The notes under the pieces were generated by a model. It was not told where the DNA came from, did no database searches, and worked only from the letters and a program-made list of their open reading frames with translations. A program made the position numbers and the translations under genes. DNA of 64,000 bases from an uncultured SAR86 cluster bacterium (GTDB lineage Bacteria > Pseudomonadota > Gammaproteobacteria > Magnimaribacterales > Magnimaribacteraceae): the NCBI GenBank assembly GCA_902542325.1, contig CACBUE010000003.1, forward strand, positions 1 to 64,000, written 5' to 3'. This document shows, piece by piece, positions 1-64,000 of the stretch (its first letter is position 1; the number at the start of each line of letters is the position of its first letter).

Positions 1-1
1 C

Positions 2-61
2 GGAATTAATTTTCAATATATTAAAAGAAAAAATTTAATTTATCTCAATCTAGATCAATGA
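2..61 (+). CDS. 3' end of an upstream gene (partial, uncertain)
   Basis: An open frame enters from the left edge and ends with TGA at 59-61, overlapping the next ATG (58) in an ATGA arrangement like others in this operon. A second frame open from base 3 ends with TAA at 36-38 and is an equally possible gene end. About 19 residues are visible, too few for a function. The upstream gene probably belongs to the same polysaccharide operon. Confidence 0.3.
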   Translation, partial: GINFQYIKRKNLIYLNLDQ

Positions 62-588
62 ATAATGATATCTTCCTACTTTATCGGTTTAAAAAGAGAG
101 AAGAAAATTCAGTTATTAAGCTAAAAAATCCATTCAAAGGAAAGCTCAAAATGTTTTCTCCCTTTAACTTAAAATGGCTTTTCAGGCTTTTCTTAGTAGG
201 TGAAAAGAAGAATCTACTCAAAGTTTTTATTTTGGCAATTTATGATTTTCTTTTTAGTTTTTCAAAACAAAAAGTAAGGCTTTATGTTTACCTAAACGAA
301 AAAGAGATTTTTAGCTATCTTGCTGTGCAGCATGTAAAATATCACATGCCATGGATAGTGGAAGAAGGGCTTGAAATAGGAGCAGTATATACTTTACCCA
401 AATATAGAGGCAAGGGACTATATTCTTATTCACTCGAGACTTTAATAAAGAATGACAAAAGAGCATATTTCATGATTGTGGATTCTGAAAACATAGGTTC
501 AATTAAGGGCATTGAGAAAGCTGGATTCCAATATTTCAAGTCAATTTATAAGAAAACCAAGAATAAAATTTACCCAAATTATGAATAA
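58..588 (+). CDS. GNAT-family N-acetyltransferase-like protein
   Basis: This 176-residue protein carries a GNAT-like C-terminal half: an acetyl-CoA loop motif YRGKG at about 116-120 followed by a helix, and NIGSIKGIEKAGF at 145-157, the usual 'N-x-xS-xx-x-xxxGF' end of the fold. The basic, hydrophobic first 70 residues are unusual and may lie on the membrane. No Shine-Dalgarno is visible, and ATG 151 is an alternative start. The gene overlaps the next start by 8 bases, so it is likely translated with the DegT aminotransferase. Acetylation of a sugar amine made by that enzyme is a reasonable inference; the substrate cannot be read from sequence. Confidence 0.7.
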   Translation: MNNDIFLLYRFKKREENSVIKLKNPFKGKLKMFSPFNLKWLFRLFLVGEKKNLLKVFILAIYDFLFSFSKQKVRLYVYLNEKEIFSYLAVQHVKYHMPWIVEEGLEIGAVYTLPKYRGKGLYSYSLETLIKNDKRAYFMIVDSENIGSIKGIEKAGFQYFKSIYKKTKNKIYPNYE

Positions 589-1690
589 AAGAGAAATACC
601 ATTCTTTAACTATCCCCTATTATTTAATCAAAGAAGAGATGAATACATGAGTGCTCTCGAAGATGTTCATTCAAGAGGTGCTTTTATTATGCAAAAGGAC
701 TTGGAAGAGTTCGAGAATAGTTTGCAAGAATATTTAGGTGTCAAATATGCAATAGGAGTCGCAGATGGCACCATGGCTATTTTGATGTCATTGATGGCAG
801 CTGGAATAGGTGAGGGTGATGAAGTATTAGTTCCAGCGCATACTTTTATTGCAAGTGCTGCTGCTATAAATCACACTGGCGCAAAGCCAATACTAGTTGA
901 CTGTGGAAGAGATCATTTAGTAGATGCTAATTCAGTAAAGAGAAATATATCAGAAAAAACAAAAGCTATTATGCCAGTCCAATTAAACGGGAGAGTAGCT
1001 GTGATGGACGAGATAGAAGAATTTGCAAGAGAACATAATTTAATTATTCTAGAGGATTCTTGCCAAGCTTTAGGTGCCAAATATAAAAATAGATTTGGAG
1101 GAACATTTGGTATAGCGGGAACCTTTAGTTTTTTCCCTGCAAAAACCCTAGGCTGCTTCGGAGACGGTGGAGCAGTAATAACTAATAATGAAGAAATTGC
1201 TTTTAAAGTAAAAATGATTCGTGATCATGGAAGAGATCCAAATGATGGTAAGGTAAAGTTATATGGTTTTAACGGACGTCTTGATAATGTCCATGCAGCA
1301 ATCCTCCTCTTGAAAATGAAATATTATGATGAAGATATATCTATTAGAAGGAAACTTGCAGATATATATCATTCAAGGCTCAGTCATTTAGAAAGAATAC
1401 TTCTGCCTCCTCCTCCAGAATCCGGCGATCATTATGATGTCTACCAAAATTATGAAATAGAAGCAGATTCCAGAGAAGCATTAAGAGAACATCTCTCAGA
1501 AAATGGTATTGGAACCATCTTGCAGTGGGGAGGTTATTGCCTAAATGATTTTGATAATCTAAATCTTGATAACGATCTGCCTTATACCAAGCAGATGACT
1601 GAAAAATTCATGATGTTACCAATGCATCATCTTCTAACTGATGATGATGTAAATTATATATGTGACAAAATTGAAATTTTTTATGGCTAA
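581..1690 (+). CDS. DegT/DnrJ/EryC1/StrS-family sugar aminotransferase
   Basis: A 369-residue PLP-dependent enzyme of the family that aminates nucleotide-linked keto sugars. The start chosen is ATG 581 (MNKREIPFF), which gives the usual family N-terminus; the frame is open further upstream to 512. Visible motifs are ADGTMAI near 61-67, EDSCQALGA at 158-166 (Asp159 and Gln162 contact PLP) and FFPAKTLGCFGDGG at 184-197, with Lys188 as the Schiff-base lysine. It sits between a GNAT and a methyltransferase, consistent with making and decorating an amino sugar for surface polysaccharide. AHBA synthases are in the same superfamily, relevant because a split transketolase follows. Confidence 0.9.
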   Translation: MNKREIPFFNYPLLFNQRRDEYMSALEDVHSRGAFIMQKDLEEFENSLQEYLGVKYAIGVADGTMAILMSLMAAGIGEGDEVLVPAHTFIASAAAINHTGAKPILVDCGRDHLVDANSVKRNISEKTKAIMPVQLNGRVAVMDEIEEFAREHNLIILEDSCQALGAKYKNRFGGTFGIAGTFSFFPAKTLGCFGDGGAVITNNEEIAFKVKMIRDHGRDPNDGKVKLYGFNGRLDNVHAAILLLKMKYYDEDISIRRKLADIYHSRLSHLERILLPPPPESGDHYDVYQNYEIEADSREALREHLSENGIGTILQWGGYCLNDFDNLNLDNDLPYTKQMTEKFMMLPMHHLLTDDDVNYICDKIEIFYG

Positions 1691-1703
1691 ATAGGAGAGA
1701 TGT

Positions 1704-2462
1704 ATGCGTAAAAAAGGAATAGAAGTATCTGGAGGTCTCAGAACAGAGGCTGAATCTATAGAAGGCAGTTTAAATAAAGAATTATTTAATAAGAATCCAT
1801 CCGACTGGGAGAAGAAGATGGAGAACTTTCCAAAATATGTTAAGAGACAAAACCTTACAAGATTTCTGGCACTTTATGAAATTTTCAAACAAATTATTAA
1901 TGTAAAGGGCTCTATTATTGAATGTGGAGTTAATCATGGATACGGTCTAATGACTTGGACAAAGTTATCTTCAATACTTGAACCAGTAAATTTAACTAGA
2001 CGAGTTTATGGATTTGATACTTTTGAAGGTTTTCCAGAGCCCTCTAAACATGATAAATCAAGACAAAGTGAGCATGTTAAGGCTGGAGATCTTTCAGCAG
2101 ACACCTATGAGGAATTATTAGCATTAAATGCTATACATGATAAGACTAGATATTTAGGTCACATAGAGAAGGTAAGTCTGATTAAAGGCGATGCCACTGA
2201 AACAATTCCTGCTTTCATTGAGACAAATCCACATGTTCTTATAAGTTTACTCTTTTTAGATTTTGATCTTTTTGAACCAACTAAAGTAGCTCTTGAAAAT
2301 TTTTATGACAGAATTCCCAAAGGTGGAGTTATTGCATTCGATGAGTTAGATAACCCTCTTTGGCCAGGAGAAACACAAGCAATGCTTCAATTTTTTGAGA
2401 AGGAAAGCCTTGAAATAAGACGTTTACCTTTTGATCCTTATATCGGTTTTGCAATCAAGTAA
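1704..2462 (+). CDS. TylF/macrocin-type O-methyltransferase
   Basis: A 252-residue class I SAM-dependent methyltransferase of the TylF (macrocin O-methyltransferase) type. Motif I is ECGVNHG at 73-79. YGFDTFEGFP at 102-111 and LFLDFDLFEPT at 183-193 are characteristic of the family, and FDELDNPLWPGE follows near 212. A Shine-Dalgarno (GGAGAG, 1694-1699) sits just upstream of ATG 1704. Family members methylate sugar hydroxyls on natural products or nucleotide sugars; here the context points to a surface-polysaccharide sugar. Only one base separates its stop from the next start. Confidence 0.85.
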   Translation: MRKKGIEVSGGLRTEAESIEGSLNKELFNKNPSDWEKKMENFPKYVKRQNLTRFLALYEIFKQIINVKGSIIECGVNHGYGLMTWTKLSSILEPVNLTRRVYGFDTFEGFPEPSKHDKSRQSEHVKAGDLSADTYEELLALNAIHDKTRYLGHIEKVSLIKGDATETIPAFIETNPHVLISLLFLDFDLFEPTKVALENFYDRIPKGGVIAFDELDNPLWPGETQAMLQFFEKESLEIRRLPFDPYIGFAIK

Positions 2463-2463
2463 A

Positions 2464-3276
2464 ATGCCCTTCGATAAAAAATTTTCTGAGAGTTTAGCCA
2501 AATCTATAAGAATACATGCCTTGAACATGACTAGTTCAGGTAATAGTTCTCATGTAGCTTCAGTTTTATCAATTGCTGATATTCTTTCTGTACTTTATGG
2601 GTCAGTTTTAAACATAAAGCCAGAAAAGCCAGATTGGGCTAATAGAGATAGATTTATTCTTAGTAAAGGTCACGCGGGAGCCGGAGTTTACGCTGCTTTA
2701 GCTGAAGTTGGTTTTTTACCTATCAGTATTTTAAAAGAACACTACCAAAATGGCTCTATTTTGAGTGGTCACGTTTCTCATAAAGGTGTACCAGGTGTTG
2801 AATTATCTACTGGATCTTTAGGCCATGGCCTGGGTGTAGCTTGTGGGATTGCTTACGCGGCGAAACTTGATGGAGATAGTTTTAGAATCTTCAACCTTAT
2901 GTCAGATGGAGAGTGTGATGAAGGTTCAAATTGGGAAGCAGTACTCTTTGCTTCACATCATAAGCTCTCGAATGTCGTAAATATAATTGATTACAATAAA
3001 CTTCAAAGTCTTGATTCCGTTGAATCAACGCTATCATTGGAACCTTTTAAAGATAAATGGGAAGCCTTCGGTTGGAAAACAATAGAAATAAATGGGCATA
3101 GTCACCAAGACTTATTTTCAGCACTCAATTCTTCTAGCAATAGGCCAACATGTATTATTGCTAACACGATCAAGGGAAAGGGAGTCTCTTTTATGGAGAA
3201 TAGTGTTTTATGGCATTACAGATCACCTCAAGGTGATGAGTTTGAAAAAGCAATTATAGAAGTAGAAAATGCGTGA
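2464..3276 (+). CDS. Transketolase N-terminal subunit (ThDP-binding)
   Basis: A 270-residue half-transketolase carrying the thiamine diphosphate pyrophosphate-binding part. SKGHAGAGVYAAL at about 67-79 holds the conserved His70. SDGECDEGSNWEA at 147-159 is the GDG-type metal/ThDP motif with Ser replacing the first Gly, and DYNKLQ at 176-181 closes it. ATG 2464 is chosen because it directly follows the previous stop; the frame extends upstream to 2431. It pairs with the overlapping gene at 3269 to give a complete enzyme. Placement inside a polysaccharide operon suggests a specialised C2 transfer on a sugar precursor rather than the housekeeping pentose pathway, but that is inference. Confidence 0.9.
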   Translation: MPFDKKFSESLAKSIRIHALNMTSSGNSSHVASVLSIADILSVLYGSVLNIKPEKPDWANRDRFILSKGHAGAGVYAALAEVGFLPISILKEHYQNGSILSGHVSHKGVPGVELSTGSLGHGLGVACGIAYAAKLDGDSFRIFNLMSDGECDEGSNWEAVLFASHHKLSNVVNIIDYNKLQSLDSVESTLSLEPFKDKWEAFGWKTIEINGHSHQDLFSALNSSSNRPTCIIANTIKGKGVSFMENSVLWHYRSPQGDEFEKAIIEVENA

Positions 3277-4189
3277 TACTTTTATCGAAGAATTAACAAA
3301 AATAGCTAGAAATGATCCTAATGTACTTTTGTTAACGGGAGATTTAGGCTTTGGAGTTTTTGAAAATTTTAGAAAAGAATATCCCAAGCAGTTTTTGAAT
3401 GTTGGGGTGGCAGAACAAAATATGTCGATGATCGCCGCAGGATTAGCCCTTAAAGGTAAAAGAGTTTTTACATACTCAATAGGCAATTTCCCTACATTAA
3501 GATGCTTGGAACAGATAAGAAATGATATTTGTTACCATGACCTAAATGTAACAATCGTCTCAATCGGAGGGGGTTTCTCTTATGGTGCACTTGGCATGTC
3601 ACATCATGCTACAGAAGATCTAAGTATTATGAGAGCACTTCCAAACATTACTTGTGTTGCCCCTAGTTCTCTAGAAGAAACTAAAGATGCAACGTTTCAG
3701 TTGTATAAAAAAAAAGGTCCATCTTACCTTAGGCTTGATAAGTCAAATGCTAGTTATGATAAATCCGAGAACTTTATTTTAGGAAAAGCACTTAAAGTTA
3801 GAGAAGGAGAAGATGTTACCTTAATTGCTGCTGGAGGAGTGCTTCAAGAGGCTCTAAAAGCAGCTGAGTCTCTGGAAGGCTCATCAATTACTTCAAGAGT
3901 TTTAAGTATGCATACCATAAAGCCCATTGATGAAGATGCAATCATTGAAGCAGTTAAGAAAACTAAAGGAATCATAACCATAGAGGAAAATAACATACTA
4001 GGCGGTCTGGGTGGTGCAGTTTCTGAGGTATGTATGGAAAGAAATCTAAGACCACTTTTTTTTAAAAGATTAGGTATGCGAGACGAATACTCTTCTGTTG
4101 TAGGAGATCAAGACTTTCTAAGGAATCACTATGGCCTTGATCATGTAAGTATAGCTACACATGTCAGAAAATTATTATCTGATATATGA
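3269..4189 (+). CDS. Transketolase C-terminal subunit
   Basis: A 306-residue partner of the preceding gene, containing the pyrimidine-binding and C-terminal transketolase domains. NVGVAEQNMSMIAAG at about 44-58 carries the glutamate (Glu49) that activates ThDP. GMSHHATEDLSIMR near 109-122 is the family's His-containing substrate loop, and the C-terminal domain (about 180-306) contains GLGGAVSEV. It overlaps the N-subunit by 8 bases and the next gene by 4, indicating coupled translation. Split transketolases occur as housekeeping enzymes in some bacteria and archaea and as specialised enzymes in aminoshikimate clusters; this one is tied to envelope sugar genes. Confidence 0.9.
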   Translation: MRDTFIEELTKIARNDPNVLLLTGDLGFGVFENFRKEYPKQFLNVGVAEQNMSMIAAGLALKGKRVFTYSIGNFPTLRCLEQIRNDICYHDLNVTIVSIGGGFSYGALGMSHHATEDLSIMRALPNITCVAPSSLEETKDATFQLYKKKGPSYLRLDKSNASYDKSENFILGKALKVREGEDVTLIAAGGVLQEALKAAESLEGSSITSRVLSMHTIKPIDEDAIIEAVKKTKGIITIEENNILGGLGGAVSEVCMERNLRPLFFKRLGMRDEYSSVVGDQDFLRNHYGLDHVSIATHVRKLLSDI

Positions 4190-4890
4190 AGAGATTATTC
4201 GATTTAATTTTTAGTTTTTTTGGAGCGATCTTTCTCCTTCCTATCTTTATAGTATTCTCCTTTTTAGTTTGGTTTCAAGATAAACAATCCCCCTTTTATT
4301 ATGCTTCAAGGGTGGGAAGAGATAGAAAATTATTTACTATGGTTAAAATTCGATCAATGGTTGTAGATGCTGAAAAAAAAGGTGGAGAGTCAACTTCAAA
4401 TAATGATTCAAGGATTACATCAATTGGCAAAATTATTAGGAAATATAAGATAGATGAGCTAACACAGCTTTTTAATGTAATTAGAGGAGATATGAGTTTG
4501 GTAGGGCCGCGGCCCAATACAATTAATGGCGTAGATGTATATACTCAACTAGAAACAAAACTTTTATCAGTAAGACCTGGTATAACTGATTTTTCTTCTA
4601 TTGTATTTTCAGATGAGGGAGAGATTTTGAGCAGTTCTCTTTCTCCTGATGAGGATTATAATCTATTGATTAGACCTTGGAAAAGCAGATTGGGTCTCAT
4701 TTATATCAAAAATAAATCTATCCTTTTAGATATTAAGATAATTCTTCTAACAATACTCTCGATTTTTTCAAGAAAAAGGACTTTAGTTTATGTCAATGAT
4801 GAGTTGAGAAAGCTTGGTGTTGAAGAATATGTGCTTAAAGTCTGCGAAAGAACAAAAAAGCTCATGCCTGCTCAACCTCCTAAACTATAG
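4186..4890 (+). CDS. Polyprenyl-phosphate phosphoglycosyl transferase (bacterial sugar transferase)
   Basis: A 234-residue enzyme of the bacterial sugar transferase family (PglC/WcaJ catalytic domain). One N-terminal hydrophobic re-entrant helix (about 5-30) is followed by KIRSM (54-58), the catalytic Asp-Glu pair (DE 90-91 in YKIDELTQLFN) and GDMSLVGPRP (101-110). It would transfer a phospho-sugar from a UDP-sugar to undecaprenyl phosphate on the cytoplasmic face of the inner membrane, the first committed step of polysaccharide assembly. It overlaps the transketolase subunit by 4 bases. Confidence 0.92.
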   Translation: MKRLFDLIFSFFGAIFLLPIFIVFSFLVWFQDKQSPFYYASRVGRDRKLFTMVKIRSMVVDAEKKGGESTSNNDSRITSIGKIIRKYKIDELTQLFNVIRGDMSLVGPRPNTINGVDVYTQLETKLLSVRPGITDFSSIVFSDEGEILSSSLSPDEDYNLLIRPWKSRLGLIYIKNKSILLDIKIILLTILSIFSRKRTLVYVNDELRKLGVEEYVLKVCERTKKLMPAQPPKL

Positions 4891-4894
4891 AAAG

Positions 4895-6802
4895 ATGCTC
4901 AATCTAATTAAAGATAGAATCATCTTTTTGAATCGCAAAACAAAACAATTCATCGCTGCAGTAATTGACCTGATAATTATTTTCTTTTCTTTTATTTTGA
5001 CTGGGTTACTAGATTCTAGCCAATATCTAGATATCAGTTCTATGAATGATTATTTAAGGATTCTTTTATTTTCGTTTATATGTATTTTTATTTTCCATTT
5101 AAATGGCATTTATCTCTCAATATTAAGATACATAAATCTCCTAACGCTTCTAAACTTAATCAAGGGCTTTTTCGTGTCTCTTATTCTGATATCTTTTTTA
5201 CTTCTGGTAGAGATTACTCTGAGAGGTGATGACTTCTTTTTAATATTTAACTATCGAGATTCGATATTCATTATTTTTCCAATTCTATTATCTTTAACAA
5301 GCCTTTTAATTTTGAGAATTTTTGCTAATTTTTTCTTTTCTATTAAATCTGGTAAAAATGTTGTTATCTATGGAGCAGGATCAGCTGGAATACAATTAGC
5401 AAATGCTCTCTTATCTAGTAAAGAAATGGATCCTCTTTATTTCATAGATAAAGATGAAGACCTACATAACTCTTTTGTAGCTGGAATAAGGGTTTTAAAG
5501 CCATCTAAACTGCGCAAAATTATCTTATCAAAAAGCATAGATGAGGTATTAATTGCCATGCCTTCCCTATCAAGAAACAAACTTGGTCTCCTTTTAAAGG
5601 AGATAGAAGAATTAGCTGTAAAGGTCAGAATATTGCCAGGGGTAACAGAAATAGCTCAGGGTAAAGTTTCCATATCAAGTTTAAAAGAAATTGATTATGC
5701 AGACTTACTAGGAAGAGTTGAAGCTTCTCCAGATGAAAACTTAATTGGGAGAAATATCAAAAATAAAGTAATTCTGATAACAGGTGCAGGTGGTTCTATA
5801 GGCTCTGAAATTACAAGGCAGGTTGCAAAGAACAAACCAAATAAAGTTATTATTTTAGACTCAAACGAGTATGCCTTATTTTCAATTCAAAATGAAATAT
5901 CCAAAAATTTCCCTGAAATTAATCTTTTTCCAGTTTTAGCAAGTATAAAAAATAAAAGCAGAATTACCGAAGTTTGTAAGGTATTTAGTGTTCAGACAAT
6001 CTATCACGCAGCCGCTTACAAACATGTACCTATAGTGGAAGAAAATCCCTTTGAAGCAGTTTCAAATAATATATTTGGAACAAAAATCTGTGCAGAATCT
6101 GCCATTGAAGCCAAAGTTGAAACTTTTGTTCTAATTTCCACTGATAAAGCAGTTCGACCAACCAACATCATGGGAGCTACGAAAAGATTTGCTGAGTTAA
6201 TTCTTCAATCTCTGGCTACAAAAAGTGAAACTAAAATGACTATGGTGAGGTTTGGTAATGTTATAGGCTCATCAGGTTCTGCTATTCCTCTTTTTCAAAA
6301 GCAAATAAAAGAGGGTGGCCCAGTTACAGTAACTCATCCTGAAGTCATTAGATATTTTATGTCTATACCTGAAGCCGCTGAACTAGTAATTCAGGCTGGT
6401 GCAATGGGAGAAGGTGGTGATGTTTTTGTATTGGATATGGGAGAGCCAGTTAAAATTGCAGAACTTGCAAAAAGATTGATCAACCTCAGCGGTATGGAAC
6501 TAATTGAAAAAGATAATCCTGAAGGAGATATAGCTATTAACTATACTGGATTAAGACCAGGTGAAAAGCTTTATGAGGAATTATTAATTGGAGATGAAGT
6601 GAATTCCACTGACCATAAAAGAATTTTAAAAGCTAAAGAGAAGTTTTTAACTCATGAAGAACTTAATAAATATTTATACCTACTAGAGGAAGCCGAAAAA
6701 GAAGGTGATATAAAGAGTCTAAAAGAAATTTTAGAAGAAGCTATAGAAGGCTTTACTCCTGAAAAAGAAATAGTTGATGTGCTGCATCTTCAAAGAAAAT
6801 AA
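4895..6802 (+). CDS. FlaA1/CapD/WbpM-type nucleotide-sugar 4,6-dehydratase
   Basis: A 635-residue membrane-anchored enzyme. ATG 4895, four bases after the preceding stop, is preferred although the frame is open back to 4814. The first ~145 residues hold four hydrophobic segments. A Rossmann domain with GAGSAG (160-165) follows, then the catalytic SDR domain with TGAGGSIG (296-303) and STDKAVRPTNIMGATK (415-430). In that last motif Met426 stands where most SDRs have Tyr, while Lys430 is kept; this Tyr-to-Met change is typical of the WbpM/FlaA1 group of UDP-GlcNAc 4,6-dehydratases. It likely supplies the 4-keto-6-deoxy sugar used by the DegT aminotransferase. Confidence 0.92.
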   Translation: MLNLIKDRIIFLNRKTKQFIAAVIDLIIIFFSFILTGLLDSSQYLDISSMNDYLRILLFSFICIFIFHLNGIYLSILRYINLLTLLNLIKGFFVSLILISFLLLVEITLRGDDFFLIFNYRDSIFIIFPILLSLTSLLILRIFANFFFSIKSGKNVVIYGAGSAGIQLANALLSSKEMDPLYFIDKDEDLHNSFVAGIRVLKPSKLRKIILSKSIDEVLIAMPSLSRNKLGLLLKEIEELAVKVRILPGVTEIAQGKVSISSLKEIDYADLLGRVEASPDENLIGRNIKNKVILITGAGGSIGSEITRQVAKNKPNKVIILDSNEYALFSIQNEISKNFPEINLFPVLASIKNKSRITEVCKVFSVQTIYHAAAYKHVPIVEENPFEAVSNNIFGTKICAESAIEAKVETFVLISTDKAVRPTNIMGATKRFAELILQSLATKSETKMTMVRFGNVIGSSGSAIPLFQKQIKEGGPVTVTHPEVIRYFMSIPEAAELVIQAGAMGEGGDVFVLDMGEPVKIAELAKRLINLSGMELIEKDNPEGDIAINYTGLRPGEKLYEELLIGDEVNSTDHKRILKAKEKFLTHEELNKYLYLLEEAEKEGDIKSLKEILEEAIEGFTPEKEIVDVLHLQRK

Positions 6803-6815
6803 TCACTAAAATACC

Positions 6816-7643
6816 TTGTTTACTTTTATAGACACAATCGAAGATCTTGGTTTTCTGAATAGGGAGTTGCTGCAAAAATCATATATAGGAATCGATACCG
6901 AGTTTAGAAGAACAAGTAAACACAATATGAAACTTGCCTTACTGCAGGTCAATGATGGTCATGAAATCTATCTTATAGATACAGTTCTTATTTCCAATCC
7001 TAAAGAGCATGCAAGTTTTTTACACAGTAAAGATGTAAAAAAAATTTTACACTCTTGCAAAGAAGATCTTGAAGCAATATATTCTTGGACCCAAAATAGG
7101 ATGATTAATATTTTTGATACCCAGATAGCTAATGCATTTCTAAATGGAGATTATTCAATAAGCTATCAAAGTTTGGTAGAGAAAAAGCTAGAAATTCTTT
7201 TAGAAAAAAAAGAGACTAGATCAAACTGGTTAAGAAGACCTCTATCTGATGCGCAGCTTAAGTATGCGGCTCTAGATGTTGAGTATTTAATACCTATATA
7301 TGAAGATCAAAATGAAGAATTATCTAGATCCCATAAACTAGATTGGTTGTATCAAGATATAGATCAATTAAAACGCACAACTTTTGAAGAGATTTCTACT
7401 TATAAACAGTTAGATAGAGTTTTGCCAAGAGCTCAAGAAAACCAAATTTTAGATTCTTTCAATAAAGTAGTAGTTGAAATTTCCTCAACATATGAAATTA
7501 ATCAAACTTTACTTTTTTCAAAAAAATCTCAAAAACATTTTATACGACAAGTTCTAGTTGAAGGAATACATGAAGCTTGCAGAGAGATTACAAATTGGAG
7601 AGAGTATCTTGTGAAAAAAAGAATACTTGAGATCCTCAAATAA
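6816..7643 (+). CDS. rnd: Ribonuclease D
   Basis: A 275-residue DEDDy 3'-5' exoribonuclease that trims tRNA and other stable RNA ends. Visible catalytic residues are Asp27 and Glu29 (GIDTEFRR), Asp84 (HSCKEDLE), and Tyr150 with Asp154 (YAALDVEYL). The start is TTG 6816: an in-frame stop lies at 6807-6809 and no ATG precedes the conserved N-terminus. E. coli RNase D is about 375 residues with two HRDC domains; this one has room for only one after residue ~195. It follows the polysaccharide operon by 13 bases. Confidence 0.9.
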   Translation: MFTFIDTIEDLGFLNRELLQKSYIGIDTEFRRTSKHNMKLALLQVNDGHEIYLIDTVLISNPKEHASFLHSKDVKKILHSCKEDLEAIYSWTQNRMINIFDTQIANAFLNGDYSISYQSLVEKKLEILLEKKETRSNWLRRPLSDAQLKYAALDVEYLIPIYEDQNEELSRSHKLDWLYQDIDQLKRTTFEEISTYKQLDRVLPRAQENQILDSFNKVVVEISSTYEINQTLLFSKKSQKHFIRQVLVEGIHEACREITNWREYLVKKRILEILK

Positions 7644-7648
7644 TAAAA

Positions 7649-7940
7649 ATGTACTGGATTATTTATTCAATATTTAATTTAATTTTGAGTTGGATGTTAA
7701 GTGGGTTTTTTTAAGAAAAATCGTTATTATATTTTTATTTTTTTAGTTATATTTTTTACTACTCCTGCTCAAATTTCTACTCAAGAAAGTAACCTAGCAC
7801 CATCACTATTTACTTTTATCTTTAATTCTCTTTTTGAAAAGGATTTTTCTTTTATAACTTTAAGGCCTTTGATGCTTTCAATGCCTTCAAGTCTTTTTTT
7901 ATTATTTCTTTTTTCTAGGTTTAGAAGAAGATTCTTCTAG
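7649..7940 (+). pseudogene. Small inner-membrane protein split by a frameshift at a T7 run
   Basis: Two short frames abut here. ATG 7649 opens a 21-residue hydrophobic frame that stops at 7712-7714, and a second frame (possible GTG 7701) runs to 7940 with two hydrophobic segments around TTPAQISTQESNLAPS and a basic end. Skipping one T in the run of seven at 7706-7712 joins them into a protein of about 96 residues with a natural membrane topology (N-terminal helix, short basic loop, second helix, soluble loop, third helix). Either this is a real frameshift or a homopolymer error in the sequence. Without it, a GTG start at 7701 would give 79 residues. Function is unknown. The 3' end overlaps the convergent gene by 20 bases. 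Confidence 0.5.
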
Positions 7941-8409
7941 CTTCTAATGTGTTTAGGTTAACAATACCTATTGCATTTTTACCTTTTAAAACCCCAGCTG
8001 ATTCTCCTGGATTATAGATTAATGTATCCCGAATAGATTCTTCCCTAAATCTATGGGTATGACCATGAAAAATTATGTCCACATCTGTTTCTGAAAGAAA
8101 TTCCTCTATGGAGTCCGGTTCATGAAAGACTCCAATTTTTCGATTTGCTTTAGTAATAATTAATGGAGGATCTTGAAAATCAAATTTGAATTGAGCTGCA
8201 GCTTCTTTCAACCCGATCTCATTTCTATCATTGTTACCATAGACGCCAATTAACTTACAGTTGAGTCTCAAAAATTTTTCTAAAGCCTTTGAGTTGGTTA
8301 TATCACCTGTATGTATAGCTAATTCAACTTTTTCATTATTCAATAGGTTTACTATCTTTTCTATATTCTTATGGTTATTGTGCGTATCGCTTACAACGCC
8401 AATGAGCAT
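7921..8409 (-). CDS. YfcE/MJ0936-type metallophosphodiesterase
   Basis: A 162-residue calcineurin-like phosphoesterase of the small YfcE type. The metal-binding set is complete: Asp8 and His10 (SDTH), Asp36 (HTGDI), Asn59 (YGNND), His96 (FHEPDS), and His115 and His117 (HGHTHR). Such proteins hydrolyse phosphodiesters with two divalent metals in the cytosol; the physiological substrate is usually unknown. It lies three bases downstream of the thiolase gene on the same strand and is probably co-transcribed with it. Confidence 0.9.
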   Translation of the reverse strand: MLIGVVSDTHNNHKNIEKIVNLLNNEKVELAIHTGDITNSKALEKFLRLNCKLIGVYGNNDRNEIGLKEAAAQFKFDFQDPPLIITKANRKIGVFHEPDSIEEFLSETDVDIIFHGHTHRFREESIRDTLIYNPGESAGVLKGKNAIGIVNLNTLEARRIFF

Positions 8410-8412
8410 ATT

Positions 8413-9552
8413 TTAAACCTTTTCAAGAATGTGTATGCCGCATGCACTCCCCAGGCCAATAACATGTGTCATACCAATCTTAGCATCTTTAACTTGTCTA
8501 GCTCCGGCCTCGCCCCTCAAGTGGGTGCATACTTCATATATATTGGCTATGCCTGTAGCTCCGAGAGGATGACCTTTTGATAATAGGCCGCCAGAAACAT
8601 TTACAGGGATTCTTCCTCCGAGCTCAACTTCACCCTCATCTATCAATCTTCCAGCTTCTCCATCGTCACAGAGACCAAGATTTTCATAGTGAAGCATCTC
8701 TGCTGTAGCAAAACAATCATGTAATTCAACTAGATCAACATCGCTCGAACCAAGACCTGCCATTTCGTAGGCCTCAGCAGCAGCTTTACGAGTGCATGAA
8801 TTTACATCCGGCATTACAAGATCTCTTTCTTGGTAGGGATCACTTGTCATGACCGATGCTTTTATTCTAACTGCTCTTTGCATGCCAAGCTCTTTAGCTT
8901 TCTTCTCTGAAACTAAAACTGCGGCTGCTGCTCCATCAACATTTACCGAACACATTAATTTTGTATTAGGATAAGAAATCATTTCTGCATTCATAACTTC
9001 ATCAAGAGGTGTCTCAATTTGATATCTAGCCTTTGGATTCATTGTTGAATGATGATGATTTTTCACAGAAATCTTCGCAAATTGTTCAAAAGTAGTTCCA
9101 TATTGTCTAGCATGTTCCATACCTGCTTCAGCAAAAACTGCAGGCATAGTCCCTGAACCTAATAAGCCTTCTTTAGGTATTCCTGCTCCTCCTCCAGAGC
9201 CGCCCAAAAGACCAGTGCCCATTTGTTCAACGCCAACGGCAAGTACCACATCATATAAGCCTGCTTTTATTGAAGTCCATGCTTCTCTAAAAGCGGTAGC
9301 CCCTGTTGCACAAGCATTAGAGCAATTTACAACTGGAATACCTGTTTGACCAATCTCTTGTAAAATTCTTTGACCAACCATGGCATTAGCTTGTCCCAGA
9401 TTACCGCAATAGAAAGCCTCCATATTCCCTATGTTTAGTCCAGCATCATCAAGTGCTAACAACGCAGCTTCAGCACCAAGATCCGGAACTGTTCTGTCTG
9501 GAAACCTTCCAAACTTAATCATATCAACACCTAAAACATATACATCACTCAT
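8413..9552 (-). CDS. SCP-x/lipid-transfer-type thiolase
   Basis: A 379-residue thiolase-fold enzyme resembling the sterol carrier protein x / Ltp2 group. The nucleophile is Cys81 in NCSNACATG. VELHDCFATAEM and SKGHPLGATG hold the conserved histidines, and GLGSACGIH lies at the C-terminus. A good Shine-Dalgarno (AGGGAGA on the minus strand) precedes the ATG. The upstream DUF35 gene is 11 bases away, and such pairs form complexes in which DUF35 binds the acyl-CoA. Likely role: thiolytic or retro-aldol cleavage of branched or steroid-like acyl-CoA; the exact substrate is unknown. Confidence 0.88.
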   Translation of the reverse strand: MSDVYVLGVDMIKFGRFPDRTVPDLGAEAALLALDDAGLNIGNMEAFYCGNLGQANAMVGQRILQEIGQTGIPVVNCSNACATGATAFREAWTSIKAGLYDVVLAVGVEQMGTGLLGGSGGGAGIPKEGLLGSGTMPAVFAEAGMEHARQYGTTFEQFAKISVKNHHHSTMNPKARYQIETPLDEVMNAEMISYPNTKLMCSVNVDGAAAAVLVSEKKAKELGMQRAVRIKASVMTSDPYQERDLVMPDVNSCTRKAAAEAYEMAGLGSSDVDLVELHDCFATAEMLHYENLGLCDDGEAGRLIDEGEVELGGRIPVNVSGGLLSKGHPLGATGIANIYEVCTHLRGEAGARQVKDAKIGMTHVIGLGSACGIHILEKV

Positions 9553-9563
9553 AATTTTCTCCC

Positions 9564-9971
9564 TTATGAAATTGGTTTAAAGAAATAGCTGATATAACTA
9601 TTTCCATCTTTGTCTTTTCGACCTAAAGCATCATCAAATATTACTTCAACTGGCATATCAAAATTAATTTTATCTGGGTCTGGCTCACAATCTATCAGAT
9701 TACCCTTTAATGTTCCTCCGCCATCAAGATCAACTATCGCAGATATGTAGGGAACTTCTATTCCAGGAAAAGACCTAAAAACAATAGAATAAGAATAGAG
9801 TTTTCCAGTGTTATTCAGTTTAATAGATTGCATAGAGTCTCGCGCAAAACAATTTGAACAAACATTCCTTTCTCCAAGAAAGATTGATCCGCACTCACTA
9901 CATTTATGACCTTCAAGATAAGGTTCTCCATCTTCTGGCAACTTTAGATATTCGACAACAGGTAAACTCAT
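9564..9971 (-). CDS. DUF35 Zn-ribbon/OB-fold acyl-CoA-binding protein
   Basis: A 135-residue protein with an N-terminal rubredoxin-like zinc ribbon (Cys24, Cys27, Cys38, Cys41 in CSECG and CSNC) followed by a C-terminal OB fold. Members of this family are the small partners of SCP-x-type thiolases and FabH-like enzymes. The start has a strong Shine-Dalgarno (AGGGGGA). It is the first gene of the minus-strand unit running through the thiolase to the phosphodiesterase, and is divergent from djlA with a 60-base shared promoter region. Confidence 0.9.
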   Translation of the reverse strand: MSLPVVEYLKLPEDGEPYLEGHKCSECGSIFLGERNVCSNCFARDSMQSIKLNNTGKLYSYSIVFRSFPGIEVPYISAIVDLDGGGTLKGNLIDCEPDPDKINFDMPVEVIFDDALGRKDKDGNSYISYFFKPIS

Positions 9972-10031
9972 TATTCCCCCTATAATTAAATCTAGTTTTA
10001 TATATATTTAACTGAATTACAATAGCTGACT

Positions 10032-10763
10032 ATGAGTTTTTGGAAAGCAGGAATAGGCGGGATGATAGGGTTTTCGATAGGCGGTCCTATCGGAGGAATA
10101 CTTGGTGCAATAATAGGATCAAAACTTTCAGGAAAAGAACAAGTTAGAGCGTCAACTAAGCAAAGAAATCAAGCTGCTTTTTTTACCGCTCTTTTTGCAT
10201 GTTTTGCCAAAATTGCCAAAGCCGATGGAAAAGTAACTCGTGAAGAAGTAGATAAGGTTGATCACTTCATAAAGGAAAGATTCAACTTTCCATCGGATCA
10301 AAGAGTATTTGCTATCCAAATATTTAATCATGCAAAAGATGATAGTAATTCTTTTCGAGATTATGCCAATCAACTTGCTTCACTGTTATCATCAGATAAA
10401 TCTGCATTGATAATGTTTTATGAACTCCTATTTGAGCTTTCAATGGCAGATGGTCAGTTGGATCCTTCAGAAGAAAAACTTTTAATTGAAGCGATTGATA
10501 TTTTTCAAATTGATCCAGAATTCTTTAAAGTTAATAAAAAGAAATATAGTGCGAGTTCATCTGATGCTTATATCACCCTTGGAGTAACAGAAGATATGGC
10601 ATTTAAAGATATAAAAGTTGCTTACCAAAGAAAAAGAAAAGAATTTCATCCTGATACTTTATTATCAAAGGGTTTGCCCGAAGAATTATTAGAGAAAGCC
10701 AAAGAAAAATTCATTGAAATCCAATTGGCCTTTGAAGAAATAGAAAAGCAAAAAAATAAATAA
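10032..10763 (+). CDS. djlA: DjlA-type J-domain co-chaperone with TerB domain
   Basis: A 243-residue protein with the DjlA layout. The N-terminus (about 5-30) is a glycine-rich membrane segment, followed by a TerB-like helical domain (about 45-165, with ADGKVTREEVD and ADGQLDPSEEK) and a C-terminal J domain (about 178-243) with the diagnostic HPD at 206-208. E. coli DjlA (271 residues) is an inner-membrane DnaK partner linked to envelope stress and capsule regulation. No clear Shine-Dalgarno is seen before ATG 10032. Confidence 0.88.
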   Translation: MSFWKAGIGGMIGFSIGGPIGGILGAIIGSKLSGKEQVRASTKQRNQAAFFTALFACFAKIAKADGKVTREEVDKVDHFIKERFNFPSDQRVFAIQIFNHAKDDSNSFRDYANQLASLLSSDKSALIMFYELLFELSMADGQLDPSEEKLLIEAIDIFQIDPEFFKVNKKKYSASSSDAYITLGVTEDMAFKDIKVAYQRKRKEFHPDTLLSKGLPEELLEKAKEKFIEIQLAFEEIEKQKNK

Positions 10764-10799
10764 GGATTTCCAATTTTATTTCCCTTATGATCTGTCGGG

Positions 10800-11912
10800 A
10801 TGTCAGTAATAATTTCAGGTACAGGTCTATTCACTCCTAAAGAGTTCATAACCAATGAAGAACTAGTTCAAAGTTTCAATAATTTTGTTATAAATTTTAA
10901 TGAAGAAAATAAGGAAAAAATAGATTCCGGTGCTATGGATGCTCTGGTTCCGTCAAGCAGTGAGTTCATAAAAAAAGCTTCTGGTATTGAACAAAGATAT
11001 GTTCAAGATAAAGAAGGAATACTTGATATAACTAGAATGAGGCCTAGACTAAAAGAAAGATCTAATTCCGAGGTTTCAATCCTTGCTGAGATGGCTATAA
11101 AAGCTGCTGAGGAAGCCATAAAACAATCAGGAATAAACTCTTACGATATCGATGCGGTCATATGTGGTTGTTCAAATCTTCAAAGAGCATATCCGGCTGT
11201 AGCCATAGAAGTTCAGAAAGAACTTGGAATTTCAGGCTACGCATATGATATGAATGTTGCGTGTTCGTCGGCAACATTTTCCATACAAAATGCCTACAAT
11301 GATATTCAATCTGGTCTTGCAGATAAGGTTCTAGTAGTTAATCCCGAAATTTGTTCAGGACATTTAAATTTCAAAGACAGAGATGCACATTTCATATTCG
11401 GAGATGCAGCAACTGCCGTCATCCTCGAAAAAGATAGTAACTCCCAGTCTGCCTTTAAAATTCTTGGAACAAGCCTAAAGACACAGTTCTCAAACAATAT
11501 ACGAAATAATTTTGGATTTTTGAATTTGCCTGAAAATTCTGATCCAAAGTCTCCTGATAAATTATTCATTCAGAAAGGCAGGAGCGTCTTCAAAGAAGTG
11601 GTTCCGATGGTCCAGGCTCACATAGCTTCTCATTTAGACAAACTAAATATTGATATTCAAGAAGTAAAAAGGTTGTGGCTACATCAAGCAAATTTAAGTA
11701 TGAACCAGCTAATTGCTAAGAAACTTTTAGGAAGAGATCCTGATGAGCAGGAAATGCCAATTATTTTGAATAATTATGCTAATACTAGTTCAGCTGGCTC
11801 TATAATAGCTTTTCACCAAACAAAAGATGACTTTGTATCCGATGAAATTGGAGTTATAAGTTCTTTTGGAGCTGGATACTCAGTTGGTAGTGTAATTTTA
11901 CAAAAGATTTAA
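10800..11912 (+). CDS. Beta-ketoacyl-ACP synthase III (FabH-like)
   Basis: A 370-residue thiolase-fold condensing enzyme with the FabH triad: Cys155 (NVACSSATF), His295 (WLHQAN) and Asn328 (YANTSSAG). It is longer than E. coli FabH (317) because of an N-terminal insertion around 25-90, as in the Pseudomonas PA3286 type that condenses medium-chain acyl-CoA with malonyl-ACP. That function is an analogy. It could equally prime fatty-acid synthesis or make a specialised 3-ketoacyl product. It starts 36 bases after djlA, and the DoxX-like gene follows by 1 base. Confidence 0.85.
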   Translation: MSVIISGTGLFTPKEFITNEELVQSFNNFVINFNEENKEKIDSGAMDALVPSSSEFIKKASGIEQRYVQDKEGILDITRMRPRLKERSNSEVSILAEMAIKAAEEAIKQSGINSYDIDAVICGCSNLQRAYPAVAIEVQKELGISGYAYDMNVACSSATFSIQNAYNDIQSGLADKVLVVNPEICSGHLNFKDRDAHFIFGDAATAVILEKDSNSQSAFKILGTSLKTQFSNNIRNNFGFLNLPENSDPKSPDKLFIQKGRSVFKEVVPMVQAHIASHLDKLNIDIQEVKRLWLHQANLSMNQLIAKKLLGRDPDEQEMPIILNNYANTSSAGSIIAFHQTKDDFVSDEIGVISSFGAGYSVGSVILQKI

Positions 11913-11913
11913 T

Positions 11914-12354
11914 ATGAAATTTTTATCGAGAATTCATAATACATTAAAGGGCTTTGAAGCCTTGGAGTTTTTACCTTTATTCCTGATAAGACTCTATCTT
12001 TTTTATGTGCTTTGGTTTGCTGGGATAAATAAAATAGATTCTTTTGATAAGTTTTCAGGTTATTTGGGCACTCTTGGAGTCCCCTTCCCAGATATATTTA
12101 CTTGGTTAGTTATTATTACTGAAGCTGGAGGTGCAGCATTAATTCTAATAGGTCTATTTGTTAGGTGGTCTTCAATTCCACTTATGGTTGTTATGTTCTT
12201 TGCTGGATATCTTGTGCATTGGCAAAATGGATGGCCTCATGAAGCAAATGGTATTGAATTCGCTGCTATTTATTCATTGATGCTTCTTACTTTATTATGC
12301 TTTGGCGGAGGAAAATATTTGAGCCTTGATTATTGGGTATCAAGTAAAAAATAA
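11914..12354 (+). CDS. DoxX-family membrane protein
   Basis: A 146-residue integral membrane protein with four hydrophobic segments. FAGINKIDSFDKFSGYLGTLGVPFP near 35-60 and the segment ITEAGGAALILIGLFVRW are typical of DoxX/DoxD-like proteins, some of which act as electron-transfer or thiosulfate-oxidation subunits, though most have no assigned role. It is packed between the FabH-like gene (1-base gap) and pdxH (0-base gap), indicating one transcript. Confidence 0.8.
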   Translation: MKFLSRIHNTLKGFEALEFLPLFLIRLYLFYVLWFAGINKIDSFDKFSGYLGTLGVPFPDIFTWLVIITEAGGAALILIGLFVRWSSIPLMVVMFFAGYLVHWQNGWPHEANGIEFAAIYSLMLLTLLCFGGGKYLSLDYWVSSKK

Positions 12355-12957
12355 ATGGAACTATATCAGGCCTCAGATAACCTTTTGGAACCAATATTTA
12401 AGGCACATGAGTGGATCCAAGAAGCTCAGCAAAATGGGGTTGCTTTGCCACATGCCATGAATATCTCCTCAATAAATTTTGATGGCAAACCGTCTTCAAG
12501 AATGGTTTTATTGAAGAGAATAGGCCAAGATGGATTTGTCTTCTTTACTGATTATGATGGCAATAAGGGAAAACAGATTATCGAATCACCATATGTTGCC
12601 TTAAATTTCTGGTGGGCGAAAACAAATAAACAGATCAGAATAGAAGGTAAATGTTCCAAAGCAAGCGAAGAAGAAAATGATGAATATTTTTCTTCTAGAC
12701 CAAAAGGTTCGCAGATTTCAGCCTCTGTTTCCTTGCAAAGTGAAGAGATAGATACATATGAATCATTAGTTGAGCGGTCTCAGGAATTTGAATCGAATAA
12801 TAATGGACAAGATATAATGAGACCACAAAGATGGGGAGGATTCATAGTAGAACCAGAGTCCATAGAATTTTGGGTAGATCAAAAGAATAGGTTACACATA
12901 AGAGAGCTATATACAAAACAAGGTAGTGAATGGAAAAAGGTACTTTTGTCGCCTTAA
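12355..12957 (+). CDS. pdxH: Pyridoxamine/pyridoxine 5'-phosphate oxidase
   Basis: A 200-residue FMN enzyme that oxidises PNP or PMP to pyridoxal 5'-phosphate. Typical stretches are visible: SSRMVLLKRI and FVFFTDYDGNKGKQI (FMN site), SRPKGSQISASVSLQS, and the C-terminal WGGFIVEPESIEFWVDQKNRLHIR, where Arg and His contact substrate and FMN. Slightly shorter than E. coli PdxH (218), mainly at the N-terminus. The ATG follows the DoxX stop with no gap. Confidence 0.95.
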   Translation: MELYQASDNLLEPIFKAHEWIQEAQQNGVALPHAMNISSINFDGKPSSRMVLLKRIGQDGFVFFTDYDGNKGKQIIESPYVALNFWWAKTNKQIRIEGKCSKASEEENDEYFSSRPKGSQISASVSLQSEEIDTYESLVERSQEFESNNNGQDIMRPQRWGGFIVEPESIEFWVDQKNRLHIRELYTKQGSEWKKVLLSP

Positions 12958-12994
12958 ATCATAATATCTATTACAATGTTTTTTTTAATTACAA

Positions 12995-13015
12995 GTGACC
13001 TTTAGTATAGGTCAC
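12995..13015 (+). promoter_or_regulatory. Candidate thrS translational operator (tRNA-Thr anticodon-arm mimic)
   Basis: A perfect 7-bp stem (GTGACCT 12995-13001 with AGGTCAC 13009-13015) closes a 7-base loop TTAGTAT. Read as an anticodon loop this gives U at position 33, anticodon AGU at 34-36 and A37. AGU is a threonine anticodon, and G35/U36 are the ThrRS identity bases. The only Shine-Dalgarno-like bases (AGGT 13009-13012) lie in the 3' arm, 11 bases before ATG 13024. E. coli thrS is autoregulated by a leader hairpin with a CGU pseudo-anticodon, so the analogy is direct; function here is inferred. Confidence 0.6.
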
Positions 13016-13023
13016 CACTGACT

Positions 13024-14949
13024 ATGCCTTCCATAAAACTTCCAGATAATTCCATAAGAAATTTCGATAATCCCTTAAGTATCGATGATATCGCTAAAGA
13101 TATTGGTTCAGGCCTTGCAAAAGCTGCAGTAGCAGGAAAAATCGATGGTAAATTAGTTGACGGCTCAGAAATTATTTCTAACGATTGCAGCGTAGAAATC
13201 TTAACAATAAAAGATGATGAAGGCCTTGAGATAGTCAGACACTCATGCGCTCATCTATTGGCTCATGCCCTTAAACAGCTCTATCCAAAGGCCCAAATGG
13301 CAATTGGTCCAGTAATTAAAGATGGGTTTTATTACGATATCAAACTCGATAAAAATTTGTCAGATGAAGACTTAGAAGCTATCGAGAAGAGAATGAAAAA
13401 GCTTGCTAAGACTAAATATGATGTCAGGAGAGAAGTCGTATCACAAAAAAAAGCTATCAAGACTTTCAAAGAGAGAAATGAACCTTATAAGGTAAACCTC
13501 GCAGAAGAAATACCTGATAATGAAGTAATAGCGTTATATCATCATGAAGAATATATAGATATGTGCAGAGGTCCCCATGTAACCAATATGCGACACCTAC
13601 AGGCCTTTAAGCTTACTAAAGTATCAGGTGCTTATTGGAGGGGAGACTCCAAAAATGAAATGCTTCAAAGAATATACGGAACAGCTTGGCCAAGTTCAAA
13701 AGACTTGGAGAATTATATCCTCCAGCAGGAAGAAGCGGAAAAGAGAGACCATAGGAAATTAGGAAGACAACTAGATTTATTTCATTTTCAAGAAGAGGCA
13801 CCCGGTATGGTTTTTTGGCATCCCAAGGGATGGTCTATTTATTCGGCTTTAAAAGACTTTATAAAAATTAAACAAGATGAATACGACTATCAAGAAATCA
13901 ATACTCCTCAAATTGTTGATAGAAAGTTGTGGGAGGCTTCCGGACACTGGGATAAATATAGAGAAAATATGTTTATTACAGAAATCGATGAGGATCATGC
14001 AAACGAAAAGAGAACAAATGCCCTCAAGCCAATGAATTGTCCTTGTCATGTTCAAATATTTAATCAAGGCTTGAGATCTTATAAAGATTTGCCTATAAGA
14101 TTTTCTGAATTTGGTTCATGTCATAGATATGAAGCTTCCGGAACTCTGCATGGCCTGATGAGAGTTCGAGGATTTACTCAAGATGATGGGCATATTTTTT
14201 GTACAGAGGACCAAATTCAGGAAGAGACGAAAAATTTTATAGAATTACTTTCTGATATATATTCTCAATTAGGATTTGATGCATTTGAAATAAAACTTTC
14301 AACTAGGCCCGAGATTAGGGCTGGTTCCGAAGAAGTTTGGGATAAAGCAGAGCTTGCATTAGAGAACGCAATTAAAAACCTCAATTTACCTTATGAAATA
14401 GTAGAAGGAGATGGAGCTTTCTATGGACCCAAATTAGACTTTGTTCTGATCGATGCTTTGGGTAGAGAATGGCAATGTGGCACTTTTCAAGCAGACTTCA
14501 TTTTACCTGAGAGACTAGATGCTAAGTTTGTGGGTTCCGATAGTGAAAGACATAATCCTGTGATGATTCATAGGGCTGTTCTCGGTTCATTTGAAAGATT
14601 TTTAGGGGTTCTTATCGAACATTACGGTGGTGCACTGCCAACTTGGTTATCACCAATCCAGGCGGAAATTCTCAATATTACTGACAAACAAGCTGAATAT
14701 TGCGCAAAAATAGGTAATTTATTGAAAAAAAGTGGATTTAGGGCTCATTCGGACTTGAGGAATGAGAAGATCACTTATAAAATTCGCGACCACTCTATGC
14801 AGAAGACACCTTTTCTTCTGATAGCGGGCAACAGGGAGATGGAAAATAATACGATTTCTGTTCGAGCTAGAGGAGGGGAAGATCTTGGAGAAATGTCGAT
14901 TGATAACTTCATCCAAAAACTTCAAAATGTAGTGGATGAGAAAATATAG
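13024..14949 (+). CDS. thrS: Threonyl-tRNA synthetase
   Basis: A 641-residue class II synthetase, the standard length. Domains in order: TGS (1-60), SAD editing domain (about 65-225, with [11 protein letters not shown] supplying metal ligands and MCRGPHV), catalytic core with [10 protein letters not shown] (zinc Cys), [17 protein letters not shown] (motif 2) and [18 protein letters not shown] (motif 3), and an anticodon-binding domain from about 535. It charges tRNA-Thr. The upstream hairpin suggests translational autoregulation. It heads the translation block, 16 bases before infC. Confidence 0.97.
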
Positions 14950-14954
14950 TTAAC

Positions 14955-14968
14955 AGGAGAATCACATA
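14955..14968 (+). promoter_or_regulatory. infC ribosome binding site with AUA start codon
   Basis: AGGAGA at 14955-14960 lies five bases before ATA 14966-14968, where the conserved IF3 N-terminus begins. An in-frame TAA at 14951-14953 excludes any start further up, and the only codons between are CAG, GAG, AAT and CAC. E. coli infC uses AUU for autoregulation by IF3; AUA would serve the same purpose. Confidence 0.75.
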
Positions 14969-15508
14969 GCTCAAAGAAAATCTTTTAAGAAGTCTGAAAA
15001 ACGCTTACCTATAAATGGAGAAATAAAGGCAGATAAAGTTAGACTCATTAGTGAAACGGGAGAACAATTAGGAATTTTAAGTCTATCTGATGCTCTAAAG
15101 AAAGCTGAAGAGGCAGACCTTGATTTAGTTCAAATGGCTAAGGAAGGGGATCCTTTGGTTTGTAGGCTTCTAAATCATGGCAAACATATTTTTGATGCAA
15201 AAAAACAAAAGGCTGCATCAAAAAAGAAACAAAAAAGACAACAAATAAAAGAAATAAAATTTAGACCTGTAACTGAAAAAAATGACTACGAAATAAAGGT
15301 AAATAAAATTAAAAGTTTTATAGAAAATGGAGATAAAGCAAAGATTACATTAAGATTTAGAGGCAGAGAAATGGCCCATCAACAGATCGGCATGGAGCTT
15401 TTAAAAAGAGTTGAGTCTGATTTAGTGAGTTTGGCAAGTGTAGAACAGTTTCCAACTTTAGAGGGAAGACAGCTGGTAATGATGATGGCCCCCAACAAGA
15501 AAAATTAA
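14966..15508 (+). CDS. infC: Translation initiation factor IF-3
   Basis: Read from ATA 14966 the product is 180 residues, the same length as E. coli IF3. It begins with a basic tail, then [15 protein letters not shown] and [13 protein letters not shown] (N domain) followed by the linker and C domain ([29 protein letters not shown]). The first in-frame ATG is at 15134 and would delete most of the N domain, so the non-AUG start is required. IF3 binds the 30S subunit and rejects non-standard start codons, so it can repress its own AUA start. rpmI follows by 2 bases. Confidence 0.93.
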
Positions 15509-15510
15509 TT

Positions 15511-15708
15511 ATGAGTAAATTAAAAGTACATAGTGGAGCGAGTAAAAGGTTTAAGAGCACAGGTTCTGGGCTGAAAAGAAAAAAAGCCAACAAGAGCCAT
15601 ATTCTCACCAAAATGAAAACCAAAAGAAAGAGACAACTTAGAGGCACAACAGAGATAGCTAAAGGCGATCAACTGCTCGTTGACAAGATGTTAAAAATTA
15701 AAACTTAA
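15511..15708 (+). CDS. rpmI: Large ribosomal subunit protein bL35
   Basis: A 65-residue, strongly basic protein matching bL35: [13 protein letters not shown] near the N-terminus, [24 protein letters not shown] in the middle and the short C-terminal helix. It lies 2 bases after infC and 9 bases before rplT, in the conserved infC-rpmI-rplT order. In E. coli this pair is regulated by L20 binding to the mRNA; no such site was confirmed here. Confidence 0.96.
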
Positions 15709-15717
15709 GAGAAGATA

Positions 15718-16077
15718 ATGGCAAGAGTAAAAAGAGGGGTCCAGGCAAAGGCTAGGCATAAAAAAGTACTTAAGCAAGCTAAGGGCTTCAGAGGTGCTAG
15801 GAGTAGAACATATAAGGTAGCAAAACAAGCTGTTATGCGTGCTGGACAATATGCCTATAGAGATAGAAGAGTAAAGAAGAGAGTGTTTCGTTCTTTATGG
15901 ATTGTAAGAATCAATGCTGCTGCTAGAGATAATGGGATTACTTACAGTCAGCTTATAGCTGGATTAAAAAAGGCCAATATAGATTTAGATAGAAAAGTTC
16001 TGGCTAGCCTTGCTGTCAACGATAAGGAAGCATTTTCTTTAATAGCAGAACAAGCTAAATCAAATTTAGCTGCTTAA
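15718..16077 (+). CDS. rplT: Large ribosomal subunit protein bL20
   Basis: A 119-residue protein with the full bL20 pattern: [54 protein letters not shown] and the C-terminal globular part ending in [10 protein letters not shown]. It binds 23S rRNA early in assembly. A Shine-Dalgarno (AGAG) precedes ATG 15718. A 63-base gap with a good -10 box separates it from pheS. Confidence 0.97.
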
Positions 16078-16113
16078 TTAAAATTCTCTTAATAAGCTCC
16101 AACCTATTATTAG

Positions 16114-16119
16114 TATAAT
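16114..16119 (+). promoter_or_regulatory. Candidate -10 box for pheST
   Basis: TATAAT at 16114-16119 lies in the 63-base rplT-pheS gap, 21 bases before the pheS ATG. No good -35 hexamer is seen 16-18 bases upstream, so this is either a weak promoter or a chance match in AT-rich DNA. Confidence 0.35.
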
Positions 16120-16140
16120 GGTCTAAAGTATAGTTAGATC

Positions 16141-17136
16141 ATGAACTTAGACTCTCTCAAAAAGAAAATATCTGATTTAGAATCAAACGCTAAGAACCAA
16201 TTCGGCTCAGCTAATGATAAGTTGGAACTCGATAATATTTATCGTTCTTATTTAGGAAAAAAAGGTGAAGTCAACCTTCTTTTGAAGTCTCTAGGATCTT
16301 TGCCTCAAGAAAAACGAAAGGAGGCCGGAAAACTTCTTAATACTTTAAAAGGTGTTATAGAGAAAAACTATGCTCTCACTAGTTCTTTGCTTAACGATAA
16401 AGCTAATCTATCAAAATTAGAAAAGGATAAGCTTGATATTAGTCTTCCTGGATTTAGCAGTAGAAAAGGATCTATCCATCCTGTGACACGAACTATCCGT
16501 GATGTTTGCGATTTTTTTGAACGAATGGGTTTTGATGTTGAAGCTGGGCCTGAAGCTGAAATAGATTATTATAATTTTGAGGCTTTAAATGTTCCTGAAG
16601 ATCATCCTGCAAAAGACATGCATGATACTTTTTATCTCAATAATGAAGGATTATTAAGAACTCATACTTCTCCAGTTCAAATAAGGACCATGGAAAAGAG
16701 TGAAGCTCCGCATAGGATCATTTGCCCGGGGAAAGTTTATAGAAAAGACTCAGATTTAACTCATACTCCTATGTTTCATCAGATAGAAGGTCTTGTTGTT
16801 GAAGAGGGAGCATCATTCGCTCAATTAAAAGGTTTATTGAATGATTTTTTAACTGATTTCTTTGGAGAAGAGATCGAGTTGAGATTTAGGCCCTCATATT
16901 TTCCTTTTACAGAACCCTCCGCCGAAGTGGATATAAGATGGAAAAAAAATTGGTTAGAGGTATTAGGATGCGGTATGGTCCACCCAAATGTTCTAAAGAG
17001 TGTCGGCGTTGATACTAAAAAATACAGTGGATTTGCATTCGGATTAGGCGTTGAAAGAATGGCTATGCTGAAATATAACATCCCAGACCTAAGAGCTTTT
17101 TTTGAAAATGATATTCGCTTTTTAGATCAATTTTAG
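16141..17136 (+). CDS. pheS: Phenylalanyl-tRNA synthetase alpha subunit
   Basis: A 331-residue class II synthetase subunit of usual length. An N-terminal coiled-coil (1-85) is followed by the catalytic core with GSIHPVTRTIRDVCDFFERMGF, THTSPVQIRTME, MFHQIEGLVVEE (motif 2), FRPSYFPFTEPSAEVDI and GFAFGLGVERMAML (motif 3). It forms an alpha2-beta2 enzyme with PheT. One base separates its stop from pheT. Confidence 0.97.
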   Translation: MNLDSLKKKISDLESNAKNQFGSANDKLELDNIYRSYLGKKGEVNLLLKSLGSLPQEKRKEAGKLLNTLKGVIEKNYALTSSLLNDKANLSKLEKDKLDISLPGFSSRKGSIHPVTRTIRDVCDFFERMGFDVEAGPEAEIDYYNFEALNVPEDHPAKDMHDTFYLNNEGLLRTHTSPVQIRTMEKSEAPHRIICPGKVYRKDSDLTHTPMFHQIEGLVVEEGASFAQLKGLLNDFLTDFFGEEIELRFRPSYFPFTEPSAEVDIRWKKNWLEVLGCGMVHPNVLKSVGVDTKKYSGFAFGLGVERMAMLKYNIPDLRAFFENDIRFLDQF

Positions 17137-17137
17137 T

Positions 17138-19171
17138 ATGCAGTTTAGTAAGAATTGGTTGAAAGATTTCATTGATATAGATCTATCAACGGAGATTATT
17201 TGCTCTCAGTTAACTATGGCCGGACTAGAGGTTGATGGTTATGAAGATGTAAGTTCCAAAATTACAGGCAAAGATTCGATCATTAAGTTAGACATCACTC
17301 CAAATCGAGGGGATTGTTTTAGTGTTCTTGGTGTCGCTAGAGAGTTATCTGTTATAAATAATTTGAAATTAAGCTTGCCAAATATTTCTTCCATTGAGAG
17401 TTCTTTCAAAGACGAGATGAAAGTAAAAGCTTGTGCAGAAGCCCCCTCTTATTTTGGAAGGACCATAAGAGATATTTCTATTAATTCTAAGACTTTGCCT
17501 TTAATAGCGGAAAGACTCAAATTCAGTGATCAAAAACTTATTGATCCTGTTGTAGACATAACAAATTATATTCTGCTTGAACTTGGACAGCCCTTACACG
17601 CGTTTGATCGAGATAAACTGAGGGGAAACATAACTGTTAGGACTGCATTTAATAAAGAAAAGATTAGACTCTTAGATGATCAGGAACTTGTACTTGATGA
17701 CTCTTGTTTGGTTATATCTGACGAAGAAAGTGCAGTAGCATTTGCAGGAATCATGGGAGGTAAGGAGTCTGCTGTATCTGCCTCAACAAATTCAATATTC
17801 CTCGAGAGTGCCTTTTTTAAACCTTCTATAATAAGAGGTAAGGCTAGACGTTATGGCTTTCAAACAGACGCGTCTCTCAGATTTGAAAGGGGAGTGGATT
17901 ATAAAATACAAGAAATTGCTATCGATAGGGCCTCCATTTTATTGAGAGATACTGTTGGTGGGAGGTTTAGTGAAGTCACTTCATCAACTTTAAAGAATCA
18001 ATTACCGAAACAAACAAAAATAAATTTAGATCTAGAAAAATCAAACGATCTTTTAGGAACAAAGATTCCTCAAAAAGTTGCTTTAAGATATTTTAAAGGA
18101 CTAGGTTTTGTAACTGAAATCTTAAAGAATAGTTCCATATCTGCTATTCCTCCTTCATGGAGATATGATCTAACTATTGAAGCAGATTTAGTTGAAGAGT
18201 TAGCTAGGCTAGAGGGTTATGATTCTCTTCCACAATTATCGCTAAGCCCTGTTTATAAAAAAATAGAACTTAACTCACAAAGTCATTTGAGTGATCTTTT
18301 ATCAGCCAAAGGCTTCAATGAGATTATAAGCTACTCTTTTATCAGTAGAGATGATCATGATCTTTTTGGCGAAGGAGTAGCAGCTCTGGAAGTTAAAAAT
18401 CCCATTTCTCAGAATATGTCAGTTATGAGAACGAACCTTGTTTCAGGTTTGGTGAGTACTTTTCTTCATAATCTTAATCATGGTCAAGATTCTCAGAGAC
18501 TATTTGAAATTGGAAATACATTCTCTTTAAAAAATACTAAAGAGGTAGTTGAAAAAAATACTCTTGCCGGTTTAATGAATGGAAAAGTTAATGAAGATAA
18601 CTGGAAAGAAAAGGCAAAAGATATTTCATTTTATGATTTAAAAGGCGTTGTTCAGGATCTTGTAAGAGAATTCAAAGGACCTTGTGTATTCGAAAATTGC
18701 AAAATTGATTTTTTACATCCTGGCATGTCTAGCTTAATAAAAATAAATAATAAAATTATCGGATTTATGGGTTCTCTTCAACCAACTTACTTAGATCGGT
18801 TAGGCCTAAACGAAGATATCTATATTTTCTCTTTAGACCTTGAGGGTCTTCAGAAAAATGTCTCTTCCTCTTATAAAGAATTTTCAAAATTTCCTTCTAG
18901 CTCAAGAGATTTGTCATTTATCGTAAATAAAAGTATTTCTTCTTCATCAATTGAGAATGTCATTAAATCAGCAGCGGGCAAATTCTTTAAAGATATTGAA
19001 ATATTCGATGTTTATGAAGGGAAAGGCATCCAAGAAGAGAAAAAAAGTATAGCCATTTCAGTTTCTTGGCAATCAACCAAACAGACACTCAAAGACGCCG
19101 ATATTGATTCTGCTGTAGAAAGAATAGTAAACTCGATGAAAAAAGAATTGGGTGGAGAATTAAGAGTTTAA
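17138..19171 (+). CDS. pheT: Phenylalanyl-tRNA synthetase beta subunit lacking the EMAPII-like tRNA-binding domain
   Basis: A 677-residue PheT, against about 795 in E. coli. The N-terminus (NWLKDFIDIDL, QLTMAGLEVDGYEDV) runs almost directly into IIKLDITPNRGDC at about residue 48-60; in E. coli these motifs are separated by the ~110-residue OB-fold (B2, EMAPII-like) domain. The B3/B4 editing region (VVDITNYILLELGQPLHAFD), B5 (WRYDLTIEADLVEELARLEGYD), the catalytic-like core and the C-terminal ferredoxin-fold anticodon domain (FSKFPSSSRDLSF, FDVYEGKGI) are all present. The frame is open throughout, so this is a clean domain loss, not a frameshift. Confidence 0.95.
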   Translation: MQFSKNWLKDFIDIDLSTEIICSQLTMAGLEVDGYEDVSSKITGKDSIIKLDITPNRGDCFSVLGVARELSVINNLKLSLPNISSIESSFKDEMKVKACAEAPSYFGRTIRDISINSKTLPLIAERLKFSDQKLIDPVVDITNYILLELGQPLHAFDRDKLRGNITVRTAFNKEKIRLLDDQELVLDDSCLVISDEESAVAFAGIMGGKESAVSASTNSIFLESAFFKPSIIRGKARRYGFQTDASLRFERGVDYKIQEIAIDRASILLRDTVGGRFSEVTSSTLKNQLPKQTKINLDLEKSNDLLGTKIPQKVALRYFKGLGFVTEILKNSSISAIPPSWRYDLTIEADLVEELARLEGYDSLPQLSLSPVYKKIELNSQSHLSDLLSAKGFNEIISYSFISRDDHDLFGEGVAALEVKNPISQNMSVMRTNLVSGLVSTFLHNLNHGQDSQRLFEIGNTFSLKNTKEVVEKNTLAGLMNGKVNEDNWKEKAKDISFYDLKGVVQDLVREFKGPCVFENCKIDFLHPGMSSLIKINNKIIGFMGSLQPTYLDRLGLNEDIYIFSLDLEGLQKNVSSSYKEFSKFPSSSRDLSFIVNKSISSSSIENVIKSAAGKFFKDIEIFDVYEGKGIQEEKKSIAISVSWQSTKQTLKDADIDSAVERIVNSMKKELGGELRV

Positions 19172-19468
19172 ATGAATAGAACTATCACCAAAGCAGATAT
19201 TATTGAGCATCTTCATGATGAGCTAGGATTAAATAAGAGTGAATGTAAGCAACTGGTAGAGGGCTTTTTTCACGAAATTAGAGATTCTCTAATCAATAAT
19301 GAGGCAGTTAAATTGTCTAGTTTCGGCAATTTCGAATTAATAGATAAAAAAGCAAGACCTGGAAGGAATCCTAAAACGGGCGAAAATGTAACAATCAAAG
19401 CCAGACGGGTTGTTACCTTTAGAGCGGGTAATAAATTAAGGCAAAAAATAACTTCATTTGATGAGTAA
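19172..19468 (+). CDS. ihfA: Integration host factor alpha subunit
   Basis: A 98-residue HU/IHF-family DNA-bending protein in the position ihfA always takes after phe[22 protein letters not shown] is the dimerisation start, and [25 protein letters not shown] is the beta-arm that inserts in the minor groove. It acts as a heterodimer with IhfB in the nucleoid, in transcription and in recombination. The ATG follows the pheT stop directly, and it overlaps the MerR gene by 8 bases. Confidence 0.95.
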
Positions 19469-19784
19469 GGCGCTTAATCAAGAGAAAAAATATTACTCCA
19501 TTACTGAAGTTGCTGAACTCTGCAAAGTAAAAGCTCATACTTTAAGGTTCTGGGAAAAGGAATTTAAGGATTTAAAGCCCAGCACTCGTAAAGGCAATAG
19601 AAGATATTATCAAAACGAAGATATCCAACTTATTAAGCAGATACACTTTTTGTTGTATCAAGAGGGTATGACAATTGCAGGTGCAAAAAGGAATTTAAAA
19701 TCTTCTTTTCAAGAACAGAGAAAGGACCGAAGAATTCAAAATATGCTTGAAGATCTTGAAGGACTTCTTGCTAAAATCAAATAA
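19461..19784 (+). CDS. MerR-family transcriptional regulator
   Basis: A 107-residue protein with an N-terminal winged helix of the MerR/MlrA type: [25 protein letters not shown] then [37 protein letters not shown], followed by a short coiled-coil dimerisation helix. No metal-binding cysteines are seen in the C-terminus. ATG 19461 is chosen over the TTG immediately upstream. This small MerR protein between ihfA and tRNA-Pro is a conserved gammaproteobacterial neighbour; its targets are generally unknown. Confidence 0.92.
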
Positions 19785-19785
19785 T

Positions 19786-19862
19786 CGGGGCGTGGCGCAG
19801 TCTGGTAGCGCACCACACTGGGGGTGTGGTGGTCGCTGGTTCAAATCCAGCCGTCCCGACCA
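19786..19862 (+). tRNA. tRNA-Pro (anticodon GGG)
   Basis: A complete cloverleaf of 77 bases. The acceptor stem CGGGGCG (19786-19792) pairs with CGTCCCG (19852-19858) with one G-U pair, followed by discriminator A and an encoded CCA. The anticodon stem CCACA/TGTGG encloses loop CTGGGGG, giving anticodon GGG at 19820-19822. The T arm contains GGTTCAAATCC. It reads CCC, and wobble extends it to CCU. It follows the MerR gene by one base. Confidence 0.98.
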
Positions 19863-19872
19863 TATTGAAAAA

Positions 19873-21066
19873 CTACTGGTTTAAAAGGATTACTTTCCCT
19901 TCTTCAGCCATTCTTTTTTGAGCTTCTTCAGTGACACCAAGACGATCAAGTATTTCTTTGCTATGTTCTCCTAATTTTGGTGCTGGTCTTTTTATTTTGC
20001 TTGGCGTGCCTTCAAATAAAGCTGCGGGCCTTGCTTGCCTGACTTCCCCAAATCCATCATATTTGTCCCTAAGAATTGTTTGATTGGCAATAATTTGTTC
20101 ATGATCCATTAATTCCATTCTGTCCAATAAAGGAGCGCTTGGCACACCTTCTGTTTGAAATCTATCTAATATTTCTTCGCTATCCCATTTTTTAATCTCT
20201 TCTCCTGTTATTTTTTTTCTTTCCTCTGAATTAATTACCCTGGCTGCAGAGGTGGCAAATCTTTCGTCTTCTATGAGATCTTCCATATTTAGTGCATTAC
20301 ACATTCCTTTCCATTCAGCATCCGAGACAGCTCCGGCAGTTATATATCTATCTTGTGCCTTATATATAAGATCTTGAGAGCCCTGCAACTTCCTAACATC
20401 GAATTCATTATCTTTAAAGACTAAACCCGTCATTCCTTCGGGCCAAAAGAAAGCAACAACGGAATCAAGCATAGAAAGTTTGATATGTTGGCCTCCAGAA
20501 TTTTTCTCTCTTGCATAGAGTGCTGATGAGACGGCTTGAGCGGCTGTTAAAGAGGTAACTTTATCTGCTATAACTATTCTGAACATTTTTGGTTCTCCAG
20601 AATTCCTATCGGCTTGAATATCTGTGGCACCTGACAAGGCTTGAATCACCGGATCATAAACTCTTGACTGCGCATATGGACCTTTATTACCGAAGCCACT
20701 TATTGAGAGGTATATTAAATTTGGATTTATTTTTTTCAATTCGTCATAACCAAAACCCATTCTATCTGTAGTTCCAGGTCTGAAGTTTTGCATGAATACA
20801 TCTGACTCTTTGATTAGTTTGATGAGTACTTCTTTTCCTTCTGCCGATTTAAGATCTATCGCTAAAGATTTTTTCCCTCTGTTACATGAATAAAAAGGCG
20901 CATTTACTCCATTATAAGGAGCAGCCATATACCTAAGCTGTTCGCCTCCTAGAGGTTCTACCTTTATGACTTCTGCTCCTTGATCGGCTAGGATCATGGC
21001 TCCCATCGGTCCAGAAATCATACTGGTCAAATCAATTATTTTTACTCCTTCTAGTGGTCCCGTCAT
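19873..21066 (-). CDS. CaiB/BaiF-type (family III) CoA transferase
   Basis: A 397-residue family III CoA transferase. The N-terminus GVKIIDLTSMISGPMGAMILADQGAEVIKVEP, then NRGKKSLAIDLKSAEG, VFMQNFRPGTTDRMGFGYD and IYLSISGFG are typical. The conserved Asp normally found after 'QA..G' is seen in IQALSGATDIQ. It moves CoA between carboxylic acids in the cytosol; the substrate is not evident. It overlaps the upstream GST gene by 4 bases on the minus strand, suggesting joint degradation of one compound. Confidence 0.92.
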   Translation of the reverse strand: MTGPLEGVKIIDLTSMISGPMGAMILADQGAEVIKVEPLGGEQLRYMAAPYNGVNAPFYSCNRGKKSLAIDLKSAEGKEVLIKLIKESDVFMQNFRPGTTDRMGFGYDELKKINPNLIYLSISGFGNKGPYAQSRVYDPVIQALSGATDIQADRNSGEPKMFRIVIADKVTSLTAAQAVSSALYAREKNSGGQHIKLSMLDSVVAFFWPEGMTGLVFKDNEFDVRKLQGSQDLIYKAQDRYITAGAVSDAEWKGMCNALNMEDLIEDERFATSAARVINSEERKKITGEEIKKWDSEEILDRFQTEGVPSAPLLDRMELMDHEQIIANQTILRDKYDGFGEVRQARPAALFEGTPSKIKRPAPKLGEHSKEILDRLGVTEEAQKRMAEEGKVILLNQ

Positions 21067-21698
21067 ATCTTTGTCTTATAGTTTATGTCAAAAGCAATTT
21101 TATATGCTTCTCTATCTCTAGCAGCTTCATGATACCTTGATACATTCAATGGTAAATTAAATTCATAAGCTTCTGCCCAATCTAGACATGTAGTGAGAAG
21201 AATGTCAGCTAAACCGAAGTCATAACCGAACAAAGAATCTTGATTACCTAAGATATTTTCTATAACGGCAAGATATTTTTCAAAATAGTTACGACAACTT
21301 TCAACTACTTTTGGTGAATCACCATATATATCTTTCAAGTCGAAGTGCCTCCTCATTACATACAAAGATGTTTCGTCTAATTCGCCATATATAAAATTGC
21401 ACCACTCGTCTTCCAGAGCCATAGTCTTATTATCTTGAGGTAAGAAAATATTTTTTGAATTACTAATTCTTTGAAGATATCTACATATAGCTACACTTTC
21501 TGACAAGAGGAAATCATCATGTTTGAGAAGAGGTATTTTTTGTTTTGCGTTGAGTTTTTTAAATTCTTTCGTTTGGGTCTCTCCAGTTCTTGGACCTATG
21601 GGAAAAAGTTTATATTTGAGACCTAATTCCTCAGCCATCCAGATGGGTCTGAGAGTTCTTGCCGTTCCTGATCCCCAAATTTCTAAATTTAAATTCAA
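21063..21698 (-). CDS. Glutathione S-transferase family protein
   Basis: A 211-residue protein with a thioredoxin-like N domain (WGSGTARTLRPIWMAEELGLKYKL, KIPLLKHDDFLLSESVAICRYL, where the cis-Pro and Ser-Glu bind glutathione) and an all-helical C domain with YDFGLADILLTTCLDWA. Ser/Thr in SGTAR is the likely catalytic residue. It is first in a two-gene minus-strand unit with the CoA transferase. Its upstream region holds the structured tandem units at 21843-21969. Confidence 0.9.
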   Translation of the reverse strand: MNLNLEIWGSGTARTLRPIWMAEELGLKYKLFPIGPRTGETQTKEFKKLNAKQKIPLLKHDDFLLSESVAICRYLQRISNSKNIFLPQDNKTMALEDEWCNFIYGELDETSLYVMRRHFDLKDIYGDSPKVVESCRNYFEKYLAVIENILGNQDSLFGYDFGLADILLTTCLDWAEAYEFNLPLNVSRYHEAARDREAYKIAFDINYKTKI

Positions 21699-21842
21699 AT
21701 TTATCTCCTAAAACTTTAATTTCATATTAGACGAATAATGAAGAAGAGGGAAATTCAAAGCAAAAGAAACTTAAAAATATATTTAATAATTTTTTTACTT
21801 TACTACTATACATATTATTTATATGTGTATATAATTGACATC

Positions 21843-21906
21843 AATATCTAGAGACGTTTAATTCTCCCCAGAAAAAAACCTCTCCAAGGTAAGCAATCTA
21901 GATATT
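21843..21906. repeat. Structured tandem unit 1 (possible ncRNA or cis-regulatory element)
   Basis: Perfect 10-bp arms AATATCTAGA (21843-21852) and TCTAGATATT (21897-21906) enclose a 42-base core (21851-21892) that starts GAGACGTTTAATTCTCCCC and ends CCTCTCCAAGGTAA. The core is repeated almost exactly in the next unit. The core itself can form two small hairpins, TTCT-CCCC-AGAA and ACCT-CTCCA-AGGT. Strand is unknown because the arms pair on either strand. Confidence 0.6.
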
Positions 21907-21912
21907 AAAAAT

Positions 21913-21969
21913 AACTGAGAGACGTTTAATTCTCCCCAGAAAAACCTCTCCAAGGTAACTCACTCAGTT
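21913..21969. repeat. Structured tandem unit 2 (same core, different arms)
   Basis: The 40-base core (21919-21958) matches unit 1 except for two fewer A in the central A run. The flanking arms have a different sequence but still pair: AACTGAG (21913-21919) with CTCAGTT (21963-21969). Conservation of pairing rather than sequence in the arms is the pattern expected of a folded RNA with a closing stem. It does not match a riboswitch class that I recognise. Confidence 0.6.
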
Positions 21970-21974
21970 TATAA

Positions 21975-22034
21975 AGTAAGATGTAGCTGTCACCCATTTT
22001 AGCTGCACTAGCAAAAATCAAGCTACATCTTACT
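21975..22034. repeat. 14-bp inverted repeat / stem-loop upstream of thioesterase
   Basis: AGTAAGATGTAGCT (21975-21988) is the exact reverse complement of AGCTACATCTTACT (22021-22034). The 32-base interior contains a smaller hairpin (TTTT-A-GCT / AGC-AAAA around a 5-base loop). No T tract follows, so it is not a standard terminator on the plus strand. It comes 6 bases after unit 2, making three consecutive closed stems. Confidence 0.6.
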
Positions 22035-22134
22035 ATCTATGGTAGGTGGGGCTTTAAAATTAATTTTTGGTTGGGCGCAGCAAAAAGTTTCATCTACCAC
22101 CCTTACTTTAAGTCAATCGGCTAAAATACCCCTT

Positions 22135-22551
22135 ATGGATGATCTTCAAATATTGGAATTTTTTAATTCTAGAACTGCACCATGCACTGATACCTTAGGC
22201 GCCAGAGTTATAAGTTTTTGCTCCGAACCTCCTTCAATAGAGATGGAATTTCAGGCTATTTATGATTTTACACATTCTGATGGTCAAGTAGTTCAAGGTG
22301 GTTTTGTTACAGGAATGTTAGATGCACCTATGGCTCATTTATTGATGGGACTATTTGATTTTAAGATTATTCCTATGACATTAGATATAAATGTCAGCTT
22401 TTTAGCCCCTACGAGACAAGGAAAACTAGTTGCTTCGGCAGAAGTTCTTCAATTAGGAAAAAGCACTGCTTTCATGACAAGTAAACTCAAACAAGAGGGG
22501 AATCTTGTAGCTAGTTCTACTTCTACAGTGCGATTAGTTCAGGCTAAATAA
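22135..22551 (+). CDS. PaaI/hotdog-fold thioesterase
   Basis: A protein of about 138 residues from ATG 22135 (MDDLQILEFFNSRTAP). The hotdog pattern includes YDFTHSDGQVVQGGFVTGMLDAPMAHLLMG, where the Asn/Gln-x-x-Gly helix of PaaI thioesterases sits, and DINVSFLAPTRQGKLVASAEVLQLGKSTAFMTSKL. It would hydrolyse an acyl-CoA thioester. The frame is open to ATG 22039, but the extra 32 residues look non-conserved and lie beside the stem-loop. No Shine-Dalgarno is visible for either start. Confidence 0.8.
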   Translation: MDDLQILEFFNSRTAPCTDTLGARVISFCSEPPSIEMEFQAIYDFTHSDGQVVQGGFVTGMLDAPMAHLLMGLFDFKIIPMTLDINVSFLAPTRQGKLVASAEVLQLGKSTAFMTSKLKQEGNLVASSTSTVRLVQAK

Positions 22552-22555
22552 TTAG

Positions 22556-23773
22556 CTAAACTCCAAAATCCCATGAAAGGCCATCATGATATCTATTTAA
22601 GATTTCTTTAGCTATTAAGATTCTATGAACTTCATCTGGTCCATCGGCTAGCCTCAATGTTCTGAAACCTTGATACATTCCCGCTAATGGAGTGTCGCTA
22701 GATACTCCTCTCCAGCCATGCATTTGAATAGCTCTATCAACAACTCTAGTTCCAGCTGCAGGTACAAATACTTTGATAGCTGAAATATCTACTCTTGCAT
22801 CACCTTCTTTATCCATAATCTCTGAACAGTGAATTGTCATTAGTCTTGATGCCTGAATATCCATATATGAGTCAGCAATGAATCCTTGAATGAATTGTTT
22901 TGTTTCTAATTTTCCTCCATGAACTTCTCTTTCAGTTGCATATTTAACCATTATGTCAAATGCCCTCCACATCTGTCCTATAGTATTCATACAGTGATAA
23001 ACTCTTCCTGCACCCAATCTATCTTGTGCGGCTTGGTGGCCTGAACCTCTTGCGCCTAGAGCATTTTCAAGTGGTACTCTTACATTTTCATACTTTATTT
23101 CCATATGATCTCCGCCAGTATGGCCCCATATTGGAACTGATCTTACTTTCGTTAGTCCTGGAGAATCTGTAGGTACAATTATTTGAGTCATTTTAGAATT
23201 AGCTCCACCTTCATCTCCATCTTCTTCGGTCTTGCACATGACAACTAAGAAATCGGCTCTGTTACCATTCGAGGTCATAATTTTATGACCATTGATTACC
23301 CATTCGTCTCCTTCCTTAACGGCCGTTGTTTTAAGTGACCTTGGATCGGATCCCGCTGAATCAGGCTCTGTCATTGAAAAACCAGACTCCATCTCTTGAT
23401 TAATTAATGGAATAAGCCATTTTTTCTTTTGTTCGTCTGTTCCATATTTAACAAGAATTTTTTGATTACCAGAATTAGGTGCGATTACTCCAAAGAGTCT
23501 ATTACCTAATGGAGACCAAGCAAGAATTTCATTCATATAAGCTAGCTCTAGAAAGCCATTATCCATTCCACCGTATTCAGAAGGAAGATGAGGAGCCCAC
23601 AAGCCCTGTTTCTTTACTTCTTCATTAATTTCTTTTCTTAGTTTTTTAGATTTATCTCCACCGGCATAAATGGTTGCTTCGTTAGGAATAATTCTATTTG
23701 CAACTATATCAGCTGTTCTTAGACGTATATCGTTGATCTCTTCGGAAAGAGTTGGTATTGGTGATATTTGCAT
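22556..23773 (-). CDS. Acyl-CoA dehydrogenase
   Basis: A 405-residue flavoprotein. GFSMTEPDSAGSDPRSLKTTAV and WVINGHKIMTSNGNRADF form the FAD/substrate half, DRLGAGRVYHCMNTIGQMWRAFDIM the central helices, and IQMHGWRGVSSDTPLAGMYQGFRTLRLADGPDEVHRI the C-terminal FAD contacts. The position usually holding the catalytic Glu reads as ADGPDEVH, as in the ACAD10/11-like group. It introduces an alpha-beta double bond in an acyl-CoA. Convergent with the thioesterase, 4 bases apart. Confidence 0.93.
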   Translation of the reverse strand: MQISPIPTLSEEINDIRLRTADIVANRIIPNEATIYAGGDKSKKLRKEINEEVKKQGLWAPHLPSEYGGMDNGFLELAYMNEILAWSPLGNRLFGVIAPNSGNQKILVKYGTDEQKKKWLIPLINQEMESGFSMTEPDSAGSDPRSLKTTAVKEGDEWVINGHKIMTSNGNRADFLVVMCKTEEDGDEGGANSKMTQIIVPTDSPGLTKVRSVPIWGHTGGDHMEIKYENVRVPLENALGARGSGHQAAQDRLGAGRVYHCMNTIGQMWRAFDIMVKYATEREVHGGKLETKQFIQGFIADSYMDIQASRLMTIHCSEIMDKEGDARVDISAIKVFVPAAGTRVVDRAIQMHGWRGVSSDTPLAGMYQGFRTLRLADGPDEVHRILIAKEILNRYHDGLSWDFGV

Positions 23774-23835
23774 TTTCGATCTCCTTATTTAACCTGTTTT
23801 AGGATATTAATTTACGTAACAAACATTACTCATGC

Positions 23836-23880
23836 AAGCATTAAAGTATGGAAGTAATTAGTTCTTTTAATGCTTATAAT
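23836..23880 (+). promoter_or_regulatory. Inverted repeat overlapping a -10 box upstream of the SDR gene
   Basis: AAGCATTAAA (23836-23845) and TTTAATGCTT (23866-23875) are perfect 10-bp inverted arms 30 bases apart, about three helix turns. TATAAT (23875-23880) begins on the last base of the right arm, 27 bases before ATG 23908. This could be a paired operator for a dimeric repressor controlling the SDR gene and perhaps the divergent acyl-CoA dehydrogenase. Confidence 0.4.
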
Positions 23881-23907
23881 AAGTAAAGACTTAATAGAAT
23901 TAAACAA

Positions 23908-24636
23908 ATGATAAAAGAAAAATCTGTGTTGGTTTTGGGAGTAGGACCCGATCAAGGATTAGGTGTAGCTTTGTGCAAGCAATTTGCTGAAGAAGGTTAT
24001 AAAGTTTTTGGTTGCGGAAGAAGTAAAGAGAACATGGATGCCCTTAAGAAAGTTAAGGTTTCAAAAGGTTCTATTGAAGGAATAGTCGGGGATGTGACTA
24101 ATCCAGAAGATGTACTAAATATTTTTTCTCAATTAGATGAAGCAGAGGTCAAGCTAGAATCTGTAATTTACAATGCAGGCAACAATAATGCTAAACCTTT
24201 TCTAGAAATGGATTTAGATTTTTTTCAGGACTTATGGGAGGTTTGCGCTAAAGGAGCTTTCTTAATTTCGCAGCAGGCTATTCCAAGACTTTTAGACGGC
24301 GGAGGTTCACTTCTTTTTACTGGAGCCACTGCCTCAATCAGATCTAAACCTCCATTCACTGCTTTTGCAGCAGCGAAGAGTGCTGAAAGATCTCTGGCTC
24401 AAGGACTGGCAAAGGAGTTCGGACCTCAGGGGATACATGTAGCTCATGTAATAATCGATGGCATTATAGATGGTGACAAAGTGAATCTTAGGTTTCCTGA
24501 TTTTGCAAAATCAAAAGGAGAAGATGGTAAGCTCAATATAGATAGTATTGCTGAAAACTTTTTAATGTTGCATAAACAAAAGAAGAGTACATGGGCTTTT
24601 GAAATAGATTTGAGACCATGGTCAGAGAATTGGTAG
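23908..24636 (+). CDS. Short-chain dehydrogenase/reductase
   Basis: A 242-residue Rossmann oxidoreductase. The cofactor motif is VLGVGPDQGLGVALCKQF, an atypical glycine motif (GPDQGLG instead of TGxxxGIG). YNAGNNN is present. The region where YxxxK is expected reads FTAFAAAKSAERS, so the catalytic Tyr is replaced by Phe or shifted, while the Lys is kept. This variant is seen in some SDRs of uncertain activity. It may be a weak or non-classical enzyme. 21 bases before the esterase gene. Confidence 0.85.
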   Translation: MIKEKSVLVLGVGPDQGLGVALCKQFAEEGYKVFGCGRSKENMDALKKVKVSKGSIEGIVGDVTNPEDVLNIFSQLDEAEVKLESVIYNAGNNNAKPFLEMDLDFFQDLWEVCAKGAFLISQQAIPRLLDGGGSLLFTGATASIRSKPPFTAFAAAKSAERSLAQGLAKEFGPQGIHVAHVIIDGIIDGDKVNLRFPDFAKSKGEDGKLNIDSIAENFLMLHKQKKSTWAFEIDLRPWSENW

Positions 24637-24657
24637 ATTAAAAAATTAGGGGAGAAA

Positions 24658-26523
24658 ATGAAAAAAATAATGGCCATAGGATGCTTCTTGGCTCTCATTA
24701 ACGGATGTGGAAGCACAAATGAAGAAGACTTACTTAGAAATATTACGCAGGGACAATTGATAGGCGTAGAAGCCAATAATAATACATATGCATGGAAAGG
24801 AATTCCTTTTGCGCAACCTCCATTAGAGGAATTAAGATGGAAGGCTCCCTTAGCTCCATTGAATTTTGATTCAATATTTGATGCCTCAAAATTTGCTGAC
24901 ATATGTTTTCAAAGAGATGGGGTGATGACTGGAAATGAAGGCGGATGGTCAGGATCAGAGGATTGTTTGTATCTGAATGTCTGGACACCCGATTGGTCTG
25001 CAGAAGATGTAAAAAGTCAAAAAGCGCCAGTAATGATGTGGATACATGGAGGAGGAAATACCATTGGTTCTGCTGACACATATGATCCATCTCATATTGT
25101 CTCAGAACATAATGTAATCGTAGTTACAGTTCAGTACAGGATGTCTAATTTGGGGTGGTTTAGGCATCCTGTACTCAGACAAGAAAATTCTTCTGAAGAG
25201 GATAAATCAGGTAATTTTGGGACCTTAGATAACATAATGGCCCTTAAATGGATAAGCGAAAATATTGAAAATTTTGGAGGAGATCGAGATAACATAACAA
25301 TTTATGGTGAGTCAGCTGGTGGTCATAATGTAGCAGCACTATATGCCTCTCCCATAGCAGAGGGCTTATTTCATAAGGCTATTGTTCAAAGTGGGATACT
25401 CTCTCATTCTTCAATAAATGATGCTGAGTCTTACTATCCAGAGAGTGGTATTTCTGGAATACAAAGTTCTAAAGAAGTAATCAATAGACTTATGTTAAGT
25501 GATGGCACTGTTGATAGTCTAGAAGAAGGCAGGGTTAAACAGGACTCAATGGATTTAAAGGATCTAGAAAGTTATTTAAGAGCCAAATCACCAGAAGAGC
25601 TATTAATAGCTTATTCGGATGCGAGACCAAAAAAAGGTGGTATGACGAGAGCTTTTAATGATGGTTATGTAATAAGAAAAGAAGGTATTTATGAAACTTT
25701 TGTAAATAATAAGCTTCCAAGAGTACCCATTATGCTCGGTACAACCAGGTATGAAACCAAATTATTCAATATGCGAAATCCTGACTTTGTTAAATGGGGA
25801 GAAGGAGAGGGCTTTATCGCTAGAACGCTTTCGCAATTTGGTATTGATGAGCTTCCGTTAGAGATATTAAGACCAGATTATTACAATGCAATAAATCAAT
25901 ACGCATCTGATTCATGGAAAGAGAGAGCAGTTGATTCTCCGTCACGAGATCTTATAAATACGGGTTATAAAAGTACTTTTGCTTATAGATTTGATTGGGA
26001 TGAGTTACCAAATGTTTTAGGTATGGATTTCGCAGAACTCATTGGATCAGCTCATGCCATGGAATTATTGTTTCTATTTCCTGCCGGACTAGAAAATATA
26101 ATAGTTAAAAATTTGGTTATCGAAGATCAAGAAAGTGTAACCAAATTATCTGATCAGATGATGTCATATTGGGCAGAGTTTGCTTACTCTGGAAAACCAG
26201 GCAAGGGAAGGTCAAATGATTTACCTGAGTGGACTGCATGGTCAGATCAGGGCAAATATATGATTTTGGATTCTGAGTTAGACCAAGGCCTAATCATGTC
26301 AAATGACGAAATTACTAAAAGTTCGATTGTAAGTAATTTAGAAAAGGATACTCGATTAACTTTAGTAGAGAAGTGTGAATCACTTTTTGCACTCACCTAC
26401 GGAGAAGATTTACCACAGGAAACATTCGATGGTTTTAGTGACGGGTATTGTTTATCATTGGATTATTCAGAGTTACTTAAAAGGATTGAAAATAGAGGAG
26501 AAGATGATGACCAAGAAAGTTGA
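24658..26523 (+). CDS. Lipoprotein carboxylesterase (type B family)
   Basis: A 621-residue type B carboxylesterase with a lipoprotein signal peptide (MKKIMAIGCFLALINGC, lipidated at Cys17), so probably periplasmic or outer-membrane bound. YAWKGIPFAQPPLEELRWKAP, SEDCLYLNVW, the oxyanion loop MMWIHGGGN, and ITIYGESAGGHNV with the nucleophilic serine are all canonical; GSAHAMELLFLF carries the histidine. It would hydrolyse esters outside the cytoplasm. GGGGAG at 24650-24655 is the Shine-Dalgarno. The next gene starts inside its last 17 bases. Confidence 0.92.
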   Translation: MKKIMAIGCFLALINGCGSTNEEDLLRNITQGQLIGVEANNNTYAWKGIPFAQPPLEELRWKAPLAPLNFDSIFDASKFADICFQRDGVMTGNEGGWSGSEDCLYLNVWTPDWSAEDVKSQKAPVMMWIHGGGNTIGSADTYDPSHIVSEHNVIVVTVQYRMSNLGWFRHPVLRQENSSEEDKSGNFGTLDNIMALKWISENIENFGGDRDNITIYGESAGGHNVAALYASPIAEGLFHKAIVQSGILSHSSINDAESYYPESGISGIQSSKEVINRLMLSDGTVDSLEEGRVKQDSMDLKDLESYLRAKSPEELLIAYSDARPKKGGMTRAFNDGYVIRKEGIYETFVNNKLPRVPIMLGTTRYETKLFNMRNPDFVKWGEGEGFIARTLSQFGIDELPLEILRPDYYNAINQYASDSWKERAVDSPSRDLINTGYKSTFAYRFDWDELPNVLGMDFAELIGSAHAMELLFLFPAGLENIIVKNLVIEDQESVTKLSDQMMSYWAEFAYSGKPGKGRSNDLPEWTAWSDQGKYMILDSELDQGLIMSNDEITKSSIVSNLEKDTRLTLVEKCESLFALTYGEDLPQETFDGFSDGYCLSLDYSELLKRIENRGEDDDQES

Positions 26524-27109
26524 TTTTTATTTTGATTTTGCAAGCCCAAATGCTTATTTAAGCCACAAGGTAATGCAATCTATTAAGGAGAGAACAGGAG
26601 CTGAAATTAACTACATTCCAGTTTTGTTGGGCGGCATTTTCAAACTCACTAATAATAAACCCCCAATGGAACAGTTCTTTGGGGTAAAGAATAAAAATGA
26701 ATACCAAAATATCGAAATGCAACGTTTCATTCAAAGATACGGTTTGGATAAATTCCAAATGAATCCTCATTTTCCTGTAATTAGTTTACAAATTATCAGA
26801 GGTGCAGTGGCTGCTGATATGGATGGTTATCTCGAAGAATACATAGATAAGATTTTGATTCATATGTGGGAAGAGCCAAAAAAAATGGATGATCCAGAAG
26901 TTATTAAAGCTGCATTCGAGGAATCCGGACTTGATGCAGATAAATTGATGAATCAGATGCAAGATCCAGAGGTGAAAGCAAAATTAATATCAAATACCGA
27001 AGCTGCAGCAGAAAGAGGAGTTTTTGGAATACCCACCTTTTTTGTTGAGGATGAAATGTACTTCGGTAAAGATAATTTATGGCAAGTGGAGGAGAAACTT
27101 GGTGAATAA
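26507..27109 (+). CDS. DsbA-like 2-hydroxychromene-2-carboxylate isomerase / kappa-GST family
   Basis: A 200-residue protein starting at ATG 26507, six bases after GAGGAG (26495-26500); the ATG at 26504 is too close. VDFYFDFASPNAYLSHKVM is the family N-terminus, where Ser replaces the CxxC of DsbA and binds glutathione, and VFGIPTFFVEDEMYFGKDNL is the typical cis-Pro end. Family members isomerise aromatic ring-cleavage products using glutathione. It overlaps the esterase by 17 bases and the next gene by 8. Confidence 0.9.
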   Translation: MTKKVDFYFDFASPNAYLSHKVMQSIKERTGAEINYIPVLLGGIFKLTNNKPPMEQFFGVKNKNEYQNIEMQRFIQRYGLDKFQMNPHFPVISLQIIRGAVAADMDGYLEEYIDKILIHMWEEPKKMDDPEVIKAAFEESGLDADKLMNQMQDPEVKAKLISNTEAAAERGVFGIPTFFVEDEMYFGKDNLWQVEEKLGE

Positions 27110-28211
27110 GCTTCTTACACCTTTAAATTTTACTAGAGGACCTGATATGAAGAACAGGTTTATGCTTGCTCCCTTAACGAATTCTCAGAGCCATGAAGAT
27201 GGCGTAATGTCTGAAGAGGAATTCCATTGGTTAACGATGAGAGCACGAGGCGGTTTTGGACTAACCATGACTTGCGCTTCTCATATACAGGCGGTAGGCA
27301 AAGGTTTTCCAGGTCAAATGGGTGTATTTTCAGATGACCATTTAGAGGGTTTAACTAGGTTAGCCAAAGAAATTAATGATCAGGATAGTATTTCAATTGT
27401 GCAATTGCATCATGCCGGTATGCGTTCTCCAAAAGAACTGATTGGTGAAGATCCGGTTTGTCCCTCAGACAATGAGGAGTTTTCAGCTCGCGCATTAACT
27501 TTAGACGAAGTGAAAACTCTGAGAGACGATTTCATAGCTGGAGCAGTGAGATCTGAGAAAGCGGGTTTTGATGGTGTAGAACTTCACGGCGCTCATGGTT
27601 ATACTATCTGTCAGTTTTTAAGTGACGAAGTCAACCTCAGGGATGATGAATATGGAGGTGATTTGGAAGGTAGAGCCCGTTTACTCAATGAAATAATTGA
27701 TGGTGTTAGATCAGAATGTTCCAGTGAATTTATGCTCGGTGTTAGATTATCTTCCGAAAGATTTGGCATAAAATTAGGAGAATCTAAACAACTTGCTGAA
27801 GAGCTTATGGTGTCGGATAAATTGGATTTCTTGGACATGTCTTTATGGGATTCATTTAAAGAGCCTCAAGAAGAAGAATTCAAAGGTAAATCATTGTTAC
27901 AACATTTTGCTGAGCTTGAAAAAGGGAATACCAGATTGGGTGTCGCGGGCAATATCAGAACTCCGCAAGATGCAACTCGTGCTATGGAAGAAGATATCGA
28001 CTGGATAATGTTAGGCAGAGCTGCAATATTGAATCATAACTTTCCGGAGCTTTATGCAGAAAACCCAGAATTTGAAACTCCAGTCATTCCTGTATCAGTT
28101 GAATATCTAGCTGGTGAGGGTCTGTCCCCAAAATTTATCAATTACATGTCTAATTGGGGATTTGTTGATGGCTATGACGATAAAATGAAAGAAGCTCTCA
28201 CAAAAGCTTAA
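27102..28211 (+). CDS. Old yellow enzyme family NADH:flavin oxidoreductase
   Basis: A 369-residue FMN barrel enzyme. GTG 27102 is chosen: GGAGGAG at 27088-27094 is well placed and the protein then begins NKLLTPLNFTRGPDMKNRFMLAPLTN. ELHGAHGYTICQFLSDEVNLRDDEYGGDLEGRARLLNEII is the family signature with the active-site His. The Tyr normally found 3 residues after His-x-x-His is present (HGAHGY). It reduces activated C=C bonds or dienoyl-CoA-like substrates. Overlaps the isomerase by 8 bases. Confidence 0.92.
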   Translation: MNKLLTPLNFTRGPDMKNRFMLAPLTNSQSHEDGVMSEEEFHWLTMRARGGFGLTMTCASHIQAVGKGFPGQMGVFSDDHLEGLTRLAKEINDQDSISIVQLHHAGMRSPKELIGEDPVCPSDNEEFSARALTLDEVKTLRDDFIAGAVRSEKAGFDGVELHGAHGYTICQFLSDEVNLRDDEYGGDLEGRARLLNEIIDGVRSECSSEFMLGVRLSSERFGIKLGESKQLAEELMVSDKLDFLDMSLWDSFKEPQEEEFKGKSLLQHFAELEKGNTRLGVAGNIRTPQDATRAMEEDIDWIMLGRAAILNHNFPELYAENPEFETPVIPVSVEYLAGEGLSPKFINYMSNWGFVDGYDDKMKEALTKA

Positions 28212-29005
28212 TTCAAAAAGCTATCGTCTTTCTCTACCATAAGGTCATATATGGGTTGGTAGCTTGCCCACATTCCAAAAGGTGAGCCCACCTGACCTCT
28301 AGTTACTTCTGCCACGTCATCAGGAATTCTTTGCATCTGTCCAACATTCTCTGCTAGCAGCTGAGATTGGCAGCATCGATCCATTGAAAGGAATCCCCAG
28401 GCAGCTTCATCAACAGTTTTTCCAGTTGTTAAAAGTCCATGATTTTTTAATATAGCTGCTTTTTTATTCCCCAATGCTTCTGCAATTCTATCTCCCTCAC
28501 TTGTCTCAAGAACAACTCCTGTAAAGTCATCAAAAAGGACATGATTGTCATAAAAAGCACAAGAATCTTGCGTTATTGGTTCTAATAACCTACCCATCGA
28601 TGAAAAAGTTTTTCCATACATTGAATGAGAATGTGCTGCTGCATTAAGATCAGGATGGTTCATATGAAGTCTGGAATGGATAGCAAAAGCTGCATTGTTG
28701 ACAGGCCTATCCCCAATTACAATATCTCCATCATGACTTACTAGCAATAAATCAGATACTTTCATTTGCCCGAAGTGCACTCCAAAAGGATTCACCCAGA
28801 AATGATCCTTATGTTCCGGATCTCTTAATGTTATGTGGCCAGCAAGTCCTTCATCGAAACCAAAGTGAGCAAACATACGAAAAGCACTCGCTAACCTTTC
28901 CAGGCCATGGCGCCTTTCCTCATCAATTGAATTAAATTCAGGAGGGTTTAAGTTACCTCTATTTCTTGGCTCCGTTTTTCCTTTTGTTACATCTATTTCC
29001 ATCAT
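28208..29005 (-). CDS. Class II aldolase/adducin-domain protein
   Basis: A 265-residue zinc enzyme fold. AAHSHSMYGKTFSSMG holds two metal histidines and LKNHGLLTTGKTVDEAAW the third. The family includes fuculose- and ribulose-phosphate aldolases and many uncharacterised members with this length (often next to catabolic SDR genes). Substrate is not evident. Convergent with the OYE gene, overlapping its last 4 bases. Confidence 0.9.
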   Translation of the reverse strand: MMEIDVTKGKTEPRNRGNLNPPEFNSIDEERRHGLERLASAFRMFAHFGFDEGLAGHITLRDPEHKDHFWVNPFGVHFGQMKVSDLLLVSHDGDIVIGDRPVNNAAFAIHSRLHMNHPDLNAAAHSHSMYGKTFSSMGRLLEPITQDSCAFYDNHVLFDDFTGVVLETSEGDRIAEALGNKKAAILKNHGLLTTGKTVDEAAWGFLSMDRCCQSQLLAENVGQMQRIPDDVAEVTRGQVGSPFGMWASYQPIYDLMVEKDDSFLN

Positions 29006-29101
29006 TTGTTCTCCGGTAAAGGTAATAAATTAAATTCAGCTAATTAATCTAGCATATTTGCTAAAATATAACTCATACTACAAAAAATATAAAAGAATTT
29101 C

Positions 29102-30508
29102 ATGGCAACAAATAATTACAGGATTGAAAAAGATAGCTTAGGTGAAGTAAGAGTTCCTAGAAAAGCCCTTTGGGGAGCGCAAACACAAAGAGCAGTAAAT
29201 AACTTTCCAATTAGTGGAATAAAAATGGACTTTCCTTTTACCAAGTCTTTCGTCAAATCTTTAGGATTAATTAAAGACGCAGCAGCAAGAGCAAATTTAA
29301 AATTAAAACTTCTTCCAGCCAATAAAGCTAAAGCTATATCAAAGGCAGCTAAAGAAGTTTGGCAAGAAAAGCATCATCACGAATTCCCAATAGATGTTTT
29401 TCAAACTGGTTCTGGAACTAGTTCAAATATGAATGCTAATGAAGTCATTGCAAATCTAGCAAGCAAGAATTCTAAATTAGAGATTGGACCTAATGACGAT
29501 GTAAATATGAGTCAAAGTAGTAATGATGTTATCCCAACCGCGATAAAAGTTTCTGCCCATATGGATTTAACCCAAAAACTTTATCCAGCATTAGATAAAC
29601 TTATAAGTGAAATTGAAAATAAAGCAGAATCTGTAAAAGGTATTGTAAAAACAGGCAGAACTCATTTGATGGATGCTATGCCAGTAGATTTTTCTGATGA
29701 ACTTAAAGCTTGGTCGAGTCAGTTAACAGCTTCTCAAAAAATGCTGGAAGTGATAGAAGAAAGGTTTTTAGAAATGCCTCAAGGGGGTACAGCAGTCGGA
29801 AGTGGTATAAATGCTCATAAGCAGTTTTCGAAAATTTTTGCACAAGAGCTTACTAAATTGTCCGGAAGTAATTGCAAATGCGTAGCCAGTTCTAATTTCT
29901 TTCATGAACTCAGTGCACAAGATAGCTCTGTTCAACTCTCAGGTGAATTAAAAAATTTAGCAGTCATCCTGATGAAAATTTCTAATGATTTAAGGTGGAT
30001 GAATAGTGGACCATTGGCCGGCTTGTCTGAAATTGAATTACAAGCACTACAACCTGGGAGCAGTATCATGCCAGGTAAGGTTAATCCTGTCATACCGGAG
30101 GCCGTGACAATGGTCTCAGCTGATGTTATCGGAAATGACGTCTCCATTACGGTTGCAGCCCAAGCCGGAAATTTTCAATTAAATGTCATGTTGCCAGTTA
30201 TAGCCTACAACTTACTTAAGAGTATCAATCTTTTATCAGGAGCGATGAATGTTCTATCAAATAAAGCCATTAAAACTTTTAAAGTAAACAAGAAAAACCT
30301 TGAAGCTTCTTTATCAATGAATCCTATCCTTGTTACTGCACTTAACCCAATTATTGGTTATGAAAAGGCTGCGGAGATAGCTAAGAAAGCCTACAAGCTG
30401 GGTAGGCCAATAATTGAAGTTGCATATGAAGAAACAGATTTGACAGAGGCCCAACTTAAGAAGTTATTAAATCCCTCAAAATTAACCAAAGGAGGAATTA
30501 GTAAATAG
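29102..30508 (+). CDS. fumC: Fumarate hydratase class II
   Basis: A 468-residue member of the fumarase/aspartase superfamily. RIEKDSLGEVRVPRKALWGAQTQRAVNNF is the class II fumarase N-terminus. TGSGTSSNMNANEVIAN, KTGRTHLMDAMPV and PGSSIMPGKVNPVIPEA (signature loop with the catalytic Ser) are present. It hydrates fumarate to malate in the TCA cycle and needs no iron-sulfur cluster. It is followed 2 bases later by the pterin dehydratase gene. Confidence 0.93.
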   Translation: MATNNYRIEKDSLGEVRVPRKALWGAQTQRAVNNFPISGIKMDFPFTKSFVKSLGLIKDAAARANLKLKLLPANKAKAISKAAKEVWQEKHHHEFPIDVFQTGSGTSSNMNANEVIANLASKNSKLEIGPNDDVNMSQSSNDVIPTAIKVSAHMDLTQKLYPALDKLISEIENKAESVKGIVKTGRTHLMDAMPVDFSDELKAWSSQLTASQKMLEVIEERFLEMPQGGTAVGSGINAHKQFSKIFAQELTKLSGSNCKCVASSNFFHELSAQDSSVQLSGELKNLAVILMKISNDLRWMNSGPLAGLSEIELQALQPGSSIMPGKVNPVIPEAVTMVSADVIGNDVSITVAAQAGNFQLNVMLPVIAYNLLKSINLLSGAMNVLSNKAIKTFKVNKKNLEASLSMNPILVTALNPIIGYEKAAEIAKKAYKLGRPIIEVAYEETDLTEAQLKKLLNPSKLTKGGISK

Positions 30509-30510
30509 CT

Positions 30511-30849
30511 ATGGAAGACTTACGCAAACAAAAATGTGTTGCCTGCAGAGCAGATGCTCCTAGGGTAACTGATGATGAGCTGCCAGCTCTTTTAAAAGAG
30601 ATACCTGACTGGCGACCTATAACAAAAGATTCAGTTTTAATGCTCAATAGAGTTTTTAAATTTGATGACTATGAACAGTCTTTAAAATTTACTCAGAAAG
30701 TTGCTGCCTTAGCCGAAGAGGAAGATCATCATCCAGCAATTCTTTTGGAATGGGGCAAGGTCGAAGTTACATGGTGGACGCATAAGATTGGCGGACTCCA
30801 TAAGAATGATTTTATTGCTGCTGCAAAGACCGATAACCTAAATACCTGA
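30511..30849 (+). CDS. phhB: 4a-hydroxytetrahydrobiopterin (pterin-4a-carbinolamine) dehydratase
   Basis: A 112-residue protein. EEEDHHPAILLEWGKVEVTWWTHKIGGLHKNDF contains the His-His-Pro catalytic signature and the second conserved His. It regenerates dihydropterin from the 4a-carbinolamine made by aromatic amino-acid hydroxylases; no phenylalanine hydroxylase is in the window. An N-terminal CVACRADAP segment is an extra cysteine-containing piece seen in many bacterial members. A weak hairpin (30854-30872) follows the gene. Confidence 0.92.
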   Translation: MEDLRKQKCVACRADAPRVTDDELPALLKEIPDWRPITKDSVLMLNRVFKFDDYEQSLKFTQKVAALAEEEDHHPAILLEWGKVEVTWWTHKIGGLHKNDFIAAAKTDNLNT

Positions 30850-30853
30850 AATA

Positions 30854-30872
30854 AAAGGTTCAATTAACCTTT
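30854..30872 (+). terminator. Possible weak terminator hairpin after phhB
   Basis: AAAGGTT (30854-30860) pairs with AACCTTT (30866-30872) around a 5-base loop CAATT. No T run follows directly, so termination would be weak. Confidence 0.3.
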
Positions 30873-30910
30873 AGAATCATCTAATATCCTTGGTTTTTTA
30901 AAACTACAAG

Positions 30911-31795
30911 ATGGAACTTATTACAACTAATCCCGATTGGTTTAACCAAGCACTAGATAAAGAACATATAAGCAAGTTTGTTGAAGTAAATGGTGCTCGC
31001 ATTGAATATATGGAATGGGGAAATGCAGAAAATCAAAGTGTAATCATGCTCCACGGCACCAATGCTCATGCGCATTGGTTCAAATTCATTGGATCAATGC
31101 TCTCTGAAAAATATCATTTTGTTGTCATGAGTTTTTCAGGCATGGGTGGAAGTGACTGGAGATCATTTTATACAAGAGATACTTTCGTTGATGATGTTTG
31201 GGGAGTAGTCAAGGATACTGGGATGAAGGATCCGATAGTAGTAGGTCATAGTTTTGGCGGTATGGTCTCCTTAATAACTGCTTCAAAACATAGTGAAGAT
31301 ATGTCAGGTCTTTTACTAGTTGATTTTGTTGTGAATAAACCAGAGGAGCATCATGAATGGTATGAAGATAGAGCACCTGCAAGACCTCCAAGAATTGTAA
31401 AAGAAAGGGAGGAGCTCATTAAAAGATTCAGATTAATGCCACCTCAGCAATGCATAAATCAATATTTAGTTGATTACATTGCAGATCACTCTATTAGAGA
31501 GACTGAAAATGGTTGGGCGTGGACATTCGATCCATCTGCTTATGACGGCTTGATTATAGGTTCAGATCACTCAAAGATATTATCTGAACTCAGTTGTCCA
31601 GTCGGCTTTTATTATGGTGAGCATACTATTGAATTTAAAGAGGGTGAGTTGCAAACGATGAAAGATCTTCTTCCAGAAAATTCACCAATTTTTGGTTTAA
31701 AGGATGCACAGCATCATTTAATGTTAGATCAACCTTTGCCTTTTATTGAGAACCTTGATCGACTGATTCAAGAACTACTGACTAAATCTTCTTGA
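30911..31795 (+). CDS. Alpha/beta hydrolase
   Basis: A 294-residue alpha/beta-hydrolase. VIMLHGTNAHAHWFKFIG forms the oxyanion region, VVGHSFGGMVSLI the nucleophile elbow (Ser in GHSFGG) and LKDAQHHLMLDQP the C-terminal catalytic His. A lid of about 60 residues lies between strands 6 and 7. Specific substrate unknown; esterase, haloalkane or C-C hydrolase roles are possible. It converges with the MFS gene and overlaps it by 28 bases. Confidence 0.9.
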   Translation: MELITTNPDWFNQALDKEHISKFVEVNGARIEYMEWGNAENQSVIMLHGTNAHAHWFKFIGSMLSEKYHFVVMSFSGMGGSDWRSFYTRDTFVDDVWGVVKDTGMKDPIVVGHSFGGMVSLITASKHSEDMSGLLLVDFVVNKPEEHHEWYEDRAPARPPRIVKEREELIKRFRLMPPQQCINQYLVDYIADHSIRETENGWAWTFDPSAYDGLIIGSDHSKILSELSCPVGFYYGEHTIEFKEGELQTMKDLLPENSPIFGLKDAQHHLMLDQPLPFIENLDRLIQELLTKSS

Positions 31796-33012
31796 GGTTT
31801 TTTCATGAACCATATAATGAATATGGCCAATACAACCATAACAGTAAGCATTAGAAAAGCATTGTCGTAATTCCCATAGTATTGAAATAGAAGGGCAACA
31901 CCCGGTGTTCCAATCGCCTGGAATAAAAAAATAAAAGGCTGTGATAATCCCCTTGAAGTCCCAAAGCTTTTTGGAGTAAAAGTATTTCTAAAAAGAATAT
32001 TACTCATTGGAAGGCCAGCTCCTCCACCAAATCCAAATAAGGCGATGACTAATGCCAACTGAGTAGGGCTCTGAGTAAAAGTTATCAATAGAAGCCCTAA
32101 GGCTTGCAAAAATAAAGATATAGTTACCGCCATCCTGGGATCGAGTTTCTTTTCAACCAACCAACCGAATATAACCTTGCTCAACATAGCAGGAATAGCA
32201 TACATTCCAAATATAAATGCCGCTTGTTCTGCCCAACCTCTCTCAGCAGCATAAAATGTAAGATGAGCAAGAATAGCCATCATAGAAGAAAATTGTAGTG
32301 AGAAAACTGCTGTTAATGTCCAAAAATTCCAATTCTTTAATAGATCCTTAATTTGCCACTCCACTCCAAAATTATCTTCTGGTTCAACTCCTTCTATCTC
32401 TACTCCTCCATCTATCTCCTGACCAACATCTTCTGGTTTGTCTATAACAAGCAGAAAGATGAGGGGTGTAATAATTACTAACAAAAACAAACCAAAGACA
32501 AGATAGACTTCTCTCCACTCTAATAACAAGATATCCATCAAGAAGTATTGAGTTAGGTTGGGAAATATAAAGCCAGCAAAAGAAACACCGACAGCAGCGA
32601 AACCCAAAGCTCTTCCTGCCTGCTTTTCGAACCAAGACGAGACTAATTTTGATGTTGCTAGATTGCCCATAAGAGTCGCGCCTAAGGCAATAGGAAGTCC
32701 ATAAATTAGAATGAAAGTGAAGTAATTAAATGTGAGATAAAGTGACATCAAGCTGATTGAATAGATGAAACCTCCCCAAACAATTATTTTTTTAACAGAG
32801 TATTGGTCTAGAAGCCTTCCAACTATGGGAAAAAAGATTGCAGAGCACATCATGAATATTGGGATGGTAAGAGTTGTAACAAATCTCGAAAGATTTAGTT
32901 CTTCCTCAAGATGTAGTTGAATAACTGGATAAGTTTGGAAAGCAAAACCAACAGCAAAGAAGTCAATGGCTATAGCTATAGCCACCATACGCCATCCAAA
33001 GAAAGTGTTCAT
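31768..33012 (-). CDS. Major facilitator superfamily transporter
   Basis: A 414-residue protein with about 12 hydrophobic segments and a central cytoplasmic loop (about 205-230) rich in Glu. FFPIVGRLLDQYSVKKIIVWGG is the MFS motif A between helices 2 and 3. Overall pattern resembles the oxalate/formate-antiporter and monocarboxylate group. Probably imports or exports an organic acid at the inner membrane. It lies downstream of the SDR on the same strand with a 28-base gap. Confidence 0.9.
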   Translation of the reverse strand: MNTFFGWRMVAIAIAIDFFAVGFAFQTYPVIQLHLEEELNLSRFVTTLTIPIFMMCSAIFFPIVGRLLDQYSVKKIIVWGGFIYSISLMSLYLTFNYFTFILIYGLPIALGATLMGNLATSKLVSSWFEKQAGRALGFAAVGVSFAGFIFPNLTQYFLMDILLLEWREVYLVFGLFLLVIITPLIFLLVIDKPEDVGQEIDGGVEIEGVEPEDNFGVEWQIKDLLKNWNFWTLTAVFSLQFSSMMAILAHLTFYAAERGWAEQAAFIFGMYAIPAMLSKVIFGWLVEKKLDPRMAVTISLFLQALGLLLITFTQSPTQLALVIALFGFGGGAGLPMSNILFRNTFTPKSFGTSRGLSQPFIFLFQAIGTPGVALLFQYYGNYDNAFLMLTVMVVLAIFIIWFMKKPQEDLVSSS

Positions 33013-33040
33013 TTAAGGTTTATTTGAGATATAAAGTATT

Positions 33041-34015
33041 TTAACTCAAAGAAGAAAGAGTGTGTTCAGTTAACTCCCAAAGTTTTGATGCCTCGTCAGT
33101 GTCGACCGCCCAATCGGCAACACCCATATATCTTGCCGAAGGGCCATCTTCTTGTCTGACAGCTACATCACAATTCTCACAATAAACTCCACTAACATTA
33201 TTTAAAATAGGACTAGTAGCACACCAAAGACTGGTAGCTGCTCCCTGTGTTGGGGATTTAAAGTTAGCTGCAGCCATTTCGGAAAGTTCTCCATCTTCTC
33301 CTAACCATCCCAAGGCAATCATTTCCTCTTTTTCTAAGTGTCTCTGTAGAGGAGTAAATATTCCACCCGGATGAACAGAGTATGTTTTTATACCTTCATT
33401 TTTCATTTTGTTGCTAATCTCTACAGCTAATAAGCTAGCAGCAGTTTTAGATTGTCCGTAAGCTTTCCATTTATCATAAGACTCGTCAAAGTGAACATCT
33501 TCCCATTGAATTCCGGACAATTTATGACCTGTAGAAGAGAGGGTTACGATTCTTGCCTCTGAAGATTTCATCATTATTGGAAGTAAGCCCCTTGTCAGAA
33601 TAAAGTGACCTATATGGTTCACAGCAAACTGCAGATCCCAACCTTCTTTTGTTGGCATTCGGGGACAAGCCATCACAGCGGCATTGTTAATTAAGATGTC
33701 TAATGAGGTACCCGTATTTTTATATTCATTTACGAAATGATTGACTGAAATAGGATCCGCTAGATCCATTTCAATAATATCTTCCTCTTCAACTATTCCT
33801 GAGAGTTCTTTTTTGGCTACATCAGTTCTTCTGGCTGGCACAATTACCCTTGCCCCTGCTTCTTTTAGACCTCTTGCTGTTTCTAGACCAATACCTGAAT
33901 AACCTCCAGTAACCATAGCTACTTTTCCGCTAAGATCTATTCCTTCTAACACCTCATTAGGTTCACTTTTAGCACCAAATCCTGAATCTACAGGTTTTTG
34001 TTGTTCTGAAATCAT
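33041..34015 (-). CDS. Short-chain dehydrogenase/reductase (retinol-dehydrogenase-like)
   Basis: About 324 residues from the ATG ending at 34015, which has a good Shine-Dalgarno (AAGGGGA) seven bases upstream; the frame extends to 34084 but would overlap the promoter. GKVAMVTGGYSGIGLETARGL binds the cofactor, ILINNAAVMACP and YGQSKTAASLLAVE (catalytic Tyr and Lys) are canonical, and the length and HPGGIFTPLQRHL match the RDH/WWOX-like group. Likely NADP-dependent alcohol/ketone conversion. TATAGT on the minus strand near 34030 may be its -10 box. Confidence 0.88.
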   Translation of the reverse strand: MISEQQKPVDSGFGAKSEPNEVLEGIDLSGKVAMVTGGYSGIGLETARGLKEAGARVIVPARRTDVAKKELSGIVEEEDIIEMDLADPISVNHFVNEYKNTGTSLDILINNAAVMACPRMPTKEGWDLQFAVNHIGHFILTRGLLPIMMKSSEARIVTLSSTGHKLSGIQWEDVHFDESYDKWKAYGQSKTAASLLAVEISNKMKNEGIKTYSVHPGGIFTPLQRHLEKEEMIALGWLGEDGELSEMAAANFKSPTQGAATSLWCATSPILNNVSGVYCENCDVAVRQEDGPSARYMGVADWAVDTDEASKLWELTEHTLSSLS

Positions 34016-34065
34016 AATTTTCCCCTTTTCTATACTATACCCCATCTCTAAAGAATCTTCGGTAC

Positions 34066-34096
34066 TTGATGAAAATATGAACAAGTTCTGTATAAT
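34066..34096 (+). promoter_or_regulatory. Candidate guaB promoter giving a leaderless or near-leaderless mRNA
   Basis: A perfect TATAAT at 34091-34096 with TTGATG at 34066-34071 (19-base spacing). The guaB ATG at 34103 is only 7 bases beyond the -10 box, where transcription would normally begin. No Shine-Dalgarno precedes the ATG, and the protein start is fixed by homology to IMP dehydrogenase (MLRI). Confidence 0.5.
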
Positions 34097-34102
34097 TTAA
34101 AA

Positions 34103-35572
34103 ATGTTGCGTATCGTAAACCAAGCACTAACGTTCGATGACGTCCTCCTTGTGCCAGATCACTCAGATGTACTTCCAAAAGATGTTGATTTAAAAACACG
34201 CTTAACTCAAGAACTCAACTTAAATATACCCCTTCTTTCTGCTGCTATGGATACAGTGACTGAATCTCGTATGGGCATCGCATTAAGTGAATTGGGAGGA
34301 ATAGGTATTATCCATAAGAATCTTTCAATTGAAAACCAAGCCGCAGAGGTTAGAAAAGTCAAAAAATATGAAAGTGGAATTGTAAGAGATCCAATCACAA
34401 TAAGATCTGATAATAAGGTGGGTGAATTAATCCAGCTAACCAACGAATTGAATATTTCAGGTATGCCTGTAGTAGATGACGGAAAATTAGTTGGAATCGT
34501 TACTAGTAGAGATTTTAGATATCAAGAGCAGCATTCAGTTCAGGTATCTGAGATTATGACTCCTAAAGATAAATTAATTACAGCTAATGAAGGAGAAAGC
34601 CCTGACGTAATAAAAAGACTTTTGCAGGATAATAGGATAGAAAAAATTCTACTAGTCGATGACTCTTTTACTTTGACTGGCTTGGTTACCTTAAAAGATA
34701 TCAATAAATCTCTAGATTTTCCAAATGCAACTCGTGATGAGGAAGGTAGACTCCTTGCAGGAGCTGCAATAGGAACAAAACCAGATACATTAGAAAGATG
34801 CGAAGCATTAGTTGAAGCAGGAGTAGATGTTCTAGTTTTGGATAGTGCACATGGTCATTCAGAAGGTGTTTTAAATCAAATCAAAGCAGTAAAATCTACT
34901 TTTAAGGATTTACAAATAATCGGTGGCAACATCGCCACTGGTGAAGGAGCGCTAGCATTGGTAGAAGCAGGAGCTGATGCCGTAAAAGTAGGAATTGGTC
35001 CTGGGTCAATTTGCACGACAAGAATTGTTACTGGAGTTGGAGTGCCTCAGGTATCCGCAGTTGCAGAAGTAACACAGGCACTCAAGAAAAAAGATATACC
35101 AATCATTGCAGATGGTGGAATAAGATTTTCTGGAGATATAGCCAAAGCTATAGCTGCTGGAGGACATACAGTAATGCTGGGTAGCGTGCTTGCTGGCACT
35201 GAAGAAGCTCCAGGGGAATTAGAGTTATATCAAGGAAGAAGTTATAAATCATATAGAGGCATGGGTTCTATAGGAGCTATGTCAGGTGATCAAGGCTCCT
35301 CCGATCGTTATTTTCAAGACAGCGCCGGTGCCACTGAAAAATTAGTTCCTGAAGGAATCGAGGGGAGAGTTCCTTACAAAGGCTGGCTTGAAGCTGTAAT
35401 ACATCAAATGATTGGTGGTCTAAGGCAAAGTATGGGATATACAGGCTCGCACGATATACCATCAATGAGAACAAAAACTAAATTTGTTCAAATCACCTCT
35501 GCTGGAGTGAATGAAAGCCATGTTCATGATGTTAGTGTAACTAAAGAGGCACCTAACTATAGAATGAGCTAA
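34103..35572 (+). CDS. guaB: IMP dehydrogenase
   Basis: A 489-residue enzyme of standard length converting IMP to XMP with [21 protein letters not shown] begins the barrel, two CBS domains occupy about 95-205 (regulatory, ATP-binding), and the active-site loop [18 protein letters not shown] contains the catalytic Cys. [11 protein letters not shown] and the flap region follow. It is the first gene of the guaBA operon, 4 bases before guaA. Confidence 0.97.
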
Positions 35573-35576
35573 TTTT

Positions 35577-37136
35577 ATGGCACAGAATATTCTTGCCGAT
35601 AAAATTTTAATAATTGACTTCGGTTCACAATACACACAGCTCATTGCCAGAAGAGTAAGAGAACTTGGAGTTTATTGTGAAATATATAACCACCGAGCCT
35701 CTCTCAAGGCTATTAAAGATTTCAATGCTAATGGCATTATTCTCTCGGGTGGACCGGAAACAGTAAAACAAAAAGGCTCCCCTAAGGTACACGATAAAGT
35801 TTTTGAGCTCGGTATTCCGCTTCTTGGGATCTGTTATGGGATGCAATCTATAGCTAAGCAACTGAAAGGAAAGGTTGAATTAGCCTATAAAAGAGAATTT
35901 GGCCATGCGGATTTATCTCTCAAGAGCCAAGGTTCAGGACTTTTTAAAGGTATCAATAAAAAGAAAATGAGTGTTTGGATGAGTCATGGAGACCATGTTT
36001 CCAAACTTCCTAAAGATTTTAAGGTTTGCGCAACAACCTACAACAGTCCTATAGCAGCCTTTCATCATCCAACAAAAAAGATATTCGGTCTTCAGTTTCA
36101 TCCTGAAGTAACGCACACACCTCAAGGTAAGAAGATATTGAAAAATTTTGTTAGAGATATATCAGGATGCAAAGGTTTGTGGAATTCTAAAAATATAATT
36201 GATCGAGCGGTAAGTGAAATAAGAGAGAAGGTAGGTGATCAAGAAGTTTTATTGGGTTTATCGGGAGGGGTGGATTCTGCTGTTGTTGCAGCATTACTCT
36301 CAAAAGCAATAGGTAATCAGTTAACCTGCATCTTTGTAGACAATGGACTCCTTCGGCTTAATGAAGGCGACCAAGTTATGGAAACTTTCAAAGGTAAATT
36401 TGGAATCAAAGTAAAAAGAGCTAATGCTGGTAATCAATTCCTTAGAGATTTGAAAGGAAAAAAAGATCCGGAGCTGAAACGTAAAGCTATTGGAAAAACT
36501 TTTATAGATGTCTTTCTTAAAGAGGCTAAAAGAAATACAAAAATTCAATGGTTAGCACAGGGGACAATTTATCCTGATGTTATCGAATCTGCTGGAACGA
36601 AGAATGGATCGGCGCATGTAATAAAATCTCATCACAATGTAGGAGGGCTGCCGAGCTATCTTAATCTCCCTGTGATAGAGCCCTTAAAGGACCTATTTAA
36701 AGATGAAGTCAGAAAGATGGGTTTAGAGCTTGGTTTACCAAAAGAGATATTATTTAGACACCCTTTTCCAGGTCCAGGTTTAGGTGTTCGAATTCTTGGT
36801 GAAATTAAAAGACCTTATATTAAAACCCTTCAATTAGCTGATGATATTTTTATAAGTGAGTTGGTTAAAGGTGGTTACTACGAGAAAGTTAGTCAAGCTT
36901 TTGCAGTATTTTTGCCGGTTAAATCTGTTGGAGTAGTAGGGGATGCAAGACGTTACGAATATGTCATTGCCCTAAGAGCAGTTGAAACTATAGATTTTAT
37001 GACTGCAAAGTCAGCCAAACTTCCCCATACTTTCTTAGAAAAGGTTTCTAATAGAATTATTAATGAAATTCCAGAAGTGTCTAGGGTAACCTATGATATT
37101 TCCAGCAAACCCCCAGCTACAATTGAGTGGGAGTAG
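35577..37136 (+). CDS. guaA: GMP synthase (glutamine-hydrolysing)
   Basis: A 519-residue two-domain enzyme. The N-terminal glutamine amidotransferase has GICYGMQ (nucleophile Cys) and [10 protein letters not shown] (catalytic His). The ATP-pyrophosphatase domain has [17 protein letters not shown] (P-loop), and the C-terminal dimerisation domain ends in PPATIEWE. It makes GMP from XMP. The last codons overlap an 11-base repeat that recurs 1.2 kb downstream, consistent with the 3' end being an integration site. Confidence 0.97.
37122..37132 (+). repeat. Left copy of an 11-base direct repeat at the guaA 3' end (candidate attL)
   Basis: ATTGAGTGGGA covers the codons for the last residues of GuaA (I-E-W-E). 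The same 11 bases recur at 38314-38324, and the similarity continues as ATTGAGTGGGA-R-TA-R through the stop codon. guaA 3' ends are known insertion sites for some integrases. Confidence 0.5.
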
Positions 37137-37318
37137 GAACATAGCTGTAAAGTGTTGATATTAGTGGGAAAAACGAGTTACACAACTGCTACACAAAATT
37201 ATTTAAACGTTGTAATCATAACGTTTCCAGTTAACTGTTAGACAAAAACTTAGACAAATAGGTAACTATTGTAGACAGTAATTATGACAGGAAGATTTAA
37301 ATTAGATTATATTTAAAA

Positions 37319-38074
37319 TTAAAACAAATCCTCTTCAGTTTGAGATCTTAACATTTGAGCTGTCACTTTAAACAACTCACACATTTCCATTTGCTCATAT
37401 CCAAAATTTGCCAACATCACTCTATAGTTTTTAATTTGTTTATTAGCATATTCCTTAGGAACCAGCCCTTTAGCGATGTAGTCTTTAATTTCTTTCTGAG
37501 CGTGGTCTTTTAAAAGTTTCTCATCTTGTGCGGAAAGCCAATAATTTTCCATACATTTTGCTGCTGCTACAATTGTAGCTGCATTATTTTCTACCGCAGT
37601 ATAATTCTTTTTCTTTTTATTCTCCTCTGCTTGAGCTGCTCTTCTTTTCGCTGCTGCTTCTTCTTCTCTCGCTTTCTTTTCTGCCGCAATTCTTTCTCTC
37701 TCTTCTTCTTGTGCTTTTCTTTCTTCAGGAGAAATAGATGCGTCTGCTAGTTCTTTTTCAGCTTCATTTCTATCTAAGTAAACCAAATGCCTTCTTGGCT
37801 TAGGAACTCTACTCCAACCTCTATTGGTTGATGCAATTGTTCCATCTGCATTGATCCAGTAAAAAGTATCTGAATAAACCGCCTCTCCATTTGCAATCCT
37901 TTTTCCTAAAGGAGAATATTCAGGCAAAGTGAGTTCTATCTCTGACACTACACTTTCTTGCACAGTATTTAAATCTTCTAAACCTTTCTTTAACTCATCA
38001 AAAGGACCACTTTGGGCATTAAAAGATAAGGTTAATAAAAATAACCCAATAAAAAAACAACTGAATTTACGCAT
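37319..38074 (-). CDS. Secreted coiled-coil protein of unknown function
   Basis: A 251-residue protein from ATG at 38074 (the GTG upstream lies in the Shine-Dalgarno GGAGGA). A Sec signal peptide (MRKFSCFFIGLFLLTLSFNAQS) precedes a mature part with a WINADGTIASTNRGW stretch, an Ala/Glu/Lys-rich coiled coil (about 115-160) and a helical C-terminus containing two Cys. It resembles no family I recognise. It is the only gene between the two copies of the guaA-end repeat, so it may be cargo of a former integrated element. Confidence 0.75.
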   Translation of the reverse strand: MRKFSCFFIGLFLLTLSFNAQSGPFDELKKGLEDLNTVQESVVSEIELTLPEYSPLGKRIANGEAVYSDTFYWINADGTIASTNRGWSRVPKPRRHLVYLDRNEAEKELADASISPEERKAQEEERERIAAEKKAREEEAAAKRRAAQAEENKKKKNYTAVENNAATIVAAAKCMENYWLSAQDEKLLKDHAQKEIKDYIAKGLVPKEYANKQIKNYRVMLANFGYEQMEMCELFKVTAQMLRSQTEEDLF

Positions 38075-38086
38075 AGATTCCTCCAC

Positions 38087-38345
38087 TATAAATTATCTCT
38101 AATTTACTTAAATTATAGATTTATAGCAAATTAAATGGGAACAAAACAAAACATATATCGGTAAGAATTACAGAAGAAGTTAAGCAACAATTAGTAAATG
38201 AACAAAAAAGCAAAATGTGACTATAAGTAACTGATAAAGTGGAGTAGGGGTTAGATGTAATAGAGTGTGATAAAGGAGTTTATGTTTTTAAAGGACTTTT
38301 TAGTAAGGTTATTATTGAGTGGGAATAAAGCATAAAAAGTGAATT
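38087..38345. other. AT-rich non-coding stretch with a possible RHH-like remnant
   Basis: No intact gene. In the plus strand 38152-38220 reads HISVRITEEVKQQLVNEQ and a few more residues to a stop, resembling a ribbon-helix-helix start (as in antitoxins), but without an in-frame start codon. With the right-hand copy of the guaA-end repeat at 38314 this fits a decayed mobile element; the RHH reading is weak. Confidence 0.35.
38314..38324 (+). repeat. Right copy of the guaA-end direct repeat (candidate attR)
   Basis: Exact repeat of 37122-37132. In frame it reads I-E-W-E then TAA, i.e. it reproduces the C-terminal four residues and stop of GuaA, the expected signature of a site that restores or donates a gene end on integration. 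Confidence 0.5.
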
Positions 38346-38993
38346 ATGAATAAAGAGAATATTGATATCATCAAAGCAGAGGGTGAACTCGTAGAATTAT
38401 ATGCCGATGAAATACCTGAATTAGCATGGTCAACTGGACCAGCATCTTACGAATACTATATGAAACGTCGATCTCTGTTTGATGCCTGGGTACAACGCTT
38501 ATGGCGAGCCCCAGGTACAATTTTTAGTTCAGACTCGGCAACATTGAGCATTGAAGAAGGTAAATTACTTGGAGTTGCAATTGCTTTTAATGGAGGTAAA
38601 TACAGAGAACGCATCAGGGCAGGAGGACCTTTATGGGAAGAAATGTTAAAAGCTGATGAAGTTACTACTGAAGAGATAGCCGGTGTTACCGAAAGGGCAA
38701 AATTAGCCAGTTGGTTAAATCCTGTAATCTATTCTAATACCTTTTATGTTCATGCCTTAGCAGTAAAACCAGAAGCGAGAGGTAAAGGAGTAGGTTACTC
38801 AATGATGGAGTACTTATTTGAGGAAGCTAAAGAGCTTGGCTATCAAGAATTTCAACTTGATGTTCTATCCGATAACCCCGCCGTGGGATTCTATCGTTCC
38901 CTTGGTTTAGAAGTACTTGCTGAAACGAAGGCTCCAAAACCAGCTGAATTTGGAGTGCCAATAGAATTTAGGATGGGTAAACTTCTTAACTAA
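38346..38993 (+). CDS. GNAT-family N-acetyltransferase
   Basis: A 215-residue acetyltransferase. FYVHALAVKPEARGKGVGYSMMEYLFEEAKELG forms strand 4 and the acetyl-CoA pyrophosphate loop (ARGKGVG), and QLDVLSDNPAVGFYRSLGLEVL the C-terminal part, all strongly GNAT. Substrate unknown. It starts 21 bases after the candidate attR and ends about 70 bases before the convergent IspZ-like gene. Confidence 0.9.
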   Translation: MNKENIDIIKAEGELVELYADEIPELAWSTGPASYEYYMKRRSLFDAWVQRLWRAPGTIFSSDSATLSIEEGKLLGVAIAFNGGKYRERIRAGGPLWEEMLKADEVTTEEIAGVTERAKLASWLNPVIYSNTFYVHALAVKPEARGKGVGYSMMEYLFEEAKELGYQEFQLDVLSDNPAVGFYRSLGLEVLAETKAPKPAEFGVPIEFRMGKLLN

Positions 38994-39063
38994 AAAAACG
39001 AGATCCAGAGTTTAAAGGCTCGTGAAGTGTATATTTTAAATAAGAGTAACTAGGAATCTTAAA

Positions 39064-39966
39064 TTACTTACTTTTCTTACGCGACCATCTGAGAACCAAT
39101 AAAAATAATACGATGAATATAGGAAAATCTAGAAAGGTGGTATAAGTCAGCCAAAAGTCCTCCGAGAAATTTTCTGCTACGAAATAGTTACTCAAAGCAC
39201 CAAAAACACCTGTGAAACTCATCCCTATGGCAAGCCTATTTTGATGGAGCGCTCCTCCTGGTATATAACGCTCGAACCTAGCACCGAAGTAAGTTCCTTG
39301 CCTGAACACCCCATCAAGAAAAAATACCAATGCTATCATTAGTCCAAGCAAGGTTCCTTTCATTTGTACCCAGTATTCGTCTTGTAAAATCAGAGAGAAA
39401 ATACCTGATATGAGTAACATGATTGTGCCAAAAACTGCGAAGCCGCCCAAAAGGTCAACCTTAACAAACCGTTGCAATAGAATAAGGCTTAAACCTGCAA
39501 CTACACCCACCATTGTTGCAAAAACTAAATCCCCTGTGATTTTCCCAACTACAAAAAATAAAGCTCCTAATCCTAGATCTGCATAAACAGAATACTTATT
39601 TTCTCTCCATTTATTCTTTTGGTTTATATCTGAATTTTCCCCTAAAATTTTCTTAACTAATTTTTCGCCATAGCGAACATCCTTACCAGGGTGACTTTCA
39701 TATACCATCTGCCCATCTTCAATTACAGCGATACCAGTATTCCACGAATTAAAATAGCCAGACTCAACATGAGCTTCTGATTTATCCAATGCATCTAGAG
39801 AATGAATGAAAGTAGTAGTTCCTTCCATATAACTCATTGACTGCTCATCCATGAGTCTTTCATTTACATATAAGCTTGAAGTGACTTTGCTGAATGTTAA
39901 AGTCACCTTGACTAGACATTCATATCCACGAAAGTTAAAAGGTCTAAAATAACTCCAAATTTTCAT
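39064..39966 (-). CDS. YciB/IspZ-like septation membrane protein with N-terminal extra domain
   Basis: A 300-residue protein; ordinary YciB is about 180. Residues ~125-300 match the YciB pattern: LVFATMVGVVAGLSLI, LQDEYWVQMKGTLLGLMIALVFFLDG (with the family's acidic-Lys loop) and the NRLAIGMSFTGVFGALSNYFVAENFSEDFWL stretch, with about five membrane helices. The first ~120 residues are soluble and unlike YciB, with beta-like character and INSWNTGIAVIEDGQMV-like strands. YciB is an inner-membrane protein linked to septation and envelope synthesis. TATAAT on the minus strand (about 39978-39983) lies 14 bases before the ATG. The MAPEG gene is upstream. Confidence 0.75.
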   Translation of the reverse strand: MKIWSYFRPFNFRGYECLVKVTLTFSKVTSSLYVNERLMDEQSMSYMEGTTTFIHSLDALDKSEAHVESGYFNSWNTGIAVIEDGQMVYESHPGKDVRYGEKLVKKILGENSDINQKNKWRENKYSVYADLGLGALFFVVGKITGDLVFATMVGVVAGLSLILLQRFVKVDLLGGFAVFGTIMLLISGIFSLILQDEYWVQMKGTLLGLMIALVFFLDGVFRQGTYFGARFERYIPGGALHQNRLAIGMSFTGVFGALSNYFVAENFSEDFWLTYTTFLDFPIFIVLFLLVLRWSRKKSK

Positions 39967-39981
39967 CTAGAGTAGAACAAA

Positions 39982-40383
39982 TTATAGGAGTTGAGAAAAT
40001 GTCATATAGGCAATAATTAACCAACCAATTGCAAAAATAGCAAATCTTAGTAAGACAATATTTATAGTAAGCTGAACAAGTGAATGTAATATTCTTATTA
40101 TGACGAATGCCCATGCTAATTGAACCATCAAAGGTTCAATGTTATTGATTAGTGCAATCGATAAAGTAACAACATAAAAAGCTACGGGTTGTTCAAAAAG
40201 ATGATTATAGTTATCTGAAGTTCTCTCAACCCAAGCAGGCATCAATCCTTTTAAATCTTTTGTGTGAGCTGCATCTTGCGGATCTTTAGTAAATTTTACC
40301 CTGCCATAGGCCATGATTGCGGTAATAGCAAAGGTCCATAATACTAATATAAATACTGGTGTTAAAAGTGCCGTTTGATTCAT
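39982..40383 (-). CDS. MAPEG-family membrane protein
   Basis: A 133-residue membrane protein with four helices. WVERTSDNYNHLFEQPVAFYVVTL carries the MAPEG signature (E-R-x-x-x-N-x-x-E), and a last helix pair follows. MAPEG proteins include glutathione-dependent enzymes such as microsomal GST; bacterial members are mostly uncharacterised. It is 15 bases upstream of the YciB-like gene and probably cotranscribed. Confidence 0.9.
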   Translation of the reverse strand: MNQTALLTPVFILVLWTFAITAIMAYGRVKFTKDPQDAAHTKDLKGLMPAWVERTSDNYNHLFEQPVAFYVVTLSIALINNIEPLMVQLAWAFVIIRILHSLVQLTINIVLLRFAIFAIGWLIIAYMTFSQLL

Positions 40384-40508
40384 AACCTCTCCATTTACTC
40401 AATCATTGTATGTTAATTTTAAATTCAAGTTTATTTATTAAGCCACATTTAGTGAGTGATAATAAAAAAAGTTACAATAAATTTTATTCATAATATAAGG
40501 AGAAAAAA

Positions 40509-40931
40509 ATGAAGAAATATATTTTTGCTTTAACTCTAATGTTTGCAGTTTCTGCACATTCATTTGAAGTTACTGGTGATAGTTTCACTGGAAAATGGAA
40601 CATTGATTCAATTACTGTTGGTAAACTAGAAAGTACCATAAATTTATCCAGTCCAGATACAGATATTGGTCAATACGGAAAAGTCTATCTTTCATATACT
40701 TTGACATCTAATCCGAATATTCCAAATTCGGGAACATGGATCGGTTATGGGAGAGGAATTAGCCCAGATGGTGTTCTATCGAGAGGTGATTTAATGGGTG
40801 TTTGGACTATGGATGGCACGAAAATAAACATTAAGTCAGTCGATAGTGTAACTGATGGTATAAATTTTCTAAGTGGAACTATTGATTTAATTGCAGGTGA
40901 AGCAGTAGCAGAAGTATTTAAAGTAGAGTAA
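40509..40931 (+). CDS. Secreted protein of unknown function
   Basis: A 140-residue protein with a Sec signal peptide (MKKYIFALTLMFAVSAHS) and a mature part rich in Gly, Ser, Thr and beta-strand-like sequence (TWIGYGRGISPDGVLSRGDLMGVWTMDG). No cysteines and no recognised domain. AAGGAGA just before ATG 40509 is a strong ribosome site, and a bidirectional terminator follows, so it is probably a single-gene transcript. Confidence 0.8.
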   Translation: MKKYIFALTLMFAVSAHSFEVTGDSFTGKWNIDSITVGKLESTINLSSPDTDIGQYGKVYLSYTLTSNPNIPNSGTWIGYGRGISPDGVLSRGDLMGVWTMDGTKINIKSVDSVTDGINFLSGTIDLIAGEAVAEVFKVE

Positions 40932-40940
40932 ATGCTTCGT

Positions 40941-40973
40941 AAGCATAAAAGCGGCAAGGCCGCTTTTATGCTT
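40941..40973. terminator. Bidirectional terminator hairpin
   Basis: AAGCATAAAAGCGGC (40941-40955) and GCCGCTTTTATGCTT (40959-40973) pair perfectly over 15 bp around loop AAG. Each arm has a T- or A-rich half that serves as the tract on the opposite strand. It sits between two convergent genes and overlaps the stop codon of the minus-strand gene. Confidence 0.85.
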
Positions 40974-41709
40974 ATACTTCAAAATCTTTTGAATTTTTTA
41001 GCATATAAGCAGGACCATGGGCTAAATTAATGGCTGCATTTTCACCATATAACATTTCCTTTTGATGGCCAAAGTTTTTTCTATTATTCGCAAGGGGAGA
41101 TAATTCTTTAGCTTTTATCAAGGCTACATTAGAAAGCTCTTCAAATGAGCTCACCCCTTGAATAATTCCAGCTTTAAGAGCATCAGTACCAGTCCATCGT
41201 TTAGATAATTGAACAGTTTCAAAGAAAGCATTTGCAGGAATTTTATGCTTAAACAACGCTAGCTCCGGCCTTGGAATTGGTAGACCTAGTTGCATTTCAT
41301 TGGCACATAAAAATCCTCTATCCTCTCTCATAATCCTGAAGTCATGAGAAAGGGCAAACATAAAACCAGCACCGAAAGTATGTCCATTGAGAGCACATAC
41401 GGTTGGAATTGGTAATGTAATAAACCTTCCCATTAAATACATGAATTCTTTGCCGAAAACTTCTCTATCACCTCCACCTGGATGATCTTCGGGAGCTTGC
41501 ATCCACTCTAGATCTAGTCCATTTGAAAAAAACTTTGAATCAGTAGAAGATGTAATTAATGCTCCTTGACCTTCATCATCTTCAATTGTGTCTAAAGCTT
41601 TAGCAATTTCTCTTACGAATGTCGTATTCCAACGATTCTCCCCAGCATCCAATGTTAAAAAATAAATAGACTCTTTTTTTTCTAGTTTTATCACAATATT
41701 TCCCTGCAA
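40972..41709 (-). CDS. Enoyl-CoA hydratase/isomerase family protein
   Basis: A 245-residue crotonase-fold protein. SSTDSKFFSNGLDLEWMQA supplies the first oxyanion Gly region, NGHTFGAGFMFALSHDFRIMRED the second, and ANEMQLGLPIPRPELALF follows. The catalytic glutamates of classic enoyl-CoA hydratase are not both apparent (FLCANEMQLG has one), so an isomerase of the PECI/ECI type is likely. Its stop lies in the terminator. Confidence 0.88.
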   Translation of the reverse strand: MQGNIVIKLEKKESIYFLTLDAGENRWNTTFVREIAKALDTIEDDEGQGALITSSTDSKFFSNGLDLEWMQAPEDHPGGGDREVFGKEFMYLMGRFITLPIPTVCALNGHTFGAGFMFALSHDFRIMREDRGFLCANEMQLGLPIPRPELALFKHKIPANAFFETVQLSKRWTGTDALKAGIIQGVSSFEELSNVALIKAKELSPLANNRKNFGHQKEMLYGENAAINLAHGPAYMLKNSKDFEV

Positions 41710-41794
41710 AGTTTAAAGATCAAAACACTATACATAAAAAAATGATTGAAACTACAGACAAACTTTTGCTAGATACTTTAATATCTATAACTTC

Positions 41795-42178
41795 ATGACT
41801 ATAAAAAAATTTAAGACAATTTATTTTATCTACAATGCTGATGGCGGATTGTTGAACGAAATCAAATATTGGATCAATAAGAATCTTTTAAAAAAAAAGA
41901 CTTCGTGTGAATTATGCGATATTTCTCATAGCAAGATCTTCGTGAGATCTGAATGGTTACAATTTATAAAAGAACTAAAAAAAGAATACAAAGTAGAGGT
42001 CTTACATCGAAATGAAATTCCAGGAAGAATTTTAAAAAAAAATTATGCATTTCCTTGTGTCATTGGAGAGACAGAACATGATCTTATAGAAATCATCGAT
42101 AGTATTTCTTTTAGTGGTTTTAGAAAAACCGAAGGTGTGAAAGAATTACATGAAAAGCTTTCTGAGAAAGTTACATAA
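41795..42178 (+). CDS. Conserved-looking protein of unknown function with CxxC
   Basis: A 127-residue protein: IYFIYNADGGLLNEIKYWINKNL, then SCELCDISHSKIFVRSEWLQFI with a C-x-x-C, a coiled region, and FPCVIGETEHDLIEIIDS. The pattern strand-helix-CxxC is thioredoxin-like or metal-binding, but I do not recognise the family. It starts at ATG 41795 with no Shine-Dalgarno and lies before the YdjM-like gene. Confidence 0.7.
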   Translation: MTIKKFKTIYFIYNADGGLLNEIKYWINKNLLKKKTSCELCDISHSKIFVRSEWLQFIKELKKEYKVEVLHRNEIPGRILKKNYAFPCVIGETEHDLIEIIDSISFSGFRKTEGVKELHEKLSEKVT

Positions 42179-42243
42179 CTCTAAGAGGCTTTACAACTTC
42201 ACATAAATATAATTTTAAACACAATCTATCTCTATCTAAAAAA

Positions 42244-43254
42244 ATGGATCCACTAACTCAAGGAACAGTAGGTGCAGCTTTCTCACAGTCGTCTGCGGAT
42301 AAAAAAAATATATTTAAGATTAGTATTATTGGTTTTCTTGCAGGATTGGCCCCTGATTTAGATGTCTTGATTCAATCATCAACTGACCCAATTCTGTTTC
42401 TTGAATACCATAGGCAGTTCTCTCACTCACTTTTTTTTATCCCATTTGGATCTTTAATTGTTGCAGCACTTATTTTTCCTTTATTCAAAAAATCCATGAG
42501 CTTTAAGACTATCTATATAGCAAGTTTCTTAGGTTATGCGACCCACGGATTACTTGATGCATGCACTTCCTATGGAACTTTACTTTTTTGGCCTTTCACA
42601 GATGAGAGAGTGACTTGGAATAATATATCTATAGTTGACCCTATCTTTACGATTCCTGTTTTAATTCTTATTGGGATTGCAATAAAAACCAAAAGAAAAA
42701 TATTTAGCTTTTTTTCAATTGGGTGGATTATTTTTTATCTTTCCTTAGGCTTTATTCAATATGAAAGAGCATTGTCGACGGCGAATGATCTTGCCGAGTC
42801 AAGAGGGCATAATCCTCAGCGCCTTACACTTAAACCCTCTTTTGGAAATTTAATTTTGTGGAAATCTATTTATGAATACGAACAGACTTTTTATGTTGAT
42901 GCAATTAGGACAGTTCAATCGTCTACTGTGTGTTTAGGAGAGAGTATCAAGATTTTTGACTATCAGGAACATCTACCTGATCTTGATAAGGAGAGTCAGC
43001 AGGCTTTAGACATTGAAAGGTTTAGATGGTTCTCTCAGGACTATTTAGGCTTTGATGAAGAAAAAAGTCTTGTAACAGATGTTCGCTACTCAATGCTACC
43101 AAATCAAATCGAGCCAATGTGGGGGCTAGTAATTGATGACCTGCGAGATACAAATGAACACGCAATTTGGTGGACGGGTCGAGACGTAGATGAAAGTCAG
43201 TGGAATTTATTCGTTAAGATGCTTGGCGGTAAAGAGTGCAAAGTTCGATCTTGA
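42244..43254 (+). CDS. YdjM-family membrane-bound metal-dependent hydrolase
   Basis: A 336-residue protein starting MDPLTQGTVGAAFSQS, typical of the YdjM/DUF457 family (LexA-regulated in E. coli). GLAPDLDVLIQ supplies an Asp, HRQFSHSLFFIPFG metal-binding His, and THGLLDACTSYGT the second His pair. Six or so hydrophobic segments place it in the inner membrane, and a long C-terminal soluble part follows. The reaction is unknown. Confidence 0.88.
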   Translation: MDPLTQGTVGAAFSQSSADKKNIFKISIIGFLAGLAPDLDVLIQSSTDPILFLEYHRQFSHSLFFIPFGSLIVAALIFPLFKKSMSFKTIYIASFLGYATHGLLDACTSYGTLLFWPFTDERVTWNNISIVDPIFTIPVLILIGIAIKTKRKIFSFFSIGWIIFYLSLGFIQYERALSTANDLAESRGHNPQRLTLKPSFGNLILWKSIYEYEQTFYVDAIRTVQSSTVCLGESIKIFDYQEHLPDLDKESQQALDIERFRWFSQDYLGFDEEKSLVTDVRYSMLPNQIEPMWGLVIDDLRDTNEHAIWWTGRDVDESQWNLFVKMLGGKECKVRS

Positions 43255-43313
43255 CAATAGAGATGAAGACGAGGTTCAAGGAGGATATACTTCAATGACA
43301 AAGAAGGGCGTTT

Positions 43314-44675
43314 ATGGAAACCATTAATGAATTAGCAAGAGAAACACCAATTATTCATCGAACGGAAGTATTAGTTGTTGGTAGCGGCCCCGGAGGTTTA
43401 GCTGCTGCTATCGCTTCTGCAAGAGCAGGAGCAGAAACTACCTTGCTTGAACGTTACGGTTGCTTTGGAGGTAATCTCACCCAGGTGGGTGTCGAAGGCT
43501 TTGCCTGGTACCGTCATGAAAAAACCGTTGATAGTGAAGGTATTGGAATAGAGTTTGAAGAACGTGCTAAATCTATGGGTGCTTCCAATCCTGAACCTCA
43601 ATCTAATAGTCATGCAATAGACGGAGAAGCATTTAAATTTGTCGCAGATGTTTTAGTGCAGGAAGCAGGTATTACACCTATGTTACATAGAACAATGGTG
43701 GCAACTATAGTTGAGAATGCAGTCATTAAAGGTGTTATTGTTGAGAGTAAAGCCGGTCGAGAAGCAATCTTGGCAAAAAGAGTGATAGATGCGACTGGTG
43801 ATGCGGATATTGCCCATAGGGCCGGAGCCATTGTTCACAAAACACCAGTTGAAGAAATGATGGCCGCATCAGTCATGTTTTCAATAAATGGTGTTGATAA
43901 AACTCGTTTTATTGAATATGTAAAGTCTGATCCGCATACTTATAGTGATTGGTTTGGACCAGGTTGGGGAATGAAGACATCCGGTAAAGAGGATAAATTA
44001 TTTTCTCCCTATCTAAAAAAACCTTTTGAACAAGCAATCGAATCTGGACTAATACCTAAAAATCTAACTACCATTACCGGAACATGGGGTGCCATAAGCG
44101 AGCAGGGTGACCTAAGTTATTTGAATATAATCCATTTAAGAGGTCTTGATGCAACTAATCCAGATCACCTTACAAAAGGAGAAATGGAGGGTCGTAGGCA
44201 AGCAATGTTTGCCATAGAAGCACTGAAAAAATATAACCCAGGTTGTGAGGAAGCTAAATTGAGAAATTTCGGTATGACTTTAGGCATTAGGGATACAAGA
44301 AAAATCGATGCTGCATACAACATGACTACTGAGGATGTTCATAACGAGGCTGAGTTTGAGGACAGTATAGGAATTTTTCCAGAATTTATTGATGGTTATG
44401 GTGTACTCGTCTTACCTACCACTGGCCGATACTTCCAACTACCATTTCGTTCTATGCTGCCAAAGGGCGTTGAGAATTTACTGGTTACGGGTAGATCTGT
44501 AGGAGGAGATAAAGGCTCTCATGCTGCAGTGCGAAATATGATGTGCTGCGCAGTTAATGGCCAAGGTGCAGGCGTTGCAGCAGCAGTTTCAATTCAGACA
44601 CAATCCGATATCTCGAAAGTTGATATTAAAAAAGTCCAGCAAACTTTGCTTAAACAAGGAGCACGAATACACTAG
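43314..44675 (+). CDS. FAD-dependent oxidoreductase (FAD_oxidored type)
   Basis: A 453-residue flavoprotein. VLVVGSGPGGLAAAIASARAGAETTLLERYG is the dinucleotide-binding motif, followed by GCFGGNLTQVG. AKRVIDATGDADIAHRAGA is the second FAD signature, and LVTGRSVGGDKGSHAAVRNMMCCAVNGQGAGVAAA closes the domain. This group includes enzymes of uncharacterised amine or ring oxidation. Start is ATG 43314; no clear Shine-Dalgarno. Confidence 0.88.
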   Translation: METINELARETPIIHRTEVLVVGSGPGGLAAAIASARAGAETTLLERYGCFGGNLTQVGVEGFAWYRHEKTVDSEGIGIEFEERAKSMGASNPEPQSNSHAIDGEAFKFVADVLVQEAGITPMLHRTMVATIVENAVIKGVIVESKAGREAILAKRVIDATGDADIAHRAGAIVHKTPVEEMMAASVMFSINGVDKTRFIEYVKSDPHTYSDWFGPGWGMKTSGKEDKLFSPYLKKPFEQAIESGLIPKNLTTITGTWGAISEQGDLSYLNIIHLRGLDATNPDHLTKGEMEGRRQAMFAIEALKKYNPGCEEAKLRNFGMTLGIRDTRKIDAAYNMTTEDVHNEAEFEDSIGIFPEFIDGYGVLVLPTTGRYFQLPFRSMLPKGVENLLVTGRSVGGDKGSHAAVRNMMCCAVNGQGAGVAAAVSIQTQSDISKVDIKKVQQTLLKQGARIH

Positions 44676-44699
44676 TTATCTATTCGAACAACTTTTAAT

Positions 44700-45452
44700 A
44701 TGATTAATGATTACACTGATAGACACTATCCTTTTGAAGGTTGCTTTAACTTCAGAGATATAGGTGGTTATTCAAATAATGATGGCAAGAAAGTAAAAAA
44801 AGGTCTTTACTTTCGTGCTGGCAGACAAGATAGGATGTCAGGCATGGACATATCTAAGCTCTCCGATCTAAAGATTTCTACTCAGATAGATTTACGTAAA
44901 CCCGATGAGGTTCTGGATCAAGGCAGAGGTCCTTTAGAGGCTATGGGTGCTAAATATATAAACATCGCGGTTATACCTGAAGGAGGGAGTGATCAATTGA
45001 GCAGACTAGTTGGTGATACAGGCATCTCAGGTAAGAGGTACTTAGGTTACTTAGAATTCGGTCCTACTTCTTGGTTGAGGTTATTTGGGATTTTAGCTGA
45101 TAAGGCCAACTTGCCTGTTGTTTTGCATTGTACGGCTGGTAAAGACCGAACAGGTGTTTCAACTGCCTTTTTGCTATCTATTCTAGGGGTGAGTAGAGAC
45201 GTAATAGAGGAAGATTATTTACTAACTAATCTTGATACTGAAAGACAGGCAGACTTCATTGAGGCCACCACAGGTTATCCTGATGGATATGATAGAGAAA
45301 AAATGATTAAAATAGCGGGAGTCCCCAATGATGCTATGAAAGATTTTTTAGATGGTGTGGAGTCAAAGTGGGGAAGTGTTTTGGAGTACCTTGAAAAAAT
45401 AGGGATTACTAAAAATCAGATGGATATGATTCGACAGAATTTTCTGGAATAA
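44700..45452 (+). CDS. Tyrosine-phosphatase-type protein (Y_phosphatase3 family)
   Basis: A 250-residue protein with the Cys-based phosphatase signature HCTAGKDRTG at about 146-155 (Cys147, Arg153). FRDIGGYSNNDGKKVKKGLYFRAGRQD at the N-terminus is family typical. It may act on phosphotyrosine or phosphoinositide-like or small phosphate esters. Located 24 bases after the FAD oxidoreductase, same strand. Confidence 0.92.
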   Translation: MINDYTDRHYPFEGCFNFRDIGGYSNNDGKKVKKGLYFRAGRQDRMSGMDISKLSDLKISTQIDLRKPDEVLDQGRGPLEAMGAKYINIAVIPEGGSDQLSRLVGDTGISGKRYLGYLEFGPTSWLRLFGILADKANLPVVLHCTAGKDRTGVSTAFLLSILGVSRDVIEEDYLLTNLDTERQADFIEATTGYPDGYDREKMIKIAGVPNDAMKDFLDGVESKWGSVLEYLEKIGITKNQMDMIRQNFLE

Positions 45453-45488
45453 ATTCAAGATAGTTTAATCAGGAAAACTTAATAAATA

Positions 45489-46397
45489 ATGAGTTACTCA
45501 ATTTTTGTAAAAGATGGCACAGCTCAAGGGGTTGCGAAGCAACGCTTAATTGAAACCATAGCCGGCCCAGAAAAGAGCGTAATAAATGATCCGTATGCTG
45601 ATAAGTTTGTTATAGGGTCAGGTGTGATTAAACTTATGGGACATAGGTTAAATGTCTGGTTGACCAGTAAACTTGCTCCAGGTTTTCATGAACATCTAAT
45701 ATCACGTACACGATTTATAGATGACTTGATAGAGAAGAGTGCAAAAGAAGGAGTACAACAATATGTAATACTCGGCGCAGGATATGACTCTCGAGCTAAC
45801 CGACTCAATCTACCACCATCATTGAAAATCTTTGAAGTAGACCAACCTGAGGTATCGGACATAAAACTCTCCAAGTTACCCAAAGATTTACCAAATCTAG
45901 AGAACATCACTTACGTAAATGTAGATTTCTCCTATCAATCCTTAAGCGAACAACTTTTAACTGCAGGATTCGATAAAACTAAATCTACAATCTTTACTCT
46001 TGAAGGTGTCTCGCAATACATCACCAAAGAGGCTGTAAGCTCAACAATACAAGAACTTTCTTTGATTACCAAAGATGCTAGATCTATTTTTTTCATGTCT
46101 TATGTTGATGAACTTTTGAAAAAAGATCCTGCAGCCTGTTTTGGTAAAGGCTATCCAAATCCAACAAAAAAAGCTAATTTGATTCAAACCTTATCAGCTA
46201 AAGTTGGCGAGCCTTGGATATCGTTTTATAGAGATGAAGAAGTAGAAAGTATACTTGCAGAAAATGGCTATGCGATTAAAGAAAATGTGACTTTAGAGGA
46301 TCTTAATTCGTTATATTTTTCACCTGTAGGAAGAGTTCTTCCAGAAAATCAAATATTCAAGTTAGAACATTTTATTGTTGCAGAGTCTCTTCTGTGA
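45489..46397 (+). CDS. Leucine-carboxyl-methyltransferase-like SAM methyltransferase
   Basis: A 302-residue methyltransferase of the LCM (PF04072-like) group. YVILGAGYDSRANRL is the SAM-binding motif, IFEVDQPEV the acidic loop, and TIFTLEGVSQYITKEAV the family 'EGV..Y' motif. Many bacterial members methylate O-atoms in natural products; substrate unknown. Its stop overlaps the GTG of the next gene by 3 bases. Confidence 0.9.
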   Translation: MSYSIFVKDGTAQGVAKQRLIETIAGPEKSVINDPYADKFVIGSGVIKLMGHRLNVWLTSKLAPGFHEHLISRTRFIDDLIEKSAKEGVQQYVILGAGYDSRANRLNLPPSLKIFEVDQPEVSDIKLSKLPKDLPNLENITYVNVDFSYQSLSEQLLTAGFDKTKSTIFTLEGVSQYITKEAVSSTIQELSLITKDARSIFFMSYVDELLKKDPAACFGKGYPNPTKKANLIQTLSAKVGEPWISFYRDEEVESILAENGYAIKENVTLEDLNSLYFSPVGRVLPENQIFKLEHFIVAESLL

Positions 46398-46924
46398 AAA
46401 ACTTTTTAAGCCTTAGAGTCCTTATGAAATCTATTAATCACTTGATAAAGATTCTAATATTATTATCGTTTCAAAATTTTGCACATACAGAGTCAATGGG
46501 AAACCTTGCTCAATATCCACCAACTCCCAAAGATCTGACAATTACTACATCTAAAGATGGCATGCCTCTTCTTGAGCCATTTGAAATTTCATTAAATACT
46601 GGAAAATACTACAGATTAAACATCAATTGTCCCGATGTTAAAGATGACCTTACTGGATGGCGAATTGAAATGTCTGATTTATTAAGAAATTCACATCTTA
46701 GACTTGTAACAGTCGGAGATATTGAGATTCATTTACAAGGTTTAAGTTTTAATGCAATTGAATGCGATGAGATTGGTTCAGCACACGTTAGTTTTGTACC
46801 TATAAAACCTGGTTCTTATCAACTTTATGTAGGAAATGTACCAAGTGCTGTTAGAAGGCCAATTGGCGAAGCTGGAATTCAAGAAAAAGGTAACTTTGTT
46901 CTAAGTCGTTTTATAGTAAATTAA
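46394..46924 (+). CDS. Secreted protein of unknown function
   Basis: A 176-residue protein from GTG 46394, in GTGA overlap with the preceding stop; ATG 46424 is an alternative that gives a cleaner signal peptide (MKSINHLIKILILLSFQNFAHT). The mature part is beta-rich (TITTSKDGMPLLEPFEISLNTGKYYRLN, GDIEIHLQGLSFNAIECDE, PIKPGSYQLYVGNVP) and could be a cupredoxin-like or Ig-like fold, but no copper-ligand set is clear. Function unknown; probably periplasmic. Confidence 0.65.
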   Translation: MKNFLSLRVLMKSINHLIKILILLSFQNFAHTESMGNLAQYPPTPKDLTITTSKDGMPLLEPFEISLNTGKYYRLNINCPDVKDDLTGWRIEMSDLLRNSHLRLVTVGDIEIHLQGLSFNAIECDEIGSAHVSFVPIKPGSYQLYVGNVPSAVRRPIGEAGIQEKGNFVLSRFIVN

Positions 46925-46997
46925 TAAATTAAGCTAAAAAAGTATCTGCATTAGCTAAAGATTAGTAAAATATACCTTTAGAATAATAAGGGGAATC

Positions 46998-48113
46998 ATG
47001 GGGATATCTTACTTACGAGTTTCAGATCACAGATTTAAAAAATCACCTTTTTTTGAATGTAATAATAGAGAAGATACTTTGTATGGTCTCTACAACGATA
47101 GACTCTATCCAATAAATTCAGGAAATAACGAAATAGAGCATTACGAACATATGCGCTCAAAATGCTGCTTATATGATGTACCTGAAACACCTTTAAAAAT
47201 TACGGGTAAAGAAAGTATTGAATTTCTTAATATGTTGTTCACTAGAGATATCAGTAAGATAGCAGTGGGAAAAGCTGGCTATGCTATTGCTTGTAATCAC
47301 AGTGGAGGCATCATGATGGACGGCGTCTTGATGAGGCCCAATGAAGAGGAATTTATTTATGTTCAAGCAAACGGAGACTTTTTGAATTGGGCCCAAGCTC
47401 TGTTGAGTAATTTCGATGCATCCATAGAAGATTTCGATTCTTGGGTCTTGCAAATTCAAGGACCCACATCCCTAGATGTTCTAGAGGCAGTTTGCGATAT
47501 ATCCATAGATGATTTTCCTTATTATGGAGTAGCCGAAGTAGATATAAATGGTAATTCTTTCTATATCTCTCGTTCTGGATGGACTGGTGAAAGAGGTTTT
47601 GAAATATATTCGAAGAATTCAGATTTTGACGGTGTAAAACTATGGAACTTTTTACTCGAGAAAGGATTACCTGCGGGTTTGATGCCCTCAGATGTCTCTT
47701 CTATGCACATAAGAAGAATAGAGGCTGGTATTCTTGATTATGGAACAGATATAGATCAGTCACTCAATCCTTTCGAAATAGGTCTTGATCGTTTAGTCCA
47801 TCTAGATAAATTTGATTTTATTGGCCGAAAGGCATTAATGGAAACAAATCATAAATCTTTAAGGTTAAAAGGCTTGCTTTGTGGTGAGGCTTCATTAACT
47901 AGAGGAGATAAACTAATAGATTCCGGAAAAGAGATTGGTTTTGTCAGCGCTGGCGCTTGGTCTCCCTATTTAGAATCTGGAGTCGGTTTGATACGGCTAA
48001 ATGAAACAAAACCATCTGACCGCAAAGTGAAAGTCGTAACTTCATCTGGTGAGTTTGATGCTAAAGTAGTTGACCTTCCGCTCTATGACAAAGAAAAGCT
48101 ATTGGTAAGGTAA
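46998..48113 (+). CDS. GcvT/DmdA-like tetrahydrofolate-dependent methyl- or aminomethyltransferase
   Basis: A 371-residue GcvT-fold protein. FKKSPFFECNNREDTLYGLYNDRLYPI resembles the N-terminus of DMSP-demethylase-like proteins. CCLYDVPETPLKITGKESIEFLNMLFTRDIS, SRSGWTGERGFEIY and RIEAGILDYGTDIDQSLNPFEIGLDRLV are shared by the GcvT/DmdA family, and FDFIGRKAL begins the C-terminal domain. The next gene, overlapping by 1 base, is MetF-like, so a folate-dependent demethylation that ends in methyl-THF or methylene-THF is likely. Substrate not determined; DMSP is one candidate, other methyl ethers or amines others. AAGGGGA precedes ATG 46998. Confidence 0.88.
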   Translation: MGISYLRVSDHRFKKSPFFECNNREDTLYGLYNDRLYPINSGNNEIEHYEHMRSKCCLYDVPETPLKITGKESIEFLNMLFTRDISKIAVGKAGYAIACNHSGGIMMDGVLMRPNEEEFIYVQANGDFLNWAQALLSNFDASIEDFDSWVLQIQGPTSLDVLEAVCDISIDDFPYYGVAEVDINGNSFYISRSGWTGERGFEIYSKNSDFDGVKLWNFLLEKGLPAGLMPSDVSSMHIRRIEAGILDYGTDIDQSLNPFEIGLDRLVHLDKFDFIGRKALMETNHKSLRLKGLLCGEASLTRGDKLIDSGKEIGFVSAGAWSPYLESGVGLIRLNETKPSDRKVKVVTSSGEFDAKVVDLPLYDKEKLLVR

Positions 48114-48973
48114 TGTTAGAAAAAAAGGATTTTTTAATCACTACAGAAACAACACCTGATGTAAGTACAGATCTTTCTGGAAGTTCGAAAAAAATTGAAC
48201 CTCTATTGGGTCTTGCTGATGCTGTTAATGTCACAGATTCTCCCAATTGTAAAACTCGCTTAAATAGTTTATTGGTAGCTTCAGAAATTAAGAAGAGTGG
48301 TTTGGATGTTATTTTGCAATTAACAGGCAGAGATAGAAATAGGGTAGCTTTAGAGTCGGAACTTTTAGGTGCATTATCTGTTCAAATTGATAAAGTTCTT
48401 TGTCTTAGTGGAGACCAGCCAGATGATAATGGACCAATGGCTGTTAATGAACTAAACAGTAACGGTTTGATCCAGCTCTGTAAGACTATATCTGAAGGAT
48501 CTTTAACTGACGGTACAGAAATCAAAAACCCCTTACCATTATATTCAGGTGCTGCAGACGACTTATATGTGCAGTTATCAAATCCAGAAGCAATGAATTC
48601 ATTGACTGCAAAGATGAAACAAGGAGCAAGCTTTATTCAAACTCAATACTGCTTTGATTTTGATGTAATAAAGCAATATTCAGAAAAATTAAATGACCAA
48701 GGCATATTCAATGATTGCAAGGTATTAATAGGAATGGGACCACTAAAATCTGCAAAACAGGCAGATTGGATGAGGAAGAATCTATGGGGGATAAATATTT
48801 CTGATGAGATTCTTAATAAATTAGAATGCAGCGATAATCCTGGAGAAACTGGTGAAGAGATTTGTATAGAATTAATTGAAAAGATTATGTCTCTTCCTTG
48901 CATAGATGGAGTCCATTTAATGGGTCCAAACTGTGAAAAAGCATCAGCTAAAGTCATTTCAAATTTCAAATGA
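48113..48973 (+). CDS. Methylenetetrahydrofolate reductase-like protein
   Basis: A 286-residue TIM-barrel protein of the MetF type. TTETTPDVSTDL contains the family Thr-Glu, VNVTDSPNCKTRLNSLLVASEIKKSGLDVILQLTGRDRNRVALESELLGA matches the substrate- and FAD-binding stretches (TGRDRN), VLCLSGDQP the FAD contact, and GASFIQTQYCFD the Gln region. It overlaps the GcvT-like gene by one base. Probably oxidises methyl-THF made by demethylation, or reduces methylene-THF. It is shorter and diverged from E. coli MetF, so it is probably a specialised paralogue. Confidence 0.88.
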   Translation: MLEKKDFLITTETTPDVSTDLSGSSKKIEPLLGLADAVNVTDSPNCKTRLNSLLVASEIKKSGLDVILQLTGRDRNRVALESELLGALSVQIDKVLCLSGDQPDDNGPMAVNELNSNGLIQLCKTISEGSLTDGTEIKNPLPLYSGAADDLYVQLSNPEAMNSLTAKMKQGASFIQTQYCFDFDVIKQYSEKLNDQGIFNDCKVLIGMGPLKSAKQADWMRKNLWGINISDEILNKLECSDNPGETGEEICIELIEKIMSLPCIDGVHLMGPNCEKASAKVISNFK

Positions 48974-49021
48974 AAACCAATTTTGTAAGAAGATTACGTT
49001 ATATATTTATGGAGAGAATAA

Positions 49022-49837
49022 ATGAGCAATACTAAGGATTCACAAAATCCTAATTTCATAACATTAGAAGAAGCTGCAGAAATGAAGGAGGGTACAAGAG
49101 TTACTTTTATTCCTGGCATGCAGGCCTTATATGCAGAAGCTTTAAAGAATATTTGTTTTGTAAAAGGAGTTTCCCTCATAAGAGCTCTGCATCCTCTAAT
49201 GGGCATCAATAAGCAAACAGGAGAAGACAGGCAAGCAAAATTATACGAACTTACAAGTCAGTCAAGTCTTCCTACAATGTTTCATGATGATGAAAGACCT
49301 AGAAATGTATGGATTGAACAACTTTCTTTAGCTGAAAGAATTGGTTCAGAGAATAGCCCAAAGTTGATACCGAGTAATCTGCAAGATCGTATTGACATGT
49401 TTGGGCTTTGCGCGGTTATCCTCGGTGAGGATGGACTTGTATGGAATATTAGAATTTTAAGCGACAATCCTTTGGCAAGAAAATATGGTTATAGTGAGGA
49501 GGCTAGTTCAAAAGCTATCGATAAGATTGTTGAGATAATTAAAATGATTGATGCTCGACTCGATGCTCAGGCGAAACTTGACTCTCCTTACTTAGTGGGT
49601 AAATCATTATCTGCAATAGATATTTATTGGGCCACCATGGTAATGAGTACCCTTCCTACTCCACCTGAAATAATGCCCAGAACAGAGCAAAACCAGGGCA
49701 TGATTATGTGGTTTGAGAATAATTCTAAGATACCTTCAATAGAAAATGTTCTCAGTAAGAAAATTCAAGAACATCAACATTACATTCTTAAAACATATTG
49801 CGAGACTCCTGCAATTTTGGGTGGCGATCCTTTATAG
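49022..49837 (+). CDS. Glutathione S-transferase-like protein
   Basis: A 271-residue protein with an N-terminal thioredoxin-like region (RVTFIPGMQALYAEALKNICFVKGVSLIRAL) and a helical C domain with YLVGKSLSAIDIYWATMVMS, the GST N-capping-box pattern (SAIDIYW). The glutathione-site motif is weak, so it may have a divergent ligand. GGAGAG precedes ATG 49022. Same strand as the folate gene pair. Confidence 0.78.
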   Translation: MSNTKDSQNPNFITLEEAAEMKEGTRVTFIPGMQALYAEALKNICFVKGVSLIRALHPLMGINKQTGEDRQAKLYELTSQSSLPTMFHDDERPRNVWIEQLSLAERIGSENSPKLIPSNLQDRIDMFGLCAVILGEDGLVWNIRILSDNPLARKYGYSEEASSKAIDKIVEIIKMIDARLDAQAKLDSPYLVGKSLSAIDIYWATMVMSTLPTPPEIMPRTEQNQGMIMWFENNSKIPSIENVLSKKIQEHQHYILKTYCETPAILGGDPL

Positions 49838-49847
49838 AATAAAGGTT

Positions 49848-50267
49848 ATGGAATCAGAGTTAAATTATTCACAAAGTTACATTAGCCAAATTTTAAGAGA
49901 AGTTGAGACTATAGCTCTGATTGGCGCAAGCGCAGATCCTAAAAAGGATAGCTATAAAGTCATGAAATTTCTCTTGGATCAGAACTATGAAGTGTTTCCT
50001 GTAAATCCCAATGAAAAAGGTACTAAAATCCTAGGCCGATATTGCTATGGTGATCTTCAGTCTATAAAAGTAAAAATAGATATGGTTGAAATTTTTAGAA
50101 AACCTGAAGCAGTTCTTGGGATTGCAAAGGAGGCAGTGGAGATAGGATCAAAAGTACTGTGGACTCAGTTAGGTATCGTTGATGAAGAAGCTTCTAAAGT
50201 AGCAAAAAAAAATGGTTTAAAGGTTGTTATGAATAGATGTCCCAAAATTGAGTTACTAAATAAATAA
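49848..50267 (+). CDS. CoA-binding domain protein (YccU type)
   Basis: A 139-residue protein from ATG 49848; the longer frame from 49746 overlaps the GST gene. TIALIGASADPKKDSYKVMKFLLDQNYEVFPVNPNEKGTKILG is the CoA-binding Rossmann motif, and VDMVEIFRKPEAVLGIAKEAVEIGSKVLWTQLGI follows. It binds CoA in structures of homologues; function unknown. Confidence 0.9.
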   Translation: MESELNYSQSYISQILREVETIALIGASADPKKDSYKVMKFLLDQNYEVFPVNPNEKGTKILGRYCYGDLQSIKVKIDMVEIFRKPEAVLGIAKEAVEIGSKVLWTQLGIVDEEASKVAKKNGLKVVMNRCPKIELLNK

Positions 50268-50289
50268 CTTAAGCTAAGATCAAATACAT

Positions 50290-51090
50290 ATGGAAAACGA
50301 AGAAAATATACTCATCAGCTCGATTTCTAAGGAAGGTGTTCTTCGTCTCATTATGAATGATCAAAATTCAAAAAATTCTCTATCAGAAGAAATGATGAAT
50401 AAACTATCTAAGGAGATAAATAAAAGCTCCAGAGAACAATCAGTAAAAGTTATTATTATTGCTGCAATAGGAAGTGTATTTTGTGCAGGACATAATTTGA
50501 AAGAAATTACAGATGCTAGAAAACAAAGTAATAATGGCGAATCTTATTTCCAAAAATTATTCGATCAATGCTCCTCTTTAATGGAATGCATAGTTAATTG
50601 TTCTAAGCCTGTGATTGCTGAAATATCTGGGACTGCCACGGCAGCGGGGTGCCAACTAGTTGCAACTTGTGATTTGGCATATGCTTCCAGCTCCGCTAAA
50701 TTTGCAACGCCAGGTGTTAACTTAGGACTATTTTGCTCAACTCCTATGGTCGCACTGACTAGAGCTGTAAAGAATAAGCATGCTATGGAAATGCTTCTTA
50801 CAGGAGACTTTATAGATCCGGAAAAAGCAAAAGAAATTGGACTGATTAATAATTTTTTTGAAAACAATAAGCTAGAAAAAGAAACCATGAAAGTAGCTAT
50901 AAAAATCGCCAATAAGTCATCAGTTGCAGTTTCAACAGGAAAAAGTGCTTTTTATATGCAGTCCGATAAAGAATTAACGGAAGCCTATCAGTATACTTCT
51001 AGAGTTATGGTAGAGAACTTATTAAAAGATGATGCTAAAGAGGGAATAGAAGCATTTATTGAAAAGCGAAAGCCTAACTTCAGAGACTAA
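50290..51090 (+). CDS. Enoyl-CoA hydratase/isomerase family protein
   Basis: A 266-residue crotonase. AAIGSVFCAGHNLKEI is the first oxyanion loop, AEISGTATAAGCQLVATCDLAYASSSAKFATPGVNLGLFCSTP the second with the C-terminal catalytic region, where the classic Glu is replaced by Thr/Asn (ATPGVNLG). It resembles the ECHDC3-like group. Located 22 bases after the CoA-binding protein. Confidence 0.9.
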   Translation: MENEENILISSISKEGVLRLIMNDQNSKNSLSEEMMNKLSKEINKSSREQSVKVIIIAAIGSVFCAGHNLKEITDARKQSNNGESYFQKLFDQCSSLMECIVNCSKPVIAEISGTATAAGCQLVATCDLAYASSSAKFATPGVNLGLFCSTPMVALTRAVKNKHAMEMLLTGDFIDPEKAKEIGLINNFFENNKLEKETMKVAIKIANKSSVAVSTGKSAFYMQSDKELTEAYQYTSRVMVENLLKDDAKEGIEAFIEKRKPNFRD

Positions 51091-51099
51091 TAAAATCTT

Positions 51100-51525
51100 T
51101 TGTCATATTTACTGAAGTTATCAAATCTGCCAGAGGGCATTTGGAGAAGAATAGCTTTATTTGGGTTTTCTATTTTCTTCATTAGTTTTGGTTTTGATCA
51201 TTTCATAAATCCCGACTTTTACTTATCTATCATGCCTCCAGCTTTTCCTTTGCACCTAGAGGCTGTTTATATTAGTGGGTTCTTTGAAATTATGGGTGGT
51301 CTTGGATTATTAATATCTCGTTTTAGAAAGATATCGGGTTGGGGTCTTTTGGCGCTTTTAATCGCTGTATACCCTGCAAATATTTATATGGCTATCTCAC
51401 CTGAGGCTTTTCCAGATGTACCAATTTATGTTCTCTATTTACGTCTTTTAGTGCAATTTATTTTCTTTTATTGGGCTTTTTCTCTGACTAGACCAGCCTT
51501 CAATCCATCTAAAAATTATTTATAA
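51100..51525 (+). CDS. DoxX-like membrane protein
   Basis: A 141-residue membrane protein with four helices, starting at TTG 51100 (no ATG fits). FISFGFDHFINPDFYLSIMPPAFPLHLEAVYISGFFEIMGGLGLLI is DoxX-like, of the type annotated as DoxX-family or DUF4395-like. Nine bases after the enoyl-CoA hydratase gene. Confidence 0.75.
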   Translation: MSYLLKLSNLPEGIWRRIALFGFSIFFISFGFDHFINPDFYLSIMPPAFPLHLEAVYISGFFEIMGGLGLLISRFRKISGWGLLALLIAVYPANIYMAISPEAFPDVPIYVLYLRLLVQFIFFYWAFSLTRPAFNPSKNYL

Positions 51526-51544
51526 AATATATAAGGTAACTACT

Positions 51545-51832
51545 ATGGAAGATTATTTTATTGTACTTCAATACGGACAATGGTTAATCCTTATTACTAG
51601 TATTTTGGCTCTTTACCAAGTAAGTTCTGTCAATCACAATACTAGATTAAAAGGTTACTTAGTTACTGCACTGAGTAGATTCTCTGGAGCTATAATATTT
51701 TTATTTGTAGACTTATTTGCATTTGTAATTGCTAATTTAATACAGACTTTTATTGCTTTAAGGGGATATTTTAAAAATAAGAGTGCAGAGAAAATAATAT
51801 CAAAAAGTACGCAAGATATTGAAAAGTTTTGA
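51545..51832 (+). CDS. Small membrane protein of unknown function
   Basis: A 95-residue protein with two to three hydrophobic segments (about 5-25, 38-70) and a charged tail. TAAGGTA lies before ATG 51545. No family recognised. It is in the run between the DoxX-like and the enoyl-CoA hydratase genes. Confidence 0.65.
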   Translation: MEDYFIVLQYGQWLILITSILALYQVSSVNHNTRLKGYLVTALSRFSGAIIFLFVDLFAFVIANLIQTFIALRGYFKNKSAEKIISKSTQDIEKF

Positions 51833-51859
51833 CAAGGAATAATTAATTAGAAAATACAA

Positions 51860-52642
51860 ATGAAAGAAACACTTTTGTTCGAAATTGATAATGCTGTTGC
51901 AATAATCACAATTAATGATGCTCCTTATAATCGTATGTCGTTGGAGTTTATGGATGTCCTAGAAGAGACTGTTGATAAGATAGAAAAAGATGATTCTATA
52001 AGAGCTGTAGTTTTAACAGCAGCGGGTTCGGATAATTTCTCTGTAGGAATGAATTTAAAGCAGTTTTCAGAAGGTATAGAACAAAAGGGAAGTTCTGATG
52101 CACTCTTTGATCAGAGGCTAAAAGTAATCGATGAAATTGAGACAATGCAAAAGCCATGGATTGCTACAATGTTTGGATTCTGCCTTGGTGGAGGCTTAGA
52201 AGTTCCTTTAGGATGTCATTTTAGATTTGCTGCTGAAGAGGGTGCCCAAATTGGATTACCTGAGCTCGATCTTGGGGCAGTTCCTGCATGGGGTGGAAGT
52301 GCGCGTCTAGCAAAATGTGTAGGTGAGAATCACGCTATGGATATGATTTTGAGGTCAAAAAAGATATCAGGAAAACGTGCTTTGGAAATTGGATTAGTTC
52401 ATGAAATTTGGCCTTTAGAACAACTGAAATCTGCTGCCTTGTCTTTAGCTCATGAACTTGCTGGTCAACCTGCTTTAGCAGTAAAAAGCATGATGAAAGT
52501 CTTGGTTAATAGTTCTGAGCGTACTTTAGAAGAGTTGTTGAAAGAGGAACGTCAGGCTGTGAGAGATAATAATGGTACTAGAGATTCTCAAGAAGGAATG
52601 TTAGCTTTTTTAGAAAAGAGAAAACCTCGTTTTAATAAGTAA
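51860..52642 (+). CDS. Enoyl-CoA hydratase/isomerase family protein
   Basis: A 260-residue crotonase. TAAGSDNFSVGMNLKQFSEG and ATMFGFCLGGGLEVPLGCHFRFAAEEGAQIGLPELDLGAVPAWGGSARL form the two CoA-loop signatures; the Glu in GLPELDLG is a catalytic residue. It probably hydrates an enoyl-CoA. The C-terminal part (MLAFLEKRKPRF) is typical. It is the second family member in this stretch. Confidence 0.92.
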   Translation: MKETLLFEIDNAVAIITINDAPYNRMSLEFMDVLEETVDKIEKDDSIRAVVLTAAGSDNFSVGMNLKQFSEGIEQKGSSDALFDQRLKVIDEIETMQKPWIATMFGFCLGGGLEVPLGCHFRFAAEEGAQIGLPELDLGAVPAWGGSARLAKCVGENHAMDMILRSKKISGKRALEIGLVHEIWPLEQLKSAALSLAHELAGQPALAVKSMMKVLVNSSERTLEELLKEERQAVRDNNGTRDSQEGMLAFLEKRKPRFNK

Positions 52643-52712
52643 AAACTCTCAGAAACTTCTTTATGCTGAATAACGAAATTATTGTTAATATAAAGGTAAA
52701 AGAAGGAAAATT

Positions 52713-53558
52713 ATGAGCGATTCTAAATATGTACCCCCAAAAGTATGGTCTTGGGATATCGAAAGTGGCGGTAGGTTTGCCAATATAAATAGACCGACAG
52801 CTGGAGCAACCCACGAAAAAGAATTACCTATCGGAAAACATCCTCTTCAGCTTTATTCTTTAGGTACTCCCAATGGAATTAAAGTAACTATTTTATTAGA
52901 GGAATTATTAGCTTTAGGTTATGAAGGAGCTGAGTACGATGCATTCCTAATTAATATAGGAGATGGCTCTCAATTTAGCAGTGGTTTTGTAGATATCAAT
53001 CCTAATTCTAAAATACCTGCTTTACTTGATACAACAACAAATCCCTCTACTCGTGTTTTTGAGTCAGGTGCAATTCTAGTTTACCTTGCAGAAAAATTTG
53101 GGGAATTTCTGCCTACAGAACTGTCTGCTAGAGCAGAGTGTATGTCTTGGATATTCTGGCAAATGGGGAGTGCGCCTTATTTAGGAGGTGGTTTTGGTCA
53201 CTTCTATGCCTACGCGCCTGAGAAATATGAATATCCTATAAATAGATATACTATGGAAGTAAAACGACAGTTAGACCTTTTAGATAAAAATTTAGAATCT
53301 CGAGAATACATTTGCGGAGGTGAATACAATATTTCTGATATAGCTATACATTCTTGGTATGGAACCCTAGTGCTAAATAATGCTTACAATGCTTCGGAGT
53401 TTTTAGAAGTAGATTCTTATAAACACCTAGGAAGATGGGCAAAGCAAATAACAGAACGCGAAGCCTTTAAGAGAGGTTCTTTGGTAAATAGAAAACCTAA
53501 TGGACCTGATGATAAGTCCATTTTAGAACGTCATGACGCTAGCGATATAAAGCTATAA
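52713..53558 (+). CDS. yghU: YghU-type glutathione S-transferase
   Basis: A 281-residue protein very close to E. coli YghU (288). ANINRPTAGATHEKELPIGKHPLQLYSLGTPNGIKVTILLEELLALG, FSSGFVDINPNSKIPALLD and FESGAILVYLAEKFG line up along the whole length, and GGGFGHFYAYAPEKYEY is the signature of this nu-class family. It has disulfide-bond reductase activity in E. coli, binding two glutathiones. Convergent with the purine permease, 2 bases apart. Confidence 0.93.
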   Translation: MSDSKYVPPKVWSWDIESGGRFANINRPTAGATHEKELPIGKHPLQLYSLGTPNGIKVTILLEELLALGYEGAEYDAFLINIGDGSQFSSGFVDINPNSKIPALLDTTTNPSTRVFESGAILVYLAEKFGEFLPTELSARAECMSWIFWQMGSAPYLGGGFGHFYAYAPEKYEYPINRYTMEVKRQLDLLDKNLESREYICGGEYNISDIAIHSWYGTLVLNNAYNASEFLEVDSYKHLGRWAKQITEREAFKRGSLVNRKPNGPDDKSILERHDASDIKL

Positions 53559-53560
53559 CT

Positions 53561-54859
53561 TTAAAGAAAGATAAACTTAGCAACAAAAATCAATGTCAGG
53601 AACCAGGCTCCTGAAGAAACTTTTTTTATTTCACCAATAAAAGTTTTTATTGCTACATAAGCCAGGAATCCTAAAGCTATTCCATTGGCTATAGAGAAAG
53701 TAAGTGGAATCATAACAATCATGACTAAGGCAGGCAGTAATTCTGATTGATCATTCCAATCAAGTGTTTCCATTCCACTGAGCATTAAGATTGCAACATA
53801 AATCAATGCACCCGCCGTGGCATATGCCGGTACAGCTGCAGCAAGGGGAGATAAGAACGTAGCTAGAAGAAAAAGTATTCCTACCACAATTGCTGTTATG
53901 CCGGTTCTTCCTCCCGCCTCTATACCGGCAGAACTTTCAACATAACTTGTCACAGGTGCACAACCGAGAAAAGATCCAAAAATACTTGAACTACTGTCTG
54001 CCTTAAGAGCTTTATCCAAATTTTTTATTTTTCCTGAATCTGATATGAGACCTGCTCTTGAAGCTACTCCGAAGAGCGTTCCTGCTGTGTCAAAAAGATT
54101 AACAAAAAGAAAAGACATAATAATGCTCAACATTGTTATGTCTAAGGCACCAATGATATCTAACTTTAGGAAAACTGGAGAAATATCAGGAGGTAAAGCA
54201 AACACTCCGTCAAAATTCACAAGACCCAAAAAGATACTCATTAAAGTCACAGCTAGTATTCCAATTATTATTGCCCCAGGTGTTTTTCTAATGGAAAGGA
54301 TTGAGATCAATAAAAATCCAAGACCAGCTAGTAATGTAGTTGGATTTGTAAAGTCACCTAAACTTAAAAATGTGGCACCGTCAGCTTCAATGATCCCTCC
54401 ATTCTTGAGTCCTATAAAACCTATGAATAAACCTACACCTGCACCCATAGCAATTCTGAGATTCATAGGTATGCTATCTAACATCCACCTACGTAAGGGT
54501 GTAATGCTCATGATAAAAAATAGAACACCTGCAATAAAAACTGATCCTAATGCAACTTCCCACGAGTAGCCCATCTCGCCAACAACTGTATAAGTAAAAA
54601 AAGCATTAAGCCCCATCCCTGGAGCAAGTCCAACAGGCCAGTTTGCAAACAGACCCATAACAAAACATGCTATGGCAGCAGCCAGGCAAGTTCCCACGAA
54701 AATTGCTCCATGATCCATGCCTGATTGAGCCATCATTTGTGGGTTAACAAAGATGATATAGGCCATCGTTATAAACGTGGTTATACCAGCTAATATTTCC
54801 TTTTGGATTGTTGTATTGTTCAACTCAGTAGAAAAAAATTTTTCCAACGCAATTTTCAT
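53561..54859 (-). CDS. NCS2 purine permease (guanine/hypoxanthine type, AzgA-like)
   Basis: A 432-residue transporter with about 12-14 membrane segments. GITTFITMAYIIFVNPQMM, NWPVGLAPGMGLNAFFTYTVVGEMGYSW and FDTAGTLFGVASRAGL are hallmarks of the AzgA subgroup, and VTSYVESSAGIEAGGRTG is the conserved transport loop. It imports guanine, hypoxanthine or adenine with protons. Divergent from the TonB receptor. AAAGGAGA on the minus strand precedes its ATG. Confidence 0.92.
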   Translation of the reverse strand: MKIALEKFFSTELNNTTIQKEILAGITTFITMAYIIFVNPQMMAQSGMDHGAIFVGTCLAAAIACFVMGLFANWPVGLAPGMGLNAFFTYTVVGEMGYSWEVALGSVFIAGVLFFIMSITPLRRWMLDSIPMNLRIAMGAGVGLFIGFIGLKNGGIIEADGATFLSLGDFTNPTTLLAGLGFLLISILSIRKTPGAIIIGILAVTLMSIFLGLVNFDGVFALPPDISPVFLKLDIIGALDITMLSIIMSFLFVNLFDTAGTLFGVASRAGLISDSGKIKNLDKALKADSSSSIFGSFLGCAPVTSYVESSAGIEAGGRTGITAIVVGILFLLATFLSPLAAAVPAYATAGALIYVAILMLSGMETLDWNDQSELLPALVMIVMIPLTFSIANGIALGFLAYVAIKTFIGEIKKVSSGAWFLTLIFVAKFIFL

Positions 54860-55004
54860 TTTTTATTGAAATCTCCTTTGACTCTACTTTAAAGATTTAT
54901 TGATTGGATACTATCTAATTCTTACTAAAAAAGTGCAAATAGGTTAAAAAAAGTGTTTTTTAGGGTTAATTTATAAAAATTTTTGCCTTTCTCTTAACGA
55001 TCTC

Positions 55005-55032
55005 TTGCATGTCAAATATTCAACGGTAGAAT
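55005..55032 (+). promoter_or_regulatory. Candidate promoter for the TonB-dependent receptor
   Basis: TTGCAT (55005-55010) and TAGAAT (55027-55032) are 16 bases apart, about 31 bases upstream of ATG 55063. The Shine-Dalgarno AAGGA (55052-55056) lies between. Confidence 0.45.
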
Positions 55033-55062
55033 GTCTTTTTGGTTGCAAGACAAGGATTTTTA

Positions 55063-57402
55063 ATGAAATTATCAAATTCCCTTTTCAGGTCTTTCCTCTC
55101 AATCTCGCTTTCGCTCTCAATAATCTCCATTAGTTCAAATGCCTATTCAAATGAGTTAGTCATCGATGAGGTTATTGTTACTGCAGAGAAAAGAGTAGAA
55201 AGTTTACAAGATGTCTCTAAAGCAGTAACTGCATTAAGCAGCGATGAAATAGAGAGAAAGAACATAGTTGATTTTGTAGGTTTAAGCGCAATAGCTCCAG
55301 GAGTTACAGTCGCCAAAAACGAAGGATATAAAACTATTATTTCTATTCGTGGTGTGGGTGATGAAACTAACCAGAATGCTATAGCTGCCCCTTCTGTTGC
55401 ATTGCATATGGATGGTATCTTTATTGCGTCTAAGTTTTCTTTAAGAACAGATTTTATTGATTTAGATAGAATTGAAGTACTCAGAGGTCCTCAAGGCACA
55501 CTATTCGGTCAAAATTCAACAGGTGGAACGGTAAATGTAATTAATACAGCCCCATCGTTTGATGCCTTAACTGGTAAAGTTGATCTCACTTTGGGAGACT
55601 ATGATCTGACCAAAGCTCGCGGAGGAATAAATATACCTCTTTCAGATACTGTTGCTACACGTTTTTCATGGATTACTACAGATCATGATGGTTTCTCTGA
55701 AAATCTTGTGAATGGTCAAGATTTGGATGATACATTTCATACTACTTTTAGATCAGATTGGCTTTTCGACTTAAGCGATACTTCTAGCTTGAGATTGTTT
55801 GCTCAATTCTTTGAAGCAGAAAATAATGGTGCAGCTATGAAAGGGTTAGATGATCCTACTCCTGATCCAAGGCAACTCAGACAAGACTCTGCTTCAGTTT
55901 ATGAGCTTACTTCAGAAATTGTTGCCGGAATCTTCAATAGCGACTTAGGTTTTGCCAATTTAAAAATACTTGCAAGCATGCAAGAAGATGACATTTATGT
56001 CAGCAGAGATAATGATCGACATAATTTTGGTGATATTCACTCAAGCGGGCCTATGGCTGGCTTCCCTTACAATAGGTCAGAATATAGACCTGAAACTTCT
56101 GTAGTCGAAACTTCAACTTTCGAAATAAATTTAATCTCAAATGAACCACTATTTGGAAATATTGATTGGATTCTTGGAGCCTTTTATTTTGATCATGAAA
56201 TAGATAACAATATCTATGAAGTAAAAGATGTTAATAACAACAAACAGGCTGATCTTATGGACGGTCAGTTTACTCCCTATACTCATGCGCCAATTTGTGC
56301 AACTAATCCTTTCGAAGGAATTTGTTTTGCCGCTTACGATGCTGAGCTAGGTTTTGTATCAGAAGCTTATCCTACAAGAGAATCACAATCTGTGTATGGT
56401 CAGGCAACTGTCAATATAAATGAAGCCAATAGAGTGGTTTTTGGCATGAGATATACTGAGGATGAATTTTCAAGTGATGTAACTAATTTCTTTGGACTTC
56501 AAACATTTCTCATTTCTGATGATTTAGACGAAACTACAGGAAGACTTGCTTATGAATATGATGTCGATGAGAACACTATGGTTTATATCTCTTACACTAA
56601 GGGTTTTAAACCAGGAGGAAGTAACTTAACTTTCGGCTACCCTATGGACGCGGAAGGTTTTGGGGCAGCTCCAGCACCTCAGCTAATTTTTCCAATCTTT
56701 GAAAGTGAGATGATTGATGCCTATGAAGTTGGACTAAAAACTGACTTTATGGATGGACGTATGAGGGCAAATGTTTCTGCTTTTTCTTATGATTATGAAA
56801 ACTTACAATTTCAGTCAACTGATCCGGACATATACAGAGGTGGTGTAGCTAATATACCTGAATCAGAAATGAAGGGGTTAGAGCTTGAACTTATAGGTCT
56901 AGTCTCTGAGTCTTTGTCCTTTGATTTAAGGGTTGCATATCTTGACACAGAAATCACTTCCTCTTACGAGGCTCTTGATAACTTACAAGCTGAACTCTAT
57001 TTCTTTGGAGAAGAGCCAATACGCTATTCTTTAAGAGAAAACCTACAAGGTAACGAGCTAGCAAAAAGCCCTGAATTAACTGCAAATGTAGGCATTGAAT
57101 ATACTACTGATACTGCTTATGGATTGTTAACAACTACTGCTGAACTTATCTATCGTGGTGATTTTCAGCAAAGAGTTTTTAACAATCCAATAGTTGATCA
57201 AGTAGATTCCTACTCAATAACAAATTTTACGGCTAGCTTAGATCTTCCAGGAGATCAGTGGGGTATCGATTTGATGTTGTTAAATGCTGGTGATAAAGAT
57301 GGCATGAACTCTAGTATGACTGATGTTTTTGGAGTTGCCGGTACAGGTATAGAGTATATTCCTCCGAGACAAATCATGGGCAGAGTTAGTTACGAATTCT
57401 AA
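55063..57402 (+). CDS. TonB-dependent outer-membrane receptor
   Basis: A 779-residue receptor from ATG 55063, after AAGGA; a TTG at 55039 is less likely. A signal peptide (about 1-29) is followed by the TonB box region VIDEVIVTAEKR, the plug domain (IRGVGDETNQNAIAAPSVALHMDGIF, DRIEVLRGPQGTLFGQNSTGGTVNVI) and a long barrel ending in a C-terminal Phe (GRVSYEF). It imports large or scarce ligands across the outer membrane. It lies between a purine permease and a phosphoribosyltransferase, suggesting a purine-containing ligand; that is inference. Confidence 0.95.
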   Translation: MKLSNSLFRSFLSISLSLSIISISSNAYSNELVIDEVIVTAEKRVESLQDVSKAVTALSSDEIERKNIVDFVGLSAIAPGVTVAKNEGYKTIISIRGVGDETNQNAIAAPSVALHMDGIFIASKFSLRTDFIDLDRIEVLRGPQGTLFGQNSTGGTVNVINTAPSFDALTGKVDLTLGDYDLTKARGGINIPLSDTVATRFSWITTDHDGFSENLVNGQDLDDTFHTTFRSDWLFDLSDTSSLRLFAQFFEAENNGAAMKGLDDPTPDPRQLRQDSASVYELTSEIVAGIFNSDLGFANLKILASMQEDDIYVSRDNDRHNFGDIHSSGPMAGFPYNRSEYRPETSVVETSTFEINLISNEPLFGNIDWILGAFYFDHEIDNNIYEVKDVNNNKQADLMDGQFTPYTHAPICATNPFEGICFAAYDAELGFVSEAYPTRESQSVYGQATVNINEANRVVFGMRYTEDEFSSDVTNFFGLQTFLISDDLDETTGRLAYEYDVDENTMVYISYTKGFKPGGSNLTFGYPMDAEGFGAAPAPQLIFPIFESEMIDAYEVGLKTDFMDGRMRANVSAFSYDYENLQFQSTDPDIYRGGVANIPESEMKGLELELIGLVSESLSFDLRVAYLDTEITSSYEALDNLQAELYFFGEEPIRYSLRENLQGNELAKSPELTANVGIEYTTDTAYGLLTTTAELIYRGDFQQRVFNNPIVDQVDSYSITNFTASLDLPGDQWGIDLMLLNAGDKDGMNSSMTDVFGVAGTGIEYIPPRQIMGRVSYEF

Positions 57403-57412
57403 ATATCTATAA

Positions 57413-57441
57413 GCCTTCCTTGTTTTGTAAATAGGGAAGGC
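57413..57441 (+). terminator. Possible terminator hairpin after the TonB receptor gene
   Basis: GCCTTCC (57413-57419) pairs with GGAAGGC (57435-57441), extendable by two weaker pairs. No T run follows, so it may be an RNA stabiliser or partial terminator. Confidence 0.4.
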
Positions 57442-57503
57442 AGCTGATCTCAATACCAATTAGAACCTTTTGATGTATTATCCATTTCTATCAATAATCA
57501 ATT

Positions 57504-58067
57504 ATGGATAAACATTACATAGGCGCAACGGAACTATTGGAGGATTCTTTTAAGTTGGCATGGGAAGTCTACGAAAGTGGATATCGACCAAACTATATAG
57601 TCGGTGTATGGAGAGGTGGAGCTCCCATTGGTATAGCCGTGCAAGAGCTGTTTGATGTTTTGGGAGTTGAATCAGATCATATAGCCATAAGAACTTCTTA
57701 CTATTCGAGCATCGGTCAAAGAAATGATAAGGTCCAAGTCTATGGATTGAGCTATCTTATTAAAAAGCTTGAATCAGAAGATTCCCTATTAATTGTTGAT
57801 GATGTTTTTGATACTGGCAATTCAATTAATCAAATTATTATAGACATACAAACTGCTTGTAAGAAGAACACACCTGAGATAAGAATAGCAACTCCTTATT
57901 TTAAGCCTGCTCAAAATAAAACAAACAGAAACCCGGATTATTTTCTTCATGAAACTGATAAATGGTTGGTTTTTCCGCATGAACTTGAGGGCTTATCTGG
58001 AGAAGAGATAGCAAATAATAAACCTGAATTAAAAGCTCTTTTAGATAAAATTATTCCAAAACTTTAG
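57504..58067 (+). CDS. Purine phosphoribosyltransferase-like protein
   Basis: A 187-residue type I phosphoribosyltransferase. YIVGVWRGGAPIGIAVQELF is the N-terminal loop, LLIVDDVFDTGNSINQII the 13-residue PRPP-binding motif, and PDYFLHETDKWLVFPHE the hood region. The overall pattern fits hypoxanthine/guanine/xanthine phosphoribosyltransferases. Adjacent to the TonB receptor and two genes from the purine permease, it would convert the imported base to a nucleotide. Confidence 0.88.
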   Translation: MDKHYIGATELLEDSFKLAWEVYESGYRPNYIVGVWRGGAPIGIAVQELFDVLGVESDHIAIRTSYYSSIGQRNDKVQVYGLSYLIKKLESEDSLLIVDDVFDTGNSINQIIIDIQTACKKNTPEIRIATPYFKPAQNKTNRNPDYFLHETDKWLVFPHELEGLSGEEIANNKPELKALLDKIIPKL

Positions 58068-58159
58068 TTACTCTTTTTTCTAGTTCAATCGTTATTTATA
58101 GCTAGATAATCTTCATGCTAGAATTGACGTAAAATATTACTTATTAACTAATTTTACAT

Positions 58160-58954
58160 ATGAATATTGAAGCAAATTTTAATTACAGAAAACCCTTAAA
58201 AGAAAATGAAGCTAAGCCTGCATTCGGACTAAGTGAGCCTGATGAGAATATGCCAGATCATAAATCTTACAAAAAAGTTGTCCATAATGCTCGTGAGTCA
58301 GATTTTGATATTTCAATGGGAGGATTTGAACTGATTAATCATTCATCACTAGTTGATGATTTTTATAATGATGACCAAGTAGTGAGCACTTATTATGAGG
58401 AAATGGCAAGTCTCGTAAAAGAAAAGGTTGGTGCTAGTACGGTTCAGATTTTTTCTCACATCACGCGAAATGAAGCTCAAGCTGAAACAGGTGAGAGAAA
58501 GGGAGGACACAGGTTAGTCCATAATGATTTCACAACTAGTTTTGGAGCAACGCTTGATCCTTTTTTAAAAGAGACAGGAATCAATCCTAAAAGGATTGTT
58601 GTTTTTAATCTCTGGAGGAGATTTGATAAAGATGGCGTAGACACACCCTTTGCTGTTTGCGATAAAAGATCAGTTTCTGACAAAGAATTGATACCCACTG
58701 ATTTATTTAATTATCTTCCAGATCAACCAAATGCCTTGACGGTTGAAATTTGCCAGTCTTCTCACAGTGATTCACATAAATGGTATTTCTATCCAGAAAT
58801 GAATAGAGATGAGGTTCTTATGTTCAAGACTTATGACTCCGAAGAAAAGCCTTTTATACCAACTTTACATAGTGCGTTTGATTATCCAGATACTCCAGAG
58901 GGAGTTTCACCAAGAGAAAGCATAGAAGTTAGAGCAGTTTGTTTCTTCGACTAG
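58160..58954 (+). CDS. CmcJ/NvfI-type oxygenase-like protein
   Basis: A 264-residue protein. VHNDFTTSFGATLDPFL, VVFNLWRRFDKDGVDTPFAVCD and PTLHSAFDYPDTPEGVSPRESIEVRAVCFFD are the conserved segments of the CmcJ/NvfI/asaB group, whose members include iron/2-oxoglutarate-type oxygenases and cephalosporin 7-methoxylation partner proteins. The histidines HND and HSAFDYP are the probable metal ligands. Product class unknown. It is followed 7 bases later by an aminotransferase. Confidence 0.88.
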   Translation: MNIEANFNYRKPLKENEAKPAFGLSEPDENMPDHKSYKKVVHNARESDFDISMGGFELINHSSLVDDFYNDDQVVSTYYEEMASLVKEKVGASTVQIFSHITRNEAQAETGERKGGHRLVHNDFTTSFGATLDPFLKETGINPKRIVVFNLWRRFDKDGVDTPFAVCDKRSVSDKELIPTDLFNYLPDQPNALTVEICQSSHSDSHKWYFYPEMNRDEVLMFKTYDSEEKPFIPTLHSAFDYPDTPEGVSPRESIEVRAVCFFD

Positions 58955-58961
58955 CTTTCAG

Positions 58962-60182
58962 ATGAAAAATACTACTTACGAAGTAACCAAATCTAATGAA
59001 TATTTCAAGAAGGCCAAGGAAGTAATTCCTGGGGGTATTTTTGGGCATTATAAATATGCCGTAAGAGATACTGGACCTAAATTTTTTTCTAGATCCGAAG
59101 GGGCATATTTTTGGGATCTTGATGATAACCGATACGTAGATTTAATGTGTGGGTATGGTCCATCAATTTTAGGCTATAACCATCCCGAAGTAGAAGAAGC
59201 ATTCAAGACCTCTTCTGAAAAAGGAAATACTGTCAGCTTAGCCTCACCAATCATGGTCGACCTTGCAACTAAGTTAGTTGAAATGGTTGATATTGCAGAT
59301 TGGGCCTTGTTTGGAAAGAATGGAGGAGATGCAACAAGCTTAGCTGTAATGATAGCTCGCGAGTACACGTCAAAGAAGAAGATAGTAAAAATTGATGACG
59401 GTTATCATGGCGTTGCTCCATGGATGCAAGATAAAAGTAGGCCTGGCATAATTGACTCTGATAATGAACATGTGTTGAAAATTAAATGGAATGACATTGG
59501 AGGTTTAGAAGAATTGCTGAACATGCACGGAAATGATATTGCATGTTTCATTTCTTCACCGTACGACCATCCCGTCTCTCGAGATAACTCTCTGCCTGAA
59601 GAGGGTTACTGGAAGAAAATCACATCTTTATGCAAACAATATGAAGTTTTGACTATTGTTGATGATGTGAGGGCTGGATTTAGAATAAACCTAGGCGGCT
59701 CTAATGTAGCTTTTGATTTTGCACCGGATATGATTTGTTTTGGAAAGGCTATTGCTAATGGCCACCCCTTAGCATCATTGGTCGGTGCAGAAAAGTTGAA
59801 GCATTCTGCTGAAAAAGTTTACTTTACTGGTACTCAGTTTTTTAGTGCACCTCCCATGGCTGCGGCACTTGCTACTCTCGATCAATTACAAAAGCTAAAT
59901 GCTCCAAATAAACTGATTGAGTATGGTGAAAATCTTAACAAAAGACTCGTTAAAGTTGCTGAGAAAGAAGGTTTTAACTTAATTGCTTCAGGAATACCTT
60001 CAATGCCTTATTATCGATTGGAGGGTGTAGACTTTGAAACCCATTTTAGATGGATTGATGAATGTGTGAGGAGAGGTGTCTATATGCTTGGATACCATAA
60101 TCATTTTATTTCTCTAGCTCATCGCAAGGAAGACATAGATTTCATAGAGAATACAGCAAAACAGGCCTTTCAAAGCTTATAA
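58962..60182 (+). CDS. Class III aminotransferase (glutamate-1-semialdehyde aminomutase-like)
   Basis: A 406-residue PLP enzyme. EVIPGGIFGHYKYAVRDTGPKFF and DLMCGYGPSILGYNHPEV are typical of the GSA group, VDDVRAGFR and CFGKAIANGHPLASLVG carry the PLP Asp and Schiff-base Lys (FGK). It likely transaminates an aldehyde or isomerises an amino acid rather than making 5-aminolevulinate, since it sits with a CmcJ-like oxygenase and a PhoD-like phosphatase. Confidence 0.9.
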   Translation: MKNTTYEVTKSNEYFKKAKEVIPGGIFGHYKYAVRDTGPKFFSRSEGAYFWDLDDNRYVDLMCGYGPSILGYNHPEVEEAFKTSSEKGNTVSLASPIMVDLATKLVEMVDIADWALFGKNGGDATSLAVMIAREYTSKKKIVKIDDGYHGVAPWMQDKSRPGIIDSDNEHVLKIKWNDIGGLEELLNMHGNDIACFISSPYDHPVSRDNSLPEEGYWKKITSLCKQYEVLTIVDDVRAGFRINLGGSNVAFDFAPDMICFGKAIANGHPLASLVGAEKLKHSAEKVYFTGTQFFSAPPMAAALATLDQLQKLNAPNKLIEYGENLNKRLVKVAEKEGFNLIASGIPSMPYYRLEGVDFETHFRWIDECVRRGVYMLGYHNHFISLAHRKEDIDFIENTAKQAFQSL

Positions 60183-60187
60183 AGAGA

Positions 60188-61783
60188 GTGTACTCAAGAA
60201 GAACTTTTCTGAAGATTTCGGGAGTACTTGCCACGCTTTTGGCAGGTGGTTATATTTTTCGCAATTCAAGTCTCGCTGAAGTAAAGCATATTTTATCTTC
60301 AGCAAGTCATGAAAAACTTGCTGTTTCATTATCATTATCAAAAGGTGTCGAAAATCTTGATCTTATCCTCAATAATCAAATTCTTATTGCTGGAAGACGT
60401 ATTGATCGCGAAGGCAAACATTGGCAATTTATTTCAGACAAATTACTCTCAGATACATCTTATGAACTTGAGTTATTTTCTGAGAGAGAATCTATTTTTA
60501 AACCTTGGCAGTTGAAGACTTTTCCTGATCCTGAATCAGAAGTCAAAAACATCTCTATGATGGCCTTTACATGTGCTGGTGGTGGAGATGGTTTCAAAGC
60601 TTCTGGTAAAGAGTTTTTTAAGTCTTTTAAGTTTAGACAAAAGATTTTTGATGAAGGCCTTTCCAAAAATCCTGATTTCGCCATCTCCATAGGAGATCAT
60701 ATCTATTTCGATCTTAGAGGGGAAAATTCTCCTCCTGTTGGACGTAATAGTAAGTTGATAAAGTTTTTTGTGGGAGGGTATTTAAAATTTAGATACGGTG
60801 TTTTCAATAGATTAGAAAGGGCAGATAGCAAAACTAATGAAAAAGTCTTGAAAAAAATTGGTAATGAACAAATAGCAGCGCTTTATGGTACAAAATTTAA
60901 AAGTACGCCAATTTTCTTTATTCCTGATGATCATGACTATTTTGAAAATGATGATGCAGAAGAAGATTTGGTAACCTTTCCGGCTGATGCATTCAGTAAA
61001 GATGCTTTTCAAAAAATGGCTGATCTTTTTTATCCTCCTTTTATTGATACTCCGGATAACAAGCCCGGAAGAAGGACAGGCAGAATAAGGTATGGAAATG
61101 CTTTTGAGGGTCTCATAGCAGATTGCGCAGGCAATATGACTCTTGGCGAAGAAAAAGCAGTTTTAATTTCTAATGAAGATGAAAAATGGCTTATATCAAG
61201 AATAAATAACTCAAAAGCAAAGCATCTTGCCTTCATCCCGTCACATCCTTTAGGTTATACTGCTGGAAAATGGAGGGAGTGGTATCCCGATGTTGTCGCT
61301 GAAGAAGGGACATCTGGCATAGTAATAAATGAAATACTATCAGGCAGAAAAGGATCTTTGACAATCGATGCAAATAAATACCTTTGGCAAAAGGGATGGT
61401 TTTTGCAACATCAACGTTTACTTCAAAGTATCTCAGAAAGAGCTGGTTCAAGATTTATCTTTTCAGGCGATATACATGCAATGGGTGCAACCTCAATCCT
61501 TAAATCAGATAAAATAAAATTAAAAAGAGAGGTAAAAACCTTTTTGGTTGGACCTATAAGTAGCTCGACAGGTACTTGGCCTTCTTTTGCGCGCGGCATT
61601 ACAGCCGATAACCCTAATCAACTTATCTGTGAATCTTTATATAGAACTAGAGAAGAAAATGGTTTTACTTTATTTACTATAGAAAATGCTCAAGCTGTTG
61701 CTGAGATCAATTCTTGTGGTGGTCACAATCCAGATAATTTGGAAACTGGAGAGATGATTTCTAGTGAAAAGATTTACATATGA
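60188..61783 (+). CDS. Tat-exported PhoD-like phosphatase
   Basis: A 531-residue metallophosphatase starting at GTG 60188. The N-terminus has a twin-arginine signal (SRRTFLKISG then a hydrophobic stretch), so it is exported folded. The PhoD core has ISIGDHIYFD, IPDDHDYFEND (metal ligands) and FSGDIHAMG. Released phosphate could be scavenged from phospho-esters in seawater. The gene overlaps the GST start by 4 bases. Confidence 0.88.
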   Translation: MYSRRTFLKISGVLATLLAGGYIFRNSSLAEVKHILSSASHEKLAVSLSLSKGVENLDLILNNQILIAGRRIDREGKHWQFISDKLLSDTSYELELFSERESIFKPWQLKTFPDPESEVKNISMMAFTCAGGGDGFKASGKEFFKSFKFRQKIFDEGLSKNPDFAISIGDHIYFDLRGENSPPVGRNSKLIKFFVGGYLKFRYGVFNRLERADSKTNEKVLKKIGNEQIAALYGTKFKSTPIFFIPDDHDYFENDDAEEDLVTFPADAFSKDAFQKMADLFYPPFIDTPDNKPGRRTGRIRYGNAFEGLIADCAGNMTLGEEKAVLISNEDEKWLISRINNSKAKHLAFIPSHPLGYTAGKWREWYPDVVAEEGTSGIVINEILSGRKGSLTIDANKYLWQKGWFLQHQRLLQSISERAGSRFIFSGDIHAMGATSILKSDKIKLKREVKTFLVGPISSSTGTWPSFARGITADNPNQLICESLYRTREENGFTLFTIENAQAVAEINSCGGHNPDNLETGEMISSEKIYI

Positions 61784-62634
61784 AATTATTGAGTTCTGAT
61801 ATCAAAACGAAGGAAATCTTGGATTGGAAGGGTACTCATCTTTTAAATTACCAGTTTTCAGCTTGTTCGATGAAAACTAGAATCTATCTAAATTTAAAAA
61901 AAATACCATTTACATCCCATCAAATAAACCTTTCTGCAGGCGAAAATTTCTCAGAATGGTTTCAGGGTATTAACCCAAGATCTCTAGTGCCAGTTCTAAT
62001 ACATAATGGAGAGGTTCATATAGAGAGCAACGACATTCTTCAGTATCTAGAGGGGCGCTATAAAGAAGTCTCTTTAATTCCAGAGAATATGGAAGAAGAA
62101 ATTAAAGATTTATTAAAATTTGAAGATGATCTACATGTTGATATAAGAAATATTACATTTAAGTTTTTGGTTCCAAGATTTTTAAACAAAGGAAAGTCTG
62201 TTCAACCTAAAGCAAAAAATAAAGCAACTTTAAATGGAGAATTAGACTTCATGGACGATGTAAATAGAAATTTTTGGGAGCAGTACGAAAAGCATGGGAT
62301 AAAAGATAAAGATGCAAGCAGGTCTTTGATTAATTTTAGAACTGCTTTGGAAGATCTCAACGATCAACTAGAACATAATCAATATATTTTAGGTTCGGAA
62401 CTATCTTTAGTTGATATTGCCTGGTTTATTTACACGACAAGAATACAACACGCAAATTATCCCCTCAAAAGATTGCACCCTAGTGTATTTGGTTGGTATG
62501 AACGACTATATGCAAATAATCTTTTTAGAAAAGAAGTAAAAAGGCCTTTGATAATGCAGTTTGTATTGTATGTTCATTCTTTGATCTTGCGTCTTAAACG
62601 AAGATCAATTGAAGATTTTCTGTTAGATCAATAA
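61780..62634 (+). CDS. Glutathione S-transferase-like protein
   Basis: A 284-residue GST-like protein. LLNYQFSACSMKTRIYLNLKKIPFTSHQINL is the thioredoxin-like start with Cys-Ser as a candidate catalytic pair, NPRSLVPVLIHNGEVHIESNDILQYLE the glutathione-binding stretch (cis-Pro, Ser-Asn-Asp), and ELSLVDIAWFIYTTRIQHA the C-terminal helix-capping motif. In line with the phosphatase and the TauE-like gene, which starts at the base after its stop. Confidence 0.88.
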   Translation: MKLLSSDIKTKEILDWKGTHLLNYQFSACSMKTRIYLNLKKIPFTSHQINLSAGENFSEWFQGINPRSLVPVLIHNGEVHIESNDILQYLEGRYKEVSLIPENMEEEIKDLLKFEDDLHVDIRNITFKFLVPRFLNKGKSVQPKAKNKATLNGELDFMDDVNRNFWEQYEKHGIKDKDASRSLINFRTALEDLNDQLEHNQYILGSELSLVDIAWFIYTTRIQHANYPLKRLHPSVFGWYERLYANNLFRKEVKRPLIMQFVLYVHSLILRLKRRSIEDFLLDQ

Positions 62635-63381
62635 ATGGAATTAGATTTAATTTTCATTTTCATCTTAGTTGCAACTTTCGCAACAGCTTTTTTATCCTCT
62701 ATTTTTGGGATGCTCGGCGGCCTTATTCTCATGGGCATATTGATTAGTTTCCTTTCTGTAGGACCTGCGATGGTGCTTCATGGTCTAATTCAAGCGACAT
62801 CAAATGGATATAGAGCGTGGCTAAATAGAAAAGATATCAATTGGAGAATTATCTCAACGCTGTTGATTGGGAGTGTCTTAGCTTTAATCTTTCTATTTTT
62901 TATAGCCTTTGAACCTAGCCAAATTTTGATTATATTTGCATTAGGACTATTGCCTTATATTGCATGGATAGTCCCAAAAGAACTTTCTCTGGATATCACA
63001 AAAGCAGGTACAGGAGTTTTAGCAGGTTGTGTGGTTGTTATAACAAACTTAGTAGCTGGCGTTGGCGGCCCTTTGCTAGATGTCTTCTTTCAAAGAGTAG
63101 ATATGACAAGACATCAAGTCGTTGCTACTAAAGCAGTAGCACAAACTATTGGACATATTTCTAAAATTATTTTTTTTGGAGGATTGTTAACATATAGTTT
63201 AAAAAATTGGCCTGAGCCTACATTCTTGCTCTTAGCAATATTTTTATCTGTAGTAGGAACTACTCTTGGTAAGAAGGTTTTAGATATAATAGACGATGAA
63301 ATTTTTTTCAGATGGACTCAACGAATTGTCCTTTCTGTAGGAGCAGTATTTATTGGTAGAGGTATTTTTTTACTCTCATAA
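62635..63381 (+). CDS. TauE/SafE-family membrane transporter
   Basis: A 248-residue protein with about eight hydrophobic segments. FLSSIFGMLGGLILMGILISFL and the second repeat VVVITNLVAGVGGPLLDVFFQR are the two family signature regions. TauE/SafE proteins are linked to export of sulfite, sulfoacetate or other sulfur organic anions, and many have no known substrate. It follows the GST gene directly. Confidence 0.88.
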   Translation: MELDLIFIFILVATFATAFLSSIFGMLGGLILMGILISFLSVGPAMVLHGLIQATSNGYRAWLNRKDINWRIISTLLIGSVLALIFLFFIAFEPSQILIIFALGLLPYIAWIVPKELSLDITKAGTGVLAGCVVVITNLVAGVGGPLLDVFFQRVDMTRHQVVATKAVAQTIGHISKIIFFGGLLTYSLKNWPEPTFLLLAIFLSVVGTTLGKKVLDIIDDEIFFRWTQRIVLSVGAVFIGRGIFLLS

Positions 63382-63416
63382 TAAACACTCACTGAAAAAA
63401 TCAATAAGGTAGATTT

Positions 63417-64000
63417 ATGAATAGATTAGAAGACAAAGTAGCTATAGTCACTGGTGCAACTGGGGGCATAGGAAGAGCTACTACAGAACTTTTTCTTAAA
63501 GAAGGTGCAAGTGTTTTGATGGTTGATTTAAGTGAAGATGATCTTGTGGAGGCAATTAAAGAGATTGATTCTAATAAGGTCAGTTATTTTAAAGGAGATG
63601 TATCACTACTTTCAGACAATCAAAAAGCAGTAGATTTGGTACTTGAAAGATATGGAGGTATAGATATTTTCATTGCTAATGCCGGTGTGGCTGGAGAAAT
63701 TCAGTCAATAGTTGATTACGATGAAGAGATATTTGATAGTGTAATGGCAGTGAATGCAAAAGGCCCTTTTCTGGGCTTAAAGGCAGTAATACCAGCTTTA
63801 AATGAAAGAGGGGGAGGAAGTGTGGTCATAACTTCAAGTGTAGCAGGAGTTACAGGAGCATCTCTGTTATCCCCTTACGTGATGAGTAAACATGCTGTTG
63901 TAGGTTTAACTAAATCAGCTGCGAAAGAGTGCGCTGAGATGAACATAAGGGTTAATTCGGTAAACCCTTCTCCAGTAGAGACACCAATGATGAGAGTTTT
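63417..64000 (+). CDS. Short-chain dehydrogenase/reductase (3' end beyond the window)
   Basis: ATG 63417 opens a frame running to the window edge; about 194 residues are visible. VAIVTGATGGIGRATTEL binds NAD(P), ANAGVAGE is the central motif, TSSVAGVTG holds the catalytic Ser, YVMSKH the Tyr-x-x-x-Lys, and RVNSVNPSPVETPM the substrate loop. It is a classical SDR, probably NAD-dependent (Asp at the end of strand 2, VDLSEDD). A Shine-Dalgarno-like AAGGT lies upstream. Confidence 0.92.
   Translation, partial: MNRLEDKVAIVTGATGGIGRATTELFLKEGASVLMVDLSEDDLVEAIKEIDSNKVSYFKGDVSLLSDNQKAVDLVLERYGGIDIFIANAGVAGEIQSIVDYDEEIFDSVMAVNAKGPFLGLKAVIPALNERGGGSVVITSSVAGVTGASLLSPYVMSKHAVVGLTKSAAKECAEMNIRVNSVNPSPVETPMMRV

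Follow-up and report, generated by a model that had tools for sequence, protein, structure and literature searches.

The plus strand of the window (the whole stretch of 64,000 nucleotides that was analysed) carries, at 21843 to about 22105, a conserved element composed of unit 1, unit 2 and two hairpins, H3 and H4, behind a conserved promoter. As judged from sequence comparison, the element is with moderate confidence a stand-alone non-coding RNA gene of about 262 nt, the product of which would be a C-rich-loop sRNA of SAR86 acting in trans; the RNA is probably untranslated. SAR86 bacteria are abundant in the ocean, have small genomes and are for the most part uncultured. The RNA would be a new regulator in this abundant, poorly studied marine bacterial group, and one gene illustrating a pairing module that is present once or twice. 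No described SAR86 small RNA was found among the titles and abstract openings returned by a full-text search of one literature collection.

Architecture and covariation of the element

Alignment of 20 loci from the window's own family (f1; 18 loci complete) demonstrated one conserved block leading from the promoter through the units, H3 and H4 to a T-rich stretch (Table 1), with unit 1 beginning 8 nt past the -10 box; past about 22105 conservation falls or the adjoining gene changes. The first-pass annotation had delimited the feature as 21843-22034, and its units and 14-bp stem were found again, but those limits are too short, the conservation extending from 21807 to about 22105 and including a fourth hairpin of 16 bp. 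Both promoter boxes are recognisable by eye in 19 of the 20 aligned loci, the remaining one being cut by a contig end. A consensus scan of 700 bases returned 5 promoter-like sites as compared with 2.7 in shuffles, so that the scan by itself is weak. At the loci of the second family (f2; L100-L102, L115-L122 and others), two TATAAC boxes about 22-32 nt apart were seen by eye before the -10 region, directly after the upstream gene and before the photolyase, and this pair is a possible regulator site.

Table 1. Features of the predicted RNA gene in the window
Feature	Coordinates	Strand	Description
Promoter TATACA-17-TATAAT	21807..21835	+	10/12 consensus matches; putative start site ~21842
Unit 1	21843..21906	+	Closing stem P1; P2 21862-21873; P3 21878-21890; found by model R1
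Unit 2	21913..21969	+	Fold as unit 1; P2 21930-21941; P3 21944-21956; found by model R1
H3	21975..22034	+	14-bp stem; side segment CACCCA; small top stem; 6/14 pairs changed on both sides
H4	22040..22099	+	16-bp stem; cap GUUG-GGCG-CAGC 22070-22081; 6/16 pairs with two-sided changes; 99% of cells paired
T-rich stretch after H4	22100..22110	+	Putative 3' end; weak in several relatives

The tandem units with differing but perfectly pairing arms, as described in the first-pass annotation, are indeed present. The arms of unit 1 at 21843-21852 and 21897-21906 (AATATCTAGA/TCTAGATATT) form 10 perfect bp, the P1 arms of unit 2 at 21913-21919 and 21963-21969 (AACTGAG/CTCAGTT) form 7, and the cores contain an exact direct repeat of 27 nt (21850-21876 and 21918-21944), which at up to 3 mismatches occurs 2 times in the window as against none in 100 shuffles. 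The RNA folding z-score is -3.6 for unit 1 and -1.0 for unit 2, 33 of 200 shuffles of the latter folding at least as well. Inside the closing stem P1, the f1 units carry the P2 hairpin UUCU-CCCC-AGAA and the P3 hairpin ACCU-CUCCA-AGGU. By eye, f2 lacks P3 and genus g9 lacks P2; the constant core is P1 together with UCUCCC and CUCUCC or CCUCC. Two units are found in genera g1, g4 and g6, and one unit in six genera belonging to both families, namely g2 and g7 of f1 and g8, g9, g10 and g11 of f2. The tandem arrangement is therefore not required and, to judge from its distribution, is probably a later duplication.

The arms of H3 (21975-21988 and 22021-22034) form the third stem of 14 perfect bp that had been noticed earlier, with a folding z-score of -5.2; the corresponding hairpin of genus g11 is followed by seven T (T7) and resembles an intrinsic terminator. 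The top of H4, GUUGGGCGCAGC, does not vary among the 18 rows of the f1 alignment, and UUGGGCG in its cap is nearly invariant. Genus g10 is without H4 and has one unit followed by a terminator hairpin that is T-rich to a varying degree. H4 and the T-rich stretch trailing it are the probable end of the transcript.

By almost all measures, covariation exceeds that of the two controls. In the MAFFT alignment A2 (36 units, 35 of them distinct), 89.1% of the cells pair as compared with 81.5% in shuffles, and 10 of the 15 P1 pairs are changed on both sides; the number of two-sided pairs was reached by 24 of 500 shuffles, and the number of further pair types did not rise above the shuffles (338 of 500 reached it). 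The H3/H4 alignment A3 (18 rows) has 96.8% of its cells paired and 13 of 38 pairs with two-sided changes, none of the shuffles reached any of the five measures, and sliding the partner by 1-3 columns brought the pairing down to 33-51%. In alignment A8, covering both families with 19 rows, 13 of the 15 P1 pairs show two-sided changes, the pair counts here leaning to structure because the alignment was fitted to R1. Alignments A1-A3 were made without two loci cut by contig ends (L007 and L015), and A4, A5, A6 (P1 out of register) and A7 (chance matches) were excluded from all counts. The stems P2 and P3 show next to no variation, and covariation is accordingly no proof of them. These pair statistics bear out the earlier proposal of a structured RNA with covarying stems.

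The minus-strand reading also folds well and was rejected on account of the G.U pairs, which fit the plus strand. Among the non-Watson-Crick cells there are 115 G.U, 3 A.C and 19 others in H3/H4, 28 G.U, 14 A.C and 75 others in A2, and 14, 4 and 29, respectively, in A8; since G.U pairs become mismatches on the other strand, the RNA is placed on the plus strand. By this asymmetry of G.U and A.C cells and by the gene context, a riboswitch for the GST/CoA-transferase unit on the opposite strand, to which the first-pass annotation had pointed, is rejected.

Distribution and gene context

Three covariance models, representing the unit (R1), H3-H4 (R2) and the units of both families (R3), were run on 203 genomes of the order, presence being taken as an R2 match with E <=1e-4 or an R3 match with E <=0.02 that, on reading, has the same surroundings. 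The RNA occurs in 62 of the 203 genomes, comprising 26 of 35 in f1 and 36 of 40 in f2; the 13 genomes of these families without a match are assemblies that are 63-94% complete. Strong blastn matches (E <1e-17) were obtained in 21 of the 35 f1 genomes. Families f3 (107 genomes) and f4 (21 genomes) gave only weak R1, R2 or R3 matches, in 11 genomes; promoter and H4 were absent by eye in the six that were read (G095, G182, G184, G201, G116 and G108), which are not this RNA; the remaining weak matches are those of G112, G118, G148, G168 and G181, together with those of G022 and G030 in f1. One of the six (L151 in G108 of f3, contig positions 30799-30857, R3, 23.5 bits) lies, by eye, seemingly before a GST-like frame that recalls the GST neighbour in the window; H3 and H4 were not seen there.

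In a draw of 369 genomes, which is part of the class and whose filters can miss weak relatives, R3 gave 3 matches, one in the own genome, one in a genome of f2 and a false positive in the GC-rich genome G536, where it falls within a coding frame. The H4-loop pattern retrieved 17 stretches from a species-genome collection, all from assemblies named SAR86 cluster or Gammaproteobacteria bacterium, and had no match in a viral contig collection. On present sampling, the RNA belongs to two families of SAR86.

The palindromic arms and the direct repeat could also belong to a DNA-level repeat or a chance palindrome that is not transcribed, and the first-pass annotation had named dispersal over the genome as the observation that would speak for a mobile repeat. 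The own assembly (1.3 Mb, 38 contigs, 89% complete) contains a single strong place for a 200-nt query, the second match being a 23-base piece with E 0.42; the element is therefore not a dispersed repeat. Nearly every genome bearing the RNA likewise has one strong locus, while G008 has two identical matches on two contigs. With the covariation, the strand-specific G.U pairs and the conserved promoter also opposing it, the probability of a mere DNA-level feature is close to negligible. A mobile palindrome was rejected on the single place in the own genome together with the result from the viral contigs.

Frames were called around 20 loci (17 stretches of f1 and three of f2). Downstream, a thioesterase-like frame followed by an opposite-strand acyl-CoA dehydrogenase is found in 18 of the 20 stretches, and G027 and G028 have a polysaccharide-type cluster instead; upstream, the pheT-ihfA-merR side lies within the stretch in 12 (11 of f1 and G067 of f2). 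These common flanks suggest that the f1 and f2 copies are orthologous. The thioesterase, GST, CoA-transferase III, acyl-CoA dehydrogenase and MerR of the window were identified by Pfam, as was the photolyase of G037; the remaining gene names were given by eye.

The genes directly adjoining the RNA differ between genomes. Upstream they are a tRNA (Rfam; proline by eye), the GST/CoA transferase on the other strand or others, and downstream a thioesterase, a 469-aa frame (G029), a 305-aa frame (G023), the cluster of G027 and G028, a dehydrogenase-like frame (G016) or a photolyase (the three f2 stretches). In G001-G004 an opposite-strand frame of 515 aa ends 192-197 nt after the RNA start, i.e. 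right at the RNA end. The f1 interval corresponding to 19786-22600 of the window is one of changing gene insertions on both sides of the RNA, represented by the polysaccharide-type cluster (G027, G028), an integrase-like frame (G016, by eye) and the GST/CoA transferase (g1). The longest thioesterase frame of the window (22039-22551) opens with an ATG that lies at the foot of H4; relatives differ in length between 22039 and 22135 and have their start where 22135 lies (MDD/MND). An automatic annotation from ATG 22039 would overlap the RNA.

The first-pass annotation had placed the region before a thioesterase gene and had likened the tandem copies to cooperative riboswitches such as that for glycine. 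A tandem metabolite riboswitch, or some other leader controlling the thioesterase, would agree with the aptamer-like units, with the likely thioesterase start at 22135 only 36 nt past H4 and with a thioesterase-like frame coming next on the plus strand in 8 of the 17 f1 stretches, to which the alignment adds 7 more f1 loci. Such a leader nevertheless has very little probability, as another gene stands downstream in G023, G027, G028, G029 and G016, only a single unit is carried by the six genera mentioned above, the RNA keeps its own promoter even where the neighbours change, and the convergent gene in G001-G004 already refutes it as a general explanation. Since the immediate neighbours vary and are on the opposite strand in these four genomes, a cis switch is excluded as the general function, and the inconstant next gene argues for a stand-alone RNA and not a riboswitch. 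Both the glycine-like interpretation and a riboswitch for the thioesterase gene are thus abandoned.

The position in f2 deserves separate consideration, because the RNA lies there directly before a photolyase-like gene (by eye in the f2 loci read), making a leader role possible, and it may in that family also be part of a leader. Taken further, the f2 RNA could be a sensing, attenuating photolyase leader consisting of unit, terminator H3, H4 and start codon, which f1 would have kept without that neighbour. The photolyase-like frames following at once and the T7-ending hairpin of g11, situated before H4 and the start codon, are consistent with this, but f1 retains promoter, unit and H4 with no photolyase adjoining and in g10 it is the terminator hairpin that closes the RNA, so that the photolyase leader appears improbable.

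C-rich loops and candidate targets

Two motifs resembling anti-Shine-Dalgarno sequences, UCUCCC and CUCUCC/CCUCC, are present in every genus of f1 and f2 that bears the RNA, partly as read by eye, the regular expression having missed them in g2 (2 of 4) and g11 (10 of 10). Exceptions are unit 1 of L018 and of L020, in which the second motif is altered, and unit 1 of L019, which has UCUGCCC. UCUCCC(C) is complementary to GGGGAGA, and CUCUCC to GGAGAG.

The same loops, together with UUGGGC, which is near invariant outside g10 (pattern search; g2 and g11 by eye), could alternatively serve as protein or tertiary contacts, e.g. of CCCA with UGGG of H4, in a structural or protein-binding RNA such as a sponge or a ribonucleoprotein scaffold. 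In line with such contacts, parts of the loop and of H4 could pair over 4-6 nt (by eye); yet g10 keeps both C-rich motifs although it has no H4, G004 has UUAGGC with no matching change in the loop, and the window RNA contains no GGA (by eye), so that it is not a CsrA sponge. A purely structural role is accordingly regarded as decidedly improbable.

According to the preferred reading of a trans-acting sRNA, the loops would pair with the purine-rich Shine-Dalgarno (SD) sequences of mRNAs and so block ribosome entry, a second module would add a second pair of seeds, and H3/H4 would protect and end the RNA. The action would be in trans and without Hfq. The likeliest targets, proposed with low confidence, would be mRNAs of outer-membrane and secreted proteins, i.e. 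TonB-dependent receptors, DUF3604 proteins and an esterase.

In each of the five genomes inspected, GGGGAGA was 1.7-3.9 times as frequent 2-14 nt before ATG as the reversed sequence used for control (24 vs 14, 30 vs 12, 39 vs 10, 37 vs 18 and 14 vs 6), and GGAGAG 3-14 nt before ATG was 1.7-2.2 times commoner than its control in five genomes (164 vs 83, 148 vs 70, 158 vs 94, 174 vs 78 and 112 vs 55). On visual inspection, 13 of the 36 GGGGAGA sites of G029 pass as convincing starts of genes, defined by a long frame and an in-frame stop upstream, and the others are intragenic or unclear. Ten of the starts were assigned by Pfam to four TonB-dependent receptors, two DUF3604 proteins, an esterase, a beta-lactamase-fold hydrolase, a short-chain dehydrogenase and cytochrome oxidase subunit III. 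As raw lengths with G.U counted, the longest runs of continuous complementarity comprise 16 pairs at a DUF3604 start, 13 at a TonB receptor and 12 at the hydrolase. Two DUF3604 genes of G029 (L240 and L239) have GGGGAGA ribosome-binding sites, and it is one of these that forms the 16 continuous pairs with the unit loop. The esterase start with GGGGAGAAAATG is also found in the window, at 24649-24660.

A Plug-domain search of G029 detected 19 TonB receptors, of which 18 were used, with start codons picked by eye; L271 was omitted, as no start lies between the upstream stop and the match. GGGG is present in the SD window of 10 of these 18 receptors, the receptor idea itself having come from four of the 18. 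A 400-kb sample of other genes gave 12 of 378 (p 1e-9), with any ATG in the first 30 codons accepted, which favours these genes over the receptors, and the genes of the window gave 3 of 54. GGGGAG distinguishes them as well (6/18 vs 2/378, p 1e-7), and plain GGAG is also enriched (12/18 vs 61/378, p 5e-6), while AGGAG makes no difference (3/18 vs 32/378). Duplex energies likewise prefer the TonB receptor starts, with p 2e-7 for the loop, 1e-6 for the reversed loop and 1e-5 for the 16S tail, and with 0.005 and 0.046 for two of five letter shuffles and 0.05 to 0.66 for the others; since the reversed loop and the 16S tail score much alike, the duplex test shows no specificity. Strong SD sequences may explain much of the receptor preference. 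In the f2 genome G040, GGGG precedes 1 of 4 sampled TonB receptors and 6 of 357 other genes, and in the f3 genome G135, in which the RNA was not found, 0 of 5 receptors, five genes being too few, and 22 of 768 others. Because the controls and the counts of G040 and G135 go against a specific regulon, TonB receptors as targets are put forward as no more than a lead.

It may be speculated that an Hfq-independent SAR86 master sRNA sets the levels of TonB receptors and secreted hydrolases by masking an acquired ribosome-binding site of the GGGGAG type, with the module number as an evolving dose and a link to light through the photolyase position in one family; as a whole this scheme is rather doubtful. 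A conserved anti-SD-loop RNA in a gammaproteobacterium without recognisable Hfq would allow existing metatranscriptomes to be used for testing whether nutrient receptors are under riboregulation.

Comparison with known RNAs

A cmscan of the whole Rfam library against the window and 8 relatives yielded only tRNA at the gathering score, and at E up to 10 the region 21690-22140 gave two unrelated low scores, in agreement with the first reading that the core fits no recognised class. The novelty is meant with respect to Rfam; Weinberg et al. 2010 (PMC2864571) list marine motifs that have no Rfam entry, such as Ocean-VI, and from the main text of that paper the words SAR86, photolyase and thioesterase are absent. 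The Hfq model (PF17209) had no match in any of five SAR86 genomes (G000, G029, G016, G023 and G025) and matched 5 of the 14 genomes used as controls, with E. coli among the five.

Several known RNAs were rejected as identities of the element. 6S RNA is found elsewhere in 5 of 5 genomes, and tmRNA is over the cut-off elsewhere in 4 of 5, G025 being below it. For an RNA of the CsrB/RsmZ type the window RNA has no GGA, some relatives having GGA within a stem. The 6C RNA model gave no match, the loops CCCC and CUCCA differ from the CCUCCUCCC of the Alphaproteobacterial family, and for glycine or other known riboswitches neither an Rfam match nor a conserved downstream gene is present. With the glycine riboswitch the SAR86 RNA shares two similar units in tandem, but it has no fixed regulated gene and no Rfam match, and single-unit relatives exist.

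As in C-rich-loop sRNAs, the f1 and f2 loops are complementary to the SD sequence, and the RNA appears to be a stand-alone gene with its own promoter and no fixed cis target. Alphaproteobacterial sRNAs with CCUCCUCCC loops include RFMSmelA075/099 of Rhizobiales and RS0680a of Rhodobacter, the hairpin number of which varies (PMC3927594). Anti-SD hairpin loops, changeable stems and a variable number of hairpin modules are common to them and the SAR86 RNA; however, they carry CCUCCUCCC in each loop and occur in several copies per genome, whereas the SAR86 RNA combines UCUCCC and CUCUCC in one unit at one locus, has the added H3/H4 domain and matches no Rfam model. RFMSmelA075/099 and RS0680a are presumably the alpha-r14 and CcsR RNAs. 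The latter are said to interact with Hfq (PMC8307010), in contrast to the five SAR86 genomes without detectable Hfq.

The loops of the mycobacterial sRNA 6C/B11 are runs of C. In PMC10470900 its two C-rich loops are proposed to bind a G-tract in the 5' UTR, and its chaperone independence is given by the title of a paper cited there; C-rich loops and, by that title, the lack of an RNA chaperone would thus be shared, although 6C/B11 is a system of Actinobacteria and the SAR86 locus matches no Rfam model. RNAIII and RsaA are Gram-positive RNAs with another architecture than the SAR86 RNA. Both belong to the C-rich-loop sRNAs of S. aureus (PMC3961350; RNAIII also in PMC3927594), and C-rich segments covering SD sequences would be common to them and the SAR86 RNA. 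While by loop sequence and Rfam model it is a member of neither group, the SAR86 RNA would by analogy be similar in working to the CCUCCUCCC-loop sRNAs and to 6C/B11.
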